This document shows, piece after piece, positions 1 through 64,000 of a DNA stretch of 64,000 nt (positions are counted from its first letter, which is position 1; each line of letters starts with the position of its first letter). This DNA comes from Streptomyces rapamycinicus NRRL 5491. Lineage in GTDB: Bacteria; Actinomycetota; Actinomycetes; Streptomycetales; Streptomycetaceae. The stretch is taken from the NCBI RefSeq assembly GCF_024298965.1, contig NZ_CP085193.1, positions 6,448,001 through 6,512,000 of the forward strand, given 5' to 3'. The position numbers and the translations under genes were made by a program. The notes under the pieces were generated by a model. The model saw only the letters and a program-made list of their open reading frames with translations, did no database searches and was not told where the DNA came from.

Positions 1-208
1 CGAGGTGCTCGACGCGCCGCAGCTCGGTAAGCGCGATGCGGGCGATACGGTCGGCGCCTCCGACGTGGGCGGGCAGGGCGCGCTCGATCTGGGGGCGCAG
101 CTTTTGCACGAACTGCACGAGGGTGGACTGCTGTGCGGGGCGGTGGGCAGCGGCGGCACTACGGCCAGCGCGCTTGTTGGCGACGCGTTCGGCAAGATTG
201 GTGCTCAC
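1..208 (-). CDS. recT: RecT-family ssDNA-annealing recombinase (5' part only)
   Basis: Only the first 69 codons are in the window; the gene runs off the left edge. The translation begins MSTNLAERVANKRAG and contains the RecT N-terminal pattern IERALPAHV-GGADRIARIALTELRR. RecT proteins anneal single-stranded DNA during phage homologous recombination. The GTG start at 208 overlaps the stop of the upstream YqaJ gene by four bases (GTGA), so the two are probably translated together as an exonuclease/annealase pair. The identification rests on a short N-terminal piece, but the motif and the partner gene agree. Confidence 0.8.
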   Translation of the reverse strand, partial: MSTNLAERVANKRAGRSAAAAHRPAQQSTLVQFVQKLRPQIERALPAHVGGADRIARIALTELRRVEHL

Positions 209-1263
209 GCTGCGGCGGGCTCCTTGGGCACAACGAGGCGTCGGGCACGGTGCGCCCGGTACTCGTCGGGGTGCTCGGCGGCGAGGCGCTTCGTGTCGAG
301 CGCTTCGACGCGGTGCGTGTAGGTGGTGGCGAGGTCGGGGTGCGCGGTGGTGAACCGTTTCACGGACAGCGGGCCGTTCTGCTTCCACGTGAACGCGACC
401 TTGCCCCGCGTCTTGACGATCTCGGCCTCGCCGGCGAGGGCCTTCAAATGGTTGTCGACCTCGCGCAGCTCGTCGGCGGTCCTGGCCTCGCGGGCCTTGA
501 GTTCGCGTCGGCGTTCCAGCAGCGGCAGGACGTCGGCGGGGTCGGCGACGGTCACGGCGTCGGCCTTGACCTTGTAGAGGTGGCCGAGCAGTTCCTCGGT
601 GGCCTCGGAACCGTCGACCGGGGGCGGGGTGCCGTCGAGCACTCCCTGCCAGAACTCGCCGACGAGGTCGACGAGATGCTCGACGAGTCCCTCGTCGCGC
701 TCGACTCGGTGAATCAGCAGCCGGTTACCGCCGAGCAGGGCGGCGACGTGCGCGTGCTGGTAACCGGTGACAGCGAGGTACCAATGCGTCTGCAACGCCG
801 GTCCGTCTGGCACGCCGAGCAGCCAGTCGTCGAGCTGATATGCGCTACGGGTCTTGATCTCCAACAGGCTGGACGGCTGCGCGTCTTCGTCGAGCACGTA
901 CCGGTCGACGTTGGCGAGCATCCAACGGCGCTCGATGTGCGCGAGCATGCCCGGACCCGTGACAACGGCGAGGCCGGACCGCTCGGAGAACACGCGGGCG
1001 ATCGTCGGCTCGTGCGCCAGTCCCCAGAACGCGGCCTCGGCGAGTTCAGGATTCTGCGGGCGGTCGAGCGGCAGCTCGCCGCGCTTGTCGAGGTAGACCT
1101 CGCGCGCCGAGGTGTACTTGCTCATCCCGAGCACCGCGGCGACATCGGAGCCACCGACTCCCGCCCGCCGCACGGTGAGCCACTGCTCGCGGTCGAGGTT
1201 CGGCGGGGCGACCACGACCCCCGTCGGTGTCACGGTGGCCGACCGCGTCGGCGCGGCCCTCAC
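205..1263 (-). CDS. YqaJ-family viral recombinase (lambda-type exonuclease)
   Basis: A 352-aa protein. The core shows GGSDVAAVLGMSKY near the N-terminus, then ANVDRYV, then SLLEIKTR. The last two supply the Asp and Glu-x-Lys of the PD-(D/E)xK nuclease fold used by lambda exonuclease and YqaJ. The expected role is 5'-3' resection of phage DNA to feed RecT. An open frame continues upstream to 1431, but the GTG at 1263 overlaps the previous stop by four bases (GTGA), matching the coupling to recT downstream, so I prefer it. A later GTG at 1233 is the main alternative. The C-terminal half is charged and helical with no recognised domain. Confidence 0.85.
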   Translation of the reverse strand: MRAAPTRSATVTPTGVVVAPPNLDREQWLTVRRAGVGGSDVAAVLGMSKYTSAREVYLDKRGELPLDRPQNPELAEAAFWGLAHEPTIARVFSERSGLAVVTGPGMLAHIERRWMLANVDRYVLDEDAQPSSLLEIKTRSAYQLDDWLLGVPDGPALQTHWYLAVTGYQHAHVAALLGGNRLLIHRVERDEGLVEHLVDLVGEFWQGVLDGTPPPVDGSEATEELLGHLYKVKADAVTVADPADVLPLLERRRELKAREARTADELREVDNHLKALAGEAEIVKTRGKVAFTWKQNGPLSVKRFTTAHPDLATTYTHRVEALDTKRLAAEHPDEYRAHRARRLVVPKEPAAA

Positions 1264-1517
1264 TGGAGACCGCCGAGGTATCGCGCGTACACGCGGTGCT
1301 CGCCGCCGACCGTACGGGATTTGGCCTCGAACGATCCGGGAGGAGCGTAGGCGCGTAACTTCCCCGAACGGATCGCCTGGGCCGCGGAAGCGGCGCGAGT
1401 GGTCGTGGCCTTGCGCTGGACGACTGCCCACTCGTCCGGTCTCGCCCGTAATTCCTCGGCGATGTAGTTGTGTTCAGACTTGCCGGTCGGTGGCGGGCCG
1501 ATGAAATCGACGCTCAC
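1260..1517 (-). CDS. Small element-encoded protein with two TTA codons
   Basis: An 85-aa protein beginning MSVDFIGPPPTGKSEHNY; function not recognised. The GTG start at 1517 follows a plausible ribosome binding site (GGAGTCACGAGAAC). It is the first gene of the minus-strand run into yqaJ and recT. Leucines 23 and 54 are encoded by TTA, the rarest Streptomyces codon, read only by the bldA tRNA, and residue 26 uses the rare AGA. Two TTA codons in 85 residues would make translation of this leader gene, and possibly of the coupled recombination genes, dependent on developmental stage. That regulatory reading is inference. Confidence 0.6.
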   Translation of the reverse strand: MSVDFIGPPPTGKSEHNYIAEELRARPDEWAVVQRKATTTRAASAAQAIRSGKLRAYAPPGSFEAKSRTVGGEHRVYARYLGGLQ

Positions 1518-1750
1518 GTTCTCGTGACTCCTCGTGCGTACTGCTGCTCTGTAACCGGACCGAGACAGCAGGGCAGGGAGGGCCTGCCGGGGCTGCGAGT
1601 AGCAAGCTCATCGCTGTCTTGTTTTCGCGACAGCGGCAACGTTATGTCTGGACCAAGTGTTCGTCAACGCAGTTCAAGGGCGTGCGGCCTGGGGTGATGG
1701 CTGCTTGAATGTGCCCGTTCGCGTAACGCGACAAGAACGGAGATGAGAAC
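1518..1750. promoter_or_regulatory. Divergent promoter region of the integrated element
   Basis: This 233-bp stretch separates the minus-strand recombination genes from the plus-strand regulator gene and is less GC-rich than its surroundings. It contains an imperfect inverted repeat, CTTGTTTTCGCG (1618-1629) against CGCGACAAG (1727-1735), and a CGCGTAACGCG palindrome just before the second arm. A phage-type control region is expected here. The operator assignment is inference from symmetry only. Confidence 0.35.
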
Positions 1751-2212
1751 GTGTGGGAGTCTGGAACCCCGTTTGCTGACCTTGTGCGAGACGCGGCCGA
1801 GGGGACGACGTACCGCAAGATGGCCGAGCATGCGGTCGACCCGAGAACCGAATATCGGGCGTCACATCAGACGCTTTGGAAGATCGGCAGTGGCGAGGCG
1901 GTCAAGATTCAGCCCCGACTGGTGCGCGCGGTCGCCGCCGCGGTGGCGGAGGTTGACAGGGGGCGGAAGGGGGGCGAGGCGTCGCCTGTCGAGGTCTGGC
2001 TGCGCAGGGTGCAGATAGCCGCGGCGCAGCAGTACATCGGACTCATGGCAGACGATGCGATCGGCGCGAGTGAGGCCGACGCCGCGGTCGTCGTGGCGCA
2101 CGTCCCGGGTGTGACGGCTGCGGACATGCCTCGCGTTCAAGAGCTATTGCGGCATTGGGCGGCCGGTGACAAGAGGGAACTATCCGGCGGGGTGGACGGT
2201 TCGGAGGGTTAG
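1751..2212 (+). CDS. Putative element regulator with HTH-like N-terminus
   Basis: A 153-aa protein with a GTG start at 1751 preceded by CGGAGATGAGAAC. The N-terminal 60 residues (TTYRKMAEHA ... SHQTLWKIGSGEAVKI) resemble an XRE-type helix-turn-helix. The C-terminal part is alanine-rich and helical, with no recognised effector domain. Its position divergent from the recombination genes, and directly inside the attachment site, suits a repressor-like control gene of the element. The family call is tentative. Confidence 0.5.
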   Translation: MWESGTPFADLVRDAAEGTTYRKMAEHAVDPRTEYRASHQTLWKIGSGEAVKIQPRLVRAVAAAVAEVDRGRKGGEASPVEVWLRRVQIAAAQQYIGLMADDAIGASEADAAVVVAHVPGVTAADMPRVQELLRHWAAGDKRELSGGVDGSEG

Positions 2213-2306
2213 GCGCGTGACCTGTGGTGGTCGTGTGGGTAATGTGTGAAGGCCCTTGCCTCGGGCATATGTTCGAGGGGGGCTCGTACTCACAGAGGGG
2301 GGCCTC

Positions 2307-2498
2307 TTGATCACCGTCACCCGTACCCGACTCGACGACGGCACGCCGGCGGTTGTCCGCGCGACCGCCGACAGACTCGACATCGCGCTCGATGACCGGC
2401 ACATCACCCCTGTGGGTGCCATAGCCCTGGAAAGCGCGCTCAATGGCCTCGCCCCCGGTTCCGGCCATCAGCCGACAGCGGACGGTGGGAAGAGCTAG
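2307..2498 (+). CDS. Small hypothetical protein of the integrated element
   Basis: A 63-aa protein with a TTG start at 2307 after GAGGGGGG (the frame opens at 2256, but the ribosome binding site sits before the TTG). The sequence starts LITVTRTRLDDGTPAVV and has no recognised domain. It lies between the regulator gene and the attachment site and is followed 20 bp later by a strong terminator. Confidence 0.45.
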   Translation: MITVTRTRLDDGTPAVVRATADRLDIALDDRHITPVGAIALESALNGLAPGSGHQPTADGGKS

Positions 2499-2517
2499 GG
2501 CTGACAGCACGCGCAGG

Positions 2518-2544
2518 GGCCGCGCGGCAGGACACCGCGCGGCC
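2518..2544 (+). terminator. Intrinsic terminator after the 63-aa gene
   Basis: A perfect 10-bp stem (GGCCGCGCGG / CCGCGCGGCC) with a 7-nt loop, followed by CTTTGT. It closes the last plus-strand gene of the element. Confidence 0.65.
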
Positions 2545-2778
2545 CTTTGTCGTGAACCTCTCTGCTTACTCGCCAGCCTCGTTCGTGCCGGGCTCAAGCC
2601 CCCGCCCGCCGTTCGAATGGGCAGGTCGATCAGCCGTTTCGTGTGGCCGACGTGTGGCCGGACCGCTCTGGAGCGGGTGACACGCCTTGACACTCGGCCA
2701 GTCGTCGAAGCGCTTTGACCTGCATGTTCTGTGCTTCCGTGGCACTGGCTGATACCCCCCAACATGAACGATCTTGAG

Positions 2779-2823
2779 CTCGTAATGCGTAGGTCAAGGG
2801 TTCGATTCCCTTAGGCGGCTCCA
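2779..2823 (+). other. Attachment site: 3' part of a tRNA-Thr(CGT) gene
   Basis: These 45 bp are the 3' part of a threonine tRNA: anticodon loop CTCGTAA, 3' anticodon stem TGCGT, a T-arm (AAGGG-TTCGATT-CCCTT), 3' acceptor strand AGGCGGC, discriminator T and encoded CCA. The preceding bases (CTTGAG) cannot form the 5' anticodon stem, and no D-arm or 5' acceptor is present, so this is a fragment rather than a gene. Integrases that recombine in a tRNA 3' end leave such a duplicate at the distal end of the element. By orientation, the element and the intact tRNA lie to the left. Confidence 0.85.
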
Positions 2824-2826
2824 CTG

Positions 2827-2861
2827 GAACCCCAGCCCGGACAGTGTCCGGGCTGGGGTTC
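2827..2861 (+). terminator. Terminator following the tRNA-Thr fragment
   Basis: A 17-bp perfect inverted repeat (GAACCCCAGCCCGGACA and its complement, one central base) followed by TTCG. It is the normal terminator of the tRNA-Thr gene that was disrupted, carried on the chromosomal side of the attachment site. Confidence 0.75.
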
Positions 2862-3052
2862 TTCGTATCAGTGGATACGGCGGCGGCGCCGTGCGTGGGC
2901 TGTGCGGCTGTCGGTGGTCTCAGTTCTGGTCTCAGTTGCGGCCTTCTGCTGGGTCATGAAGGCATCTCCCGTGCGGCGCATGGCGTCCTTCGAGAGGGTG
3001 GACCGGTCCTGTCTGCGCCACACCCGCTACCGGCCCCGGGTGCTGATCCCCG

Positions 3053-3110
3053 GATTACCTTGGGCGGCTCGGCGAGAAGCCCAGCCCGGGCCGGGGCCGG
3101 GCTGGGCTTC
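3053..3110 (+). repeat. Diverged second copy of the tRNA-Thr 3' end plus terminator
   Basis: GATTACCTTGGGCGGCTC (3053-3070) matches GATTCCCTTAGGCGGCTC of the attachment site at 16 of 18 positions. After the same 5-nt spacing it is followed by GAAGCCCAGCCCGG, nearly identical to the start of the neighbouring terminator, and by the complementary arm CCGGGCTGGGCTTC (3097-3110). The second hairpin also serves as a terminator between this region and the convergent lipoprotein gene. Shared order and spacing argue for duplication rather than chance. The stretch 2862-3052 between the copies holds no convincing gene. Confidence 0.6.
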
Positions 3111-3127
3111 TTTGGGTTTTCGGGGGT

Positions 3128-3790
3128 TCAGTTGTTGATGGGGGGCTTGGTGGACCAGGCGGTCAGGGAGAGGGTGCCGTTGTCGAGGTCCTGGTTGAAG
3201 GCCACCGTGCTGTGGGAGTTGCTGCCCGTCGGGGAGATCTGCAGGTACTTCGCGTGGGCGGTTCCGGCGCCGGTGGTGGTCCACACCAGGTCGGCCCAGG
3301 CGCTCTTGCCCGGGGCGAGGGTGATCGGGTGGGTGCCGGGGTCGGTGGCGAAGTAGGTGCTGCCGTGGCGGGCGGTGGTCTTGATGGCGGTGTGGCCGGC
3401 GCCCTCCAGGGCGAGCCCGGCGTAGCCGCTGATCACGCAGGTCTCGTCGCCGGTGTTCGTCACCTTCAGGAAGGTGCCCCGGTGGTTCATCTCCGCCTGG
3501 GAGGTGCCGGCGGAGTCCAGGGCCCCCCGCAGCGTGCCCGGCTGGCATTCGGAGGTCGCCTGGGCCTTGTCGGCGCCCGAGCCCAGGGTCGCTGCCTGCT
3601 TGTCGGTCTTGTTGCCCGCCTGGCTTTGGATCGAGGCGTCCGACTGCGACGACTTCGAGGAGGAGCTCCCCTTGGCGTCGGACGAGGAGTCGTTGCTCCC
3701 GCAGGCGGTGAGGGCGACGGCCGAGGCGGCGGCGATCAGTACGGCCGCACCGGCCTTACGGATGCGGCGGTTGAGAATGTGGTGCGACAT
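3128..3790 (-). CDS. Secreted lipoprotein with DUF4232 domain
   Basis: A 220-aa protein. The start at ATG 3790 is chosen because GGGGGT precedes it; an upstream ATG at 3802 is possible. The N-terminus is a lipoprotein signal (basic RRIRKAG, hydrophobic run, lipobox LTAC), then a Ser-rich linker (SSSDAKGSSSSKSSQ). The C-terminal ~140 residues match DUF4232: CQPGTLRG, FLKVTNTGDETCVISGY and WADLVW. DUF4232 proteins are actinobacterial surface lipoproteins of unknown function with a disulphide-stabilised beta-sandwich fold. Transcription converges on the 3076-3110 hairpin. Confidence 0.85.
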   Translation of the reverse strand: MSHHILNRRIRKAGAAVLIAAASAVALTACGSNDSSSDAKGSSSSKSSQSDASIQSQAGNKTDKQAATLGSGADKAQATSECQPGTLRGALDSAGTSQAEMNHRGTFLKVTNTGDETCVISGYAGLALEGAGHTAIKTTARHGSTYFATDPGTHPITLAPGKSAWADLVWTTTGAGTAHAKYLQISPTGSNSHSTVAFNQDLDNGTLSLTAWSTKPPINN

Positions 3791-3913
3791 AACGACCCCC
3801 ATGGGCTTCTGGTTTGTGCGGTTCCTGCTCACGCACCATCCATGGTGTCGGCCGCCGCTGGCGTTCCCTTAACGGTCGCTGCCGATCCGCTAACGCCTGA
3901 CTAACGCCCGCCG

Positions 3914-4300
3914 TCACCGCTCCGGTGGGGTCCAGTCGGCCACGAGGTCCAGGAGGCCGGGGAAGCGGGCGTTGAGGTCGGCGATGCGGACGTGGCTGCG
4001 GCGCTCCAGGCCGTATTGGCGCTGGCGGGTGATGCCTGCCTCGCGGAGGGCCTTGAAGTGGTGGGTGAGGGAGGACTTGGGACGGTCGAGGCCGAACCAG
4101 CCGCAGGTGTGATCGAACTTCTCCGATTCGAGAAGGAGTTTGCGCACGATGCGGAGGCGGAGCGGATCGCTCAGCGCCGCCAGGACCGTCTCCAGGCGGA
4201 TGTCCGCCACGGCCGGTTCCGGGAGCGGGGGCGGGAGATCCGGGGGTTCGGTGAGTGCCTTGATGGCGGGGCGTCCGTTTTCGGTTGTCCGGGGGGTCAT
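3914..4300 (-). CDS. ArsR-family winged-helix repressor
   Basis: A 128-aa protein with ATG at 4300. The winged helix is visible: VLAALSDPLRLRIVRKLLLES, FDHTCGWFGLDRPKSSLTHHFKALREAG (recognition helix), then GLERRSHVRIADL (wing). This arrangement is typical of ArsR repressors that respond to small ligands. No CxC metal site is seen, so the ligand is probably not arsenite or a thiophilic metal. It is divergent from the MFS gene across a 121-bp gap with two similar palindromes, which suggests that it represses both itself and the exporter. Confidence 0.85.
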   Translation of the reverse strand: MTPRTTENGRPAIKALTEPPDLPPPLPEPAVADIRLETVLAALSDPLRLRIVRKLLLESEKFDHTCGWFGLDRPKSSLTHHFKALREAGITRQRQYGLERRSHVRIADLNARFPGLLDLVADWTPPER

Positions 4301-4351
4301 GGGGGGTCCTGTGGGTCCTCGGTGCGCGGCTCTTCGGTGTGCGGCTCTTTG

Positions 4352-4395
4352 TACGAGTCCAATCGTACTGCATGCTAAGTTCGACTCAAGTCGTA
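4352..4395. promoter_or_regulatory. Doubled palindromic operator between arsR-like and MFS genes
   Basis: Two related 16-bp boxes, TACGAGTCCAATCGTA (4352-4367) and TTCGACTCAAGTCGTA (4380-4395), share 12 positions and are each palindromic (TACGA-N6-TCGTA; CGACT-CA-AGTCG). Their centres are 28 bp apart and they lie in the divergent promoter interval. The likely ligand is the adjacent ArsR-family protein; that is inference from position and symmetry. Confidence 0.6.
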
Positions 4396-4421
4396 TTAAG
4401 TGTTTGCCGGGAGGAGCTGTC

Positions 4422-5708
4422 GTGGTGGGGAGTCGGGCGGGGGCGGTATCGGGTGTGCGGGAGGCCGACGGAGGGGCCGGTGGCGTCGCCACCCGGTGGG
4501 TGTGGACCGCCGCGTGGCCGGTGACCGCGGTGTTCGTCCTGTCGAACGCGGCCACGCCGCTGTATGTGCGGTGGCAGCGCGAGATCGGGTTCTCCAAGGG
4601 CACCCTGACGGTGATCTTCGCCTGCTACATCGTCGGGCTGCTCGGTTCGCTGCTGGTATCGGGCGTGGTCTCGGACCGGGTGGGGCGGAAGCCCGTGCTG
4701 CTGCCCGCGCTCGGGCTCGCGCTGGCGGCGTGTGCGATCTTCGCGAGTGCGTCGGGCGTGGCCGCGCTGATCGTGGCGCGGCTGTTCAGCGGGATCGCGG
4801 TCGGCGCCGTCGTCTCCGCCGGAATGGCGGCGGTGACCGATGTGGCCGGGCCGGAGCGGCGGCGGCTGGCGGCACTGCTGGCCTCGTGCGCCATGGTGTT
4901 CGGGGCCGGGCTGGGGCCGTTGCTCGCGGGGGTGTTGGGCGAGGGCGTGTTCGTCCTGGAGGCGGTGCTGCTGGTGGCGGCGGTCCTGGTCGTGGTGCGG
5001 ATGCCGTTGCGTGGCCCTTCCGCCGCGTCTGCGCAGTCCGTGTCCGTGAGGTCCGTGTCCGCGCAGTCCGCGTCTGTGCAGTCCGTGCCCGCGAGCGGTG
5101 CCTGGGCGCGGGTTCCCGGGGTGCCTCGGGGGAGTGGTGGGGAACTGCTCAGGGGGATCGCCGTCTTCGCGCCCGGCATCACCGCCACCTCCTTCGTGCT
5201 TTCCCTCGGGCCGTCGCTGCTCTCGGGGTTGCTGGACACCACAAGCCCGGTGGTCGCGGGGGCGATGGCCTTCGTGATGTTCCTCACCGCGACCGGTGCG
5301 CAGTTCGCGGTCCAGCGGCTGGACCGGCGGACGATCCTCCTCGCCGGTGCCGTCAGTACGACGATCGGCATGGGTGTGCTCATCGCCGCCGTCCGCGCCT
5401 CCTCCGTGCCGCTGCTCGTCGCCGCCGCGCTGCTGGCCGGGGCGGGGCAGGGGATGGGGCAGCTCGGTGGGTTGTCGCTGCTCAACTCCAGCGTTCCGCC
5501 GAGCCGTCTGGCGGAGGCCAACGCGGCGCTCAACGTCGGCGGCTATGTGCCCGCGGGCGTACTGCCGGTAACGGCGGGTTACCTGAGCGACGCGGTGGGG
5601 CTGACGGCGGGGGCGACCGCCTTCGGGGCGGTGCTCATGGCATTGGCCCTCGTCGGGGGTCTGGTGGTCCTCGCCGGCCCGCCGTCCGCCCGAAGGAAAG
5701 AGGCATGA
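4422..5708 (+). CDS. MFS drug/metabolite exporter
   Basis: A 428-aa membrane protein with GTG 4422 after GGGAGGAG. It shows about twelve hydrophobic segments and the MFS motif A loop GVVSDRVGRKPVLL between segments 2 and 3. A central cytoplasmic loop is expanded by an imperfect repeat (ASAQSVSVRSVSAQSAS), an in-frame reiteration of GTCCGTGTC-type codons that is probably neutral. The divergent ArsR regulator suggests substrate-inducible efflux; the substrate is unknown. Its 3' end abuts the promoter of the sigma factor gene. Confidence 0.85.
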   Translation: MVGSRAGAVSGVREADGGAGGVATRWVWTAAWPVTAVFVLSNAATPLYVRWQREIGFSKGTLTVIFACYIVGLLGSLLVSGVVSDRVGRKPVLLPALGLALAACAIFASASGVAALIVARLFSGIAVGAVVSAGMAAVTDVAGPERRRLAALLASCAMVFGAGLGPLLAGVLGEGVFVLEAVLLVAAVLVVVRMPLRGPSAASAQSVSVRSVSAQSASVQSVPASGAWARVPGVPRGSGGELLRGIAVFAPGITATSFVLSLGPSLLSGLLDTTSPVVAGAMAFVMFLTATGAQFAVQRLDRRTILLAGAVSTTIGMGVLIAAVRASSVPLLVAAALLAGAGQGMGQLGGLSLLNSSVPPSRLAEANAALNVGGYVPAGVLPVTAGYLSDAVGLTAGATAFGAVLMALALVGGLVVLAGPPSARRKEA

Positions 5709-5727
5709 GGGCATGGAGGGTGGGTAG
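5703..5727 (+). promoter_or_regulatory. Candidate SigB-type promoter of the sigma gene
   Basis: GCAT-N15-GGGTAG fits the streptomycete sigma-B consensus GNNT-N14-16-GGGTA and lies 50 bp before the sigma factor start. Autoregulation is common in this sigma family. The match is short and is only suggestive. Confidence 0.35.
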
Positions 5728-5776
5728 ACGGGACCCCAATCAGCCTATGCATGCAGCCGATACAGGGAGTGCGACG

Positions 5777-6700
5777 GTGAACGACACGGCACCCGCGACG
5801 ATGTCGATGCTGACAGCAGCGGAAGCTGAGCAGGCACATGACGTTCGCGTAAGTGACATCGCAGTGAATGGAGTTGAGACCGCCGGCCCCGTCGATCTGC
5901 CCACGGTTGACGATCCGGCGAAGGTGGCGCCCAAGGACGCGCGGGCGCTGACCAAGACGTTCCTGGATCGGCTGACGGAGCTGGAGGAGGGGACGCACGA
6001 GTACCAGTACGTGCGGAACACCCTCATCGAGCTCAATCTGTCGCTGGTCCGGTACGCCGCCCGGCGGTTCCACAACCGCTCGGTGGAGATGGAGGACATC
6101 GTCCAGGTCGGCACCATTGGGCTGATCAAGGCGATCGACCGGTTCGACCTGAGCCGTGAGGTGGAGTTCACGACCTTCGCGGTTCCGTACATCGTCGGCG
6201 AGATCAAGCGGTTCTTCCGCGACACCAGCTGGGCGGTGCATGTCCCCCGCCGGCTCCAGGAGTTGCGGATCGACCTCGCCAAGGCGAACGAGGAGCTGTT
6301 CCAGCGGCTGGACCGGTCGCCCACCACGGCCGAGCTCGCGGAGCATCTGCGGCTGAGCGAGGACGAGGTCGTCGACGGACTGGTGGCCAGCAACGGCTAT
6401 CTCACCACCTCGCTGGACGCGCCCGCGGACCAGGAGGGCGGCGCCGCGCGCGTGACCACGTACGCGGACCGGTTCGGCGACGTCGACCCGGCCATGGAGG
6501 CCGTGGAGAACCTGCACGCACTCAAGCCGCTGGTGGAGCAGCTCGGTGAGCGGGACCGGCGCATTCTGCAGATGCGGTTCGGCGAGGAAATGACGCAGTC
6601 GGAGATCGGCACGGAGCTCGGCGTCTCCCAGATGCATGTCTCCCGGCTGCTCAGCCGTGCGCTCGGCCGACTGCGGCGCGGGATGCTCACCGAGGGGTAG
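5777..6700 (+). CDS. RNA polymerase sigma factor, SigB/SigF/SigG family
   Basis: A 307-aa protein. GTG 5777 is chosen for the GGGAG 8 nt upstream; the frame stays open further upstream. Regions 2 to 4 are present: LVRYAARRF ... MEDIVQVGTIGLIKAIDRFD (2.1-2.2), FTTFAVPYIVGEIKRFFRD (2.3-2.4), VPRRLQELR, and the region 4 helix-turn-helix TQSEIGTELGVSQMHVSRLLSRAL. This group-3 sigma family runs osmotic, oxidative and developmental stress regulons in Streptomyces and is usually held by an anti-sigma kinase. No anti-sigma gene is adjacent here. The small membrane protein just downstream has a promoter of the matching type. Confidence 0.93.
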   Translation: MNDTAPATMSMLTAAEAEQAHDVRVSDIAVNGVETAGPVDLPTVDDPAKVAPKDARALTKTFLDRLTELEEGTHEYQYVRNTLIELNLSLVRYAARRFHNRSVEMEDIVQVGTIGLIKAIDRFDLSREVEFTTFAVPYIVGEIKRFFRDTSWAVHVPRRLQELRIDLAKANEELFQRLDRSPTTAELAEHLRLSEDEVVDGLVASNGYLTTSLDAPADQEGGAARVTTYADRFGDVDPAMEAVENLHALKPLVEQLGERDRRILQMRFGEEMTQSEIGTELGVSQMHVSRLLSRALGRLRRGMLTEG

Positions 6701-6745
6701 GCCCGCTCCGAGGGGTAGGCCCCGCTCCGAGGGGTAGGCCCGATC
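6691..6745 (+). repeat. Three 18-19-bp tandem repeats at the sigma gene stop
   Basis: CGAGGGGTAGGCCCGCTC is repeated three times with minor changes (6691, 6709, 6728). The first copy contains the TAG stop codon, so the later copies look like a slippage duplication of the gene's end and downstream bases. Confidence 0.8.
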
Positions 6746-6759
6746 ACAACAGAACACGA

Positions 6760-6803
6760 CCGAAGGGGCCCGGCCGGAGATTTCTCCGGCCGGGCCCCTT
6801 CGG
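6760..6803. terminator. Bidirectional terminator
   Basis: A perfect 21-bp stem with a TT loop sits between the sigma gene and the convergent small membrane protein gene and can stop transcription from both sides. Confidence 0.85.
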
Positions 6804-6836
6804 TCCGCGCTGAGGTTTATCTGTACCGTCTTCGGG

Positions 6837-7004
6837 TTACCAGCGGTACCACCGTCCTCGCCGCCCGCCGACTGTCGGCCGGGCGATGAAGCCGATCAGC
6901 CAGACGGCGAGCACGATGACCGCGATCCACCACAGAGCCTTCAGGGCGAATCCGGCGCCGAAGAGCAGCAGAGCGAGTAGAAGAACGACAAGCAGGGGGA
7001 CCAT
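6837..7004 (-). CDS. Small hydrophobic membrane protein
   Basis: A 55-aa protein, ATG 7004 after GAGGAGG. Almost the whole chain is hydrophobic (VPLLVVLLLALLLFGAGF, then ALWWIAVIVLAVWLIGF), giving two membrane segments and a basic tail (RPTVGGRRGRWYRW). Proteins of this type sit beside stress sigma genes in many streptomycetes; their function is not known. A sigma-B-like promoter (7032-7056) precedes it. Confidence 0.75.
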   Translation of the reverse strand: MVPLLVVLLLALLLFGAGFALKALWWIAVIVLAVWLIGFIARPTVGGRRGRWYRW

Positions 7005-7031
7005 GATTACCAACCTCCTCGCCGCGCCGGG

Positions 7032-7056
7032 TACCCCTTCGGGAATCCGGCACACC
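7032..7056 (-). promoter_or_regulatory. Sigma-B-type promoter for the 55-aa membrane protein
   Basis: On the minus strand, GTGT-N15-GGGTAC fits the streptomycete sigma-B consensus GNNT-N14-16-GGGTAC exactly. It lies about 28 bp before the ATG. With the sigma gene next door, it is a good candidate for direct control by that factor. Confidence 0.55.
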
Positions 7057-7168
7057 TGATCAATTCATGCTGTTTCGAACACTCGGTTACTCCGGGTGGC
7101 CGGATGGCGTGGCGTCCCACGGTGAGCGGAGGCAGGCTGGAAGGGCAGAGGTCAGAGGGTGATACGTC

Positions 7169-7525
7169 ATGATCCAGCCAGCCGATATCCGTGAGTGGCG
7201 CGACCAGGATGTCGTCGATGAGCAGGGCCGCAAGATCGGGGTGCTCGAGGCGATCTACGTGGCCACGTCCACCGACGAACCCGCCATGGCCACCGTCCGC
7301 ACCGGACTGCCCACCCGTCACCGTCTGGTGTTCGTCCCCGTGGACGACGCGGTGGTCGGGCCGGGCTATGTGAAGGTCTCCTACGCGCGGTCGCTGGTGA
7401 AGAAGGCACCCGCGCTCGGCGTGGACGATGTGCTGCCCGCGGAGCAGGAGGGGGCGATCTTCCAGCACTACGGGAAGACGTACCAGTCGGGTCCGGGCGG
7501 CGGGCGGCAGCTCGCACGCCGCTGA
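7169..7525 (+). CDS. PRC-barrel domain protein
   Basis: A 118-aa protein starting at ATG 7169 with MIQPADIREWRDQDVVDEQG. The PRC-barrel pattern is clear: DVVDEQGRKIGVLEAIYV, then RHRLVFVPVDDAVV and YVKVSYARSLVKKAP. These small beta-barrels occur in RimM, photosynthetic reaction-centre H subunits and many actinobacterial stress proteins, as protein- or RNA-interaction modules. It begins a short plus-strand run with a small membrane protein and the GH8 enzyme. The region between it and the divergent 55-aa gene is 164 bp. Confidence 0.85.
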   Translation: MIQPADIREWRDQDVVDEQGRKIGVLEAIYVATSTDEPAMATVRTGLPTRHRLVFVPVDDAVVGPGYVKVSYARSLVKKAPALGVDDVLPAEQEGAIFQHYGKTYQSGPGGGRQLARR

Positions 7526-7564
7526 CGGCCGAGGACGCTTGACGATCGAGGAGAGGTGTCGGCG

Positions 7565-7735
7565 GTGGCGCTCTTCCTGTTCCTGGTGATCGTGGCCATC
7601 GTGCTCGGCCTCATCGGCTGGGTGGTGCACGGGCTGGGCTATCTGCTGGTCATCGGCGTGGTGGTGCTGGTGGTCGACATCGTCCTCGGGCTGGTGCGGC
7701 TGGCGCGGAGGCCCCGGGGGCGCCGGATCCGATGA
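7565..7735 (+). CDS. Small hydrophobic membrane protein overlapping the GH8 gene
   Basis: A 56-aa protein with GTG 7565, 8 nt after GAGGAGAGG; a GTG at 7556 is the alternative. Two hydrophobic helices (LFLFLVIVAIVLGLIGWVV and YLLVIGVVVLVVDIVLGLV) end in a basic tail (RRPRGRRIR). Its stop overlaps the ATG of the GH8 gene by four bases (ATGA), so the two are likely translationally coupled. Function is unknown; it could help place the otherwise signal-less GH8 enzyme, but that is speculation. Confidence 0.7.
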   Translation: MALFLFLVIVAIVLGLIGWVVHGLGYLLVIGVVVLVVDIVLGLVRLARRPRGRRIR

Positions 7736-9006
7736 CGGGACGCGCCGAGGCCCGCGTCCCCTTCGGGACGCATGCCATCCCGTACGCCCCCGGCACGCTC
7801 CGGCCCTCCTGCGACGGTGACCCGGCGGCGGCCGACCGGCGGGTCCTGGACCACTACGAGCTGTGGAAGGCGTACTTCCTGCGGTCGGGCGACGAGGTGG
7901 GCGGCCCGGGGCGGTGCGCGGTGTTCACCCCCGACGCGGCGCACCCGTTCGTGGCCGAGGCCCAGGGCTACGGACTGGTGATCACCGCGCTGATGGCGGG
8001 CGCCGACCCCGACGCCCGCACACTTTTCGACGGCATCCTCCGGCATGTCCTGGCCCACCCCTCCGTGAACCACCCCGATCTGCACGCCGCCCAGCAGGAC
8101 GCCGAGGGCCGGGACGTCGGCGGACGGGACTCGGCGACCGACGGCGACCTCGACATCGCGTACGGACTGCTGCTCGCGGCCCGGCAGTGGGGCAGCGGCC
8201 ACAGCAGCCATAGCGGTCATAGCAGCCACAGCAGCTACAGCAGCTACAGCAGTCACAGCGGCTACGACGACTACGGCGGCTACGACTACGAGGCGCTCGC
8301 GGTACGGCGGATCGACGCCGTCATGGAGTGCGAGGTGCACCCCACCACCCGGCTGACCAAGCTCGGCGACTGGTCCTCGGGCCGCTATGACGAGGTCTCC
8401 CGTACGTCGGACTGGATGCCGGACCACTTCCGGGCGTTCCGGGCGGCCACGGGCGATCCGCGGTGGGACGAGGCGCTGGACGCGCAGCTGTCGCTGGCCG
8501 GGGCGCTGCGCGCCCGCCATGCCCCGGCCACCGGGCTGCTCCCCGACTTCGTCGTGGACACCACGTCCGGCGAGCCGGGGCCCGCGCCGGGCCAGGTCCT
8601 GGAGAGCCCGCACGACGGCGACTACCACTGGAACGCCTGCCGCACCCCCTGGCGGCTCGGCGCCGACGCGGTGACCAGCGGCGACACACGCACTCGGGCG
8701 GCCGCGCGCGGGCTCAGCCGCTGGGCGAGGGCGGCGACGGGCGGTGATCCAGGGCGGATCCGGAGCGGGTACCGGCTCGACGGCACGGCCTATGGGGACC
8801 CGGGCTCGCCCGCCTTCTTCGCGCCCTTCGCGGTCGCCGCGCTGACGGAGGGCGAGGACGGCTCAGGGGCCGAAGGGGCGCAGGGCTGGCTGGACGCGCT
8901 GTGGACGCGGATGTGCGCCTCCCCGCCCGATCCGGCCCGCGCCTACGAGGCGGGGGTGCGGCTCCAGTCGATGCTGGTGGTCAGCCACAACTACTGGGTG
9001 CCGTAG
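7732..9006 (+). CDS. Glycoside hydrolase family 8 (endoglucanase-like)
   Basis: A 424-aa protein. The GH8 (alpha/alpha)6 motifs are visible: VAEAQGYG (Glu76, expected acid) and SATDGDLDIAYGLLLAARQW (Asp137 region). The C-terminus ends VVSHNYWVP. GH8 enzymes cleave beta-1,4-glucans, xylan or chitosan by inversion. No signal peptide is visible, unusual for the family. Residues about 155-186 are a Ser/His/Tyr/Gly low-complexity insert from a CACAGCAGC-type reiteration (8197-8290). The last 26 bp overlap the convergent polyprenyl synthase gene. Confidence 0.8.
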   Translation: MTGRAEARVPFGTHAIPYAPGTLRPSCDGDPAAADRRVLDHYELWKAYFLRSGDEVGGPGRCAVFTPDAAHPFVAEAQGYGLVITALMAGADPDARTLFDGILRHVLAHPSVNHPDLHAAQQDAEGRDVGGRDSATDGDLDIAYGLLLAARQWGSGHSSHSGHSSHSSYSSYSSHSGYDDYGGYDYEALAVRRIDAVMECEVHPTTRLTKLGDWSSGRYDEVSRTSDWMPDHFRAFRAATGDPRWDEALDAQLSLAGALRARHAPATGLLPDFVVDTTSGEPGPAPGQVLESPHDGDYHWNACRTPWRLGADAVTSGDTRTRAAARGLSRWARAATGGDPGRIRSGYRLDGTAYGDPGSPAFFAPFAVAALTEGEDGSGAEGAQGWLDALWTRMCASPPDPARAYEAGVRLQSMLVVSHNYWVP

Positions 9007-9955
9007 GCGCGACGACGGTCTCGCACAGCGACTCCAGGGCGTCCCGCGCCGGGGAGTCGGGCAGCGTGGACAGGGCCGCGCGGGCGGCGTCGGCCTGACG
9101 GGCGGTCTCCTCGCGGGCCCGGTCCAGGACCGGATGGGTGCGCAGCCGCGCCACCGCCTCCGCGTGCCCCGCCCGCTCGGCGGGCCCGGTGAGCAGCTCG
9201 TACAGCTCCCGGTCCGTGGGGCCCGTGGGGCCCGTGGGGCCCGCTGGGTTCGCGACCCGTGCCAGCAGCAGGACGGGCAGGGTGGGGCGGCGGGCGGTGG
9301 GGGTCGCCACCTCGTCGGCGAGATGGCTCGCCACGCCCAGCCGTTCGCCGTACCGCGCGAGGGCGTCCGCGACGCTCGGGTCCGCGCCCGAGGCCAGCGC
9401 GCCCAGCCGTCCGGAGACGGCGGTCAGCGAGCCGGTCCGGCTCGCCAGTACGTCCAGATGGTGCTCGACGGGGTCGCGGCCGTCGCGCGGTCCGGTCGTC
9501 TCCAGGATCTGGCCGGTGACCTGCCGCCGGAACGCCTGGGCCTGGATCCGTACGGCCTCCGGCCCCAGGTCGGCCAGGATGTGCGAGGCGCGGGCGAAGA
9601 GGAAGTCGCCGGTGAGCACCGCCACCGTGTTGTCCCAGTTGGCGTCCGGGCGCGGGGCGTCGCGCCGTACGGCCGCCTCGTCCCGGACGTCGTCGTGGTA
9701 GTGCGTGGCCAGATGGGTCAGTTCGACGACCACGGCGGCGGGCACCACGCCCGGGGCGCCGGGGTCGCCGAACCGCGCCGCCAGCAGCACCAGCAGCGGC
9801 CGGAGCCGTCGCCCGGCCGTGCGCGTCAGCTCCCGCGCGGCCTCGGTGATGAACGGCACATCGCTCTTGGTGGCCCGCAACAGGCCCTCTTCCACCGCCG
9901 CTTGACCGGCCCGGAGGCCGTCCGTCAGCGCGTGGTCCCGCACGGTCGGCTGCAT
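8981..9955 (-). CDS. Polyprenyl synthase-like protein with degenerate second Asp motif
   Basis: A 324-aa protein of the trans-isoprenyl diphosphate synthase family, which condenses isopentenyl diphosphate with allylic diphosphates. The substrate-binding AGRRLRPLL and the first Asp-rich motif HDDVRDEA are present. The second motif, normally around DDxxD, reads SHLADEVATPTARRPTLPVL. Only one Asp remains, and the segment usually found between the motif and PTLPVL is missing. A GPTGPTGPT insert follows. The protein may be inactive or have altered chain-length control. The family call is firm; activity is doubtful. Confidence 0.8.
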   Translation of the reverse strand: MQPTVRDHALTDGLRAGQAAVEEGLLRATKSDVPFITEAARELTRTAGRRLRPLLVLLAARFGDPGAPGVVPAAVVVELTHLATHYHDDVRDEAAVRRDAPRPDANWDNTVAVLTGDFLFARASHILADLGPEAVRIQAQAFRRQVTGQILETTGPRDGRDPVEHHLDVLASRTGSLTAVSGRLGALASGADPSVADALARYGERLGVASHLADEVATPTARRPTLPVLLLARVANPAGPTGPTGPTDRELYELLTGPAERAGHAEAVARLRTHPVLDRAREETARQADAARAALSTLPDSPARDALESLCETVVAPTAPSSCG

Positions 9956-10054
9956 GAACAGAAATGTCTCATATGTCGTCAGTGGCGAGGTTGAGGGCGT
10001 GTCATCGGCGGCCGGTTTCAGGACGTCGTCGGCAGGTGGTCTCAGGGCGATGGA

Positions 10055-11998
10055 TCAGGAGTCCGGCGCGGCCGGGATCCTGGCCCGGATGCGGCTTCCC
10101 TGGCCGGGGCGGCTGTCCACGTTGAGCGTGCCGCCCACCTCGCGGGCCCGCTCCCGCATGGAGAGCAGCCCGAGATGGCCGGGGAAGGAGCCCTTGCAGT
10201 CGAAGCCCACGCCGTCGTCGGCGACCGTCAAGGTGACGGCGCCCGGTTCGTTGAGCAGATGGAGCCGTACGTTCCGGGCCTGCGAATGCTTGGCGACGTT
10301 GTGCAGCGACTCCTGGGCGATCCGGTACAGGGCGTGCTTGGCCTCCGGTGTGGTCTCCGGTTCGGCGTCCAGCTTCGCCTCGGTGGCGATCCCGTACCGG
10401 GCCCGGAGCGTCTCGACATGCTGGGTGAGCGCGGCGACCAGGCCCTCGGTCTCCAGCGATTCGGGCCGCAGCCGGCAGAGCAGGGTCCGGGTCTCGGCGA
10501 TCGCGGCGTCCGCGAGCCGCCGTATGTACTCGATGGGCTCGGCGAGTTCGGCCAGCTCGGCGAGGTCCACGACCTCCCCGGCGGTCTCGTGTCCCGCCAC
10601 CGGACCGATCCGATCCGGTGGTTCCGCATGACTCGCCGCCCCGGTCCGGCCCTCCACCGGCTCCGCGCTGTCGAGGTCGCGCTCCAGCATCTCGCGGGCG
10701 GTACGGGCGCCCAGCGCGATGCCGTAGAGCGCCTGTGAGACCGAGTCGTGGAGCTCGCGCGAGATGCGATGCCGCTCCTCGTGGACGGCCTTGTCCTGGG
10801 TGGCCGCCCGCTGCCGGTCGTTTTCCACCGCGCAGGACGCATGCCCCGCGATCACCTCCAGGAGGGTGATGTCCGCCTCGCCGGGGTCGCGGCCGGGCGG
10901 GAAGTGGCAGCACATCGCGCCGATCGCGGTGGATTCGCGCAGCAGCGGCCAGGCCGCCACCGCGCCCCGCGCGGGGCCCTCGCCGTCCGCGCCGGTACGG
11001 CCGCCGCCGTGGATGACGGGCGCGGCCCCGCCGATCGCCTCCAGCGCCGGTTTGCGCGACGGCGGGGTGTGGCCGTGGCCGCCGCCCACCAGGCGCAGAT
11101 TGGCCGACGGGCCGGGTTCCAGTAGATAGACCGTGCAGCTCGCGGCGCCGGTGCGGGCAACCGCGCCCGCGGCCAGGGAGTCCAGGGTCCGCCGTACGCA
11201 GGGCCCGGAGGAACGGGGGAACAGCGAGGGGCCGGACGAACCCCAAGGCGAACCGGAGGGCCCAGCGAACCCCGAAGGCCCAGCGGCCCCGGCGAACCCC
11301 GAAGGCCCAGAGGACCCCAATGCCCCTGACGCCCCGGCGTACACCGAAGGCCCCGCGGCCCCCGACGATCCCGAAGCCTCCGGAAGCCCCGACGACCCCG
11401 AAGGCCCCGACGACCCCAAGGAGAACCCCCCGGAACCGTTGGTGCCCGGTCCGGCCGCCGCTGACGCCAGCCGCCGCAGATTCTCCCGGTGCCGGATCTG
11501 GGCGACCGCATGGCCCGCGGCCGTCGCGAAGAGCCGCACGGTGCTCACATCGGCGTGGGTGAGCCGGCGCCCGCCGCCGCGGTTCGCCACTTCGATCACC
11601 CCCACCGGGTGGCCGCGCACCAGCAGCGGCGCGTCCAGCACCGAGGCCGGGACCGCGTGCCGGGGGTCCCGGCCGCGCCGGCGCGGCCGCCGTTCGTCGC
11701 CGGAGACCGTGGGCCGTCCGGCGCGGATCGCCTGGCGGGCGGGGGAGGAGCCGCCGGGTGTCAGGGGGCCGCTCGGCGCGGTCCACGGAGCGCCGTCGGT
11801 GGCCCGTATCGTCAGGACGTCGCCCGGCTCCAGCACCATCACCCGGGCCATATCGGCGCCCAGGAGCTCCCGCACCCGGCGGGCGATCAGCCGGAGCGTG
11901 GCGTCGGCGGTCTCGCCCGCCAGGATGTGTTGGGTGACCTCGGCGAGCGCGGTGGCGCTCCGTCTCCGCCGGGTCGGGGTCCACCGTGTACTGATCAC
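10055..11998 (-). CDS. GAF-domain NarL-type sensor histidine kinase
   Basis: About 647 aa. GTG 11998 overlaps the response regulator stop (GTGA); GTG 12010 is an alternative. An N-terminal GAF domain (VTQHILAG ... VIEVANRGG) is joined by a Gly/Ser/Ala/Pro repeat linker (SSGPSGFAG units, about residues 185-265) to a second GAF-like domain. It is followed by HisKA_3 with the phospho-acceptor His in RHRISRELHDSVSQAL (about residue 417) and a HATPase (RIAQESLHNVAKHSQA; VADDGVGF; GHLGLLSMRERA). No membrane segment is seen, so it is a cytoplasmic sensor, perhaps of gas, redox or a small ligand. Confidence 0.9.
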   Translation of the reverse strand: MISTRWTPTRRRRSATALAEVTQHILAGETADATLRLIARRVRELLGADMARVMVLEPGDVLTIRATDGAPWTAPSGPLTPGGSSPARQAIRAGRPTVSGDERRPRRRGRDPRHAVPASVLDAPLLVRGHPVGVIEVANRGGGRRLTHADVSTVRLFATAAGHAVAQIRHRENLRRLASAAAGPGTNGSGGFSLGSSGPSGSSGLPEASGSSGAAGPSVYAGASGALGSSGPSGFAGAAGPSGFAGPSGSPWGSSGPSLFPRSSGPCVRRTLDSLAAGAVARTGAASCTVYLLEPGPSANLRLVGGGHGHTPPSRKPALEAIGGAAPVIHGGGRTGADGEGPARGAVAAWPLLRESTAIGAMCCHFPPGRDPGEADITLLEVIAGHASCAVENDRQRAATQDKAVHEERHRISRELHDSVSQALYGIALGARTAREMLERDLDSAEPVEGRTGAASHAEPPDRIGPVAGHETAGEVVDLAELAELAEPIEYIRRLADAAIAETRTLLCRLRPESLETEGLVAALTQHVETLRARYGIATEAKLDAEPETTPEAKHALYRIAQESLHNVAKHSQARNVRLHLLNEPGAVTLTVADDGVGFDCKGSFPGHLGLLSMRERAREVGGTLNVDSRPGQGSRIRARIPAAPDS

Positions 11999-12684
11999 GC
12001 CGACCACCACTGCTCCCTCGTCGTCGACTCCACTGCTTCCGGAGGGGTGAGCTCACCCGCGGGCACCAGGCCGGACTGCACCGCGTAGACCGCCGCCTGG
12101 GTCCGGCTGTGCACCCCGAGCTTGGTCAGGATGTGGCTCACATACGTCTTCACCGTCTGCTGGCCGATCCGCAGATCGTGGGCGATCTCCTTGTTGGCCT
12201 TGCCGCGCGCGAGCATGGTCAGCACCTCGGTCTCCCGCTCGGTGAGCTGCTCCGGGCCGCTTGGCTCCCTGACCTGGCCCATCAGCCGGGAGATCGCGGC
12301 GGGGGAGACATGGATCTGGCCCGCGGCCGCGGCCTTCACCGCGTTGCGGAGGTCGTCGGCCTCGGCGTTCTTCAGCAGGAAGCCGATGGCGCCCGCCCGG
12401 ACCGCGCCCATGACCATGGCGTCGTCGAGGGAGCTGGTCAGCGCCACCACCTCGACCTCGGGAAGGTCCTGGCGGATCTCCGCCGTGGCGGATACGCCGT
12501 CCATCACCGGCATCAGCAGGTCCATCAGGACGACGTCTGGGCACAGCTCCCGGGCCAGCCGCACGGCTTCCCGGCCGTTGGTCGTCTCGCCGACCACCTT
12601 GATGTCGTTGTCGAGGCCAAGGATCATGCGCAGGCCCTGCCGGACCACCGCATGGTCGTCTGCGATCAGCACGCGAAGTGCCAC
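11995..12684 (-). CDS. NarL/FixJ-type response regulator
   Basis: A 229-aa protein. GTG 12684 is chosen because AGGTG lies 6 nt upstream; GTG 12693, overlapping the PAP2 stop, is possible. The receiver carries Asp9-Asp10 (IADDHAVVRQG), phospho-acceptor Asp55 (VVLMDLLMPVMDG), Thr (LTSS) and Lys (FLLKNA). The LuxR-type HTH reads LTERETEVLTMLARGKANKEIAHDL. It is cotranscribed with the GAF kinase at its 3' end and follows the PAP2 gene within 5 bp. Confidence 0.92.
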   Translation of the reverse strand: MALRVLIADDHAVVRQGLRMILGLDNDIKVVGETTNGREAVRLARELCPDVVLMDLLMPVMDGVSATAEIRQDLPEVEVVALTSSLDDAMVMGAVRAGAIGFLLKNAEADDLRNAVKAAAAGQIHVSPAAISRLMGQVREPSGPEQLTERETEVLTMLARGKANKEIAHDLRIGQQTVKTYVSHILTKLGVHSRTQAAVYAVQSGLVPAGELTPPEAVESTTREQWWSA

Positions 12685-12689
12685 TTGGT

Positions 12690-13382
12690 TCACCTGCCCA
12701 TGGAGTACCCCGCCGCACGAGCGGAGACATACGCGGAAACGGTCGCGATCAGCGGTTCGAAGAGGGGGAGGGCCAGCAGGACGAGGACGCCCGCCGCCCA
12801 TCCGCCCAGGACGTCACTCACCCAGTGGGTGCCCAGATAGACGGTGGTCAGACCGACGCCGACGGCCATCACGCAGGCGACCAGTGCGCCCGTCCGCCGG
12901 TGGTGACCGGCGAGATAGGCGAGGGTGCCCCAGACGACGACGGCGTTGGCGGCGTGACCGGAGGGGAAGACCATGCCGCCGTGGAAGAGCTCGGCGGACC
13001 CGGGGGTCCGGGCCTCGTACGGGCCCAGCCGCCCGGTGAGGACCTTGACGGCGCCGACGCTCACGTTGAGCAGCAGCAGCGCCACGCCCAGAACCAGCGG
13101 CGGACGGAGGCTCCGGGTCCGGCCGCCGCGCCAGAGGGCCCAGGCCAGGGCGGCCAGGGCGGTGGGGCCGCGCTGGCCCGTGATGACGAAGGCGTCCAGC
13201 GCCGGCCGGACCCGCGGCCACTGTTCGTACGGCTTGAACAGGGCCACCTGCCAGTCGAACCGGACCAGCTGCGAGCCGGTGAGGACGGCCGTGAGGACCG
13301 CCGCGTAACAGGCGGCGGCCATCAGGAAGGCGATCGTGTGCCCGCGGCTCAGCGGGCATCGGATCCGTCCAGGGACTCGCAT
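12690..13382 (-). CDS. PAP2-superfamily membrane phosphatase
   Basis: A 230-aa protein. ATG 13382 is chosen because the upstream open frame is low-complexity repeat translation; no strong ribosome binding site is seen. Five to six membrane helices carry the PAP2 signature: KVLTGRLGP (a variant of KxxxxxxRP), VFPSGHAAN and YLGTHWVSDVLGG. Such enzymes dephosphorylate phosphatidate or undecaprenyl pyrophosphate at the outer membrane face. In the first motif, Leu-Gly-Pro replaces the usual Arg-Pro. The gene heads the operon with the GAF two-component pair. Confidence 0.88.
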   Translation of the reverse strand: MRVPGRIRCPLSRGHTIAFLMAAACYAAVLTAVLTGSQLVRFDWQVALFKPYEQWPRVRPALDAFVITGQRGPTALAALAWALWRGGRTRSLRPPLVLGVALLLLNVSVGAVKVLTGRLGPYEARTPGSAELFHGGMVFPSGHAANAVVVWGTLAYLAGHHRRTGALVACVMAVGVGLTTVYLGTHWVSDVLGGWAAGVLVLLALPLFEPLIATVSAYVSARAAGYSMGR

Positions 13383-13493
13383 GGGGAGGGAACCCGTCTC
13401 GATGGCTCCGCGATTCCATCCGAAGGGGGATTTTCTGCCCCATTCGGCCCCGGCCGCGCCCCCGGCCGCCCCGCCCCAGGTGGTCCCGCCCCC

Positions 13494-13588
13494 GTCCGTA
13501 CGCCCCAGCCCGTAGGCCCTCGTCCGTATAGCCCCGTTCGTATAGCCAGCCCCGTCCGTACGGGCCCCATCCGTACGGGCCCGTCCAG
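13494..13588. repeat. Short reiterated CCGTCCGTACGGGCC-type sequence
   Basis: The PAP2/response-regulator gap (13383-13677, 295 bp) contains several near copies of CCCGTCCGTACGGGCC and CGTCCGTATAGCCCCGTTC, themselves partly palindromic. No convincing gene is seen in the gap; the open frame through it reads as simple repeats. Confidence 0.6.
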
Positions 13589-13677
13589 TGGACCCGTACG
13601 GCGAAACGCGAACAGCCCCCGCACCACGGGGGCCACCGCCGTACCGGAGGCGGACACGGGTCAGCTCAGCCCGGCAC

Positions 13678-14367
13678 TCACTCCTCCGGCCCCTCCGGCT
13701 GCGCGGGCTTGAAGCCGAATTCGGCGGCCTTCGCGACCGCCTCCAGCTGCGAGCGCGCCTCCAGCTTCTCCAGGATCCGGCGCACATGCGTGCGCACCGT
13801 GGCGTAGCTGATGCTCAGCCGCTCCGCGACGGCCCGGTTGTCCAGGCCGTGGCTCATCAACGTGAGGATCTCCTGCTCGCGCGGGGTCAGGCTGTCCAGG
13901 CGCTCGGTCTGCTCGGCGGTGGACCGCGCGTCCTCGCGGTGCCGCGCCAGCACCTCCACCAGCGTGCTGGCCGGGATGAGGGTCTCGCCCTCGGCGGCCG
14001 AGCGGATGGCGGAGGCGATCTCGTCGCCGCTCGCCGACTTCAGCAGATAGCCGCAGGCGCCCGCCTCCACGGCGGCCAGCAGCGCCGAGTCGCTGGCGTC
14101 GGCGCTGAGGATCACGATGGCGACGGACGGGTCATGGGCCCGGATGCCGCCGGCCGCGTCGGCCCCGGTGCCGTCGGGCAGCCGGAAGTCGACCAGCGCC
14201 ACATCGGGCTTCATCTCCTTGGCCATCGGCACGGTCTCGGCGACCGAGTCGGCCCAGCCGACCACCGTCAGGTCCGAGTACTCGGCCAGCAGGGCCCACA
14301 GCCCCTCGGCCACCACCCGGTGGTCCTCGACGATCAGCACCTTCGTCAATTCGGGAGGTGCGGTCAC
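13678..14367 (-). CDS. NarL/FixJ-type response regulator of the receiver-PAS kinase
   Basis: A 229-aa protein with GTG 14367 overlapping the kinase stop (GTGA). The receiver shows Glu-Asp (IVEDHRVVAEG), phospho-acceptor Asp60 (VALVDFRLPDGTG), Ser (LSAD) and Lys (YLLKSA). The LuxR HTH reads LTPREQEILTLMSHGLDNRAVAERL, and the C-terminus ends with a short acidic tail. It is the last gene of a three-gene operon with the hybrid sensor and a 143-aa protein. Confidence 0.93.
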   Translation of the reverse strand: MTAPPELTKVLIVEDHRVVAEGLWALLAEYSDLTVVGWADSVAETVPMAKEMKPDVALVDFRLPDGTGADAAGGIRAHDPSVAIVILSADASDSALLAAVEAGACGYLLKSASGDEIASAIRSAAEGETLIPASTLVEVLARHREDARSTAEQTERLDSLTPREQEILTLMSHGLDNRAVAERLSISYATVRTHVRRILEKLEARSQLEAVAKAAEFGFKPAQPEGPEE

Positions 14368-16271
14368 GGCTGCGGGTCCCCTTCGGGGGAGTCGGGGGTG
14401 GCGAGCGGCGTGTCCGGCGGAGTGCCGAGCGGCACCCAGAACTCCACGGTGGTGCCGGAGCCGGGTTCGCTCTCGATCCGGCACCAGCCGCCCGCGATCT
14501 GGGCCCGCTCCTGGATCAGGGAGAGCCCGAGGTGGCCGGGGCGGGACTCCACCTCGAGCGGGTTGTAGCCCTCGCCGTCGTCGACGATCCGCACCAGGCA
14601 GCCGTCGTCGAGCCCGAGCAGCTGTACGTGGACCGTCTTGGCGTGGGCGTGCTTGCGCACGTTCACCAGCGCTTCCTGGGCGGTCCGGTAGATCAGCGCC
14701 ATCGTCTCGGCCGGGGGGTGGGCGGTGAGCCGGTCCTCCAGCCGGTAGGTGACGCCGGTCTCGGTGCGTATCTGTTCCAGCAGGCCGCGCAGCGCCCCGG
14801 CCAGACAGCCGTGCTCCAGGCTGGACGGCCGCAGGTCGAAGATCAGCTGGCGCAGCCGGCTGAGCGAGAGCTTCAGGGTCTCGTCCAGCTTGTCCATCAC
14901 CCGCTGCTCGTCCGGGTCCCGCAGCCGCCGGCGCAGCTGCTGGAGGCGGAGGCTGGCAGCGGTGATCACCTGGATGGTGTCGTCGTGGATGTCGGCGGCG
15001 ATCCGGCCGCGCTCGGCCTCCTGGGCGTGGACCAGATGGCTGAGCAGCGCCTGGCGGTCGCGGTCGGTGACCTCCAGCAGCTCCAGGCTGCGCTCCAGGA
15101 CGAACTGGGCGCGCTGCACCTCGGTGATGTCGCGGATGGTCAGGACGGTGAGCAGGCCCTCCTCCGTGCGCAGCGGGCTGATGCTGACGTCGGCGGGGAA
15201 CTGCTTGGCGTCGCTGCGCCGCCCGACCAGCTCCATGCTGTGGCCGACCGGCTCCTCGACGCTGTCGTCCCATTCGCGCAGCGAGACGGTGAGCGGCTGG
15301 TCGGGCAGCAGCGCCTCCACGGCCCGGCCGATCAGATGGTCGCGGTCGTAGCCGAAGAGCGCCTCGGTGCGGTGGTTGGCCGCCTGGATCCGGCCGCTGG
15401 TGTCCACGATCAGCATCGCGTCCGGGGAGGACTCGATGAGCTGGCGGAACCGGCTCTCGGCCGCCCGCAGCTGGCTGAGGTCGGCGACGAAGACCACCCC
15501 GCGGGGCTGCCGGCCCTGCAGATGGCCGCCGCTGAACTGGGCGGGGAACTCGCTGCCGTCGCGGCGGCGGCCGCTCATCGCGGACGGTGTGGTGAAGACC
15601 CGGCCGATCAGCTGCTCGGAGGCGGTGCGGTAGCGCTCGGGGACGAGGTCCCGCAGCCGCTTGTCGCGCAGCTCCGCCGATCCGTAGCCGAACATGTGCC
15701 GGATGTGGGCGTTGGCGTACTCGATCCGGCCGCGCGGGCCGACCACGAGCACTCCGCAGGGCGCGTGGCTCAGCAGCTCCAGATACGAGTCCTCCAGCCG
15801 GTTGCCGACCAGGTCCTCGAACCGCCAGGAGGCGCGCTCGGCGCGGCGCAGCGGTTCGGCGCAGTCGGCGAGCAGCTCAGCGGACATGCTGAACTGATCG
15901 CGGGCGGCCCGGATGATCGCCTCGAGGATCTCCTCGGCGGGGGTGCCCTTGACCAGATAGCCGCTGGCCCCGACGGCGAGCATGTTCAGCACGGTCTCGC
16001 GTTCGCCGTGGGCGGAAAGCGCCACCACCCGGGCCCCGGGGACCTGGTCGCGGATGGCCCGGACGCTGCTGGGGGCGTCGCCCCGGGGCATGTGCACATC
16101 CATGATCACGACCTGCGGGCGGTGGTCCACCGCCGCGCGCACGGCCTGCTCATGGTTGATGGCCAGGCCCACCAGCTCCAGGTCCGGGTGGGAGTCGATG
16201 AGGTCGGCGAGCGCCTCGCGGACGGCCGGGTCGTCATCGGCCACCACAACGGCGATCCGGTTGTCGCCCAT
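14364..16271 (-). CDS. Receiver-PAS-PAS-histidine kinase
   Basis: A 635-aa soluble protein. Domains in order: a receiver (residues 1-125; Asp12-14, acceptor Asp58 in VVIMDVHMPRG, Lys108); PAS 1 (about 155-270; ELLSHAPCGVLVVGPRGRIEYAN); PAS 2 (about 272-385; LIESSPDAMLIVDTSGRIQAAN); HisKA_3 with His429 in RIAADIHDDTIQVI; and HATPase (RTAQEALVNVRKHAHA; RIVDDGEGYN). A receiver at the N-terminus of a NarL-type kinase is the reverse of the usual hybrid order and suggests phospho-input gating of the kinase. The stop overlaps the response regulator start. The upstream 143-aa gene ends 2 bp before the ATG. Confidence 0.92.
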   Translation of the reverse strand: MGDNRIAVVVADDDPAVREALADLIDSHPDLELVGLAINHEQAVRAAVDHRPQVVIMDVHMPRGDAPSSVRAIRDQVPGARVVALSAHGERETVLNMLAVGASGYLVKGTPAEEILEAIIRAARDQFSMSAELLADCAEPLRRAERASWRFEDLVGNRLEDSYLELLSHAPCGVLVVGPRGRIEYANAHIRHMFGYGSAELRDKRLRDLVPERYRTASEQLIGRVFTTPSAMSGRRRDGSEFPAQFSGGHLQGRQPRGVVFVADLSQLRAAESRFRQLIESSPDAMLIVDTSGRIQAANHRTEALFGYDRDHLIGRAVEALLPDQPLTVSLREWDDSVEEPVGHSMELVGRRSDAKQFPADVSISPLRTEEGLLTVLTIRDITEVQRAQFVLERSLELLEVTDRDRQALLSHLVHAQEAERGRIAADIHDDTIQVITAASLRLQQLRRRLRDPDEQRVMDKLDETLKLSLSRLRQLIFDLRPSSLEHGCLAGALRGLLEQIRTETGVTYRLEDRLTAHPPAETMALIYRTAQEALVNVRKHAHAKTVHVQLLGLDDGCLVRIVDDGEGYNPLEVESRPGHLGLSLIQERAQIAGGWCRIESEPGSGTTVEFWVPLGTPPDTPLATPDSPEGDPQP

Positions 16272-16273
16272 CG

Positions 16274-16705
16274 CTACCCACCTCCCTTGAGGACGGCGCC
16301 CTGCAGCTCGCGGGGCTCGAGTTCATCGCGCCGGCAGTGCGCCAGCGACGGCATGACCGCGGCCAGCGGCGCGACCAGCACGTTGTAGTGGCTTCCGATG
16401 CGGTCGCAGACGGCCACCGCGGTCGCGGCGTCCCAGACCGCGGCCCAGAAGGCCCAGTCGTGTTTCTTGTGGTTCCGCGCGGCGTCCAGGGCGGCCCGGC
16501 GCGCCACCGAGGCGGCGACCAGGATCCGGTACCGCTCCTCGGGCGTGGTGGTGCGGTGGACCACTGCCCAGCCCTCGGCGCGGGTCTGGCTGGACGTCTG
16601 CTTCCACAGATCGGCCACCCGGTCGATCTCCTCCGGGGAGAGGTCCTCGATGTGGGTCAGGAATTGTAGGACTCTTCGTGAGTTAGGGCCGAAAACTACG
16701 CTCAT
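16274..16705 (-). CDS. Hypothetical protein heading the receiver-PAS kinase operon
   Basis: A 143-aa protein, ATG 16705 after GGAG. It starts MSVVFGPNSRRVLQFLTHIEDL, is helical and His/Arg-rich, and has no signal peptide or membrane segment; no family is recognised. It ends 2 bp before the sensor kinase start, so it is almost certainly cotranscribed with the two-component genes and may be a partner or modulator. That role is inferred from position only. Confidence 0.7.
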   Translation of the reverse strand: MSVVFGPNSRRVLQFLTHIEDLSPEEIDRVADLWKQTSSQTRAEGWAVVHRTTTPEERYRILVAASVARRAALDAARNHKKHDWAFWAAVWDAATAVAVCDRIGSHYNVLVAPLAAVMPSLAHCRRDELEPRELQGAVLKGGG

Positions 16706-16814
16706 AGGACACTCCAGGACGCATGGTACATCTACGGAACTGGTGAGCCGCCCGGGTGAGCCGCCCCACGGCCGTCGGCGGCCGCTCGCTCCCTGGAACG
16801 TGGGCCTGTTTTCC

Positions 16815-16859
16815 CGCCGCGTCCGCCGCGTCCGCCGCGTCCGCCGCGTCCGCCGCTTC
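16815..16859. repeat. Five tandem 9-bp repeats
   Basis: CGCCGCGTC is repeated four times with a fifth variant CGCCGCTTC. It lies in the 222-bp gap between two minus-strand operons, upstream of the 143-aa gene. No coding role is supported. Confidence 0.8.
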
Positions 16860-16927
16860 CCGCCGCTTTCCGGCGGACGGCACGGCACGGCCCGGCCCAC
16901 GTTCTCCCTCGGCGCCACTCGCGGTCC

Positions 16928-18466
16928 CTAATCCCCGCGGCCCTGCGACATGTTGATGCTCGCCCTGGCGACGCCACCGCTCTTCTGGCCGATGAGCTGG
17001 AAGGACACACCGCTCTCATCCGCCGGAGTGATCTTGTACGAGCCCACGGCCGCCGCCTTGCCCCGGCTGTCCACCTGGAAGGTCCCGATCTTGCGCTGGG
17101 CCTTCGAGCCCGAACCGGCGTAGGCGGTCACCGTCTCGCCCGGGGCGAACCCCGCGACATAGAAGCTGAGCGTGGTGCCCGCCCTGCCGCCGAAGGCGCT
17201 GGGCTCGGCGGACGGGCTGTACGGCAGCACGGTGAAGCCCGAGCGGACCACGGCCCGGCTCTGGTCGCCGATCGCCATCAGCGTCTGCCGCCCCTTGAGG
17301 CCGAACGGCACGTTGAACGCCACGTCGCGGATCTGGCCCATGCCGTTCGCCTGGGCGGTGAAGGCCGGGAGGCCGCCGGTGGAGTTGATGTAGACCAGCA
17401 CCCGCTCGCCGGGCGCGAACTTGTTGGCGGACAGCGTGATCCGCTGGCCGGCCTTGAGCGCGTACGGCTTGGACTTCATCGACGGGTACATGGCCAGCAT
17501 CTGGAAGGGCGCGGTGGCCGTGGTCTTGCTGCGCTTGCCCACCAGGACCAGGGTGCTGGAGCCGGTCGGGGCCACGCCCACCTTGATCGCCGCGTGGGCG
17601 ACGCCGCCGCTGCCGTCGGTGTGCAGCGTGGTGACGGGGATGCCGGTGGTCCGGCCCCAGAAGACGTCGATCGGCTCACCCGGGCGGAAGCCGCGGGCGG
17701 AGACCGTCACCACGTCACCGGGGCGGCCCACCATCTTGTTGATCTTGGCGGTGCCGACGGCGCCACCGGTGATCACCTTGGCCTCCGCCGTCTTGCTGCT
17801 GCCGCGCTGCTGGGCGACGAGCGTCGCGGGCCGGTTGCCCGCGGTATCGGGCATGGTGAACCGGGCGTAGATCGACCCGAACCGGTCCGAGCGCACACTG
17901 CCGATGGCGCGGCCCTTGGTGTCCGACTTCCGGGCCTTGATCAGGATGTCCACGGTGGCCTTCTTGTCGAAGCCACCGCCCTCGACCGCGGCGCTGCCGC
18001 CGGGGGTGACCAGGCCCGGGTTGATCACGATGATCGGGCCGGACGCCTGGGGGACCCGCTGATTGCCCAGCTTGATGGTCTTGGGCTGCTTGGGTGGGCG
18101 TATCTCCTGCTCCTGCCGGGAGTGCTGCTCCTTCTTCGGGGCGCCGCCGCCTCCGCTGCCGGTGGTGTTCAGGGCGCCTCCGAAGCCGCCGCGCGCGACC
18201 ACCTGGACGAGCGATCCGACGATCGCGAAGACCACGAGTGCGAGCAGGACGGTCTTCCAGGTGAGCTTTTTCTTCTTCTCACCGTCGGGAGTGTGCTCCT
18301 CGTCGAGGGTGTTTTCCTCGTCGGGGATTTCCTCCTCGTCGAGGATGTCCTCCTCCTCGGGGATTTCCTCGTCGTCGAGGATGTCCTCCTCGTCGGGGAT
18401 GTTCTCCTCGTTCTCGGGATAATCCCTGTCCTCCGGAACGTCCCAGTCGTCGTCGTACTGAGGCAT
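16928..18466 (-). CDS. Membrane-anchored protein with four extracellular repeats and acidic tail
   Basis: A 512-aa protein. ATG 18466 follows GGAGGTGAAGGCC. Residues 1-65 are strongly acidic with a ~12-residue period (EDILDDEEIPEE), then KKKKLTWK and one membrane helix (VLLALVVFAIVGSLVQVV). The outside part has a Gly/Lys/Gln linker and four ~90-residue repeats, three of them with a PG(E)xVxV-type core: VTPGGSAAVEGGGF, RPGDVVTVSARGFRPGE, KAGQRITLSANKFAPGE and RAGTTLSFYVAGFAPGE. They look like Ig/IPT-type beta-sandwiches. It is the last gene of the GtrA-GT2-GT-C operon and may bind or guide the polymer. No known family is assigned. Confidence 0.75.
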   Translation of the reverse strand: MPQYDDDWDVPEDRDYPENEENIPDEEDILDDEEIPEEEDILDEEEIPDEENTLDEEHTPDGEKKKKLTWKTVLLALVVFAIVGSLVQVVARGGFGGALNTTGSGGGGAPKKEQHSRQEQEIRPPKQPKTIKLGNQRVPQASGPIIVINPGLVTPGGSAAVEGGGFDKKATVDILIKARKSDTKGRAIGSVRSDRFGSIYARFTMPDTAGNRPATLVAQQRGSSKTAEAKVITGGAVGTAKINKMVGRPGDVVTVSARGFRPGEPIDVFWGRTTGIPVTTLHTDGSGGVAHAAIKVGVAPTGSSTLVLVGKRSKTTATAPFQMLAMYPSMKSKPYALKAGQRITLSANKFAPGERVLVYINSTGGLPAFTAQANGMGQIRDVAFNVPFGLKGRQTLMAIGDQSRAVVRSGFTVLPYSPSAEPSAFGGRAGTTLSFYVAGFAPGETVTAYAGSGSKAQRKIGTFQVDSRGKAAAVGSYKITPADESGVSFQLIGQKSGGVARASINMSQGRGD

Positions 18467-18490
18467 GGCCTTCACCTCCTCTTCCCATGG

Positions 18491-20320
18491 CTACTGCACA
18501 CGGTAGATTTCCAGCTTGATATTGCCCTCGGTTACCGACCAGACGCGGTCGGAATTTCGCAGCGCCTGGAGGATCCAGTTCTCCCGGCCGTCGGAATTGT
18601 TGAGCATCATGGATCTGCGCATCTTGTTCGACAAGATGATGTAGTCCACGTTCTGCCATCTCTTCTTGAACAGTTTTTCGCGGACATCCGGGTCGGACGA
18701 GGCGTTCCAGTGGGAATGCGCGTACGGGTAGAACGGGCGCACATCGTGCAGTTCACCCCACAGGTCGTCGTCCATGATGATGCGCGAATTCGGCGGTATG
18801 TGCTTGCGCACCCAGGCGATCTGAGCATGCTGCATTCCGGTGAGATTGATCTTCGACTGGTACTGGTCGGCGATCTGCGTATGGCCCTCGGTATTGGTGT
18901 GGACGAGATATCCGGAGGCTGGTGAGGCCAGTAGCAGAATGGCCACGAACGACGGCACGGCGACCCGGGTCACAGAATGCGCGCCGCGCATGAACCGATT
19001 GGCGAACGTGCCCTTGAGCAGCCGGTCCGTCACCATGCCGAGGTTGAGCGCGAGCATCGGGATCAGCGGGGTGACATAGAAGTCCAGCACCACGCTGCCG
19101 CGCACCAGATAGAAGGCGTATCCGAGGGCCAGCGTCCCGGCGATCAGAAAGCCCAGATTGCGCCTGCGGTCCCGCATGCCGATCCACAGGCACATCACCA
19201 TCGCGCACACCCCGGCGATCAGCAGGAACTTGTCCCGGACCAGCCAGCTGGTCTGGAGCAGACCGGTGTGGCTGAAGAGGATGCCCTGGCTACGGTTGAG
19301 CTGCCACCACAGGGTGTAGAGCAGTGAGACATGGTCGGCGGGCGGGTTGTTCAGGTCGAAGTCGAAACCGCTCGGCAGCAGCTCGTTCTTGAGCAGTGCG
19401 TAGGTCACATAGGCGCCGATCGGGGTGGCCGCGGCGAACGGCCAGAGGGTGCTGGTGAACCGGCTGCTGGCCGACCCCTTGACCCTTCGGTAGAGCAGAT
19501 ACATGAAGCTGGGCACGAAGAAGATCGCGTTCTCCTTGGTGATCAGCGCGATCCCCAGCGCCAGCCCGCCACCGAACACCGATCTGATCGTGACTTCCCG
19601 CCTGAGCAGCATGAACAGGCTCAGCAGCAGCCAGAGCATCATCAGGTTGTCCAGCAGGACCTGCCGCTGGAAGTACACCGCGATCGGCGAGACGTTGAAG
19701 AGGAACGCGGTGACGGTGGCGGCCAGCACACTGCCGGACAGCCGCCGGGCGACCTCGAACAGCAGATAGACGGCGGCGACATGCACCAGCAGCATCAGGA
19801 ACCGTCCGGTGTTGATCGCGTTCCCGAAGGTCTCGAACTGCTTCGGCAGCGGGAAGACCCACCCGGCCAGGGTGATCCAGCCCAGCGGGGCGTGGTCGTA
19901 GTCGTAGGTGTACGGGGACAGGCTGGTCTCCCGCACCAGCGACCACGCCCGCTGCATGTAGATGCCCTCGTCGGTGAGGTAGAGGGGGTAGCGGAACAGG
20001 TGGTAGCCGTGGGTGAGCAGCCCGGTCAGCAGGGAGGCGACCAGGGCGATCCTGCCCTTGTTCCCCAGCGGCGGGAACCAGCCGCGCTCCACGGAGAACC
20101 GCGGGCGACGGCGCGGACGTCGCGCGGGGGGCTCTGCGCCCTTGGCCGCCGCGGTGCCCTTGCCCGCTCCGGCGTTCTTGCTCGTCGCGGTCTTCTTGTT
20201 CGCCGCGGTGCTCTTGCTCGTCGCGGTCTTCTTGCTTGTCGCGGTCTTCTTGTTCGCCGCGGTCTTCCGGCCTTCCGCGCCGACGGCCGCCGGCCGCGAG
20301 GGCGTGGTGTTATCCGACAC
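18491..20320 (-). CDS. GT-C membrane glycosyltransferase (ArnT/PMT-like)
   Basis: A 609-aa protein. Residues 1-70 are a Lys/Ala/Thr-rich tail (KKTATSKKTATSK units) resembling histone H1 tails, then basic RRPRRRPRF. The rest has about ten membrane helices with the GT-C first-loop acidic pair in YLTDEGIYMQRAWSL, followed by a C-terminal extracellular domain (HIPPNSRIIMDDDLW). GT-C enzymes use polyprenyl-phosphate sugars on the outer face. The start overlaps the GT2 gene end by 11 bp. It probably modifies or elongates the same glycan; the substrate is unknown. Confidence 0.85.
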   Translation of the reverse strand: MSDNTTPSRPAAVGAEGRKTAANKKTATSKKTATSKSTAANKKTATSKNAGAGKGTAAAKGAEPPARRPRRRPRFSVERGWFPPLGNKGRIALVASLLTGLLTHGYHLFRYPLYLTDEGIYMQRAWSLVRETSLSPYTYDYDHAPLGWITLAGWVFPLPKQFETFGNAINTGRFLMLLVHVAAVYLLFEVARRLSGSVLAATVTAFLFNVSPIAVYFQRQVLLDNLMMLWLLLSLFMLLRREVTIRSVFGGGLALGIALITKENAIFFVPSFMYLLYRRVKGSASSRFTSTLWPFAAATPIGAYVTYALLKNELLPSGFDFDLNNPPADHVSLLYTLWWQLNRSQGILFSHTGLLQTSWLVRDKFLLIAGVCAMVMCLWIGMRDRRRNLGFLIAGTLALGYAFYLVRGSVVLDFYVTPLIPMLALNLGMVTDRLLKGTFANRFMRGAHSVTRVAVPSFVAILLLASPASGYLVHTNTEGHTQIADQYQSKINLTGMQHAQIAWVRKHIPPNSRIIMDDDLWGELHDVRPFYPYAHSHWNASSDPDVREKLFKKRWQNVDYIILSNKMRRSMMLNNSDGRENWILQALRNSDRVWSVTEGNIKLEIYRVQ

Positions 20321-21605
20321 GCGACTCCGCCTCCTCGGTGGTGGCCCGGTGGGCGCCTACGTGCTGTGTCTTCTCCCAGTCATGGCGGCCGAGCATCTCT
20401 CGCCGCATGGCCCGCAGCGCGGCGTACGCCAGCACCATCTGGAAGGGGAACCAGGCGATGGCCATGCGCACGAGCGCCTTCGGCGAGGCTTCGAGGCCGT
20501 GGGCGCTGGTGAACTCGTACAGACCGACCGCCTGGACCAGAAAGTGCGCGGCCAGCAGCAGTACGGGCAGATAGGAGCAGAGCGCGATCAGCACCGGCAC
20601 CTTGAGGATCAGAATCATGCCGAGCGAGATCGGCAGATAGATGCCCAACAGCGCCTGCCCGCGCGGGAACGCCAGGACGTAGAAGGCGAGCCAGCGCTGT
20701 TTGCGCGTCGGCATCTTCTTCCAGGTGCCCTTCTTCAGGGTCTGCATGAAGCCCTGGCTCCAGCGGGTGCGCTGGCGGATGAAGTGGCCGAGGGTCGGCG
20801 GGGTCTCCTCCTTGGTCACATACCGGTCGTCGTAGACCACGCGCACCCGCTCGCCCATGGCGGATATCCGCAGTCCCATGTCGGCGTCCTCGGTGAGGTT
20901 GCGGTCGTCCCAGCCGCCGAGCCGCAGCAGCAGCTCACGGGCGAAGAAGACGGTGTTGCCGCCGAGCGGGATCGAGCCGTAGTGGGCGTGGTAGTGCAGC
21001 CGGCTCTTGAACCAGAAGAAGTACTCCAGGACGTTGAGCGTCGAGTACCAGTTGGACTCGTAGTTCATCAGCTGCACACCGGCCTGGACCACCTTGACCT
21101 TCTCCTGGACCATCACGGTGTTCACCAGGGAGAAGATCTCGGGGTGGATGTCGTCCTCCGCGTCGAAGATCGTCACCACTTGGTTGGCGGTGTGCGGAAG
21201 GGCCGTGTTGAGGCCGTGCGGCTTGTTGATCGGCTTGTCGTCGAACACCACGACCCGCACATTGCGCAGGCCCTTCCGCTTCAGGTCGTCGATCTTCTCC
21301 TCGGCCTTTTTGATCGTGCCGTCGTCGTCCTGTGAGCAGATCACGAAGACCTCCAGCAGTTCGGCCGGATAGTTGGCCCGCACCACGCGCTCGATGGTGC
21401 TCTGGATGACGTCTTCCTCATGCCGGGCGGGCAGCAGGACACTGAAGGAGATCTGGGGCGGCAGGAATTCATCCGGCGCCCGGGCCTTCCGTTCGGCGTC
21501 CGCCCGGTCCCAGGTGTAGAGCATGAGATAGAGAACATGGGCCGACTGCACGGTGAGCAGGATCGAGACCACGATCAGCACCAGGTAGACGATGGCGACA
21601 ATCAT
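20310..21605 (-). CDS. Processive family 2 glycosyltransferase (cellulose synthase-like)
   Basis: A 431-aa membrane protein. ATG 21605 overlaps the gtrA stop (ATGA). One N-terminal helix is followed by the GT2 catalytic domain: FSVLLPARHEEDVIQST, IFDAEDDIHPE (DxD-like), TEDADMGLR (catalytic TED) and RQRTRWSQGF (QxxRW). About four C-terminal helices follow. D, TED and QxxRW together mark processive beta-glycan synthases such as cellulose, hyaluronan or PNAG synthases. No PilZ domain is seen. With GH6 and GH5 genes nearby, a beta-1,4-linked polymer is the best guess. Confidence 0.88.
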   Translation of the reverse strand: MIVAIVYLVLIVVSILLTVQSAHVLYLMLYTWDRADAERKARAPDEFLPPQISFSVLLPARHEEDVIQSTIERVVRANYPAELLEVFVICSQDDDGTIKKAEEKIDDLKRKGLRNVRVVVFDDKPINKPHGLNTALPHTANQVVTIFDAEDDIHPEIFSLVNTVMVQEKVKVVQAGVQLMNYESNWYSTLNVLEYFFWFKSRLHYHAHYGSIPLGGNTVFFARELLLRLGGWDDRNLTEDADMGLRISAMGERVRVVYDDRYVTKEETPPTLGHFIRQRTRWSQGFMQTLKKGTWKKMPTRKQRWLAFYVLAFPRGQALLGIYLPISLGMILILKVPVLIALCSYLPVLLLAAHFLVQAVGLYEFTSAHGLEASPKALVRMAIAWFPFQMVLAYAALRAMRREMLGRHDWEKTQHVGAHRATTEEAESRVG

Positions 21606-22111
21606 CGGCTCCGCCTCCCCCAGACCCAGCTGGTACTCGACGCGAAGTTGACCGCGAAAGCCGCCGCGATGCCGAGGCCGTTCGCCAACAGCAGATGCAT
21701 TCCGGTGCGCACCAGTGACCAGACGATGAGCACATTGACCCCGAGCCCGCCCAGGACCGAGACATTGAACTTGATGAATCGTCCGAGTGATGGCGTGGCC
21801 ACCGCGAAGGTCCACCGGTCGTTCAGCAGGTAGTTGTGAACGACGGCGATTTCCACGGCTATTGACGACGCCGCCAGCAGCGGCAGTCCGGCCCAGTGAT
21901 AGAGGATGAAGAGGACCACCGTGTTCACGATCACACCGCCCCCGCCGACCACCGCGAAACGCAGGGCCAGACCGGGCATGCCCGCCATCGGGTTCCGGAC
22001 CTGGCGGACTCGGAACAGCATTCCGGCCCGCCTGCGGGCATTACGGTCGGTGCTGTCCGCCTCTTCGCCCGGCTCTCCGGTGCGCTCGCTGAACGTTCGG
22101 AAACGCTGCAT
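21602..22111 (-). CDS. GtrA-family membrane protein
   Basis: A 169-aa protein; ATG 22111 after GAGGGAG. Four membrane helices in GtrA pattern: LRFAVVGGGGVIVNTVVLFIL, AVEIAVVHNYLLNDRWTF (the conserved NY..ND.WTF signature), FIKFNVSVLGGLGVN and LLANGLGIAAAFAVNFASS. GtrA proteins are thought to move polyprenyl-linked sugars across the membrane. It is the first gene of the operon and supplies a flippase-like step for the downstream GT-C enzyme. Confidence 0.88.
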   Translation of the reverse strand: MQRFRTFSERTGEPGEEADSTDRNARRRAGMLFRVRQVRNPMAGMPGLALRFAVVGGGGVIVNTVVLFILYHWAGLPLLAASSIAVEIAVVHNYLLNDRWTFAVATPSLGRFIKFNVSVLGGLGVNVLIVWSLVRTGMHLLLANGLGIAAAFAVNFASSTSWVWGRRSR

Positions 22112-22390
22112 CGCGACTCCCTCGGCAGGAGGCTCTTATCGCCGTTGACCCAAGAGTGCGTCACCCGAAAAGGAGGTAGTACCCGCGCTCGGGGGAGCGG
22201 GTGGTACACCTTCGGCGGACCCCTCCTATCCCCCGTATTGGGGAGAGCCGGGGCCGGGGTATAACGGACGGTCCCCCAAAGAAGGGACGGGACGCTCACC
22301 CTCTCGCGGGTGCCAGTACCTGCGGGGGATGCCCAAAGATGAAATGGGCCGGACGGCCTTGCGTCCCGTGCGAGGAGAGTAGGTGACGTA
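22112..22390. promoter_or_regulatory. Divergent control region of the glycan locus
   Basis: 279 bp separate gtrA from the pseudo-subtilase gene. It includes a hairpin (22181-22202; ACCC-GC-GCTC / GAGCGGGT) within a wider imperfect dyad GGTAGTACCCGC / GCGGGTGGTACACC. A second GC-rich stem-prone stretch (22270-22370) lies in the 5' leader of the plus-strand gene. Divergent promoters are expected; no named regulator box or riboswitch is recognised. Confidence 0.45.
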
Positions 22391-23638
22391 ATGTCAGGTC
22401 ACGTGATGTCACGCCATCCATTCGCCGGCCGGGCCGGAGCGGTCATCGCCGTGATGACACTCGCACTGGCCACGCCGGCTGCGGCAAGTGATTCCGATTC
22501 CAGTGGGCTGCACGATTCCAGTGGGCTGCGCGATTCCGGTGGACTGCGCGATTCCGGTGGGCTGCGCGATTCCGGTGGGCTGCACGATTCCGAATGGGCG
22601 CTGACCGCGCTCAAGGCGGAGCGCGCCTGGAAAATCAGCAAAGGCGCCGGAGTGACCGTGGCGGTCATCGGCACCGGGGTCGACGCCTCCCATCCGGATC
22701 TGCGCGGCCGCGTGGTCCGCGGAAAGGATTTCGCGGGCGGCACCGGCGGCTTCGGCACCCGGGACGGCGGCAAGGCGGCCGAGCAGTCCACCCACGCCGC
22801 CGGAATCATCGCCGGCACCGGCCGCAATTACCGCGGCGACGGGGTGTACGGGCTCGCGCCCAAGGCCAAGGTGATGCCGCTCGGCGTCTACCGCGACGGA
22901 AAGCCCCTCGCCGATCCCACCGCGAAGGCCATCCGGCACGCGGTGGACCATGGCGTGCGCGTCATCGACCTGGCCGTCGACTTCAAGCGGCCGACCCCCG
23001 CACTGCGGTCCGCGGTGAAGTACGCCGTCGGCAAGGACGCCGTGATCGTGGCTGGCGCGGGCGACAACGGCAAGATCGGCAACCGGCCCACCTACCCGGC
23101 CGCCCTCCCCGGAGTGGTCGCCGTGGTGGCCACCGACAAGAAGGGCGCCGTCTGGACCTCCTCCCATCACGGCGGGAAGACCCTCCTGGCCGCCCCCGGC
23201 GTCGCCATCCTCACCACCTCCGGCGACAACGACTACTGGACCGGCGACGGCACCGGCTTCGCGGCGCCCTGGGTCGCGGCGGGAGCCGCGCTGCTGCGCT
23301 CGGAGCATCCCCGCTGGAACGCCAACCAGGTGGTCCAGAAGCTGATCGACACGGCCGACCGCAAGGGCTCCTCGGGCCATGACCCGCGCTACGGGTACGG
23401 GGTGATCGCCCCGGCCAAGGCGCTGGCGGACCGGGCCGCGCCCCCCGCCTCGGCCGAGCTCTCCGCGCCCCGCCGCCATCCGTCCACCACCCCGGACGCC
23501 GCCGCCCCCAAAACCGAGGGGGATGAATCCGCCCTGGTCACGATAGGTGTGGTGGCCGGAGTCCTGGTGGTGCTCGCGATCCTGGCGGTGGTGCTGATCA
23601 GCCGCCGCAGGCCGCCCGACAACTCCCACCGCGGCTGA
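22391..23638 (+). CDS. Membrane-anchored subtilisin-fold pseudoprotease (mycosin-like)
   Basis: A 415-aa protein, start after GAGGAGAG. A signal peptide (to about residue 33) is followed by five 6-residue repeats (DSGGLR), the S8 domain, and a C-terminal helix (about 382-403) with a basic stop. The fold follows mycosins: VTVAVIGTGVDASHPDL, THAAGIIAG, GLAPKAKVMPLGV and GTGFAAPWVAAGAALL. But Asp is Gly94 (VIGTG for VIDTG), the catalytic His is Gln132 (QSTH for HGTH), the Ser is Gly289 (GTGFAAP for GTSFAAP), and the oxyanion Asn is Asp225. It should not hydrolyse peptides. GH6 follows after 18 bp. A scaffolding or binding role is inferred. Confidence 0.88.
   Translation: MSGHVMSRHPFAGRAGAVIAVMTLALATPAAASDSDSSGLHDSSGLRDSGGLRDSGGLRDSGGLHDSEWALTALKAERAWKISKGAGVTVAVIGTGVDASHPDLRGRVVRGKDFAGGTGGFGTRDGGKAAEQSTHAAGIIAGTGRNYRGDGVYGLAPKAKVMPLGVYRDGKPLADPTAKAIRHAVDHGVRVIDLAVDFKRPTPALRSAVKYAVGKDAVIVAGAGDNGKIGNRPTYPAALPGVVAVVATDKKGAVWTSSHHGGKTLLAAPGVAILTTSGDNDYWTGDGTGFAAPWVAAGAALLRSEHPRWNANQVVQKLIDTADRKGSSGHDPRYGYGVIAPAKALADRAAPPASAELSAPRRHPSTTPDAAAPKTEGDESALVTIGVVAGVLVVLAILAVVLISRRRPPDNSHRG
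22496..22585 (+). repeat. Five 18-bp in-frame repeats in the pseudoprotease gene
   Basis: GATTCCGGTGGGCTGCGC is repeated five times with few changes, encoding DSSGLH/DSSGLR/DSGGLR/DSGGLR/DSGGLH at the mature N-terminus. Copy number is likely to vary between strains. Confidence 0.9.
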
Positions 23639-23656
23639 GGCCGGGCAGGACTCGCC

Positions 23657-24730
23657 ATGATCACGAAACTGTGCGGCCGCGACCGCGGCCCCCGCCCGCC
23701 GGCGCGTGCCCGCACCTCCCGGTGGGCGGGGCGGGGCGTCGCCCAGCTGATCGTGATGGTGCTGGTGGTCGAGGTGGTGATGGCGGCGACCACCGTGCAG
23801 GCCCTGTTCGTGGGCCCGGTGCGGCCGCCCGCCACCAGGCCGTCGCTCCCCGTGGCCAAACCGTTCTTCCCGGCCACGACCCGCTTCTACGTCGACCCCC
23901 ACAACCCGGCCGCGACCTGGGTACGGGACCATCAGCACGACCGGCGGGCGGCGGCCATCGCCCGGCGGATCGCCGCCGAGCCCCAGGCCGCCTGGCTCAC
24001 CGAGACCAATGAGTCCCTGATCGAGGAGCGGGCCCGCAACCTCGTCCGCACCGCCGCCGCCCAGCGACGGCTGCCGGTGCTCGTCCCGTACACCATCCCC
24101 CAGCGCGACTGCCAGCAGCTGAGCTCCGGCGGCGCCGGGGACACGGCCGCCTACCGGCGCTGGAGCGACGCCCTCACCCGGGGCATAGGGGACGGGCGCG
24201 CCATCGTCATCCTCGAACCGGACGCGCTGGCCCATATGAGCTGCCTCAAGCGGCGGCAGCAGGCGGATCGGTTCGCGGCGCTGGCGTACGCGGCGCGGGC
24301 GCTCCAGCGGGGCGCGCCAAGGGCCCGGGTCTACTACGACGCCGGGAACTCCGGATGGCAGCCCGCGCGGACCATGGCCGAGCGGCTGCGGCGCGCCGGT
24401 ATAGAGCGGTACGGGGACGGGATAGCGGTCAACGTCTCCAACTTCAACGCCACCGCCGACGAGGTGCGCTACGGGCTGTCGGTGATCCGGGAGCTGCGCC
24501 GGCCCCGGCTGGGGGTCGTGGTGGACACCAGCCGTAACGGGGCGGGTCCCACGCGTAACCACACCTTCTGCGATCCGCCGGGCCGCAAGCTGGGCAGGCC
24601 CCCCACCGCCGCCACGGGCATCCCCGGGGTCGATGCCTTCCTGTGGGTCAAGCAGCCGGGCCAGGCGGACGGGTGTGCCGCCGGTGCGGGGATGTTCGTC
24701 CCCCGCTACGCGTACCGGCTGACGCGCTGA
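23657..24730 (+). CDS. Membrane-anchored family 6 glycoside hydrolase (cellulase)
   Basis: A 357-aa protein; ATG 23657 after GGCAGGAC. A basic N-terminus and one helix (about residues 30-52) anchor it outside the cell. GH6 motifs: VPYTIPQRDCQQLSSGGA (Asp151), IVILEPDALA (catalytic acid Asp189), YYDAGNSGW, VNVSNF, DTSRNG and FLWVKQPGQADG. GH6 enzymes cut beta-1,4-glucan with inversion. It follows the pseudoprotease by 18 bp and is probably cotranscribed. A tethered GH6 beside a glycan synthase resembles the editing cellulases of cellulose biosynthesis loci rather than a nutritional enzyme. Confidence 0.92.
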   Translation: MITKLCGRDRGPRPPARARTSRWAGRGVAQLIVMVLVVEVVMAATTVQALFVGPVRPPATRPSLPVAKPFFPATTRFYVDPHNPAATWVRDHQHDRRAAAIARRIAAEPQAAWLTETNESLIEERARNLVRTAAAQRRLPVLVPYTIPQRDCQQLSSGGAGDTAAYRRWSDALTRGIGDGRAIVILEPDALAHMSCLKRRQQADRFAALAYAARALQRGAPRARVYYDAGNSGWQPARTMAERLRRAGIERYGDGIAVNVSNFNATADEVRYGLSVIRELRRPRLGVVVDTSRNGAGPTRNHTFCDPPGRKLGRPPTAATGIPGVDAFLWVKQPGQADGCAAGAGMFVPRYAYRLTR

Positions 24731-24778
24731 CGCTCCGCCCTCCTCCGGCCCCTCCTGGTGCGTGCCCGGCGGACCTGG

Positions 24779-25053
24779 GCGCCTGCGGCGGGCCACGCGG
24801 CGGAGCCGCATATCGGTGCTTCCCCCTACCCGCCCCTTCCCACAACTGGGGCTCCGCCCCAGACCCCGCTCCTCAAGCTCCCCCAGCTACCGCTGGGAGG
24901 TGCCCCCTGGAGGGGCTGATTTCGGCCCGTCCGGCGCTTGAGGACACGCCCGAAGGGCGTCCGGGGTCCAGGGGCGAAGCCCTTGCCACGCGGCGGAGCC
25001 GCATATCGATGCTGCGGGAAGGGGCGGGGAGGGGAGCAGCCCGCCGCAGGCGC
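24779..25053. repeat. Palindromic interspersed repeat, copy 1
   Basis: A 275-bp unit with perfect 15-bp terminal inverted repeats (GCGCCTGCGGCGGGC / GCCCGCCGCAGGCGC). Inside are two direct copies of GCCACGCGGCGGAGCCGCATATCG (24792, 24985), the module GGGGCTCCGCCCCAGACCCC, and inverted CGCCCCTTCCC / GGGAAGGGGCG. A shorter relative lies at 46499-46638. It fills most of the 656-bp gap between the GH6 and receiver genes; I see no gene in that gap. It looks like a non-coding mobile or REP-type element. Confidence 0.75.
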
Positions 25054-25213
25054 TGACACCCGCCGGGCACCCCGTAGGCGCCGGTCACCCCGTGACCGGC
25101 GCCTTTCGCATGCCCTGAGGACTCCCTGGGCGGCCCCCGAGCACCCCCTGAGCCCCCTCTGAGCGGCACCTGAGCACCCCGAACCACCCCCCAAAACGGA
25201 CATAACCCATATA

Positions 25214-25264
25214 AAACGGCCGAATTCCTCTACCTCAACTGAGGTAGGCGGAATTCGGCCGTTT
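25214..25264. promoter_or_regulatory. Near-perfect 24-bp inverted repeat upstream of the receiver gene
   Basis: The left arm (25214-25237; AAACGGCCGAATTCC then TCTACCTCA) pairs with the right arm (25240-25264) with a single bulged base and a 2-nt centre. It is AT-richer than its surroundings. About 10 bp later a partial copy (GGAATTCCTGCAATTGAGGTA) follows. It lies 123 bp before the receiver ATG. It may be a terminator closing the GH6 transcript or an operator; the second partial copy favours regulation. Confidence 0.6.
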
Positions 25265-25386
25265 GGTGTGCCCGGAATTCCTGCAATTGAGGTACGCAGA
25301 TTTCAGCCAGGCGTACGGCGATTCCGACCGCGGTCACTCCCTAATGTCGTGAAGCGAAAGGACAAGCCCCGAAGGAGCTCCAATCG

Positions 25387-25734
25387 ATGCACAGAGTTCT
25401 CGTCGTGGAGCACCACCCACTGGTGTTGAGTGCTCTCGCCGATCTCGTTGTCGAGGAGCCCGGACTGGAGCTATCCGGAATTGCAGGGTCGGCCCGAGAA
25501 GCAATTTCTCTGGCCAATCACATGCAGCCGGATGTGGTGCTGATCGACGTGGATGAGCCCAGCTGGCAAGCGCAGCGGTTGGTCCGCCTGATCGGCGAAC
25601 TCCTACCGTCCGCGCGGATTGTCCGGCTGACCGCAGTCTCCGACCCGCAGATGGAATGTCTGGAATCTCCGACGAACAACCCCAGCGTCCTGAAAACCGC
25701 AGTACCCGATTTGCTCAGGAGCATCTCCGAATGA
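25387..25734 (+). CDS. Orphan single-domain receiver protein
   Basis: A 115-aa protein, ATG 25387 after GAAGGAG. It is a CheY-like receiver with no output domain: VLVVEHHPLVLSALADLV, Asp54 in VVLIDVDEP, Thr in RLTAVSDP, and VLKTAVPDLLRSI near the conserved Lys. The acidic pair at strand 1 is Glu8-His9 rather than Asp-Asp, so Mg-dependent phosphorylation could be weak. Its stop overlaps the GH5 start (ATGA), a tight coupling between a signalling domain and a secreted enzyme. Confidence 0.82.
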   Translation: MHRVLVVEHHPLVLSALADLVVEEPGLELSGIAGSAREAISLANHMQPDVVLIDVDEPSWQAQRLVRLIGELLPSARIVRLTAVSDPQMECLESPTNNPSVLKTAVPDLLRSISE

Positions 25735-26999
25735 ATTCCCCCATGGACCAGAACAACGCCCCGACCACCGAGACCAAGCGTGCGCCGCGCTCGCAGCGTC
25801 TCCGCTTCGGTATCGCCGCGGCCGTCGTCGCTGCTGCTGCCGTGGGTGGCACGGTCACCGCTTTCGCGGTGAACAACTCCGACGGCCAGTCGGCCACCAC
25901 CACCTCCGCCGCCAAGGCCTCCGGCGCGGGCGCCGAGGGCCCCCTGTCCACCAAGAAGGGCGACATCGTCGACTCCGACGGTAAGAAGGTCGTCCTGACC
26001 GGTGTGAACTGGTTCGGTTTCGAGACCGGCACCTACGCGCCGCACGGCCTGTGGACCCGTAGCTGGGAGTCGATGCTGGACCAGATGGCCAAGCAGGGCT
26101 TCAACACCATGCGGCTGCCGTACGCGAACGACATGTTCAAGTCGTCCGCCAAGCCCGACGGCATCGATTACCACAAGAACCCCGATCTGAAGGGCCTCAC
26201 CCCCCAGCAGATCATGGACAAGATCGTCAAGGGTGCCACCGACCGTGGTATCCGGGTGATCCTGGACCAGCACCGTCCGGACCAGTACGGCCAGAGTGAG
26301 CTGTGGCACTCCCAGAGCCTCTCCGAGAAGCAGTGGATGGACGACTGGGTCAAGCTGGCCAAGCGCTACAAGAACAACGACCGGGTGATCGGCGCCGACC
26401 TGCACAATGAGCCGCGTGGCCAGGCCACGTGGGGCGACGGCAACCCGAAGACCGACTGGCAGCTGGCGGCCACCAAGGCCGGTAACGCCATCCACAAGGT
26501 CAACAAGAACTGGCTGATCTTCGTCGAGGGTACGGACCGCCACAAGAACGAGCAGTTCTGGTGGGGCGGTGACCTCCAGGGTGTGAAGAAGCACCCGGTG
26601 AAGCTCAGCGAGCCGAACAAGGTCGTCTACTCGGCCCACGACTACGGTCCGGGCGTCTACAACCAGAACTGGTTCATGGCGAAGGACTTCCCGAAGAACA
26701 TGCCGGCCATCTGGGAGAAGCACTGGGCGTACATCAAGAAGCAGAACATCGCCCCGCTGCTGCTCGGTGAGTTCGGTGGTAAGAAGACCGCCGGTAAGAG
26801 CTCCGAGGCCGTCTGGCAGAACGCCCTGATGGACTACCTCAAGAAGCACCAGATCAGCTACACCTACTGGACCTGGAACCCGGACTCGGGTGACACCGGC
26901 GGTGTGCTGAAGAACGACTGGAAGACGATCGACAAGAACAAGATGAAGATGCTGGCCAAGTACCAGACGCCGCTCCTGGAGGCGAAGAAGGGGAAGTAA
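25731..26999 (+). CDS. Family 5 glycoside hydrolase (cellulase), membrane-anchored or secreted
   Basis: A 422-aa protein, ATG 25731. A long basic N-terminus and a hydrophobic Ala/Val segment (about 25-47) act as anchor or signal, then a Ser/Thr/Ala linker. The GH5 domain shows VVLTGVNWFGFETG, FNTMRLPY, VILDQHRPD, GADLHNEPRG (acid/base Glu227), SAHDYGPGVY and LLGEFGGK (nucleophile Glu347). No cellulose-binding module is present. Codon choice differs from its neighbours, with many GGT and uniform AAG/AAC/GAG, as in highly expressed genes. It ends at a strong terminator. Confidence 0.92.
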   Translation: MNSPMDQNNAPTTETKRAPRSQRLRFGIAAAVVAAAAVGGTVTAFAVNNSDGQSATTTSAAKASGAGAEGPLSTKKGDIVDSDGKKVVLTGVNWFGFETGTYAPHGLWTRSWESMLDQMAKQGFNTMRLPYANDMFKSSAKPDGIDYHKNPDLKGLTPQQIMDKIVKGATDRGIRVILDQHRPDQYGQSELWHSQSLSEKQWMDDWVKLAKRYKNNDRVIGADLHNEPRGQATWGDGNPKTDWQLAATKAGNAIHKVNKNWLIFVEGTDRHKNEQFWWGGDLQGVKKHPVKLSEPNKVVYSAHDYGPGVYNQNWFMAKDFPKNMPAIWEKHWAYIKKQNIAPLLLGEFGGKKTAGKSSEAVWQNALMDYLKKHQISYTYWTWNPDSGDTGGVLKNDWKTIDKNKMKMLAKYQTPLLEAKKGK

Positions 27000-27063
27000 G
27001 TCGGAGTAACCCCTTCGGTACACCGCCGATGACCACATAGCTGATCACGGCGTTGGCAAGCAG

Positions 27064-27099
27064 CGAGGGCCCGCAGGCAGTGCCGCCTGCGGGCCCTCG
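27064..27099 (+). terminator. Strong terminator after the GH5 gene
   Basis: A perfect 15-bp stem (CGAGGGCCCGCAGGC) with a 6-nt loop followed by TCTTGTGTTTTT, 65 bp after the GH5 stop. Confidence 0.85.
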
Positions 27100-27204
27100 T
27101 CTTGTGTTTTTCCCCGGAAGGGAAGCGGGGCGGCTGCCCGGTGGGTTTCCTTCCCGGGCCGCGGACCGCGCCCGCGGACCGGCCCCCCACCCCCAGGGAG
27201 GCCG

Positions 27205-27978
27205 ATGATGAAGCCCCATCCGGCGACCGGCCGGCTGCTCTTCCCCCTGGTCGCGCTCGCCGTGATCCTGGCCGACCAGCTGAGCAAGGCGATGGCGCTG
27301 GCCGCCTGGAGCGGCACCGCGGGGCCGCAGGCCCGGTTCGGGCCGTTCTGCGCGCTGCTGGTGCGCAACACCGGGGTGGCTTTCGGGCTGGGCCAGAGCC
27401 GGCCCGCGCTGATCGTGGTGATCACGCTCGCGGGCGCGGTGGCCACGCTGGGCGCGGCCGGTGCCGGGCTGCGGGTCCGCGGCCGGGGCGCGGCGCTGGG
27501 CCTGGGGCTGATCGCCGGGGGAGCGATGGGCAACGGGGCCGACCGGATGATCCGGTCCCCGGGCCCGCTGCGCGGCGCCGTCATCGACTGGATCACGCTG
27601 GACGCCCGGGGGCCGGTCTTCAACCTCGCCGATGTGGCCCTGATCACCGGGACCCTGCTCACCGCCGCCCTGCTGCTGCGCAGACCCTCGCGCACGTACG
27701 AACGGACCGCCCGCCCGGGCACGAGCGGCCCGGGTACGGGGCTCGATCCGGTGGCCGTCAGCCTCCCGCCTTGTGCACCGCGCCCTGATCGGCGTCCCGA
27801 TCCGCCCCCGGCGCCGTCCCGGGGACCGTCTCCGTCGGCATCGCCTCATTCGTCACAGCCTCGTTCGGCATCGCCTCCGGAGGCACCGTCTCCGTCCCCG
27901 GGATCGGCTCCTGCGGCGCCCCCTCCGTCCCCGGCTCCCGGCTCTCCCGCTCCGAGAGGGACTCCGCGAAGTCCCTGA
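27205..27978 (+). CDS. lspA: Lipoprotein signal peptidase II with long C-terminal tail
   Basis: A 257-aa protein, ATG 27205 after GGGAGG. Four membrane helices carry the SPase II motifs RNTGVAFGLG, GGAMGNGADRM (catalytic Asp113) and VFNLADVAL (catalytic Asp143). It cleaves signal peptides of lipoproteins in front of the lipidated Cys. The C-terminal ~90 residues are Pro/Ser/Ala-rich. Their coding sequence overlaps 221 bp of the convergent anti-sigma gene, so the tail may be a by-product of the missing stop. It differs in context and tail from housekeeping lspA and may be a second copy. Confidence 0.85.
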   Translation: MMKPHPATGRLLFPLVALAVILADQLSKAMALAAWSGTAGPQARFGPFCALLVRNTGVAFGLGQSRPALIVVITLAGAVATLGAAGAGLRVRGRGAALGLGLIAGGAMGNGADRMIRSPGPLRGAVIDWITLDARGPVFNLADVALITGTLLTAALLLRRPSRTYERTARPGTSGPGTGLDPVAVSLPPCAPRPDRRPDPPPAPSRGPSPSASPHSSQPRSASPPEAPSPSPGSAPAAPPPSPAPGSPAPRGTPRSP

Positions 27979-28240
27979 GCCGGTCCAGCACCGCCTCGTC
28001 GATCGTCGCGCGGGCGGCCAGCGCCTCGCTGATCCGCTGGTAGACGGCGAGCTCCCGGGCGCAACGGTGGCACTCGGCCACATGGGTGCGCACCAGGGCC
28101 GCGGCCGGGGCGTCCAGCTCCCCGTCCAGATACGACTGGAGCATCGGCGCGCCCAGCGGACATCGTGTGCTCCGGAGCCGTCCGGTGGTCCGCGTGGTCC
28201 CCGTGGTGCGTGTGGTCCGCCACCATGTCCACCTGCTCAT
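27758..28240 (-). CDS. Zinc-finger anti-sigma factor (ZAS) of the ECF pair
   Basis: A 160-aa protein; ATG 28240 overlaps the sigma stop (ATGA). It has LQSYLDGELDAPAAALVRTHV and the ZAS zinc motif HVAECHRCARE (HxxxCxxC), then a helical sigma-binding part and a Glu/Pro/Thr-rich C-terminal tail with no membrane segment. It should bind and hold the ECF sigma factor until a redox or other signal releases it. The low-complexity tail overlaps the lspA tail on the other strand. Confidence 0.85.
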   Translation of the reverse strand: MSRWTWWRTTRTTGTTRTTGRLRSTRCPLGAPMLQSYLDGELDAPAAALVRTHVAECHRCARELAVYQRISEALAARATIDEAVLDRLRDFAESLSERESREPGTEGAPQEPIPGTETVPPEAMPNEAVTNEAMPTETVPGTAPGADRDADQGAVHKAGG

Positions 28241-28788
28241 GCGCCACCTCGCTCCGATTCCACTCCCGCGGCCAGCAGCTGGTTCCGGATCCGCTTGCGC
28301 GCCCGGTGCAGCCTGCTCATCACCGTCCCCTTGGGGACGTCCAGCACCTGTGCGGCCTCCGCGTACGACAGTCCGTCCACATGCACCAGCCGCACCACCT
28401 GCTGGTCCCGCAGCGGAAGCGCCGTGAACGCGGCGTCCACGGCCTCGTCGAACGTCGTGTCCACCACCAGCTCCTCCGGTGTCGCGTCCCGGGCCGGGAC
28501 CAGCCGCTCCAGCTCCGTGTCCGGGTCGTCGAGCAGCCGGGGCCGGCGCTGGCGGCGCCGGCTGACCTCCGCATGCCGCATGATCGTCAGCAGCCAGGCC
28601 CGTGGATGTCTCCCGTCAAAACGGCCGACTGCCCGGTACGCCCGTAGTAACGTGTCCTGCACGAGATCCTCGGCGTCGGCTCGCTGGGTGGTCAGTGACA
28701 TGGCCACGCGCAGCAGCACCTCGACCTCGGGCAGCACATACTGAGCGAACATGCGCTGCTGATGGGCGTCCGGGTCAGCTGGCTCCAC
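28237..28788 (-). CDS. ECF RNA polymerase sigma factor
   Basis: A 183-aa protein. GTG 28788 is chosen for GAGGAGG 8 nt upstream. Region 2 (DAEDLVQDTLLRAYRAVGRF, HPRAWLLTIMRH) and region 4 (FTALPLRDQQVVRLVHVDGLSYAEAAQVLDVPKGTVMSRLHRA) are complete. Its end overlaps a zinc-binding anti-sigma gene. The arrangement resembles redox-sensing SigR/RsrA-type pairs in layout, but the stimulus is unknown. Confidence 0.92.
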   Translation of the reverse strand: MEPADPDAHQQRMFAQYVLPEVEVLLRVAMSLTTQRADAEDLVQDTLLRAYRAVGRFDGRHPRAWLLTIMRHAEVSRRRQRRPRLLDDPDTELERLVPARDATPEELVVDTTFDEAVDAAFTALPLRDQQVVRLVHVDGLSYAEAAQVLDVPKGTVMSRLHRARKRIRNQLLAAGVESERGGA

Positions 28789-28925
28789 GGAGTGCCTCCT
28801 CGGATCCGGACCCCCCCGGGGGGACGCGAAGCACGACATATCACACTCTGTGTAACATCTCGCTCACCGCGCCGCATGGGTTGATCGGCGATCCGAGTGG
28901 CAGGTCGGACGTCTCGGATGGCAGG

Positions 28926-29738
28926 TCAGACGTTCAGGGAGACCAGGCGCTTTCCCTCGGCCGTACGGACCTCGAAGCGTTCGATGTCGGAGCGCTTCAT
29001 GCCCGCGCCGCCGTGCGCCCACAGCGGACCTCTCGCCTCCGCCTTGGGGCTGTCCTCGATCCCGTAGCCCCACTCGGGCACGGACCAGGTCATCATCGTC
29101 TGCTCGTGGCCGTCCTTGGAGACCGCGATCAGGCTGCAGTCCAGGGGGCCCTTGAGGTTCTTCAGCCGGAGGACGGCGTCGGTGCCCCACATCTTGTCCT
29201 CCAGCGCGACCGCCGCGTTCACCTTGGTGTCCGGGTCGGTGCCCTGCACCTTGTCGGGCATTCCGGCGAAGAGGGCGCTCTCGCTGGGGGCGGCCGTGAC
29301 GGAGCTGTCCGAGCCGCCGGAGGTGACCGCGATCGTGCCGACCGGGCCGCCGACGATCAGCACCGCCGCCGCCGCGACCAGGTAGAGACCGCGCCGCCGC
29401 CGCTTGGCGCGGAACGCCGCGACCTCGCCGGCCATCCGGTTGAACAGGGCCGGGCCGGGGCGCGCGGTGAGGGTCTCGATGGCGTTGGGAGTGGCGCTGA
29501 AGGCATGCGGAGTGTGGCCCGTGAGCTGGGTCCGCCCGGGGCTGCCGTGGATCCCGGGGATGTCGGCGGCCAGATCGGCCAGCAGTGGTTCCAGTCCGGT
29601 CAGCTCGTCCAGTTGCCGTCCGCACTGGTCGCAGCCGGCCAGATGCTCCTCGAAATAGGTGGCGTCCGCCTCGTCGAGCACGCCGAGCACATACGCGCCA
29701 ACGGCGTCGTGTCCCGGGTGGTGCGTCTGCGCTGTCAT
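28926..29738 (-). CDS. Membrane zinc-finger anti-sigma factor (RskA-like)
   Basis: A 270-aa protein. ATG 29738 overlaps the sigma stop (ATGA). The N-terminus has HDAVGAYVLGVLDEADATYFEEHLAGCDQCGRQ (ZAS motif HLAGCDQC). A linker leads to a membrane helix (LYLVAAAAVLIVGGPVGTIAV, about 117-138) and an extracellular C-terminal domain (RLKNLKGPLDCSLIAVSKDG ... MTWSVPEWGYG). This is the RskA layout, in which signals outside trigger proteolysis and release of the sigma factor. Confidence 0.9.
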   Translation of the reverse strand: MTAQTHHPGHDAVGAYVLGVLDEADATYFEEHLAGCDQCGRQLDELTGLEPLLADLAADIPGIHGSPGRTQLTGHTPHAFSATPNAIETLTARPGPALFNRMAGEVAAFRAKRRRRGLYLVAAAAVLIVGGPVGTIAVTSGGSDSSVTAAPSESALFAGMPDKVQGTDPDTKVNAAVALEDKMWGTDAVLRLKNLKGPLDCSLIAVSKDGHEQTMMTWSVPEWGYGIEDSPKAEARGPLWAHGGAGMKRSDIERFEVRTAEGKRLVSLNV

Positions 29739-30295
29739 GCCGTTACTCCTCTCTCCTCGAGCGCGAGCTTCATCGAGCGCAGCGCGTAGAAAACCCGGGA
29801 CCGTACCGTCCCGCTGGGTATGCCGAGGGTCTGGGCCGCCTCGTTGACGGTCCGTCCCTTGAAGTAGGTCTCGACCAGCACCTCGCGATGGGCGTCGCTG
29901 AGGTCCTGCATCGCGTCGGTCAGGGTCATGAGCCGCAGTGCACGGTCGATCTCGTCCTCCGCGGGCATGAGTTCCAACGGGGAGGGGTCGACCTCCTGCG
30001 GCCGGGCCTGCCGGCTGCGGTGTCCGTCGATCACGATCCGCCGGGCGACGGTGACCAGCCAGGGCCGGATGGAGCCGGTGGCCCGGGACAGCTGGTCGGC
30101 GTTCCGCCAGGCGCGCACCAGGGTCTCCTGGACGACGTCCTCCGCACGGTGCCGGTCGCCCGCGACCAGACGCAGTACGAACGCGAGCAACGGCCCCGCG
30201 TGCTCCTCGTAGAGCGCGCGCATGAGTCGCTCGTCCGGCGTACCACGCCTGGATCTTGACGGACGCTCATCGGCCACGGCGGCGTCGTCGTGCAC
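29735..30295 (-). CDS. ECF RNA polymerase sigma factor (SigL/SigK-like group)
   Basis: A 186-aa protein. GTG 30295 is chosen for GGAGG 6 nt upstream; the frame is open to 30334. Region 2: LYEEHAGPLLAFVLRLV, AEDVVQETLVRAWRNAD, IRPWLVTVARRIVIDGHRSR. Region 4: LSDAHREVLVETYFKGRTVNEAAQTLGIPSGTVRSRVFYALRSMK. It is coupled to a membrane anti-sigma, so it should answer an envelope signal. Two ECF/ZAS pairs lie back to back here. Confidence 0.92.
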   Translation of the reverse strand: MHDDAAVADERPSRSRRGTPDERLMRALYEEHAGPLLAFVLRLVAGDRHRAEDVVQETLVRAWRNADQLSRATGSIRPWLVTVARRIVIDGHRSRQARPQEVDPSPLELMPAEDEIDRALRLMTLTDAMQDLSDAHREVLVETYFKGRTVNEAAQTLGIPSGTVRSRVFYALRSMKLALEERGVTA

Positions 30296-30497
30296 CTGAA
30301 CCTCCAGGACCTGACCTGAGTTGGACAACATCAACGGACGACTCCCGGTCTGAGCCCCGGGGGGGATCGGCGGCCATGTCGGCCTCTTCCCCCTTCACTA
30401 CGCACGGGGGGAGGCAGCCGCTCAACGCGTCGCGAAGAAATTCCGATCAGGCGTCAGGGGCGGGTGTCGGGGGTCAGGGGTGAGGTGCGGGCGCGGG

Positions 30498-31544
30498 TCA
30501 AGAGACCATCGCGTCCAGCAGCAGGGGCTGCACCTTGCCGTCGAGCATCGCGCCGAGCCCCTCGACCGCGCAGACGTCGGGGTGGTCGGCGATGTTCAGC
30601 GGCATGCCGGTGGCCTCGCGCAGCATCGTGTCGAACCCGGGCAGCACCGCGCTGCCGCCCGCCAGCATGATGCCGCGGTCGGCGAGGTCGGCCACCAGAT
30701 CGGGCGGGCAGCGGCGCAGCACCGTGCCGATGGCGTCCAGCACCCCGGTCAGCGGGGTGCGGATGGCGGTCCGTACGCCCTCGACATCGATCCGTACGGT
30801 CCGGGCGAGCCCGGTGGCCACGTCACGGCCGTGCACCTCGGTGCTCTGTACGACCGGGGCGCCGTCCGGGCCGCCCGCGCTGTCCTTGACGATCAGATGC
30901 AGCGGGTGGACGGCCTGGCTGGGCAGCATCAGCGCGTGCTCGTTGCGCAGATGCTGGATGACGGCGTGGTCCACGGTCTCGCCGCCCACCGGGACCCGCT
31001 CGGCGGCCACGATCGAGCCCAGCGACAGGACCGCGACCTGGGTGGTGGCCGCGCCGCACACCACGATCATCGTCGCCTCGGGCCGTTCCACCGGCAGACC
31101 GCAGCCCACGGCGGCGGCGATCAGGGTGTCCACCAGCTCGACCCGCTTGGCGCCGATCCCGGTGAGCGTCTCCATGGCGGCGCGCTGGGCGAGCGGATCG
31201 GCGTCGTGCTGGACGCAGACGGCGGCGCTCACCAGCGGGCGGCGCCGCCAGGCGCGGCGCAGCTTGTTGCCCAGCAGCAGCCGCAGCATCCGCTGGGCCA
31301 TCTCGATGTCCACGACGGTGCCGTTGGAGACCGGCCGGACCACCCGGATGTGCGCGGGCGTCCGCCCGGTCATCCGCTGCGCCAGCGTGCCGACCGCGAT
31401 CAGCCCGCCGGTGTGGGTGTTCACGGCGGCCACGGTCGGCTCGTCGACGATGAGCCCGGTGCGCCTGAGGTAGACGCGCGTCCTGGCCGCGCCGAGGTCG
31501 ACGGCGATGGAGCAGCGGCGCAGTGCCTCGAGGCTGATGGTCAT
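30498..31544 (-). CDS. MreB/Mbl-like actin homologue, divergent
   Basis: A 348-aa protein, ATG 31544 after GGGGAGACC. The actin-fold motifs are recognisable: SIAVDLGAARTRVYLRRTG (phosphate 1; MreB has GTANT where this has GAART), VRPVSNGTVVDIEMAQRML, MIVVCGAATTQVAVLSLG (phosphate 2) and GIMLAGGSAVLPGFDTML (adenosine). Streptomycetes have MreB, Mbl and shorter MreB-like proteins involved in spore wall synthesis; this looks like one of the divergent kind. No mreC/mreD genes are adjacent. Confidence 0.85.
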   Translation of the reverse strand: MTISLEALRRCSIAVDLGAARTRVYLRRTGLIVDEPTVAAVNTHTGGLIAVGTLAQRMTGRTPAHIRVVRPVSNGTVVDIEMAQRMLRLLLGNKLRRAWRRRPLVSAAVCVQHDADPLAQRAAMETLTGIGAKRVELVDTLIAAAVGCGLPVERPEATMIVVCGAATTQVAVLSLGSIVAAERVPVGGETVDHAVIQHLRNEHALMLPSQAVHPLHLIVKDSAGGPDGAPVVQSTEVHGRDVATGLARTVRIDVEGVRTAIRTPLTGVLDAIGTVLRRCPPDLVADLADRGIMLAGGSAVLPGFDTMLREATGMPLNIADHPDVCAVEGLGAMLDGKVQPLLLDAMVS

Positions 31545-31677
31545 GGCAGGTCTCCCCTGTGGGCGGTGTGGCGGGCCGCCGCCCGGCGGCCCTCCGCTCT
31601 CATCGTGTGGGGACGATCAGGCCCGCTGCCCGTGGGGCTGAGCCGGTCGGGGGAGCGAATGCCCTCCGGGCTCTGTG

Positions 31678-31850
31678 GTGGATCTTCGCGACCCGCGACG
31701 CCCGGCACGGCGCCTCCCGGTTGCGGCTGGACCGCTGGGGTCCGGCCCCGCCGCCCGGCGCCTGCCCCCTGCGACCGCTGGGCCGCCCCGTGCATCGGAT
31801 GCCGGATGCCCCGGGGGCCAGCCGCTGGTGTCGCGGGCGCGAAGATCCAC
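31678..31850. repeat. Long-range inverted repeat enclosing 173 bp
   Basis: GTGGATCTTCGCG-ACCCGCGAC (31678-31699) and its complement (31830-31850) match over 21 bases with a single bulge, enclosing 130 bp with further stems such as GGACC-GCTGG-GGTCC. It lies in the 335-bp gap between the polymerase stop (31880) and the MreB-like start (31544). The gap contains no convincing gene. It could be a structured RNA, a processed 3' region, or a MITE-like insertion. Confidence 0.6.
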
Positions 31851-31879
31851 CGAACAGGACCTGGGCTGGCCCGGGGCGG

Positions 31880-33568
31880 CTATTTCGCGTCCGCGTAGCA
31901 CTCCACCGCCGCCATGGTGAAGGGGAACCGCACCGGGGTCGGTCCGAAGGCGATCCGGCCGGCCGTCTCACCCGCCTCGGCGATCGCCTCCCGGACCGCG
32001 TCGGCCTCCGTCTCGGGGCAGTGCACGATCACCTCGTCGTGCTGGAAGAAGACGATCTCCGCGCGCAGCCCCGCACCGGTCAGCGAGCGCCGCAGCGCGG
32101 CGAGCATCAGCAGGGCCCAGTCGGCGGCGCTGCCCTGCACCACGAAGTTCCGGGTGAAGCGGCCCCGGGCGCGGGCGCTCGCGCTGCTGCCGTACGACGG
32201 CTCCTCCTGGTCCCGCGGCAGCCCCGCCTCGTCGGCCGTCTCCTCGGCGGCGCCGCCCGCGGGCGGGCAGGTGCGGCCCAGCCAGGTGCGCACCAGCCGG
32301 CCCTCCTCACCCGCGCGGGCCGCCTCGTCCACATACGCCACCGCCGCCGGGAAGCGCCGCCGCAGGGCCGCGAGGTGCTTCAGGCCGTCGCCGGAGGTCT
32401 GGCCGTAGACCGCGCCCAGCAGCGCCAGCTTGGCCTGGTCGCGCCGGCCGGAGAAGGCGCGGTCGGACAGCGTCGCGTACAGGTCCCGGCCGCTGCCCGC
32501 GACCTCCATCAGCCCGGGGTCGCGGGAGATCGCGGCGAGCACCCGGGGCTCCATCTGGTCGGCGTCGGCCACCACCAGCCGCCAGCCCGGATCGGCCACC
32601 ACCGCGCGCCGCACCACCTTGGGGATCTGGAGCGCCCCGCCGCCGTTGGTGGTCCAGCGGCCGGAGACGGTGCCGCCGGGCAGGTACTCGGGGCGGAAGC
32701 GGCCCTCGCGCACCCAGGACTGGAGCCAGGCCCAGCCGTGGGCGGTGTGCAGCCGGTAGAGCTTCTTGTAGCGCAGCAGCGGCTCCACGGCGGGGTGGTC
32801 GATCCGCTCCAGCTCCCAGGCGCGGGTCGAGCCCAGTGCGATGCCCGCGCGGGCGAACGCCTTGACGACCTCGGCGGGCAGATCGGGCCGCACCCGGGTG
32901 CCGAAGGCGCGCGACACCTCGTCGGCCAGCTCGGCCAGGCGCCGCGGCTCCAGACCGCCCGGATAGCGCTCGCCGAGCAGCTCGTCCAGCAGCTCCCGGT
33001 GGCGGTCGGCGCGCCAGGGCACCCCGGCGCGCCGCATCTCGGCGGCGATCAGCATCCCGGCGGACTCGGCGGTGGTCAGCAGCCGCATCCGGTCCGGGTG
33101 CTCGGCCGCGTCCGTACGGACCAGCTGGCCCGCGTACACCTCGAGCAGCGCGTCCAGCGGATCGGTGCCCGGCGGCAGCGGCGGCGGACCGGGCTCGAAC
33201 AGCGACGGCTGGCCCCCGGCCGCCCGGGGCGGCGGGTCCTCGGGGACGGGCAGCCCGCGCAGCCGCGCCCGGGCGGCGGCGAGCGAACGCGGTGCGCCCG
33301 AGCGCCCCTCGTGGCCGAGGAGGAGCGCCTCGGCCGCCTCGATGTCATAGGCCCGCTCGACCCGGACCCCGGCGGCCAGCAGCCGCGGATAGACCTCGGC
33401 GGTGGACCGCCACACCCACCGGTCGGCCTCGGGGCGGGACCGCACGGCCCCGGCGATCCCGCCCTGCTCCGCCGTGACCTCGACGACCGGTCCGGCGGCC
33501 TTTCCCCCGGGGTCGAGCGGGCAGAGACGAACACCCCCGTGGTCCGTCTCCGCCGCCGCCCATCTCAT
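31880..33568 (-). CDS. DNA polymerase I-family protein (3'-5' exo-like/polymerase)
   Basis: A 562-aa protein, ATG 33568. It is shorter than PolA and lacks a 5'-3' exonuclease. The polymerase motifs are complete: VVADADQMEPRVLAAIS (motif A), RRDQAKLALLGAVYGQTSG (motif B, K..YG) and VFFQHDEVIVHC (motif C, HDE). The N-terminal ~170 residues would be a degenerate 3'-5' exonuclease-like domain; DEDD residues are not obvious. Actinobacteria carry this second, smaller PolA-type enzyme besides true PolA; its role may be in repair. Confidence 0.88.
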   Translation of the reverse strand: MRWAAAETDHGGVRLCPLDPGGKAAGPVVEVTAEQGGIAGAVRSRPEADRWVWRSTAEVYPRLLAAGVRVERAYDIEAAEALLLGHEGRSGAPRSLAAARARLRGLPVPEDPPPRAAGGQPSLFEPGPPPLPPGTDPLDALLEVYAGQLVRTDAAEHPDRMRLLTTAESAGMLIAAEMRRAGVPWRADRHRELLDELLGERYPGGLEPRRLAELADEVSRAFGTRVRPDLPAEVVKAFARAGIALGSTRAWELERIDHPAVEPLLRYKKLYRLHTAHGWAWLQSWVREGRFRPEYLPGGTVSGRWTTNGGGALQIPKVVRRAVVADPGWRLVVADADQMEPRVLAAISRDPGLMEVAGSGRDLYATLSDRAFSGRRDQAKLALLGAVYGQTSGDGLKHLAALRRRFPAAVAYVDEAARAGEEGRLVRTWLGRTCPPAGGAAEETADEAGLPRDQEEPSYGSSASARARGRFTRNFVVQGSAADWALLMLAALRRSLTGAGLRAEIVFFQHDEVIVHCPETEADAVREAIAEAGETAGRIAFGPTPVRFPFTMAAVECYADAK

Positions 33569-33757
33569 GCCCGGGATTCTGGCAGGGGGGTCTGACAACG
33601 CTCCGGTGTCCGAGGCCCGCTCAACCCTTAGGGGGACCCGGACGTCATTCATGACGACTGCTCTTCTTCACTCCGGGCAGAAGATCCCGGGTGTCGGGTG
33701 ATCATGCCGATACGCATGGTGCACGTGCATCTGCTTGTGCATCCACCTGCGCATACG

Positions 33758-33782
33758 CAGATGCATTTGCCCATGCATTCGC
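33758..33782. promoter_or_regulatory. GCA-rich regulatory motif upstream of the DUF397 gene
   Basis: CAGATGCA-NNN-GC-NN-ATGCA-NNN-GC, inside a 100-bp tract (33700-33790) full of GTGCAT/ATGCAT/GCGCAT units. The same pattern occurs at 35996-36020 between the ATPase and XRE genes. It lies 67 bp before the DUF397 start. It is probably a binding site of the nearby XRE-family regulator. Confidence 0.55.
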
Positions 33783-33848
33783 AAAGGAACGCGGCTATGA
33801 TCCCGGACAGTTGACAGCTGCACGCATGCACGAACGTGGAGAAGCCCT

Positions 33849-34106
33849 GTGCGCGACCACCCCTACAACGGCATGGCGGCCGCGGACCTCCGGGGAGTCG
33901 TCTGGCAGAAGAGCAGACACAGCAACTCCCAGGGGTCGTGTGTCGAGTTCGCCAAGCTGCCCGGTGGGGACGTGGCCGTCCGCAACTCCCGGTTCCCCGA
34001 CGGACCGGCGCTGATCTACACCCCGGCCGAGGTCGAGGCGATGCTGCTCGGGGCCAAGGACGGCGAGTTCGACCATCTGGGGCACGATCCGGCAGGTCTG
34101 GGCTGA
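33849..34106 (+). CDS. DUF397 protein
   Basis: An 85-aa acidic protein, GTG 33849 after GGAGA. It has the DUF397 signature: VVWQKSRHSNSQGSCVEFAKLPGGDVAVRNSRFPDGPALIY. DUF397 proteins pair with XRE/DUF5753 regulators, and often with anti-sigma-like ATPases, in many streptomycete developmental modules (whiJ-like). Here the partner genes lie 2-3 kb downstream, separated by a site-2 protease, and share its upstream motif. Confidence 0.88.
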   Translation: MRDHPYNGMAAADLRGVVWQKSRHSNSQGSCVEFAKLPGGDVAVRNSRFPDGPALIYTPAEVEAMLLGAKDGEFDHLGHDPAGLG

Positions 34107-34168
34107 TCGCCGCGGACGCGCGACACTGGTAGTGGCGATCGGGGGGACCCGACCCATGTGAGACGGCG

Positions 34169-35320
34169 ATGAACGGCTCGGTCCGCGTCGGACGTGTACT
34201 CGGGGTACCACTGCGGATGCACTGGAGCGTCCCGGTGCTGATCGTGCTGCTCGCCTACGGGCTCGGCCGCGAGACGCTGCCCGCGTGGACCCCCGGCCGG
34301 ACCGGTGCCGTCTACGCCGTCGCCAGCGTCGTCGGCGCCGTGCTGCTGATGGGCAGCCTGCTGCTGCACGAGGCCGCGCACGCGGTCGCCGCTCGCAGAA
34401 GGGGCGTCTCGGTGGAGGACGTGACGCTCTGGGCGCTTGGCGGCATGACCAAGATGGGACGGCCCCGCACCGCCGGGGTCGCGTTCTGGGTGGCCGTCAT
34501 CGGGCCGCTCACCAGCCTGGTCATCGGCGGTGTCGCGGTCGGCGCGGGGATCGGGGTGCACGCGCTCACCGGATGGGGTGTGCCCACGGCCGTGCTGATC
34601 TGGCTGGGCTGGGCCAATCTGCTGCTGGGCGTCTTCAATCTGCTGCCCGCCGCGCCGCTGGACGGCGGACGGGTGGTGCAGGCCGTGATCTGGTGGCGCA
34701 CCGGGGACCGGGAGCGCGCCGAGCGGGCGGCGGGGCGCAGCGGCCAGATTCTCGGTGTGGTGCTCATCGCCGCCGGCTGGATCTCCTTCCTGCGCGGGAA
34801 CAACGGCGGGCTGTGGCTCTCGCTCATCGGCCTCTTCATGGTGATCATCGCCAACGCGGAGCGGCAGCGGGCCGGGGTCAACACGGCGCTGCGCGGGGTG
34901 CGGGTGGTGGACGCGATGTCGGCGCCGGTGGCCGCCGGGGCCGACTGGCTGACCGTGGAGCGGTTCATCGACGAGGTGGCGGCCCACGCCCGGCATTCGG
35001 TGATGCCGCTGCTGGACTTCGAGGGACGGCCGAGCGGGGTCGTCCAGCTGCGCGCGCTCGCGTCGGTGCCGGCCGAGGCCCGGGAGGAGCGGCGGGTGCG
35101 CGATGTGGCGATACCGCTGGCGCGGTGCACCGTGGCCGAGCCCGATGAGCTGCTGAGCGAGGTGCTGGAGCGGGCGCGTCCGGGTGGCGGCGCGCTGCCG
35201 GTGCTGGTGGTGGACCACGGGCAGCTGGAGGGGATCGTCACGATGCACGATGTGAACCGGCTCTTCCAGCTGCACGGCCTGGGCATCACCACGGCCCCAC
35301 CGGAGTCCACCCGCCCGTGA
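34169..35320 (+). CDS. Site-2 protease (M50) with C-terminal CBS domains
   Basis: A 383-aa membrane protein, ATG 34169. Zinc-binding HEAAH (about residues 67-71, in SLLLHEAAHAVAARRRG) and the partner motif NLLPAAPLDGGRVV (Asp) mark an intramembrane metalloprotease of the SpoIVFB type. The C-terminal ~130 residues carry two CBS-like repeats (VVDAMSAPV; VLVVDHGQLEGIVTMHDV), typically adenylate-sensing. Substrates of such proteases include membrane anti-sigma factors; an RskA-type anti-sigma is encoded 5 kb upstream, but a link is only conjecture. Confidence 0.9.
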   Translation: MNGSVRVGRVLGVPLRMHWSVPVLIVLLAYGLGRETLPAWTPGRTGAVYAVASVVGAVLLMGSLLLHEAAHAVAARRRGVSVEDVTLWALGGMTKMGRPRTAGVAFWVAVIGPLTSLVIGGVAVGAGIGVHALTGWGVPTAVLIWLGWANLLLGVFNLLPAAPLDGGRVVQAVIWWRTGDRERAERAAGRSGQILGVVLIAAGWISFLRGNNGGLWLSLIGLFMVIIANAERQRAGVNTALRGVRVVDAMSAPVAAGADWLTVERFIDEVAAHARHSVMPLLDFEGRPSGVVQLRALASVPAEAREERRVRDVAIPLARCTVAEPDELLSEVLERARPGGGALPVLVVDHGQLEGIVTMHDVNRLFQLHGLGITTAPPESTRP

Positions 35321-35335
35321 CGCGCGGTGGCGTAT

Positions 35336-35408
35336 CCCTACGGGTCCTGCGCGCCCTACGGTGCTACGCGCTCTACGGGTCCTGCACGCCCTACGGGTCC
35401 TGCGCGCC
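35336..35408. repeat. Reiterated CCCTACGGGTCCTGCGCG units
   Basis: Two exact copies (35336, 35389) and two variants between them fill most of the space between the convergent protease and ATPase genes. No stem or coding role is evident. Confidence 0.7.
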
Positions 35409-35409
35409 C

Positions 35410-35901
35410 CTACGCGTCGGGGAGCCGGAAGACGGCCCAGACGATCTTGCCGCGAGGGGTGCCCGCCAGCGGCTGCCAGCCCCAGCCGTCCGTGAAGGAC
35501 TCCACCAGATGGAGCCCGCGCCCGGACTCCTCGCCGCAGCCCGCCTCACCGGCCACCGGCCCGACCTCGCTGGGGTCGCGTACGGCGCACACCAGCCGTG
35601 AGGGGCCGCGCATCAGATGGAGCCGCACCGGCCGCTCCGGTTCACCGCCGGTCGACGCGGTGCCGGACAGGGCGTGCCGGAGGGCGTTGGTGACCAGTTC
35701 GGAGACGACGAGCGCCACTTCGTCGAGGAGTTCGGGGATGTTCCACTGCCGCAGGGTGGAGCCGGTGAACTGCCGGGCCCCCTTGACCGCTTCGTAGCGG
35801 GCGGGCAGGGCGCAGGAGACGGATCCGGAGACGGCGGAGGGATCGATGGCGGCAAGCCCTTGCCACAAGGGTTCCAGCAGGGTCGAACCTTCGCTCCCCA
35901 T
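35410..35901 (-). CDS. Anti-sigma-like ATP-binding protein (HATPase_c_2)
   Basis: A 163-aa protein, ATG 35901. The GHKL fold is visible: VALVVSELVTNALRHA (N box), LVCAVRDPSEV (G1) and EESGRGLHLVESFTDGWGW (G2). Such stand-alone RsbW/AbaA-type ATPases either inhibit sigma factors as kinases or work with XRE/DUF397 modules. It is divergent from the XRE gene over a 305-bp region carrying the GCA-rich motif. Confidence 0.88.
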   Translation of the reverse strand: MGSEGSTLLEPLWQGLAAIDPSAVSGSVSCALPARYEAVKGARQFTGSTLRQWNIPELLDEVALVVSELVTNALRHALSGTASTGGEPERPVRLHLMRGPSRLVCAVRDPSEVGPVAGEAGCGEESGRGLHLVESFTDGWGWQPLAGTPRGKIVWAVFRLPDA

Positions 35902-35995
35902 GCGAGCACTCCTGCATCCGTGGCCGTGACGAACTCTGGCCAGATTTCGTACCAGCTAGCACGTGCGCACACCCTATGGTTCCGAATGCGCACGT

Positions 35996-36020
35996 CAGAT
36001 GCAAGGGCAAATGCACGTGC
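35996..36020. promoter_or_regulatory. GCA-rich regulatory motif between ATPase and XRE genes
   Basis: CAGATGCA-AGG-GC-AA-ATGCA-CGT-GC matches the motif at 33758-33782 in every fixed position. It is flanked by GCACGTGCGCAC (35960-35971) and GTGCAC. It lies 95 bp from the ATPase start and within the XRE upstream region (35902-36206), which holds no gene. Confidence 0.55.
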
Positions 36021-36206
36021 ACGCGGGCCGGTTGGTCCGATCCGCTCGGTTTTGCCGGTATTTCTGACTCCGTACACTGGCGTGCGTCATCGGGTTGAGT
36101 AACGACGCGCCTACGGCGTGAAGCCCGAACAGTGGCAGACTTCGCCCTCAGGGGCTGCGGGGGCGCCGTTCGCAAGGATGCTTTCCGTACAGGGAGGATC
36201 GCGGAA

Positions 36207-37070
36207 ATGGCCGCAGGCGAGTCGAGTGGATCGGTGGTGCGCCGCATCCTCCTGGGCTCTCAACTCAGGCGGTTGCGCGAGGACCGCGGCATCACCCGCG
36301 AGGCGGCGGGCTACTCGATCCGGGCTTCCGAATCCAAGATCAGCCGGATGGAGCTGGGCCGGGTGAGCTTCAAGGCGCGGGACATCGAGGATCTGCTGAC
36401 GCTGTACGGGGTCACCGACGACGCCGAGCGCGCGGCACTGCTCGGCCTCGCCCGCGAGGCCAATGTCGCCGGGTGGTGGCACAGCTACGGCGATGTGCTC
36501 CCCGGCTGGTTCCAGACCTATGTCGGCCTGGAGGGCGCCGCCTCCGACATCGCCTGCTACGAGGTCCAGTTCATCCACGGTCTGCTGCAGACCGAGGGCT
36601 ACGCCCACGCCGTGGTCACCCGCGGTCAGCCGCAGGCGTGCTCCGACGAGGTGGACCGGCGGGTGGCGCTGCGGCTGGAGCGGCAGAAGCTGCTGGTCTC
36701 CGAGCGCGCTCCGGCGTTCCACGTGGTCCTGGACGAGGCCGCGCTGCACCGCCCGTACGGCGGGCGCGGCGTGATGGCCGCCCAGCTGCGCCATCTGATC
36801 ACGGTCTCCGAACAGCAGAACGTGAGGCTCCAGGTGATGCCGTTCTCCTTCGGCGGGCACGCGGGGGAGAGCGGGGCGTTCACCCGGCTGCGCTTCCCCG
36901 AGTCCGACCTCCCCGACATCGTCTATCTGGAGCAGCTCACCAGCGCGCTCTATCTGGACAAGCGCGATGAAGTCTCGCTGTACGAGCGGGTGTTGGAGCG
37001 ACTCAGTGCGGACAGCCTCTCTCCTGAGGAGAGCCGGGATTTGCTCCGGGGACTCCTTCGCGATGCCTGA
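36207..37070 (+). CDS. XRE-family regulator with DUF5753 domain
   Basis: A 287-aa protein. ATG 36207 is preferred (GGGAGGATCGCGG upstream); the frame opens at 36132. The N-terminal HTH reads GSQLRRLREDRGITREAAGYSIRASESKISRMELGR. The C-terminal ~180 residues are the DUF5753 module (WFQTYVGLEGAASDIACYEVQFIHGLLQTEGYA ... VQVMPF-like LQVMPFSFGGHA ... IVYLEQLTSALYLD). This is the WhiJ-type regulator class paired with DUF397 proteins and ATPases, acting on development or antibiotic production. Confidence 0.92.
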   Translation: MAAGESSGSVVRRILLGSQLRRLREDRGITREAAGYSIRASESKISRMELGRVSFKARDIEDLLTLYGVTDDAERAALLGLAREANVAGWWHSYGDVLPGWFQTYVGLEGAASDIACYEVQFIHGLLQTEGYAHAVVTRGQPQACSDEVDRRVALRLERQKLLVSERAPAFHVVLDEAALHRPYGGRGVMAAQLRHLITVSEQQNVRLQVMPFSFGGHAGESGAFTRLRFPESDLPDIVYLEQLTSALYLDKRDEVSLYERVLERLSADSLSPEESRDLLRGLLRDA

Positions 37071-37160
37071 CCCGTCAGTACGATGACGTGTCGTCAGGAA
37101 TACCCCCCACACGTGCGCGGCTGTCGGGGACCGGCACCGCGTCCTGAAGATAGGGATGGC

Positions 37161-38618
37161 ATGTCCTACTTCTCCGAGTTGGCCCTTCAGTTCATCGACG
37201 GCGAGTGGCGCGGCGGATGCGGTTCCTGGGACATCGTCGACTTCAACCCCTATAACGGGGAGAAGCTGGCCTCCATCACCGTGGCGACCGTCGAGGAGGT
37301 GGACCTGGCCTACCGGGCGGCCGAGCGGGCGCAGCCGGAGTGGGGCGCCACCAACCCCTACGCCCGGCGGGCGGTGTTCGAGCGGGCGCTGCGGATCATC
37401 GAGGACCGGGAGAAGGAGCTCTCCGAGACGATCATCGCGGAGTGCGGCGGCACCCATGTGAAGGCGGGCTTCGAGCTGCACCTCGCCAAGGAGTTCCTGC
37501 GCGAGGCGATCCAGCTGGCGCTGCGGCCCGAGGGCCGCATCCTGCCGTCGCCGGTGGACGGCAAGGAGAACCGCCTCTACCGGCTGCCGGTGGGCGTGGT
37601 CGGCGTCATCAGCCCGTTCAACTTCCCCTTCCTGCTGTCGCTGAAGTCGGTGGCACCCGCGCTGGCCCTCGGCAACGCCGTCGTCCTCAAGCCGCACCAG
37701 AACACCCCGGTCTGCGGCGGCGGTCTGGTCGCCAGGATCTTCGAGGAGGCCGGGCTGCCCGCCGGGCTGCTCAATGTCGTGGTCACCGACATAGCGGAGA
37801 TCGGCGACGCCCTGATCGAGCACCCCATACCGAAGGTGATCTCCTTCACCGGCTCGGACAAGGTCGGCCGGCACGTCGCCACCGTGGCCGCCTCCCACTT
37901 CAAGCGCACGGTCCTGGAGCTGGGCGGCAACAGCGCGCTGGTCGTGCTGGACGACGCCGACCTGGACTACGCGGTGGACGCGGCCGTCTTCAGCCGCTTC
38001 GTCCACCAGGGGCAGGTCTGCATGGCGGCCAACCGGGTGCTGGTGGACCGGGCGGTCGAGCGGGAGTTCACGAGGAAGTTCGTGGCCAAGGTGGCGACCC
38101 TGAAGGTGGGCGATCCGGTCGACCCCACCACGCACATCGGCCCGCTGATCAACGAGGGCCAGGCCGAGGCGATCACCCAGCTCGTGGACCAGACGATCGC
38201 CGAGGGCGCCACCGCGCTGGTGCGCGGGCGGACCGAGGGCACCCTGATGGGGCCGACCGTGCTCAGCGGGGTCCCGGAGGGCTCGGCGATCCTCGGCCAG
38301 GAGATCTTCGGCCCGGTGGTGACGCTGATTCCGTTCGACGGCGACGACGAGGCCGTACAGATCGCCAATGACACGGACTACGGGCTCAGCGGGGCCGTGC
38401 ACACCGCCGATATAGAGCGCGGGGTGCGGTTCGCCCGGCGGATCCGCACCGGGATGATCCATGTGAACGACAGCACGGTCCACGACGAGCCGATCGTGCC
38501 GTTCGGCGGGGAGAAGCACTCCGGTCTCGGGCGGCTCAACGGGGAGTCGATGATCGAGGACTTCACCACCACCAAGTGGATCTCCATCCAGCACGGCCGG
38601 AGCCAGTTCCCGTTCTGA
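37161..38618 (+). CDS. NAD(P)-dependent aldehyde dehydrogenase
   Basis: A 485-aa protein, ATG 37161. The ALDH fold is complete: VISPFNFPFLL, VLKPHQNTP, FTGSDKVGRHV (nucleotide site), LELGGNSALVVLDDAD (general base Glu), FVHQGQVCMAANRVL (nucleophile Cys), EIFGPVV and FGGEKHSGLGR. It resembles the benzaldehyde/vanillin dehydrogenase group, so aromatic aldehydes are likely substrates. It follows the XRE gene on the same strand after 90 bp; a link is uncertain. Confidence 0.9.
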   Translation: MSYFSELALQFIDGEWRGGCGSWDIVDFNPYNGEKLASITVATVEEVDLAYRAAERAQPEWGATNPYARRAVFERALRIIEDREKELSETIIAECGGTHVKAGFELHLAKEFLREAIQLALRPEGRILPSPVDGKENRLYRLPVGVVGVISPFNFPFLLSLKSVAPALALGNAVVLKPHQNTPVCGGGLVARIFEEAGLPAGLLNVVVTDIAEIGDALIEHPIPKVISFTGSDKVGRHVATVAASHFKRTVLELGGNSALVVLDDADLDYAVDAAVFSRFVHQGQVCMAANRVLVDRAVEREFTRKFVAKVATLKVGDPVDPTTHIGPLINEGQAEAITQLVDQTIAEGATALVRGRTEGTLMGPTVLSGVPEGSAILGQEIFGPVVTLIPFDGDDEAVQIANDTDYGLSGAVHTADIERGVRFARRIRTGMIHVNDSTVHDEPIVPFGGEKHSGLGRLNGESMIEDFTTTKWISIQHGRSQFPF

Positions 38619-38724
38619 AGGAACGGGGTCCGCTCGCGGACAGAAGCTGACCGCAAGCCTTCCTAACGTGGGGTTCGTCGAAGGGCACCGGACCCGGGCG
38701 CCCTCCAGATGAGAGGCGGCAGCC

Positions 38725-39291
38725 ATGCCCGTGATCGTGAACCCCGAGGCCTGTCAGAACGAGTGCGGCGCGCTGCTGGCGTACCTGGACGCACAGCGCG
38801 GCGGCATCCGGCGCTCGGTGCACGGCCTGACCGAGGAGCAGGCCCGCAGCGTCCCCAGCGCGAGCGCGCTCTCGCTGGCCGGGGTGCTCAAGCACGTGGT
38901 CACGGGCGAGCGCGGCTGGCTGCGCGTCCTCCAGGGCAAGGCGGGGGACCCCAAGGACCAGATGGCCGAGTGGGAGCACACCTTCGAGCCCACAGAGGAC
39001 GAGACGGTGGAGGCGCTGCTCGCGCTGTACGACGAGGTGGCGCGGGAGACCGACGAGGCCGTACGGGCCCTGCCGTCGCTGGACGAGACGTTCGAGGCGC
39101 TCCGGCTCCCGTGGGACGAGGGCGGCACCCGCACCTGGCGCTGGGCGGTCCTGCACCTGATCGAGGAGGTGGCCCGGCACGCGGGTCACGCCGACGTCAT
39201 CCGCGAGACGATCGACGGCAAGGGCGCCTTCGACCTCGTCTTCGAGACGGGGGCGATGCCGGAGCCCGACTGGTCGGTCCTGGAGCGGTGA
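38725..39291 (+). CDS. DinB-family (DUF664) protein
   Basis: A 188-aa protein, ATG 38725 after GAGGCGGCAGCC. The four-helix DinB fold and its His ligands are visible: LSLAGVLKHVVTGERGWL and VLHLIEEVARHAGHADVIRE. Actinobacterial DUF664 proteins are metal-binding and often mycothiol-dependent transferases. The substrate is not predictable. It precedes a PadR gene by 70 bp on the same strand. Confidence 0.88.
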   Translation: MPVIVNPEACQNECGALLAYLDAQRGGIRRSVHGLTEEQARSVPSASALSLAGVLKHVVTGERGWLRVLQGKAGDPKDQMAEWEHTFEPTEDETVEALLALYDEVARETDEAVRALPSLDETFEALRLPWDEGGTRTWRWAVLHLIEEVARHAGHADVIRETIDGKGAFDLVFETGAMPEPDWSVLER

Positions 39292-39361
39292 TCCGTCCGG
39301 CCCGCCGACCCCCTAGCCTGGTCACCGCGGGGGTCGGGACCAGGATGGAGACGAGCGGGCG

Positions 39362-39994
39362 ATGTCAGCGATCCGGCTGCTGGTGCTGGGGGCCGTGCGT
39401 CAGCACGGGCGGGCGCACGGCTATCAGGTCCGTAACGACCTGGAGTTCTGGGGCGCGCACGAGTGGTCCAACGCCAAACCCGGGTCCATCTACCACGCGC
39501 TGAAGCAGATGGCGAAGCAAGGGCTGATGCGCGCGCACGACGTCGCGCCGAGCACGGTCGGCGGGCCGCCACGGACCGAGTACGAGCTGACCGAGGCGGG
39601 CGAGGAGGAGTACTTCCGGCTGCTGCGGGAGGCCCTGCTGCGCCATGACCAGAAGATCGACGAGCTGACGGCCGGGGTGGGTTTCATCGTGGACCTGCCC
39701 CGGGACGAGGCGATCGCCCTGCTCAAGCGGCGGGTGGCGGCGCTGGAGGAGTGGCGGGCCGAGGTGACCCGGCACTGGACGCCATCGGACGGCACCCCCG
39801 AGGAGTGGGGCCATATCGGCGAGATCATGAAGTTCTGGGTGCACTCGGCGGACAGCGGGGCGGAGTGGACCCGTGGGCTGATCGAGCGGCTCGAGGGCGG
39901 GGCGTATGTGATGGCGGGCGAGGGGGAGCGCTCGGTGGAGGTGCTGCCGGACGGCGTCACCAACCCGTACGCCGAAGCGCCCGGCGCGGACTGA
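39362..39994 (+). CDS. PadR-family transcriptional regulator
   Basis: A 210-aa protein, ATG 39362. The PadR winged helix is plain: IRLLVLGAVRQHGRAHGYQV, SNAKPGSIYHALKQMAKQGLM, GPPRTEYELTEAGEEEY. A C-terminal dimerisation helix region (vinculin-like) follows. The DrrAB-type exporter starts 159 bp downstream behind two palindromes, so it likely represses that exporter and responds to its substrate. Confidence 0.9.
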   Translation: MSAIRLLVLGAVRQHGRAHGYQVRNDLEFWGAHEWSNAKPGSIYHALKQMAKQGLMRAHDVAPSTVGGPPRTEYELTEAGEEEYFRLLREALLRHDQKIDELTAGVGFIVDLPRDEAIALLKRRVAALEEWRAEVTRHWTPSDGTPEEWGHIGEIMKFWVHSADSGAEWTRGLIERLEGGAYVMAGEGERSVEVLPDGVTNPYAEAPGAD

Positions 39995-40050
39995 GGCACC
40001 ACCATGCGGATCGAGGGCGGCTGACGGCCGCCGCTCTGTCTCAATCGAGC

Positions 40051-40116
40051 GTAATCAAGTTTGACTAGCTGGAGCTCGGGCAGTACCTTCCGGCATGCGT
40101 AGTCAAACTTGACTAC
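40051..40116. promoter_or_regulatory. Two PadR-type operator boxes before the ABC exporter
   Basis: GTAGTCAAACTTGACTAC (40099-40116) is a perfect 18-bp palindrome; GTAATCAAGTTTGACTAG (40051-40068) is an imperfect copy whose centre is 48 bp away. They lie in the AT-rich gap in front of the ATPase gene, directly after padR. Binding by the neighbouring PadR protein is the natural reading. Confidence 0.7.
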
Positions 40117-40153
40117 GTGGTGCGGAGAAGAGCGTGAGGGAGAGGGGAAGACC

Positions 40154-41152
40154 TTGGCCGACAGCGATCCCGCGATCGTCGTCGAGGGGCTGCGGAAGAC
40201 CTACCGGGACAAACAGGCCCTCGCCGGACTCGACCTGACCGTCCCGCCGGGCACCGTGCACGCCGTGCTCGGCCCCAACGGCGCGGGCAAGACCACCTGC
40301 GTACGGATCCTGGCCACCCTGCTGCGGCCCGACGGCGGCCGGGCCGAGGTCGCCGGGTACGACGTGCTGCGCGACCCCGACGAGGTCCGCTACCGCATCG
40401 GACTCGTCGGCCAGCACGCGGCGGTGGACGAGGAGCTGAGCGGACGGCAGAACCTGGAGATGTTCGGCCGCCTCTACCACCTGGGCGGCCGCCGGGCGGC
40501 GGCCCGCGCGGACGAACTGCTGGAGCGGTTCGGCCTCGCCGGAACCGGCACCAAGGCCGTCGGCCGGTACAGCGGCGGGATGCGCCGCCGGCTGGACCTC
40601 GCGGCGAGCCTCATCATGCGGCCGCGGATCCTCTTCCTGGACGAGCCGACCACCGGGCTCGACCCCCGGGGCCGTACGGAGGTGTGGAACGCGGTCCGCT
40701 CGCTGGTGGACGGCGGTACGACCGTGCTGCTCACCACCCAGTACCTGGAGGAGGCGGACCAACTCGCCGACCGCGTCTGCGTGATCGACGGCGGACGGGC
40801 CATCGCCGACGGGACCGCCGACGAGCTCAAGGCCCGGCTCGGCGGGGACCGGATCGAGGTGGTGCTGCGCGACGCGGGCCAACTGAGCGCCGCCGCCTCG
40901 GTCGTGGCCACGGCGACCGGCGCCGCCGAGGTCGGGACCGACCCCGACCGGCGGCGGCTCGGCGCGCGGGTCACCGACCGGGTGACCGCGCTGACGGAGA
41001 CCGTAAGGGCGCTGGCGGCGGCCGGGATCGAGGCGGAGGACATCGTGCTGCGCCGCCCCACGCTCGACGAGGTCTTCCTGCGCCTCACCGGGGAGCCGGG
41101 CACGGAGGACGCGGCCACGACGGACACCGCCGAGGAGGAGACCCTCGTATGA
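40154..41152 (+). CDS. ABC exporter ATP-binding protein (DrrA type)
   Basis: A 332-aa protein. TTG 40154 is chosen after GAGGGGAAG; an upstream TTG at 40109 lies inside the operator. Walker [11 protein letters not shown], signature [12 protein letters not shown], Walker [14 protein letters not shown] and the switch His region [14 protein letters not shown] are present. The DrrA-type C-terminal domain ([15 protein letters not shown]) follows. It energises the permease encoded next, with ATGA overlap. The pair is likely a drug or antibiotic exporter under PadR control. Confidence 0.92.
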
Positions 41153-41934
41153 CCACCGCGACCCTCACCGACTCCTGGACCATGACCCGCCGCGGACTCG
41201 CCCATTGGGCCCGGCAGCCCGTCCAGGTGGCCGTCCAGCTGGTCTTCCCGGTGATGATGCTGGTGATGTTCGCCTACTTCCTCGGCGGCGGGATGACCGT
41301 CCCGGGCGGTGGCGACTACAAGGAGTACCTGGTGCCGGGCACGTTCGCGCTCACCATGGTGTTCGGCCTCGAAGGGACGATGCTCGCCATCACCCAGGAC
41401 CTCAACAAGGGCGTCATCGACCGCTTCCGCTCGATGCCGATGGCCCGCTCGGCGGTCCTGGTCGGGCGCAGCGTGCTGGACATGCTCCAGTCGGCGCTCG
41501 GGCTGCTCGTCCTCCTCGGGGTCGGGCTCGCGATGGGCTGGCGCTGGCACGGCGGGCCCGGCGACGCGCTGCTCGCCGTAGGGCTGCTGCTGTGGCTGCG
41601 CTTCGCGATGCTGTGGCTCGGCATCTTCCTGGGCATGGCCGCCGGACGCCCGGAGATGGTGCAGGCCGTACAGATCCTGGTCTGGCCGGTGGGCTTCCTC
41701 TCCAACGTCTTCGCCTCGCCGGAGACCATGCCCGGCTGGCTCGGCGCGGTGGCGGTCTGGAACCCGATGTCGGCGACGGCCACCGCGATCCGCGAGCTGT
41801 TCGGCGGCCCCGGGGGCGGTGGCGACTCCTGGGCCGCGGACCACGCCCAACTCCTCGCCGTCTGCTGGCCGCTGGCGCTGATCGCGGTCTTCCTCCCGGT
41901 CGCGGTGCGGCGTTACGGGCGGCTCAGCCGCTGA
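41149..41934 (+). CDS. ABC-2 type permease (DrrB type)
   Basis: A 261-aa membrane protein, ATG 41149. Six hydrophobic segments begin with [22 protein letters not shown]. The ABC-2 permease signature region [22 protein letters not shown] is present, as is a C-terminal [14 protein letters not shown]. It forms the membrane channel for the preceding ATPase. Confidence 0.9.
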
Positions 41935-42011
41935 CGGCACCGCCCCCGGATCCGCAAGCCGCGCGGGTCACACCTCCACCGGTCGTCGCCAGTTGCGGAT
42001 ACGGTGCAGGT

Positions 42012-43358
42012 ATGGGGAACGACAGGTCGGGCACGGGGGCGGAGACGGCGAGCGGGCCCGGATACGCCCTGCTGCTCGCCGCCGGCCCGGCCGGCAAACA
42101 GCGACTGATGGCCGCGGCCGCCGCGTTGCCCCAGCTCGCCGCCGTATCCCCGGCGGCGCTGCTGGGCACGCCCGGCGGCGCCAGCGTCGTCCAACTCGTG
42201 GACCCGGTCGACCCGCAGACCGTGCTGACGCATCTGCGGACCGCCGCCGCGCACCCGGGCCCGGTGCTGGTCCATCTCGCGGGCCAGCTCACCCTCGACG
42301 CCAAACAGCGGCTGCCGCACCTGGCGTTGGCTCGTACGACGCCGAGGACCGCCCGCTACACGGCGCTGCCCTGGCACTGGCTGGCCGCCGAACTCGGCCG
42401 GCGGCCGCCGGGCAGCACCGTCGTGGTCGCCGACCTGGTGGCCGACGAGACGGCCTGGCCACCGCTGAGCACCGCCGGCCCGTCCGCCCTCGCGGCCGGA
42501 CTGACCCTCTACGGCACGGTGGCGCCCGCCCCGTCCAAGCGGCGGCTCGCGACGCCGGACTACAGCCGGGCGTTCGCCGGACTGCTGCGGTCCGCCGCCG
42601 AACGCCCACCACTCGCACTGCTCCACCAGCGCGCCGTTCTGGAGGCCGGGCTGGGCCCCGGCCCCGAACTGCTCCTGGACGGCTCGGGGCCGGGCGAGAC
42701 GTACCCGCCCCCGGACGCCGCTTCCGGCGTGGCGGCCGCCGCACGGGCCGGGCAGGCCGGACCGGGCGAGGCCACCGGGTCGGGCGGACTGGTGGCGGCC
42801 TCCCCGCCGCCCATGCCGCCCGCCCCTCCAGAATCGTTCCGCCCCGTCGGCCGGCCACCGGCACCCCCGCCGCCACGCGCCCCCGCGCCCCCGCCGCCCG
42901 GGTGGGCGCCCGTGGCCGATCCGCTCGCCTCGACGCACGCGGCGATATTCGAGGCGGCCAACGCGGGGCGGCACAGCGAGGCGGCCTCGATGGCGGCCGC
43001 CTGGGAGCAGGAGGCGCTCCGGACGGCCGGTCCCCGGTCCGACGAGGCGATCCACTGGCTTGAGGTCCGCGCCGATCTCTCCCGTATCGCCGGGGACCCG
43101 GCCCGCGCCTGCGAACTGTGGCTCGCGGTGGCCGACGCGCGGCTGGGCAACGGGGAACCGGTCGAGCACCCCGAGGTCGAGGGGGCCGTGGACCGGGCGC
43201 ACCACCAGTGGCAGTTCGTGGCGGACCGGGTCAGGGCCGGTGCCCTCGCCCCGCTGCTGATCGAGCTGCGGGGCCGGGTGCCCGGCCGCAGACCCGGTGC
43301 GCTGGAGGCGGTACGGCGCCGGGCCGAACTGCTCAGGGCCCCGGCCGGGACGCCCTGA
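42012..43358 (+). CDS. Possible caspase-like pseudoenzyme with C-terminal helical repeats
   Basis: A 448-aa protein, ATG 42012. No firm family is seen. Residues 15-150 resemble a caspase/metacaspase p20 layout (PGPVLVHLAGQLTL where active enzymes have YYSGHG; STVVVADLVADETAW where they have LDxCxSG), but the His and Cys are absent. The middle is Pro/Ala-rich (PPAPPPPRAPAPPPP). The C-terminal ~130 residues (ASTHAAIFEAANAGRHSEAASMAAAWEQEA ...) look like tetratricopeptide-type helices. If right, it would be an inactive scaffold; the caspase comparison is weak. Confidence 0.45.
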   Translation: MGNDRSGTGAETASGPGYALLLAAGPAGKQRLMAAAAALPQLAAVSPAALLGTPGGASVVQLVDPVDPQTVLTHLRTAAAHPGPVLVHLAGQLTLDAKQRLPHLALARTTPRTARYTALPWHWLAAELGRRPPGSTVVVADLVADETAWPPLSTAGPSALAAGLTLYGTVAPAPSKRRLATPDYSRAFAGLLRSAAERPPLALLHQRAVLEAGLGPGPELLLDGSGPGETYPPPDAASGVAAAARAGQAGPGEATGSGGLVAASPPPMPPAPPESFRPVGRPPAPPPPRAPAPPPPGWAPVADPLASTHAAIFEAANAGRHSEAASMAAAWEQEALRTAGPRSDEAIHWLEVRADLSRIAGDPARACELWLAVADARLGNGEPVEHPEVEGAVDRAHHQWQFVADRVRAGALAPLLIELRGRVPGRRPGALEAVRRRAELLRAPAGTP

Positions 43359-43421
43359 CCGCCGTCGCCCCCGGCCCGCACGCGCTGACCGCCGTAGCCC
43401 CCAGGACCGGAGACGCCGGGC

Positions 43422-44834
43422 TCAGTGATGGAACGCCTTGACGACCTTCCCCATGGGCGCGGACTGTGACCGCAGCTCCGGCAGCAGCGACCCCAGGTCG
43501 CCCAGGAAGAGATCGGCGAGGTCCTCCGAGAAGCCGTTGCGGCACACCACCCGCAGTACGGACAGGTCCTCCCGGTTGGGCGGGAAGGTGTACGCGGGCA
43601 CCAGCCAGCCGCGTTCGCGCAGCCGCCGGGAGACGTCGTAGACGTCGAAGCCGCGGATCCCCTCCGCCGTGGTGAACGCGAACACCGGCAGCTGATCGCC
43701 GCGGCTGAGCATGGTGAAGTCCCCGAACGCCTCGATCCGCTCGGCGAGCGAGCGCGCCACATCGCGGGTCTGCTGCTGGACGGCGCGGTAGCCCTCCCGG
43801 CCCAGCCGTACGAAGGTGTAGTACTGGGCGGCCACCTGGGAGCCGGGGCGGGAGAAGTTGAGCGAGAACGTGGGCATATTGCCGCCGAGGTAGTCGACGC
43901 GGAAGACCAGCTCCTCGGGCAGCGCGTCCGCCGTACGCCACAGCGCCCATCCCACCCCGGGGTAGACCAGGCCGTACTTGTGGCCCGAGGTGTTGATGGA
44001 GGCGACCCGCGGCAGCTGGAAGTCCCACACCAGGTCCGGGTCGAGGAACGGCGCGACCATCGCGCCCGAGGCGCCGTCCACGTGCACCGGGATGTCCAGG
44101 CCCGTGCGCTCCTGGAGGTCGTCCAGCGCCCGGCACACCTCGGCGACGGGTTCGTAGGAGCCGTCGAAGGTGGAGCCGAGGACCGCGACGACCCCGATGG
44201 TGTTCTCGTCGCACAGCTCGGCGGCGGCCCGGGGATCGAGGTGGTACCGGTCGCCCTCCATGGGCACCTGCCGGGCCTCCACCTCCCAGAAGTCGCAGAA
44301 CTTCTCCCAGCACACCTGGACATTGGTGCCCATGACCAGATTGGGCCGGGCGGTGGCCGGATAGCTCACCGGGTTCCGCTTGGCCCAGCGCCGCTTGAAG
44401 GCCATTCCGGCCAGCATGCACGCCTCGCTCGACCCCGTGGTGGAGCAGCCCACGACCGCGTCCGGGTCGGGGGCGTGCCACAGATGGCCGAGCATGGTCA
44501 CGCACCGCCGCTCCAGTTCGGCGGTGCGCGGATACTCATCCTTGTCGATCATGTTCTTGGCGAAGCAGTCGGACATCAGCCGGCCCGCCTGCGGCTCCAT
44601 CCACGTGGTGACGAACGTGGCGAGGTTCTGGCGGGCGTTGCCGTCCAGCATCAGCTCGTCATGGACGAACTGATACGCCGTCGTGGGCGCCATCGGCCCG
44701 TCCGGGAGGCAGTGGCGCGGGGGCCTGCCGGTCATTCCGCTGACCGGATTGGCCTCGCCATAGAGCGGATTGATGGAGAAATCGGGGCATTCGTCGAGGT
44801 CGCGTCGGCCGGGAGTGCCTTTGTGAAGTGCCAC
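43422..44834 (-). CDS. gadB: Glutamate decarboxylase
   Basis: A 470-aa PLP enzyme, GTG 44834. It is collinear with GadB: MAPTTAYQFVHDELMLDGNARQNLATF, VVGCSTTGSSEACMLAGMAFKRRW, VHVDGASGAMVAPFLDPDLVWDF and the Schiff-base Lys in SINTSGHKYGLVYPG. It converts glutamate to GABA, consuming a proton. No GABA antiporter is adjacent, so acid resistance is not proven. Confidence 0.93.
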   Translation of the reverse strand: MALHKGTPGRRDLDECPDFSINPLYGEANPVSGMTGRPPRHCLPDGPMAPTTAYQFVHDELMLDGNARQNLATFVTTWMEPQAGRLMSDCFAKNMIDKDEYPRTAELERRCVTMLGHLWHAPDPDAVVGCSTTGSSEACMLAGMAFKRRWAKRNPVSYPATARPNLVMGTNVQVCWEKFCDFWEVEARQVPMEGDRYHLDPRAAAELCDENTIGVVAVLGSTFDGSYEPVAEVCRALDDLQERTGLDIPVHVDGASGAMVAPFLDPDLVWDFQLPRVASINTSGHKYGLVYPGVGWALWRTADALPEELVFRVDYLGGNMPTFSLNFSRPGSQVAAQYYTFVRLGREGYRAVQQQTRDVARSLAERIEAFGDFTMLSRGDQLPVFAFTTAEGIRGFDVYDVSRRLRERGWLVPAYTFPPNREDLSVLRVVCRNGFSEDLADLFLGDLGSLLPELRSQSAPMGKVVKAFHH

Positions 44835-44888
44835 CTTCGTTAAATTAGGGGCATTTCGCTGATAAACCCCGGACCCGCGCCGTGCCTC

Positions 44889-45596
44889 CTACCCCGCGCT
44901 GCTCAGCGACAGCTTCGCCGCGAAGCCGAGGAACGCCGTGCCCGCGGCCGCCGAGAGCCCCGCCCGCAGCCGCCGGCGCCGCCGGAAGGTGGCCGCCAGA
45001 TACGTACCGCTGAAGATCAGCACCGACAGATAGGTGATGCTGAACAGCTGCGCCCAGGCGCCCAGCGCCACGAAGGACAGCGCGGGGTGGGCGTAGTCCG
45101 GATCCACGAACTGCACGAAGAAGGAGATGAAGAAGAGGATCGCCTTCGGATTCAGCAGGCTGATGACCAGCGCCCGGCGGTACGGGCGCTCGCCCTCCGC
45201 GGCGCCCGTGGCCGTATCCACGGCCCCGTCCGCCACCCCGTCCGCGCCCCGCGCCTCCGCCGCGCCCCGGGCCGCCGCCGCGGTCCCCGGGCGGCGGCGC
45301 CACAGCGCCCGCGCCCCGCGTAGCATGCCCACCGCCAGCCAGGTCAGATAGCCCGCGCCCGCGAACTTGACCACCGCGAACAGCACCGGGCTGGCGTGCA
45401 GCAGCGAGGCCACCCCGCCCGCCGACAGCGCCATCAGCACGGTGTCGCCGCACAGCACCCCGGCCGCCGCCCGATAGCCGGTACGCGGGCCGCGACGGGC
45501 CGCGACCGACACCACATACAGCGAATTGGGGCCCGGCAGCAGGATGATCAGCGCCAGACCGGCCAGATAGGTCGAAAGATCGGTTATCCCCAGCAC
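44889..45596 (-). CDS. LysE/RhtB-family amino acid exporter
   Basis: A 235-aa membrane protein, GTG 45596. Six helices with the LysE pattern: LALIILLPGPNSLYVVSVAARRGPRTGYRAA (P-G-P-N) and ALVISLLNPKAILFFISFF. A charged Ala/Gly-rich loop (RGAAEARGADGVADGAVD) is longer than usual. The tipA promoter lies divergently upstream. Confidence 0.9.
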   Translation of the reverse strand: MLGITDLSTYLAGLALIILLPGPNSLYVVSVAARRGPRTGYRAAAGVLCGDTVLMALSAGGVASLLHASPVLFAVVKFAGAGYLTWLAVGMLRGARALWRRRPGTAAAARGAAEARGADGVADGAVDTATGAAEGERPYRRALVISLLNPKAILFFISFFVQFVDPDYAHPALSFVALGAWAQLFSITYLSVLIFSGTYLAATFRRRRRLRAGLSAAAGTAFLGFAAKLSLSSAG

Positions 45597-45652
45597 GATC
45601 GGCAGGATGACAGTGCTCCGCCGCGCCGCCCAGTCGGTTTCGCCATCCGGAC

Positions 45653-45683
45653 TTGCACCTCACGCGACGTGAGGGAGCACCGT
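45653..45683 (+). promoter_or_regulatory. tipA promoter with MerR operator
   Basis: The -35 TTGCAC (45653-45658) and -10 CACCGT (45678-45683) are separated by 19 bp filled by the palindrome CCTCACG-CGA-CGTGAGG (45658-45674). This is the known thiostrepton-inducible tipA architecture, in which a MerR protein twists an over-long spacer. Confidence 0.9.
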
Positions 45684-45720
45684 GGAACCCGTACCGAACA
45701 GAAAGAGAGCGGATTCGGTC

Positions 45721-46479
45721 ATGAGCTATTCCGTGGGACAGGTGGCGGGCTTCGCCGGGGTCACGGTGCGCACGCTGCACCACTACGACGAGATCGGGCT
45801 GCTGCGCCCCGGCGCCCGCAGCGCGGCCGGGCACCGGCGTTACGACGACGCCGACCTCGACCGGCTGCAGCGGATCCTGTTCTACCGGGAGCTCGGCTTC
45901 CCGCTCGAAGAGGTGGCGGTGCTGCTCGACGACCCGGACATCGATCCGCAGGCCCACCTGCGGCGTCAGCATCAGCTGCTGACCGACCGGATCGAGCGGC
46001 TGCGGAAGATGGCCGCCGCCGTCGAACAAGCCATGGAGGCGCGGAAGATGGGCATCAACCTGACCCCCGAGGAGAAGTTCGAGGTCTTCGGGGACTTCGA
46101 CCCGGACGAGCACCAGGAGGAGGTCGAGCAGCGCTGGGGGAACACCGAGGCGTACCAGGAGTCCCAGCGCAGGGCCGCCTCGTACACCAAGGAGGACTGG
46201 AAGCGGATCCAGGAGGAGGCGGACGAACTCGGCAACCGGTTCGTCGCGCTGATGGGCGCGGGCGCCCCGCCGACGTCCGAGGCGGCGATGGACCTCGCCG
46301 AGGAGCACCGGCAGGGGATCAGCCGGAACCACTACGAGTGCGGGCATGAGATGCACGCCTGCCTGGGCCGGATGTACGTCTCGGACCACCGCTTCACGGA
46401 GAACATCGACAAGGCCGGGCCGGGGCTGGCCGTCTACCTCCGGGACGCGATCCTCGCCAACGCGGAGCGGCACGGCTAG
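45721..46479 (+). CDS. tipA: TipA: MerR-type thiopeptide-sensing activator
   Basis: A 252-aa protein, ATG 45721 after AAGAGAG. The N-terminal MerR HTH (MSYSVGQVAGFAGVTVRTLH; GHRRYDDADLDRLQRILFYREL) and coiled coil are followed by the TipAS domain from Met110 (MGINLTPEEKFEVFGDF). Met110 (46048) has its own GGAGG, so short TipAS can be made from an internal start. The drug-binding region keeps NHYECGHEMHACLG with two Cys. TipAL activates its own promoter after covalently binding thiostrepton-like antibiotics. Confidence 0.96.
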   Translation: MSYSVGQVAGFAGVTVRTLHHYDEIGLLRPGARSAAGHRRYDDADLDRLQRILFYRELGFPLEEVAVLLDDPDIDPQAHLRRQHQLLTDRIERLRKMAAAVEQAMEARKMGINLTPEEKFEVFGDFDPDEHQEEVEQRWGNTEAYQESQRRAASYTKEDWKRIQEEADELGNRFVALMGAGAPPTSEAAMDLAEEHRQGISRNHYECGHEMHACLGRMYVSDHRFTENIDKAGPGLAVYLRDAILANAERHG

Positions 46480-46498
46480 GGGGTGCCGACGGGAGCTT

Positions 46499-46638
46499 GG
46501 CGCCTGCGGCGGACTGCTCCCCTCCCCGCCCCTTCCCGATACCTGACGATATGCGGCTCCGCCGCGTGGGGGCTTCGCCCCAGACCCCGGGGGTCCAGGG
46601 GCGGAGCCCTTGGTAGCGGGAAGGGGCGGGGAGGGGAA
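46499..46638. repeat. Palindromic interspersed repeat, copy 2 (shorter)
   Basis: Starts GGCGCCTGCGGCGGACTGC, the inverse complement of the right end of the 24779-25053 element. It continues with the shared CTCCCCTCCCCGCCCCTTCCC (46517-46537), CGATATGCGGCTCCGCCGCG and a GCTTCGCCCCAGACCCC module. It ends with the inverted arm GGGAAGGGGCGGGGAGGGGAA (46618-46638). It lies in the 353-bp gap between tipA and the DedA gene, which contains no convincing gene. Confidence 0.75.
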
Positions 46639-46832
46639 GGAATCGCTGGGCAACCCCCTAGGGGCATCCCTGGGCGTGGCGACCGAGGGCGGCCTCCTGG
46701 GCGGAGGGAACCAAGGACACGCACACGGCGTTGATAGCTTTGGGCGGCACACTGCGAAGAACACTCAGTCCGCCCCAACCCTGCGGCCGGGCCTCGCACG
46801 AGCCTGCATTCCTCGACCCAGGAGCCTCCCCC

Positions 46833-47540
46833 GTGACCACCCTCGCGCTCGGCCCTCAGTGGCTGGACCCGGACTATCTGATCGAGACCTTCGGTCTGCT
46901 CGGCGTCCTGGCCATCGTATTCGCGGAGTCCGGCCTGCTCATCGGCTTCTTCCTGCCGGGCGACTCGCTGCTGTTCACCACCGGCCTGCTGGTGACCACC
47001 GATGTGATCAAGCAGGATCTGTGGCTGGTGTGTGTGGCCGTGGCGGTCGCCGCGATCCTCGGTGACCAGGCCGGATATCTCTTCGGCCGGAAGGTGGGGC
47101 CATCGCTGTTCCGGCGCCCCGACTCCAAGCTCTTCAAACAGGAGAACGTGGAGAAGGCGCATGAGTTCTTCGAGAAGCACGGGCCGAAGTCGCTGATCCT
47201 CGCCCGTTTCGTGCCCATCGTGCGGACGTTCACGCCGATCATCGCGGGCGTGAGCCGGATGAACTACCGCTCGTTCATCATCTTCAACGTCATCGGCGGT
47301 GTGCTGTGGGGCACCGGCGTCACGCTGCTCGGCTCGGCGCTCGGAAAGGTCGACTTCGTCCATCAGCACATCGAGCTGATGCTGATCGCGATCGTGCTGC
47401 TGTCGATCATCCCGATCGTGATCGAGTTCCTCCGGGCGCGCGGCAAGGCGAAGAAGGAGGCCGCCGCGCAGCCGGAGCCGCAGGGCCCCGCCGCGGGCTC
47501 CCCCTCCCAGGGGCCGCGCGGGCGCCACGCCAAGCGCTGA
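46833..47540 (+). CDS. DedA-family membrane protein
   Basis: A 235-aa protein, GTG 46833 after AGGAGCCTCCC. DedA motifs are present: FAESGLLIGFFLPGDSLLF, GDQAGYLFGRKVGP, FEKHGPKSLILARFVPIVRTFTPIIAGVSRMNYRSF and NVIGGVLWG. The family contains undecaprenyl-phosphate and lipid flippases that recycle carriers for wall synthesis. The basic C-terminal tail is cytoplasmic. Confidence 0.92.
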   Translation: MTTLALGPQWLDPDYLIETFGLLGVLAIVFAESGLLIGFFLPGDSLLFTTGLLVTTDVIKQDLWLVCVAVAVAAILGDQAGYLFGRKVGPSLFRRPDSKLFKQENVEKAHEFFEKHGPKSLILARFVPIVRTFTPIIAGVSRMNYRSFIIFNVIGGVLWGTGVTLLGSALGKVDFVHQHIELMLIAIVLLSIIPIVIEFLRARGKAKKEAAAQPEPQGPAAGSPSQGPRGRHAKR

Positions 47541-47693
47541 GCGGGCCCTTCACCAGGCTTCACATCCCTCACACACCGCCCCCACTTCCCACTCGGCGGT
47601 CACCGCCCCGCACAATGGGCTCCGGTGGCCGCCGATGTTGCATCCTTGGCTGCTGGGAAACATACGGGGAGGGCTGGTGAGGAGCGAGAAGAC

Positions 47694-49400
47694 GTGAGGT
47701 CGGACCGTCAGCAGACGCCGCGTGCCGTGAGTGCGGCGGAGACGGACACGGGGGAGCAGCAGAAGCCGCTGTCCGACGAGGCGCACAGCGCCTTCACCCC
47801 GCCCCTGGGCATACCCCTGCCGCCGCCGCCCGAGGACGAGCACCCGACATCGGAGTTCGCCGTCCCCGACGGGCTGACGGCGGAAGCCCCCGCCGAGCCC
47901 GAGTGCTCGGCGTTCGTGCCGCCCGCCGGGGTGAAGACCCCCTCGAACAACCAGACCACCGGCGGCTTCCCCGTCATCACCCCGCCGAACGGCATCCCCG
48001 TCGTCCGGCTGACCAAGGACACCCCCTGGCAGGACCGGATGCGCACGATGCTGCGCATGCCGATCAGCGAGCGCCCGACGCCCGAGCGCGTCGAGCGGCA
48101 GGACGAGACGGGCCCGGCCGTACCGCGTGTGCTCGACCTCACACTCCGCATCGCCGAGCTGCTGCTCGCGGGCGGTGAGGGGGCCGAGGACGTCGAGGCG
48201 GCGATGCTCGGCGTGGCGCACGCGTACGGGCTCGACCGCTGCGAGCCGACCGTCACCTTCACCCTGCTGTCGGTCAGCTACCAGCCCTCGCTGGTCGACG
48301 ACCCGGTCACGGCCAGCCGGACCGTACGGCGCCGGGGCACCGACTACACCCGGCTGTCCGCGGTCTTCCGGCTCGTGGACGACATCACCTCGCGGGACGA
48401 CTTCACGCTGGAGGAGGCGTACCGGCGGCTCGCCGAAATACGCCGTAACCGCCACCCCTACCCCGGCTGGGCGCTCACCGTGGCCGGCGGCGGGCTGGCC
48501 GGCGCGGCGAGCATGCTGGTCGGCGGTGACTGGCCGGTCTTCTTCGCGGCGGCCCTCGGCGCGATGCTCGGCGACCGGCTGGCGTGGCTGGCCTCGGGGC
48601 GCGGGCTTCCGGAGTTCTACCAGTTCGTGGCCGCGGCGATGCCGCCCGCCGCGATCGGGGTGGCGCTCAGCCTCGCCGACTCCGGGCTCCAGGCGTCCGC
48701 CGTGATCACCGGTGGGCTGTTCGCGCTGATCCCGGGGCGGGCGCTGGTGGCGGGCGTCCAGGACGGGCTGACCGGCTACTACATCACCGCGGCGGCGCGC
48801 CTGCTGGAGGTCGGCTATCTGATCGTCGGCATCGTCTGCGGGGTACTCACCGTGCTCTACGGGGGTCTCCAGCTCGACGCCAAGCTCAACCCGGAGGCGG
48901 CGCTGCGCCATGTGGAGCGGCCGTACATCCAGATCCTGGCGGCGATGCTGCTCGCGCTGACCTTCTGCATACTGCTCCAGCAGGAACGTCACACCGTGCT
49001 GTTCGCCACGCTCAACGGCGGGGTCGCCTGGGTGGTCTACGGCGCGCTGGCCGACACCGCGGGCGTTCCGCCGGTGGCCGCCACGACCGTGGCCGCCGGG
49101 CTGGTCGGCCTCTTCGGACAGCTGCTCTCGCGGTATCGATACGCCTCGGCGCTGCCGTACGTCACCGCGGCGATAGGTCCCCTGCTGCCCGGTAGCGCGA
49201 CCTACTTCGGGCTGCTCGCGCTGGCCCAGGGCAACCTGGACCGCGGCATTCCGCACCTCACCCAGGCGGCGGCACTGGCCCTGGCGATCGCCATAGGGGT
49301 GAACCTGGGAGGCGAGGCCGCGCGCCTCTTCCTGAAGATGCCCGGCGCGGACGCCGACCCCTCCGGCCGCCGCGCCGCCAAGCGCACACGGGGCTTCTGA
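47694..49400 (+). CDS. ThrE-type threonine/serine exporter
   Basis: A 568-aa protein, GTG 47694 after GAGGAGCGAGAAGAC. A ~130-residue Pro/Glu-rich cytoplasmic N-terminus precedes the ThrE domains: VLDLTLRIAELLLAGGEGAEDVEAAM, CEPTVTFTLLSVSY, and about ten membrane helices split into the DUF1212 and DUF3815 halves. The second half ends SALPYVTAAIGPLLPGSATYFGLLALAQG. It should export threonine, serine or related amino acids. Confidence 0.9.
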   Translation: MRSDRQQTPRAVSAAETDTGEQQKPLSDEAHSAFTPPLGIPLPPPPEDEHPTSEFAVPDGLTAEAPAEPECSAFVPPAGVKTPSNNQTTGGFPVITPPNGIPVVRLTKDTPWQDRMRTMLRMPISERPTPERVERQDETGPAVPRVLDLTLRIAELLLAGGEGAEDVEAAMLGVAHAYGLDRCEPTVTFTLLSVSYQPSLVDDPVTASRTVRRRGTDYTRLSAVFRLVDDITSRDDFTLEEAYRRLAEIRRNRHPYPGWALTVAGGGLAGAASMLVGGDWPVFFAAALGAMLGDRLAWLASGRGLPEFYQFVAAAMPPAAIGVALSLADSGLQASAVITGGLFALIPGRALVAGVQDGLTGYYITAAARLLEVGYLIVGIVCGVLTVLYGGLQLDAKLNPEAALRHVERPYIQILAAMLLALTFCILLQQERHTVLFATLNGGVAWVVYGALADTAGVPPVAATTVAAGLVGLFGQLLSRYRYASALPYVTAAIGPLLPGSATYFGLLALAQGNLDRGIPHLTQAAALALAIAIGVNLGGEAARLFLKMPGADADPSGRRAAKRTRGF

Positions 49401-49413
49401 CCGGGTCCGGAAA

Positions 49414-49458
49414 CGCCGGGAGGGCGGGGCACCCGCGTGGTGCCCCGCCCTCCCGGCG
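49414..49458. terminator. Bidirectional terminator between thrE-like gene and ppa
   Basis: A perfect 20-bp stem (starting CGCCGGGAGGGCGGGGCACC) with a CGCGT loop between two convergent genes. Confidence 0.88.
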
Positions 49459-49477
49459 TACATGTATCGCTCAGGAC

Positions 49478-49969
49478 TCAGTGGCCGCCGGCGGCCTCGA
49501 GACGCTTGATGGACGCCTCCACCTCGGCCTCGGCCTCGGCGCGGCCCACCCAGTTGGCCCCCTCGACCGACTTCCCCGGCTCCAGGTCCTTGTAGACCTC
49601 GAAGAAGTGCTGGATTTCCAGGCGGTCGAACTCTGAAACGTGGTGAATATCACGCAGGTGCTCCACCCGGGGGTCGGAGGCCGGTACGCAAAGCAGCTTG
49701 TCATCGCCGCCCGCCTCGTCGGTCATCCTGAACATGCCGATGGCACGGCACTTGATCAGGCAGCCGGGGAACGTCGGCTCGTCGAGAATGACCAGTGCGT
49801 CCAGCGGATCACCGTCCTCGCCGAGGGTGTTCTCGACGAAGCCGTAGTCCGCGGGGTAGCTGGTCGACGTGAAGAGTCGCCGGTCAAGGCGGATGCGACC
49901 CGTCTCGTGGTCCACCTCGTACTTGTTCCGCGAACCCTTCGGGATCTCGATGGTGACGTCGAACTCCAC
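49478..49969 (-). CDS. ppa: Inorganic pyrophosphatase
   Basis: A 163-aa family I pyrophosphatase. GTG 49969 follows GGAGGAGCCACCC. Active-site Asp/Glu/Lys/Tyr positions are visible in [50 protein letters not shown] and [18 protein letters not shown]. It hydrolyses pyrophosphate from biosynthesis and starts the housekeeping block. Confidence 0.95.
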
Positions 49970-50055
49970 GGGTGGCTCCTCCATGATCAACACATACGTC
50001 TGGTGATTAAGTGTCCCCCACGCAGGTGTGTGGTGGCGAAAGGGGCTGGTCGGTC

Positions 50056-51684
50056 GTGCCTGAAGCCCGATCGTGGCAGGTCAGGGAGTGGCTGAGCCAC
50101 CGGCTGAGCCGTGGGCGACGCGAGTTGGACCGGATGCGCGGGCGTGCGCTGCGCGAGTGGAACCGCGTGCACGGGCGTGCGCTGCGCGAGTGGAACCGCG
50201 TGCGCGCCCGGGGCCGGCGCGAATGGCGCGGTATGCCCCGCGAGCAGCAGCGGACCTGGCAGCTGGTGGCGGTCTCCGCCGCGACCGGCCTGGCAGTCGC
50301 CGTGGTGTCGGTGCTGGTGGCCGGGCCCTGGGACGGCGGCCGGCGGACGGCCGAACGCGCCCGCGCCGCCGAGGACGGTGCCCCGGGCGAGCGGCCCGGC
50401 GGCCCGGAGCGGCCCGCGCCCAGCGCCTCGCCCGTCCTGGCGGCGCTCGGCGCGCGGCCCGCGCCCCGGTCGCCGGACAGCGGCGGCGACGCCGTGCCGC
50501 CGCCCACCGGGGCGGGGCTCGCCGACACGCTCGAACCGCTGCTGAAGGACCCCGCGTTGGGCGATGAGCGCTCGGTGGCGGTGATGGACGTGACCACCGG
50601 TCAGCAGGTGTTCGGCGCCAAGGCGGGCACGGCCACCGTCCCCGCCTCCACGATCAAGCTCGCGACCGGCGCCGCGGCCCTCTCCGCCCTCGGCCCGGAC
50701 CACCGCATCAGGACCAGCGTCGTGGCGGGCGCCGGAAAGAACGACATCGTGCTGGTCGGCGGCGGCGACCCGACGCTCACCGCGCGCGCCGTCAAGGGGG
50801 ACGACCACCCCGCCGCACTCCGCCAGTTGGCCGATGACACCGCCCGCGCCCTGAAGAAGCGCGGCGCGGGCCCCTACCGGCTCGGCTACGACACCTCGCT
50901 CTACTCCGGGCCGAAGCTCCACACCATCGGCCCCAACGAGAACCTCTCGCCCGTCGTCCCCCTGATGGCCGATGAGGGCCGTAAGGACGACAGCGACCAC
51001 GGCCCGGCCCCGCGCGCCGAGGACCCGGCCGCCGACGCGGCCGGGTCCTTCGCCGCGATGCTGCGCGACCGCGGCGTCGAGGTGAAGGGCGAGCCCCGGG
51101 CCCGCGAGGCCGCCAAGGGCGCCCGTACGGTGGCCTCCGTCCGTTCCCAGCCACTGTCCTCGCTGGTCGAGCGGATGCTGACCACCAGCGACAACGACAT
51201 CGCCGAGGCCCTGGCCCGGCAGACCGCCCTGGCCGCGGGCGAGCCCGCCGGCTTCGAGGGCGGCGCGAAGGCCGTGACCCAGCGGCTGCGCAAGCTCGGG
51301 CTGCCCCTGGGCGGAGTCCGGATCGCGGACGGCAGCGGACTCGACCGCGCCGACCACGTCTCCGCCGGGCTGCTCGCCCAGGTGCTGGTGCGCGCCGCCG
51401 ACCGCGACCACCCCGAACTGCGGTCGCTGCTCACCGGGCTGCCGGTGGCCGGTTTCACCGGCACCCTGCGCACCCGCTACGCCCAGGACGCGGTCGGCCG
51501 GGGCGTGGTCCGCGCCAAGACCGGCACCCTCACCGGGGTCAACACCCTCGCGGGCTCGGTCGTGGACGCGGACGGCCGGCTGCTGGTCTTCGCGTTCATG
51601 ACCAACGGCACCACCGACGCCACCGGCGCCCAGCGCGCCCTGGACCGGATGGCCTCGGCCCTCGCCAACTGCGGCTGCCGCTGA
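50056..51684 (+). CDS. dacB: D-alanyl-D-alanine carboxypeptidase/endopeptidase (S13, PBP4 type)
   Basis: About 542 aa; GTG 50056 is the likely start but poorly marked. A basic cytoplasmic N-terminus holds a duplicated ~10-residue unit ([20 protein letters not shown]). One helix ([19 protein letters not shown]) and a Pro/Ala linker follow, then the serine penicillin-binding core: [10 protein letters not shown] (SxxK), [10 protein letters not shown] (SxN) and RAKTGTLTG (KTG). It trims peptidoglycan stem peptides outside the membrane. It is divergent from ppa. Confidence 0.92.
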
Positions 51685-51771
51685 GCGGAGGGGGGACCCG
51701 GACGCGGGACGGCCGCCTGTGCGGACCCCGGTGTCCTCCCGGATGGGGCGCGGGCCACGTACCGTGAAGCC

Positions 51772-52911
51772 ATGACGAGCATCGGTGGTGTGGAGATGGT
51801 CGACTGGAATCTCGCGGTCGCGACCGCGACCCGGCTGGTGCGCCCCGGGCCCGAGGTGAGCCGCGAGGAGGCGCGCGCGGTCGTCGCGGAGCTGCGCCGG
51901 CACGCCAAGTCCTCGGAGGAGCACGTCCGCGCCTTCACCCGGATGGCCGTCTCCGGCGGCCCGGCCTCCGACACCCCCGTCCTCGTCGTGGACCGCGCGG
52001 GCTGGATCAGGGCGAACGTGGCGGGCTTCCGGCAGATCCTCAAACCGCTGCTCGGCAAGGTGCAGGACCGGCGCGGCGGACTGACCGGCGGGGCGGTGCT
52101 GGGCGCGGTCGGCGGCAAGGTGACCGGCGTCGAGCTGGGGATGCTGCTGTCCTTCCTGGCCTCCCGGGTGCTCGGCCAGTACGAGACCTTCGCGCCCTCG
52201 ACCCGCGAGCTGCCCGGCTCCCCGGGCGGCGGCCGGCTGCTGCTGGTGGCGCCCAACATCGTCCATGTCGAGCGCGAACTCGACGTGGCCCCGCACGACT
52301 TCCGGCTGTGGGTCGCGCTGCACGAGGAGACCCACCGCACCCAGTTCACCGCCGTGCCCTGGCTGCGCGACCACATCGAATCCGAGATCCAGGCGTTCCT
52401 CGGCGAGACCGACGTGGACCCGGCCACCCTGCTGGAGCGGGTCCGCGAGGCCGTCCAGTCGCTGGGCGGCGGCCGTCCCGCCGACGAGGGGGACGAGGCG
52501 GACGGGCGCGGCGCGCCCAGCATCATCGAGCTGGTCCAGACCCCGACCCAGCGGGAGATCCTGGCCCGGCTGACCGCGGTGATGTCGCTGCTGGAGGGGC
52601 ACGCCGACTACGTCATGGACGGGGTGGGGCCGGAGGTCGTGCCGTCCGTCGCGGAGATCCGGGAGAAGTTCCAGAAGCGCCGGGCGAGCGGCGCCGGCCG
52701 GCTGGACCAGGCGCTGCGCAAGCTGCTGGGGCTCGACGCCAAGCTGCGGCAGTACCGTGACGGGGAGCGGTTCGTACGGGCGGTGGTGAACCAGGTCGGC
52801 ATGGACGGCTTCAACCGGGTGTGGACCTCGCCCAACACCCTTCCGACCAAGGCGGAGATCAGCAAACCCGCCGAGTGGGTCGCGCGGGTGCACCGCAAGG
52901 CGGAGTCCTAG
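51772..52911 (+). CDS. DUF2342 zinc-metallopeptidase-like protein
   Basis: A 379-aa protein, ATG 51772. The family motif WVALHEETHRTQFTAVPWLRDHI contains HEETH, a HExxH zinc site. The C-terminal VMSLLEGHADYVMDGVGPEVVPS is the second conserved block. These actinobacterial proteins are always near tilS/hpt/ftsH and have been called F420-associated; their function is unproven. Confidence 0.9.
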   Translation: MTSIGGVEMVDWNLAVATATRLVRPGPEVSREEARAVVAELRRHAKSSEEHVRAFTRMAVSGGPASDTPVLVVDRAGWIRANVAGFRQILKPLLGKVQDRRGGLTGGAVLGAVGGKVTGVELGMLLSFLASRVLGQYETFAPSTRELPGSPGGGRLLLVAPNIVHVERELDVAPHDFRLWVALHEETHRTQFTAVPWLRDHIESEIQAFLGETDVDPATLLERVREAVQSLGGGRPADEGDEADGRGAPSIIELVQTPTQREILARLTAVMSLLEGHADYVMDGVGPEVVPSVAEIREKFQKRRASGAGRLDQALRKLLGLDAKLRQYRDGERFVRAVVNQVGMDGFNRVWTSPNTLPTKAEISKPAEWVARVHRKAES

Positions 52912-53121
52912 AACCGGCACACCCCCGGCACACGCGGAAACGGACGAACGCCCCCTTTAATCACTCGTCCGAGGGACCGTTGGCGACGGGTAGGCGTGCG
53001 ATGCTCGGGGAACAGCTCGCTTCTGTCACCATCGACATACGCAGCGTGACGAAAGGCTCGTACCGCTCGTACTCCTCGCACCCCCCGAGGCACCCCCTCG
53101 AATGACAGATGGGAAACGGAC

Positions 53122-54234
53122 ATGGGTCCCCATCCAGCGGTCGCCGCGATACGCCTCGCGGTCCGCCGCGTCCTCCACGACATCCTCGTCGCCCACTCGG
53201 CCGCGCCCTCGGCCGCCTCGTCGCCCTCCGCTCCCCCCTCCCTCTCCCCGGCGTCCTCCGCCCCCGGCCCCCGCGGCTCCGCCCCCCGGGACGACGCACC
53301 ACTCGTGCTCGCCGCCTGCTCGGGCGGCGCCGACTCCATGGCACTCGCCTCCGCCCTCGCCTTCGAGGCCCCGCGGGCCGGGCTGCGCGCCGGCGGGGTC
53401 ACCGTCGACCACGGTCTCCAGCAGGGGTCCGACGCCCGCGCCGCCGAGGTCACCGACCGGATGCGGGCCCTGGGCCTGGCGCCGGTCGAGGCGATCGCCG
53501 TGTCCGTCGGCCGGAGCGGCGGCCCCGAGGCCGCCGCCCGGGACGCCCGCTACACCGCGCTGGACGCCGCCGCCGAGCGCCACGGTGCCGCCGCCGTGCT
53601 GCTCGGCCACACCCGTGACGACCAGGCCGAGACGGTTCTGCTGGGCCTCGCCCGCGGCTCCGGCACCCGCTCGCTGTCCGGTATGGCCTGGGTCTCCGGC
53701 ACCGGCGGCCGCTACCGCCGCCCCTTCCTCCAACTGGACCGGCACACCGTCCGCGAGGCGTGCCTGGCCCAGTCGCTGCCCGTCTGGGACGACCCGCACA
53801 ACGTGGACCCCTCCTACACCCGCTCCCGGGTCCGCCACGAGGCGCTGCCCATCCTGGAGAAGGCGCTCGGCAAGGGCGTCGTCGAGGCGCTCGCCCGCAC
53901 CGCCCAGCTCTCCCGTGACGACGCCGACGCCCTCGACGCCTGGGCGGCCCGCGCCGAGGCCGATGTGATGACCACCGCACCGGCGGCGGCCGGTGGCGCG
54001 CAGGCCGTGCACCTCGACACCGTCGGCCTGCACGGACTGCCCACCGCCGTCCGCCGCCGGGTGCTGCGCCGGGCCGCCATCGCCGCGGGCGCGCCCGCCG
54101 GTTCGCTCTTCGCCCGCCACATCGAAGAGGTGGACCGGCTGATCACCGGCTGGCGGGGGCAGCGGGCCATCAACCTCCCCGGGCGCGTCGAGGTCCGCCG
54201 TGAGGGTGGCAGACTGGTCATCCGGCAGGGCTGA
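53122..54234 (+). CDS. tilS: tRNA(Ile)-lysidine synthetase
   Basis: A 370-aa protein, ATG 53122. The PP-loop [42 protein letters not shown] and RPFLQLDR are classical TilS. It modifies the anticodon C34 of tRNA-Ile(CAU) to lysidine with ATP and lysine, and is essential. The N-terminus carries a Ser/Ala/Pro-rich insert (residues ~27-55). It is followed by hpt after 36 bp. Confidence 0.93.
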
Positions 54235-54270
54235 TCCGCCCGAGCCAGTTGAGCCGGTAGTCGAACGAGA

Positions 54271-54834
54271 GTGGCGCGGGTGGACGACAAGGACATGGGC
54301 ACCGACCTCAAGTCGGTCCTCATCACCGAGGATGAGATCAACGCGAAGCTGGCCGAGCTGGCCGCCGCCATCGACGAGGAGTACGCGGACAAGGATCTGC
54401 TGATCGTCGGCGTGCTCAAGGGCGCGGTCATGGTGATGGCGGATCTGGCGCGTGCCCTCTCCACGCCCGTCACCATGGACTGGATGGCCGTGTCGTCCTA
54501 CGGCGCGGGCACCCAGTCCTCCGGGGTGGTGCGTATCCTGAAGGACTTGGACACCGACATCAAGGGCAAACACGTCCTGATCGTCGAGGACATCATCGAC
54601 TCCGGACTGACGCTGTCGTGGCTGCTGTCGAACCTGGGCTCGCGCGAGCCGGCCTCGCTGAACGTCTGCACCCTGCTGCGCAAGCCGGAGGCGGCCAAGG
54701 TCGCCATCGATGTGAAGTGGATCGGCTTCGACATTCCCAGTGAGTTCGTCGTCGGCTACGGCCTGGACTACGCCGAGAAGTACCGGAACCTTCGGTTCGT
54801 CGGCACCCTGGCCCCTCACGTCTACGGCGGCTGA
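54271..54834 (+). CDS. hpt: Hypoxanthine phosphoribosyltransferase
   Basis: A 187-aa protein, GTG 54271. The PRTase motif [19 protein letters not shown] (with the acidic pair binding PRPP ribose) and [27 protein letters not shown] and [16 protein letters not shown] fit HPRT. It salvages hypoxanthine and guanine. It sits between tilS and ftsH in the conserved cell-division/salvage order. Confidence 0.95.
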
Positions 54835-54987
54835 CGGGCGCCGCCGCCCCCCTGGGAACCTGGCGGGGTTTTCCGCCGTTGGAGCTGGGGAAGGCGGTTT
54901 TGTTAACAGTCCACGGCGGCGTCGGGTGACAATGCTGGGGTACCGTCCGAAGGTCAGTCTTTTTCGAGACTGAGGATTACACAGCTC

Positions 54988-55018
54988 ATACACCGCAAAT
55001 ACACCGCAATACACCGCA
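54988..55018 (+). repeat. Three ATACACCGCA repeats upstream of ftsH
   Basis: ATACACCGCA occurs three times in a row, separated by one or no base (AT-rich for this genome), in the 256-bp leader/promoter region of ftsH. A role as regulatory spacer is possible; no known box is recognised. Confidence 0.7.
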
Positions 55019-55060
55019 CGCACAGGCGCCCCTCCAGGGCTGCCGTGCCTCACTGTGGCA

Positions 55061-55090
55061 GGAGGGACGGGGCGGCTTCGCCCCGTATGG

Positions 55091-55093
<3 letters not shown>
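55061..55093 (+). promoter_or_regulatory. ftsH ribosome binding site separated from the start by a hairpin
   Basis: GGAGGG (55061-55066) is 24 nt from the ATG (55091), normally too far. Between them ACGGGGC-GGCTTC-GCCCCGT (55067-55086) forms a 7-bp hairpin that would bring the two within 4 nt when folded. This decides the choice of ATG 55091, the family's usual MDVKRYF start. It could make ftsH translation depend on RNA structure or temperature. Confidence 0.5.
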
Positions 55094-57133
<2,040 letters not shown>

Positions 57134-57261
57134 CCCCCACCACGGGGGGCGGTGTCCGTCCCCGGTGGCCCCGGAATGAACGCCGCGTCCATCAGGTTCT
57201 AGCCTGGTGGACGCGGCATTTTCGCGTTCGTGTGCGTGTATGTGAGGAACGAGGCAGCTCC

Positions 57262-57867
57262 ATGACCGACCCGGTGACGCTGGACGGCGAGAGCCCCATT
57301 GGCGTATTCGACGAGAAGCGCGCCGAGAACGCGATCCGCGAGCTGCTGATCGCCGTCGGCGAGGACCCCGACCGGGAGGGGCTGCGCGAGACGCCGGGCC
57401 GGGTGGCCCGTGCGTACAAGGAGATCTTCGCGGGGCTGCGCCAGGAGCCGGAGGACGTCCTGACCACCACCTTCGACCTGGGCCACGATGAGATGGTGCT
57501 GGTCAAGGACATCGAGGTGATGTCCTCCTGCGAGCATCACCTGGTGCCGTTCGTGGGCGTGGCCCATGTGGGCTATATCCCGTCCCACGACGGCAAGATC
57601 ACCGGGCTGTCCAAGCTGGCCCGGCTGGTCGACGTCTACGCCCGCCGCCCCCAGGTCCAGGAGCGGCTGACCACCCAGATCGCCGACTCCCTGATGCGGA
57701 TACTGGAACCGCGCGGGGTGATCGTGGTGGTCGAGTGCGAGCACATGTGCATGACCATGCGCGGGGTGCGCAAGCCCGGTGCCAAGACCCTCACCTCGGC
57801 CGTCCGCGGCCAGCTGCGCGACCCGGCCACCCGGGCGGAGGCGATGAGCCTCATCATGGCCCGCTGA
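57262..57867 (+). CDS. folE: GTP cyclohydrolase I
   Basis: A 201-aa protein, ATG 57262. Zinc ligands and catalytic residues lie in [52 protein letters not shown] and [19 protein letters not shown]. It makes 7,8-dihydroneopterin triphosphate, the first step of folate synthesis. The other folate genes lie 1 kb away on the minus strand. Confidence 0.97.
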
Positions 57868-57945
57868 GCGGCTCTCCGGGCTCCCCGCACAGCTGGCCGG
57901 GCCCTCCGGGCTCTCTGGCCGGGCCCTCCGGGCTCTGGGCGCGCC

Positions 57946-58443
57946 TCAGGCGCGGGCCGCCGCGCTCGGGCCGTTGCCGTCGTTGTCGTCGTCCTCGGGG
58001 AGTTTGAGCACTCGCTCCAGGAAGAACGCGGCCGCCACCACTCCCGCGCCCGCCAGGACCGAGCCCCCGGCGTAGAACGCCTGATCGCGGCGGGCGGGCA
58101 CATCGAGCTGCTCCATGACCAGGAAGACGCCCACCCCGCCGTACATCCCCGAGATCAGCGCCGCCACCAGCGCGCTGGCCTGCCCGAAGACCACCGCACG
58201 GGCGGCCACCATCGGGTCCACGCCCTTGGCGTCGGGCTGCCGCTCCCGCTGGGCGCGCAGCCGGGCCCGCAGCGACAGCGCGGTGGCGGCCAGCACCACC
58301 GCGATCAGGGCCAGCACGATCGGCGCGGCCACCGGGACGCTCGGCAGCGACCCGAAGGTGTCCCACAGCCGGGCTCCCGCCCACGACACCACACCGGCCA
58401 CGGCGAACAGCCCGACCAGCACCCCGATCCGAAGTTGCTTCAC
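57946..58443 (-). CDS. DUF3180 membrane protein
   Basis: A 165-aa protein, GTG 58443 after GAGGGG. Four helices: LRIGVLVGLFAVAGVVSW, VAAPIVLALIAVVLAATAL, ALVAALISGMYGGVGVFLV and VLAGAGVVAAAFFLERVL. The family is always found next to folK in actinobacteria and is uncharacterised. Gene order fol-DUF3180-folE is conserved. Confidence 0.88.
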   Translation of the reverse strand: MKQLRIGVLVGLFAVAGVVSWAGARLWDTFGSLPSVPVAAPIVLALIAVVLAATALSLRARLRAQRERQPDAKGVDPMVAARAVVFGQASALVAALISGMYGGVGVFLVMEQLDVPARRDQAFYAGGSVLAGAGVVAAAFFLERVLKLPEDDDNDGNGPSAAARA

Positions 58444-58505
58444 CGAGCGGTCGCCCCTCAATCCAGTACGTGCCAGCGTCTCCCGGAACCTATCCGGATC
58501 AACGT

Positions 58506-59099
58506 CTACTCGGGCAGTCGCAGTTCCAGATCGACGCGGACCCGGACCCCGTCCTGACCCACCGTCGCCAGCAGCCCCGCGACCGTACCGCGCCCGGGCA
58601 CCTCGGCCTGCGGATCCACGTCGTTCCACGGCACCAGGACGAAGGCGCGCTCATGGGCGCGCGGATGCGGCAGGGTCAGCTGCGGGTCGTCGGAGACCAC
58701 GTCCTGGTACGCCACGATGTCCACGTCGATGGTGCGCGGGCCCCAGCGCTCGTCCCGCACCCGCTCGAACGCCTCCTCGATGGCGTGGCCGCGCTCCAGC
58801 AGCGAGGACGGCGGCAGCGTCGTCTTGATCAGCACCACCGCGTTGAAGTACGCGGCCTGGGCGCCGGGCTCCACGCCCCACGGATCCGTCTCGTACACCG
58901 GCGACACGGCCTTGACCCGCAGACCCGGGGTGTCCTCCAGCGCGTCGACCGCGCCCTGGAGGGTCTCCAGGCGGTTGCCCAGGTTGCTGCCGAGCGAGAT
59001 CACCGCCCGTTTGGGGTTGCTCAACGTCACGTCGGCGGCGTCCACCTGCTCCACCACGGAGGCGGGAACGGGCTGCACGGTCGGGTCGCTGCTGCTCAT
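58506..59099 (-). CDS. folK: HPPK (6-hydroxymethyl-7,8-dihydropterin pyrophosphokinase)
   Basis: A 197-aa protein. ATG 59099 overlaps the folB stop (ATGA). The HPPK signature is clear: RAVISLGSNLGNRLETLQGAV, VSPVYETDPWG, RWGPRTIDVDIVAYQD and LPHPRAHERAFVLVPW. It transfers pyrophosphate to the pterin before condensation by FolP. The N-terminus is extended by ~30 residues. Confidence 0.96.
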   Translation of the reverse strand: MSSSDPTVQPVPASVVEQVDAADVTLSNPKRAVISLGSNLGNRLETLQGAVDALEDTPGLRVKAVSPVYETDPWGVEPGAQAAYFNAVVLIKTTLPPSSLLERGHAIEEAFERVRDERWGPRTIDVDIVAYQDVVSDDPQLTLPHPRAHERAFVLVPWNDVDPQAEVPGRGTVAGLLATVGQDGVRVRVDLELRLPE

Positions 59100-59455
59100 A
59101 CTCGGCTCCGGGTGATGGTGATGGTCACGTCGTCGAAGGGCACGGTGATCGGGGCCTGCGGCTTGTGCACCACGACCTCGACCTCCCGCACCACGTCGTG
59201 CTCGAGGCACCGGTCCGCGATCCGTTCGGCCAGCGTCTCGATCAGATCGACCGGCTCACCCCGCACCACGTCCACGACCTCCTCCGCCACCACGCCGTAG
59301 TGGACGGTCCTGCCGAGGTCGTCGTCGGCCGCGGCGGGCCGGGTGTCCAGGCCGAGCACGAGGTCCACGACGAAGTCCTGGCCCTCCTCGCGCTCATGGG
59401 GCAGCACACCGTGGTGCCCGCGAGCCCTCAGGCCGCGCAGCGCGACACGATCCAC
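59096..59455 (-). CDS. folB: Dihydroneopterin aldolase
   Basis: A 119-aa protein. GTG 59455 follows AGGAGTGGTTCAG. It shows RVALRGLRARGHHGVLPHEREEGQDFVVDL, DLIETLAERIADRCL and the catalytic Lys in VEVVVHKPQAPI. It makes 6-hydroxymethyl-dihydropterin. The 204-bp gap between this gene and the SnoaL-like gene carries no evident gene. Confidence 0.95.
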   Translation of the reverse strand: MDRVALRGLRARGHHGVLPHEREEGQDFVVDLVLGLDTRPAAADDDLGRTVHYGVVAEEVVDVVRGEPVDLIETLAERIADRCLEHDVVREVEVVVHKPQAPITVPFDDVTITITRSRV

Positions 59456-59659
59456 CTGAACCACTCCTGCTGGTCGTCGGTACGCGGGTGCGTCCCAGCC
59501 GGAACGCACCACCCGTCCCCTGCCTTATGCGGGGGTACCTGCCTCGAATCTACCTGCGAGCTCCGGCGGCACTCGCCCATGGGGTGGGCGGCCCTCGCTG
59601 CCGACGCTCCGCGCCACAGCCTCCTACCCCCACCTCACGGGGCGCGAACTCCGGTGGGC

Positions 59660-60145
59660 TCAGCCCGGCAGCAGTCCGTCGTCGGCGGGGCCTTCGGGGC
59701 CGCCCGGCTCGTCGTCGTCGCTCTCCGCGAGTACCGGGGAGCCGTGGTGCGCCCAGACCTTCCAGCCGTCCTCCGTCCGGCGGAACACGTTCGTGGCCAC
59801 GACCAGCTGACCCACCAGCGGGCCGAGCTGGCCCTCCTCCTCCGCGGGGGCGCCGCTCAGGATGTTCTCGGTGCAGGTCACCATGGCGGTGTCGGCCATC
59901 ACCGACACCTCGACATCCGTCAGGAAGAACTGGATGTAGTCGGTGTTGGCCATGATCAGGGCGTATGAGCGGAGCACCTCGCCCCGGCCGCGCAGCACCG
60001 GCCAGCCCGGGTGGACACAGGACACCTCGGTGTCGGGGGAGTCCAGCCAGAGCCGCTGCAGCGTGGCGTGGTCGCCCTGCTCCATGGCGTCGTACAGCGC
60101 GGTGTTCACCAGCGCCACACGCTCGTTGTCCGTAAGGGAAGTCAC
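59660..60145 (-). CDS. SnoaL/NTF2-like protein inside the fol operon
   Basis: A 161-aa protein. GTG 60145 overlaps the folP stop (GTGA). NTF2-fold pattern: LVNTALYDAMEQGDHATLQRLWLDSPDTEVSCVHPGWPVLRGRGEVLRSY and FRRTEDGWKVWAHHGSPVL, with an acidic Gly/Pro-rich tail. Such proteins are small cupped binding or isomerase folds. The family is regularly seen between folP and folB in streptomycetes; its part in folate synthesis is unknown. Confidence 0.88.
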   Translation of the reverse strand: MTSLTDNERVALVNTALYDAMEQGDHATLQRLWLDSPDTEVSCVHPGWPVLRGRGEVLRSYALIMANTDYIQFFLTDVEVSVMADTAMVTCTENILSGAPAEEEGQLGPLVGQLVVATNVFRRTEDGWKVWAHHGSPVLAESDDDEPGGPEGPADDGLLPG

Positions 60146-61020
60146 AGCGCTCCCGCCGTGGGTTCGGCCGCTTCGATGGCCCGCGCCACGCGCACCGCGT
60201 CCGCGCTGGCCCGTACCTCGTGCACCCGGACGGCCCAGGCGCCCTCGCGCGCCGCGAGCGCGGAGACCGCCGCCGTGGCGGCGTCCCGCTCCCGGGCGGG
60301 CGGCGGGCTGCCCCCGTCACCGGCCAGGACCCGCCCCAGGAACCGCTTGCGGGAGGCCGCCACCAGCAGCGGCCGGCCGAGCTCCCGCAGCGCGGACAGC
60401 CGGGCCACCAGCGCCAGGTCGTGGTCGGCGTCCTTGGCGAAGCCCAGACCCGGGTCGACCACGATCCGCTCCGGGTCGACACCGCCCGCGACCGCACGCT
60501 CCAGACCGGCCCGCAGCTCGGCGACGACCTCGCCGACCACGTCCGCGTACACCGCCCGGTTGTTCATGTCGATCGACTGGCCGCGCCAGTGCATCACCAC
60601 GAACGGCACCCCCGCCGCGGCCACCATGGGCACCATCGCGGGGTCGGCGCCGCCGCCGCTGACGTCGTTGACCAGCCGGGCCCCGGCCGCCACGGCCCGT
60701 TCGGCCACCGCGGCCCGCATGGTGTCCACGCTGATCACGGCCCCGGCCGCGGCCAGCTCCCGGACCACGGGGATCACCCGGCGCAGCTCCTCGGCCTCGT
60801 CGACGCGCGCCGCGCCGGGCCGGGTCGACTCGCCGCCGACGTCCACCAGGTCGGCCCCGGCGGCGACCAGATCGAGACCGTGCTTGACGGCCAGATCGGT
60901 GTCGAACCACCTCCCGCCGTCGGAGAAGGAGTCGGGTGTGACGTTCACCACGCCCATCACCGCGCACCGGTCCCACTCCGGCAGTCCGGCCACCCGTCCC
61001 CGCCCATGCAACGTGCTCAT
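60142..61020 (-). CDS. folP: Dihydropteroate synthase
   Basis: A 292-aa TIM-barrel enzyme. Motifs: VMGVVNVTPDSFSDGGRWFD, DLVDVGGESTRPGAARVDEAEE, ISVDTMRAAVAE, RLVNDVSGG and VDPGLGFAKDADHDLAL. It joins the pterin with para-aminobenzoate and is the sulphonamide target. It heads the folP-SnoaL-folB-folK minus-strand run. Confidence 0.96.
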   Translation of the reverse strand: MSTLHGRGRVAGLPEWDRCAVMGVVNVTPDSFSDGGRWFDTDLAVKHGLDLVAAGADLVDVGGESTRPGAARVDEAEELRRVIPVVRELAAAGAVISVDTMRAAVAERAVAAGARLVNDVSGGGADPAMVPMVAAAGVPFVVMHWRGQSIDMNNRAVYADVVGEVVAELRAGLERAVAGGVDPERIVVDPGLGFAKDADHDLALVARLSALRELGRPLLVAASRKRFLGRVLAGDGGSPPPARERDAATAAVSALAAREGAWAVRVHEVRASADAVRVARAIEAAEPTAGAL

Positions 61021-61058
61021 GTGCCCAGCCTAGGCGTAGGGGGGGGGTGGCTTCTGGA

Positions 61059-62891
61059 TCAGGCCGCCTGCTGGAGCTCGCGGCCCTCGGTCAGGTGCCG
61101 ATGGGCGCAGGGCCGGCGCTCGGGGCGGCGGCCGCGGCGCAGCAGCCGGGGCAGGGCGAGCGAGACGAACCCCTCGGCCTGCATCGCGGCCAGGCCGATC
61201 CGCGGCAGGTCGCGGGTGTTGCGGAAGACCACGAAGCGCGGCTCCCAGCGCGGCTGGAACTTCGCGTTGAACTTGTACAGCGACTCGATCTGGAACCAGC
61301 GGGAGAGGAAGACCAGCAGCGCCCGCCAGCCGCGCAGCACCGGGCCCGCGCCCAGCTTCTCGCCGCGCGCCAGCGCCGAGCGGAACATCGCGAAGTTCAG
61401 CGACACCCGCTCCACGCCCAGCTCGGGGGCGGCCCGCAGCGCGGCCACGATCAGCAGCTCGTTCATGCCCGGGTCGGCGCTGCGGTCGCGTCGCATCAGC
61501 TCCAGCGACATCCCGTCCCGGCCCCACGGCACGAAGTGCAGCACGGCCTTGAGATCCCCGTACGGGCCCTCCTCCGCGCCCTGGTCGGCGGCCTTGTGGG
61601 CGGTGGCGATGACCGCGTCCCCGTCCGCCTGGTCGCCGATCCGGCCCAGCGCCATCGAGAAGCCGCGCTCGGTGTCGGTGCCCCGCCAGTCGGCGGCGGC
61701 GCGCCGGATGGTCTCCAGCTCCTCGGGGCCCAGGTCGGCGGCGCGCCGTACCCGGGTCTGGTAGCCCGCCCGCTCGATCCGCTTGACCATCTGGCGCACA
61801 TTGCGCATGGCGCGCCCGGAGAGGGTGAAGTCCGCCACATCGACGATGGCCTCGTCGCCGAGCTCCAGCGCGTCCAGGCCGGTCTCGCGGGTCCACACCT
61901 CGCCGCCGGTCTCGCTGCACCCCATCACCGCGGGGGTCCAGGAGTGGGCCCGCGCCTCCTCCATGAAGCGGGCGATCGCACCCGGCCACGCCTCCACGTC
62001 GCCGACCGGGTCGCCGCTGGCGAGCATCACCCCGGAGACCACGCGGTAGCAGACCGCGGCCTTGCCGGTGGGGGAGAAGACCACGGCCTTGTCGCGGCGG
62101 AGCGCGAAGTGGCCGAGCGAGTCGCGGCGCCCGTGGGCGGCGAGCAGGCCCCGCAGCCGCTCCTCGTCCTCGGCGGTGAGGCGGGCGGCGGGGTGCTCGG
62201 GGCGGAAGGCGAGATAGGCGGTGGTGGCCACGGTCAGCAGGCCAAGCGCGCCGAGGGAGTAGCCGACGGTGTAGTCCGCGCCGTGGCGGTAGTCGACCGG
62301 CCCCTCGAAGCCGAACAGGCCCCACAGGACGTGCTCCAACTGCTCGCCCAGCGACGGGCTTCCTTCGATGGCGTCCGGATGCGACCGGACGATGAGCAGC
62401 CCCACGGTGACGCTGACCGCGCCCATGATCACGAAGTTGGCCAGCGCCATCCAGCGGCTGCGCGGATCCGGCAGCGCCGCGAACTCGGCGCGGTAGCGGA
62501 GCAGCACCCCCATCAGCACGAGGGAGAGGACCATGCCGATGACCGAGTGCCGGTAGAGCAGCTGTGCGGCGGCGCCGACCGGCAGCAGTCCCACGGCCGC
62601 CACCCAGGCCCGCCGCTTACGCCGTTTGAGGCCGTGGGCCAGCATCAGCAGCAGCAGACCGACCACGATCGAGGCGGCGGCCGCCAGGGAGCTCACGGCG
62701 CCCGGCAGCAGCTCGGCCAGCGCGTGCACCCTGCTGTGCCGCAGCCGGGGGAAGACGATGTCCATCAGCCCGATCAGCGTGCACGCGGTGCCGACGGCGG
62801 TGGGCACCGCCTCCGGCCTGGGGCCGCGCGGCAGGCGCCGTATCCGGGTGGGAACCTTCCCGGATGTTTCGGCATCTTGACTGTCAGACAT
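61059..62891 (-). CDS. Phosphatidylglycerol lysyltransferase-domain membrane protein (MprF/LysX-like)
   Basis: A 610-aa protein. About seven N-terminal helices (ALAELLPGAVSSLAAAASIVVGLLLLML ...) precede a DUF2156 GNAT-type domain: GHFALRRDKAVVFSPTGKAAVCYRVVSGVMLASGDPVG, FTLSGRAMRNVRQMVKRIERAGY, VSLNFAMFRSALARGEKLG and FNAKFQPRWEPRFVVF. This resembles the catalytic part of MprF/LysX, which adds lysine to phosphatidylglycerol; no lysyl-tRNA synthetase domain is attached. A role in membrane charge or cationic peptide resistance is inferred. Confidence 0.88.
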   Translation of the reverse strand: MSDSQDAETSGKVPTRIRRLPRGPRPEAVPTAVGTACTLIGLMDIVFPRLRHSRVHALAELLPGAVSSLAAAASIVVGLLLLMLAHGLKRRKRRAWVAAVGLLPVGAAAQLLYRHSVIGMVLSLVLMGVLLRYRAEFAALPDPRSRWMALANFVIMGAVSVTVGLLIVRSHPDAIEGSPSLGEQLEHVLWGLFGFEGPVDYRHGADYTVGYSLGALGLLTVATTAYLAFRPEHPAARLTAEDEERLRGLLAAHGRRDSLGHFALRRDKAVVFSPTGKAAVCYRVVSGVMLASGDPVGDVEAWPGAIARFMEEARAHSWTPAVMGCSETGGEVWTRETGLDALELGDEAIVDVADFTLSGRAMRNVRQMVKRIERAGYQTRVRRAADLGPEELETIRRAAADWRGTDTERGFSMALGRIGDQADGDAVIATAHKAADQGAEEGPYGDLKAVLHFVPWGRDGMSLELMRRDRSADPGMNELLIVAALRAAPELGVERVSLNFAMFRSALARGEKLGAGPVLRGWRALLVFLSRWFQIESLYKFNAKFQPRWEPRFVVFRNTRDLPRIGLAAMQAEGFVSLALPRLLRRGRRPERRPCAHRHLTEGRELQQAA

Positions 62892-63061
62892 CTGTATTCC
62901 CGTCGCTTCGGTCAAGAGGATCTTCGGTTCTGTTGCGCGGCATCCGCACGATTTGCGCCCAGTAAGACGGCGTTTGAAGGAGTGGGGTTCACTGCCCGGC
63001 CCACGGCCGGGAGGTTCCCCCGGCGGCACGGGGGGGCCGGCCGCCCGGCAGAAAGATAGTG

Positions 63062-64000
63062 ATGGGTCTCACGAGCAACAACATCGTGATCGCGGCAGCC
63101 GTCGCGGCGTTGCTGCTGTTCGCGGTCACGATATGGCTGTGGCCCCGGCTGGCCGGGCGCGGCGTGGCTCCCGTACTCGGCCGGTTCGGCATGCTACTGG
63201 GCACGCAGCTGACCGTGTTCATGGCCTTCGGACTGTTCGCCAATCAGTCCTTCGGATTCTACGGATCCTGGTCCGACCTCTTCGGTACGCAGAACGAGCC
63301 GGGTGTCGTGGTGGACCACGACACCCCGGGCACCCGGGTGCGGGTCACCGAGACCCGTCACCTGGCCATGGACGGCGGCTCCTCGCCCAGGATCGCCGGG
63401 CGCGTCGAGAAGGTGAAGATCCAGGGGCCGGTCTCCGGGATCGCGAGCCCCGCGTACATCTATCTGCCGCCGGAGTACTTCCGGCCCGAGTACGCCCGGC
63501 GGACCTTCCCCGCCGCGCTGGTGCTGACCGGGTATCCGGGCACCACCGAGGCCCTCATCAATGGCCTGAAGTATCCACAGCATTCGCACAAGCTGGTCAA
63601 AGCGGGGAGGATGCAACCCCTCGTCCTGGTGATGATGCGGCCGACGGTCGCGCCGCCGCGTGACACCGAGTGCGTGGACGTACCCGGCGGACCGCGGACC
63701 GAGACGTTCTTCACCAAGGACCTGCCGAAGGCGGTGGCCGACCACTACCGCGTGGGCAAGCGGGCCCGTAACTGGGGCGTCATCGGAAATTCCACCGGCG
63801 GCTACTGCGCGCTGAAGATGGCGATGCGCCACCCCGGCGCGTTCTCGGCGGCGGCCGGGCTCTCCCCCTCGTACAAGGCCCCGATCGACGCGACCACGGG
63901 CGATCTCTTCGGCGGCAGCGAGCGGCTGGAGCGGGAGAACGACCTGATGTGGCGGCTGGACCACAAACCGGCGCCGCCGGTGTCGCTGCTGGTCTCCAGC
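63062..64000 (+). CDS. Esterase family alpha/beta hydrolase (3' end beyond the window)
   Basis: 313 codons are visible from ATG 63062; the gene runs off the right edge. Two N-terminal helices (IVIAAAVAALLLFAVTIWLW and GMLLGTQLTVFMAFGLFA) anchor it. The hydrolase domain follows: VKIQGPVSGIASPAYIYLPPEYF, ALVLTGYPGT, and the nucleophile elbow VIGNSTGGYCALKMAMRHPG (GxSxG-like GNSTGG). It matches secreted esterase D/mycolyltransferase-like proteins. The 170-bp gap to the divergent lysyltransferase-like gene carries both promoters. Confidence 0.88.
   Translation, partial: MGLTSNNIVIAAAVAALLLFAVTIWLWPRLAGRGVAPVLGRFGMLLGTQLTVFMAFGLFANQSFGFYGSWSDLFGTQNEPGVVVDHDTPGTRVRVTETRHLAMDGGSSPRIAGRVEKVKIQGPVSGIASPAYIYLPPEYFRPEYARRTFPAALVLTGYPGTTEALINGLKYPQHSHKLVKAGRMQPLVLVMMRPTVAPPRDTECVDVPGGPRTETFFTKDLPKAVADHYRVGKRARNWGVIGNSTGGYCALKMAMRHPGAFSAAAGLSPSYKAPIDATTGDLFGGSERLERENDLMWRLDHKPAPPVSLLVSS

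Follow-up and report, generated by a model that had tools for sequence, protein, structure and literature searches.

A mycosin-like protein of Streptomyces lacking the subtilisin catalytic residues is found with a glycan gene cluster

Introduction

Mycosins (MycP; TIGR03921) are built from a signal peptide, a subtilase domain and a C-terminal helix, in this order. A structural role of MycP that is independent of catalysis is already known. Two reports describe that the mycosin is needed for the stability of the ESX complex, where its protease activity is dispensable (PMC5082899), and that MycP5 forms a trimeric cap that trimerises the EccB5 assembly and holds EccB5 domains together (PMC8131196). 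A dead subtilisin fold with a non-enzymatic role has also been described for CspC and CspA, which act in spore germination of Clostridioides difficile (PMC6636752; PMC12880746). Glycosylation systems of the GT-A/GtrA/GT-C type, in turn, bring together a GT2 glycosyltransferase, GtrA and a GT-C-like transferase (PMC13390465). For the gsf cluster of Actinoplanes missouriensis, which is GtrA-dependent, the transmembrane transferase reportedly lacks the GT-C fold, and the main text of that paper mentions neither a protease nor a peptidase nor subtilisin (PMC13390465).

Here, we analyze a protein that combines features of these systems. It is encoded in a stretch of 64,000 nucleotides from Streptomyces rapamycinicus NRRL 5491 (contig NZ_CP085193.1, positions 6,448,001 to 6,512,000), hereafter called the window, to which all coordinates refer. 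Searches for subtilisin-type pseudoproteases, inactive or pseudo-mycosins and inactive subtilases returned no earlier description of it among the papers listed, and those on this gene combination in Streptomyces no description of the cluster, with the subscription literature covered in part in both cases.

Results

The gene at 22391..23638 (plus strand) encodes a predicted membrane-anchored protein of 415 residues, which we refer to as pseudo-mycosin. It belongs to the PF00082 family (peptidase S8) by sequence and fold homology across the whole domain. Its best NCBIfam match is T7SS_mycosin (TIGR03921) with 255.4 bits, below the curated equivalog cut-off of 278.75. Hydropathy reveals the hydrophobic segment of a signal peptide at residues 15-33 (22433..22489, plus strand), and hydropathy and a structure model agree on a C-terminal transmembrane helix at residues 385-403 (23543..23599, plus strand), which together give the predicted architecture of a mycosin. 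Beyond the signal segment, the protein has this one membrane helix, followed by approximately 12 residues, and no second Pfam domain. A short tandem repeat of DSSGL/DSGGL units connects the signal peptide to the first conserved helix (22496..22588, plus strand); it is not seen in the other rows of the printed alignment, which shows one row in two. A Pfam scan of the 17 neighbouring genes in the window detected no type VII secretion component.

Instead, the surrounding genes point to glycan chemistry. Divergent from pseudo-mycosin, on the minus strand, lie a GtrA-type small membrane protein of the lipid-linked sugar flippase family (21602..22111), a GT2 glycosyltransferase with TED and QRTRW motifs (20310..21815), a PMT_2-type (GT-C) membrane glycosyltransferase (18491..20320) and rep515 (16928..18475), which carries an N-terminal anchor and a chain of beta-sandwich domains without a Pfam family and which we used as cluster marker. 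Since the GT2 frame as listed overlaps GtrA, we infer that its start is probably near 21605 (MIVAIVYLV). Behind rep515 follow an open reading frame of 214 residues without a Pfam family, a hybrid sensor kinase (receiver, PAS, HisKA_3, HATPase; 14364..16271, minus strand) and a NarL/LuxR-type response regulator (13678..14385, minus strand). Downstream of pseudo-mycosin, on the plus strand, Pfam, motifs and hydropathy identify a GH6 glucanase with an N-terminal hydrophobic anchor and intact catalytic motifs (23657..24730), a stand-alone response-regulator receiver domain (25387..25734) and, overlapping the latter as listed, a GH5 cellulase-family enzyme with an N-terminal hydrophobic anchor and intact NEP and GEFGG motifs (25656..26999). 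We take the motifs of GH6 and GH5 to be those with catalytic roles, and the QRTRW motif of GT2 to be that of polymer synthases. The first-pass annotation had placed the protein directly before a tethered GH6 and divergent from glycan synthase genes, and our Pfam assignments of the window genes agree.

The hydropathy profiles of PMT_2, GT2 and GtrA display several or at least two membrane segments, and those of rep515, GH6 and GH5 one N-terminal segment each, next to the signal segment and C-terminal helix of pseudo-mycosin; the sidedness of these segments is presumed. A weak hydrophobic stretch of the receiver was taken as part of its soluble fold. Genes of the GT2, GtrA and GT-C type stand together, and in conserved order, as in extracytoplasmic glycosylation systems. 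In the model of rep515, an N-terminal helix is joined to consecutive beta-sandwich domains; the structures that match it best have low TM-scores, are themselves strings of such domains and reveal nothing specific. Relatives of rep515 occur in many metagenomes and in metagenome-assembled genomes named Streptosporangiaceae and Actinoplanes, and the cluster may hence extend beyond Streptomyces; some carry the UniRef name 'aromatic ring-opening dioxygenase LigA', apparently a misnomer. A GH8-family protein (7732-9006; PF01270, 44 bits, partial match) lies approximately 4.7 kb past the NarL-type regulator and represents a third beta-glucanase-type family in the window.

An active S8 peptidase carries an Asp-His-Ser triad and an oxyanion Asn. 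At these positions, the alignment places Gly94 (codon 22670..22672) for the Asp, Gln132 (22784..22786) for the His, Gly289 (23255..23257) for the Ser and Asp225 (23063..23065) for the oxyanion Asn, all on the plus strand. A search of approximately 5.8 billion proteins returned 616 relatives, of which we examined the best 120 together with the query. Of the resulting 121 rows, all four residues are missing in 48 (hereafter dead rows); seven are intermediate and 65 intact, with the fragment P0075 set aside. The replacements had been read from the single sequence in the first pass and recur throughout the family, as no row of the 48 has any of the four residues. Within the dead rows among the best 120 of 616 relatives and the query, the Asp site is Gly in 48/48, the His site Gln in 46/48 and the oxyanion Asn site Asp in 47/48. 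The Ser site varies between Gly (25), Ala (16), Gln (4), Thr, Met and Asp (1 each), and never contains Ser. Judging from their entropy ranks among 286 positions (11th, 96th and 72nd for the Asp, His and Asn sites, 214th for the Ser site), the first three sites are conserved, unlike the Ser site. Hydrophobic stretches are present at the C-terminus in 48/48 dead rows and at the N-terminus in 40/48; the other eight are entries of 316-371 residues, shorter than the query. Several family members bear the database names serine protease or mycosin, so that a family without catalytic residues stands recorded as enzymes.

Phylogenetic trees show how this state arose. In a tree of 88 rows, from which P0009 was omitted, 47 dead rows form one clade (100/97), with the seven intermediates as sister group (100/100) and the 34 active rows all outside both. 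A second search added 17 intermediates, giving 24 in total, and three dead rows (P0256, P0258 and P0259), of which P0256 has Lys at the His site. The second tree, which took 25 of the 51 dead rows then known, again united these in one clade (100/99), with the 24 intermediates beside them and 29 active rows outside. The intermediates retain the His in 24/24 and the Asp in 23/24 rows (Glu in P0052); the oxyanion Asn is present in 0/24, and the Ser is kept in four and gone in 20. As the sister clade keeps the His and nearly always the Asp, the first losses were those of the oxyanion Asn and, in most rows, of the Ser; Asp and His followed later. Judging from alignments and trees, the inactivation is thus stepwise, in two stages and by common descent. 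The four Ser-bearing intermediates stand at three places in the tree, which fits repeated loss and regain of the Ser alike. A search of 393 other class-level genomes with P0050, a member of the sister clade, was negative at 1e-65.

Residual catalysis, be it proteolysis or another reaction through Asp98, His135, Gln132 or Asp225, appears highly improbable. It could draw on the His and Asp still present in the sister clade and on the frequency of His135 (42/48) and Asp98 (43/48) in the dead rows. However, His135 aligns with the second, non-catalytic His of HGTH, and the Ser and oxyanion Asn columns are empty of these residues in 48/48 rows, with a Ser one column earlier in 2/48. A shifted active site and a slip of the alignment were rejected on the position of His135 and the absence of Ser from the Ser column. 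The equivalence of residues with active mycosins, which the first-pass annotation had proposed to check, therefore holds in the alignment, in which no other Asp, His or Ser takes the site. Pseudo-mycosin would accordingly be devoid of protease activity.

To judge whether the gene is maintained, we read 29 copies, i.e. the window copy, 27 loci of named species (L031-L057) and L117. None of the 29 has an internal stop; an in-frame stop codon ends 28 of them, and the remaining copy is cut by a contig end. The triad is missing in 29/29, leaving no orthologue among the copies read that retains it. Sequencing error and a pseudogene were rejected, as all 29 frames are open and the losses are common to 48/48 rows. 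Relative to the window copy, pairs with dS 0.1-0.4 gave a dN/dS of 0.19-0.44 for pseudo-mycosin (9 pairs), 0.28-0.35 for GH6 (4 pairs), 0.16-0.41 for GT2 (10 pairs) and 0.24-0.53 for GH5 (10 pairs). Over dS 0.1-0.9, the median reached 0.50 for pseudo-mycosin (391 pairs, 189 above 0.5), 0.32 for GT2, 0.43 for GH6 and 0.44 for GH5, values in which the distant pairs are affected by saturation. Pseudo-mycosin is constrained but, with the highest median pairwise dN/dS, the fastest evolving of the four genes. It thus presents a subtilisin fold without catalytic residues that is kept by selection, i.e. a putative pseudoprotease. The undamaged frame and the retained surface signal and anchor, both claimed from the single sequence, are borne out by the reading frames and by hydropathy.

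S. dysideae, which has two full copies, also carries what is left of another one, 52 residues in which the Asp site is Gly (L085:4262-4417). This remnant lies on the same contig as L047 and has no recognisable in-frame continuation. The remnant, which was excluded from the 29 copies, indicates that copies of pseudo-mycosin can decay. Together with the fast evolution of the gene, it could speak for a functionless relic that is carried along with the operon. We regard this as scarcely credible in view of the absence of internal stops in all 29 copies, the fixed replacement residues and the anchor in 48/48 rows; moreover, pseudo-mycosin is retained in species in which GH6 next door is lost or split.

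We then asked how tightly pseudo-mycosin is tied to the cluster. A locus search returned 65 loci, of which L031-L057 were treated as the family (27 loci in 26 named Streptomyces species); the others are L085 and 37 loci that are 29-39% identical and stand outside the triad counts, with tblastn run on L059 and L064 only. The replacements recur beside GT2 in 25 and beside GH6 in 24 of the 27 loci, and GH5 and rep515 were found near pseudo-mycosin in 24 and 23, respectively; some of the gaps are contig ends. In a sample of 199 Streptomyces genomes, ten contain rep515 (E <= 1e-30), and the search with pseudo-mycosin (E <= 1e-70) returned the same ten and G160. The latter was rejected as an exception, since the triad of its protein is intact and the 18 kb read contain no cluster genes. 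At these thresholds, the dead form is thus present in 10/10 genomes with the marker and in 0/189 without it; in one of the ten (G166), rep515 and pseudo-mycosin lie on separate contigs. The earlier proposal of a non-enzymatic part of a polysaccharide machine therefore stands as far as maintenance without catalytic residues and the tie to the cluster are concerned, and the part itself is probable. In a genome without the marker, L116:4281-5537 (minus strand) encodes a mycosin-like protease that has an intact triad and shares 45% identity with the window protein; it lies approximately 320 bases from an open frame of 3604 codons with repeats that we take to be of the YD type.

The motifs of the neighbours are intact wherever covered, namely in GT2 (26/26), GH5 (25/25) and GH6 (LEPDA 24/24, DTSRNG 26/26, RDC 23/23). 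Two rows, that of L045 for GT2 and that of L056 for GH5, were omitted from these counts since their matches contain a stop; it falls at query position 60 in the former and 14 in the latter, ahead of the likely true starts. GH6 is gone from L051 and L053, which have pseudo-mycosin and the rest of the cluster, it is divided over two reading frames in L032 and L052, and it is in two pieces of one frame in L045; L032, where the GH5 match is in pieces also, may be an assembly of lower quality. A partnership with GH6 in particular thus receives a mixed answer. Its absence from L051 and L053 and its two frames in L032 and L052 mean that GH6 need not be the partner, whereas L047, a second copy in its species that forms a bare pair with GH6 and has no other sought cluster gene within 21 kb, argues in favour of it.

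Farther away, searches with rep515 in 393 class-level genomes (1e-10) and with its relative P0209 in 197 phylum-level genomes (1e-30) gave no match. P0061, a long metagenomic mycosin with an intact triad, and P0167, a homologue of rep515, are listed with the same longest-contig figure (5788); if they share one contig, an active form in a related cluster may exist.

The linkage to glycan genes raises the question of a surface lectin, in which the former active-site cleft would bind carbohydrate and guide the nascent polymer to GH6 and GH5. Several positions are nearly fixed in the dead family and differ from active relatives, including Trp283, Trp294, Trp309 and Phe198. Trp283 (codon 23237..23239, plus strand), six residues before the lost Ser, is Trp in 48/48 dead and 7/7 sister-clade rows, where active relatives most often have Gly. 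Phe198 stands beside what we take to be the former substrate strand. Such family-specific aromatics near the lost site and the fixed polar residues Gln132 and Asp225 would suit a sugar-binding cleft. This nearness is, however, one in sequence; pseudo-mycosin is kept where GH6 is lost; and Trp serves protein contacts too, three being buried at the EccB5-MycP5 interface (PMC8131196). We therefore consider a lectin unlikely.

Further subtilases are encoded in the S. rapamycinicus genome. It has 11 PF00082 matches, including one sedolisin-like protein and one without its N-terminal part in the stretch read, and pseudo-mycosin alone has its S8 motifs replaced. Four further mycosin-like proteins have intact triads. 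One subtilase match (L129, G000:C1:658000-659400) is possibly broken, with its N-terminal part and catalytic Asp outside the open frame read. Pseudoproteases often regulate active relatives. With the subtilisin fold retained and four such relatives in the same genome, pseudo-mycosin might regulate an active mycosin through mixed oligomers, or act as a decoy or anchor for proteinaceous subtilisin inhibitors. We judge this very unlikely: the dead family has altered and fixed residues at the former substrate-strand positions (Val196 and Phe198), a change expected to disrupt canonical inhibitor binding, and the protein tracks the glycan cluster, whereas subtilase relatives were matched in 41/41 genomes (at the level of matches, not of triads).

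The cluster also possesses regulatory elements. A near-perfect palindrome of approximately 50 bp with the core CTACCTCAACTGAGGTAG (25214..25264) lies approximately 120 bases upstream of the receiver-GH5 genes. Its 18-bp core (25230-25247) has a single occurrence in the 12.47 Mb genome; of 132 fetched loci, 26 contain it, all of them loci of this cluster, and it is kept even where GH6 is lost. The cluster's own regulator may have its target here. Between GtrA and pseudo-mycosin, the leader (22135-22390) shows a mean column identity of 83% over 16 loci and several possible hairpins, which made us consider a structured leader or a riboswitch. It gave no Rfam match, apart from one chance-level hit elsewhere, and its covariation is near zero, with no net covariation. 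In light of the hybrid sensor kinase, the NarL-type regulator and the stand-alone receiver, pseudo-mycosin could sense an envelope signal or the polymer and report to these regulators, similar to CspC, which is described as a possible signalling node (PMC6636752). With one membrane helix and approximately 12 residues past the signal segment, no other Pfam domain and no link to the kinase, we hold this reading to be quite unlikely.

Discussion

Our analysis suggests that pseudo-mycosin is probably a structural or binding component of a machine for a sugar polymer. More specifically, we consider it a candidate non-catalytic structural or adaptor subunit of a membrane-tethered assembly for the synthesis and trimming of a glycan, a reading to which we give an even chance. 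It is the best reading on account of the shape of the protein, its lack of catalytic residues and its occurrence only together with the cluster in our sample. The ancestor would have been a membrane-anchored mycosin-type subtilase, which lost the oxyanion Asn, and in most descendants the Ser, and then Asp and His, and which was kept as a non-catalytic surface protein. The machine would consist of GT2, GtrA, the GT-C transferase, the anchored beta-sandwich stalk protein rep515 and the anchored GH6 and GH5. At the outer face of the membrane, pseudo-mycosin would hold domains of its partners together, like MycP5 does with the EccB5 domains; this scaffold role is modelled on MycP5 of type VII secretion. 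As two species have lost GH6, GH6 would not be the sole partner. Contacts to cluster proteins or to the glycan itself would belong to the same picture.

A bolder version goes one step further. Here, a mycosin that already held a complex together would have been recruited to a polysaccharide complex, catalysis would have been lost in two steps, and the cleft would have turned into a site of Gln, Asp and Trp for a glycan or a partner. We advance this tentatively, as a possibility with a clearly smaller chance than the adaptor subunit as such.

The sister clade preserves a natural order of active-site loss, and the locus draws attention to a Streptomyces glycan cluster that has regulators of its own and two tethered enzymes of glucanase families. 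In addition, the tight link to one glycan cluster offers a testable case of the structural role of a mycosin being reused outside secretion. Compared to the known systems, pseudo-mycosin differs from mycosins in that its triad and oxyanion residue are replaced, its score stays below the cut-off and its gene resides in a glycan cluster. CspC and CspA, compared here by description and not by sequence, are soluble signalling proteins of the spore, whereas pseudo-mycosin is predicted to be membrane-anchored and is linked to glycan genes. In contrast to the GT-A/GtrA/GT-C glycosylation systems, finally, the GT2 enzyme of this cluster carries the QRTRW motif.
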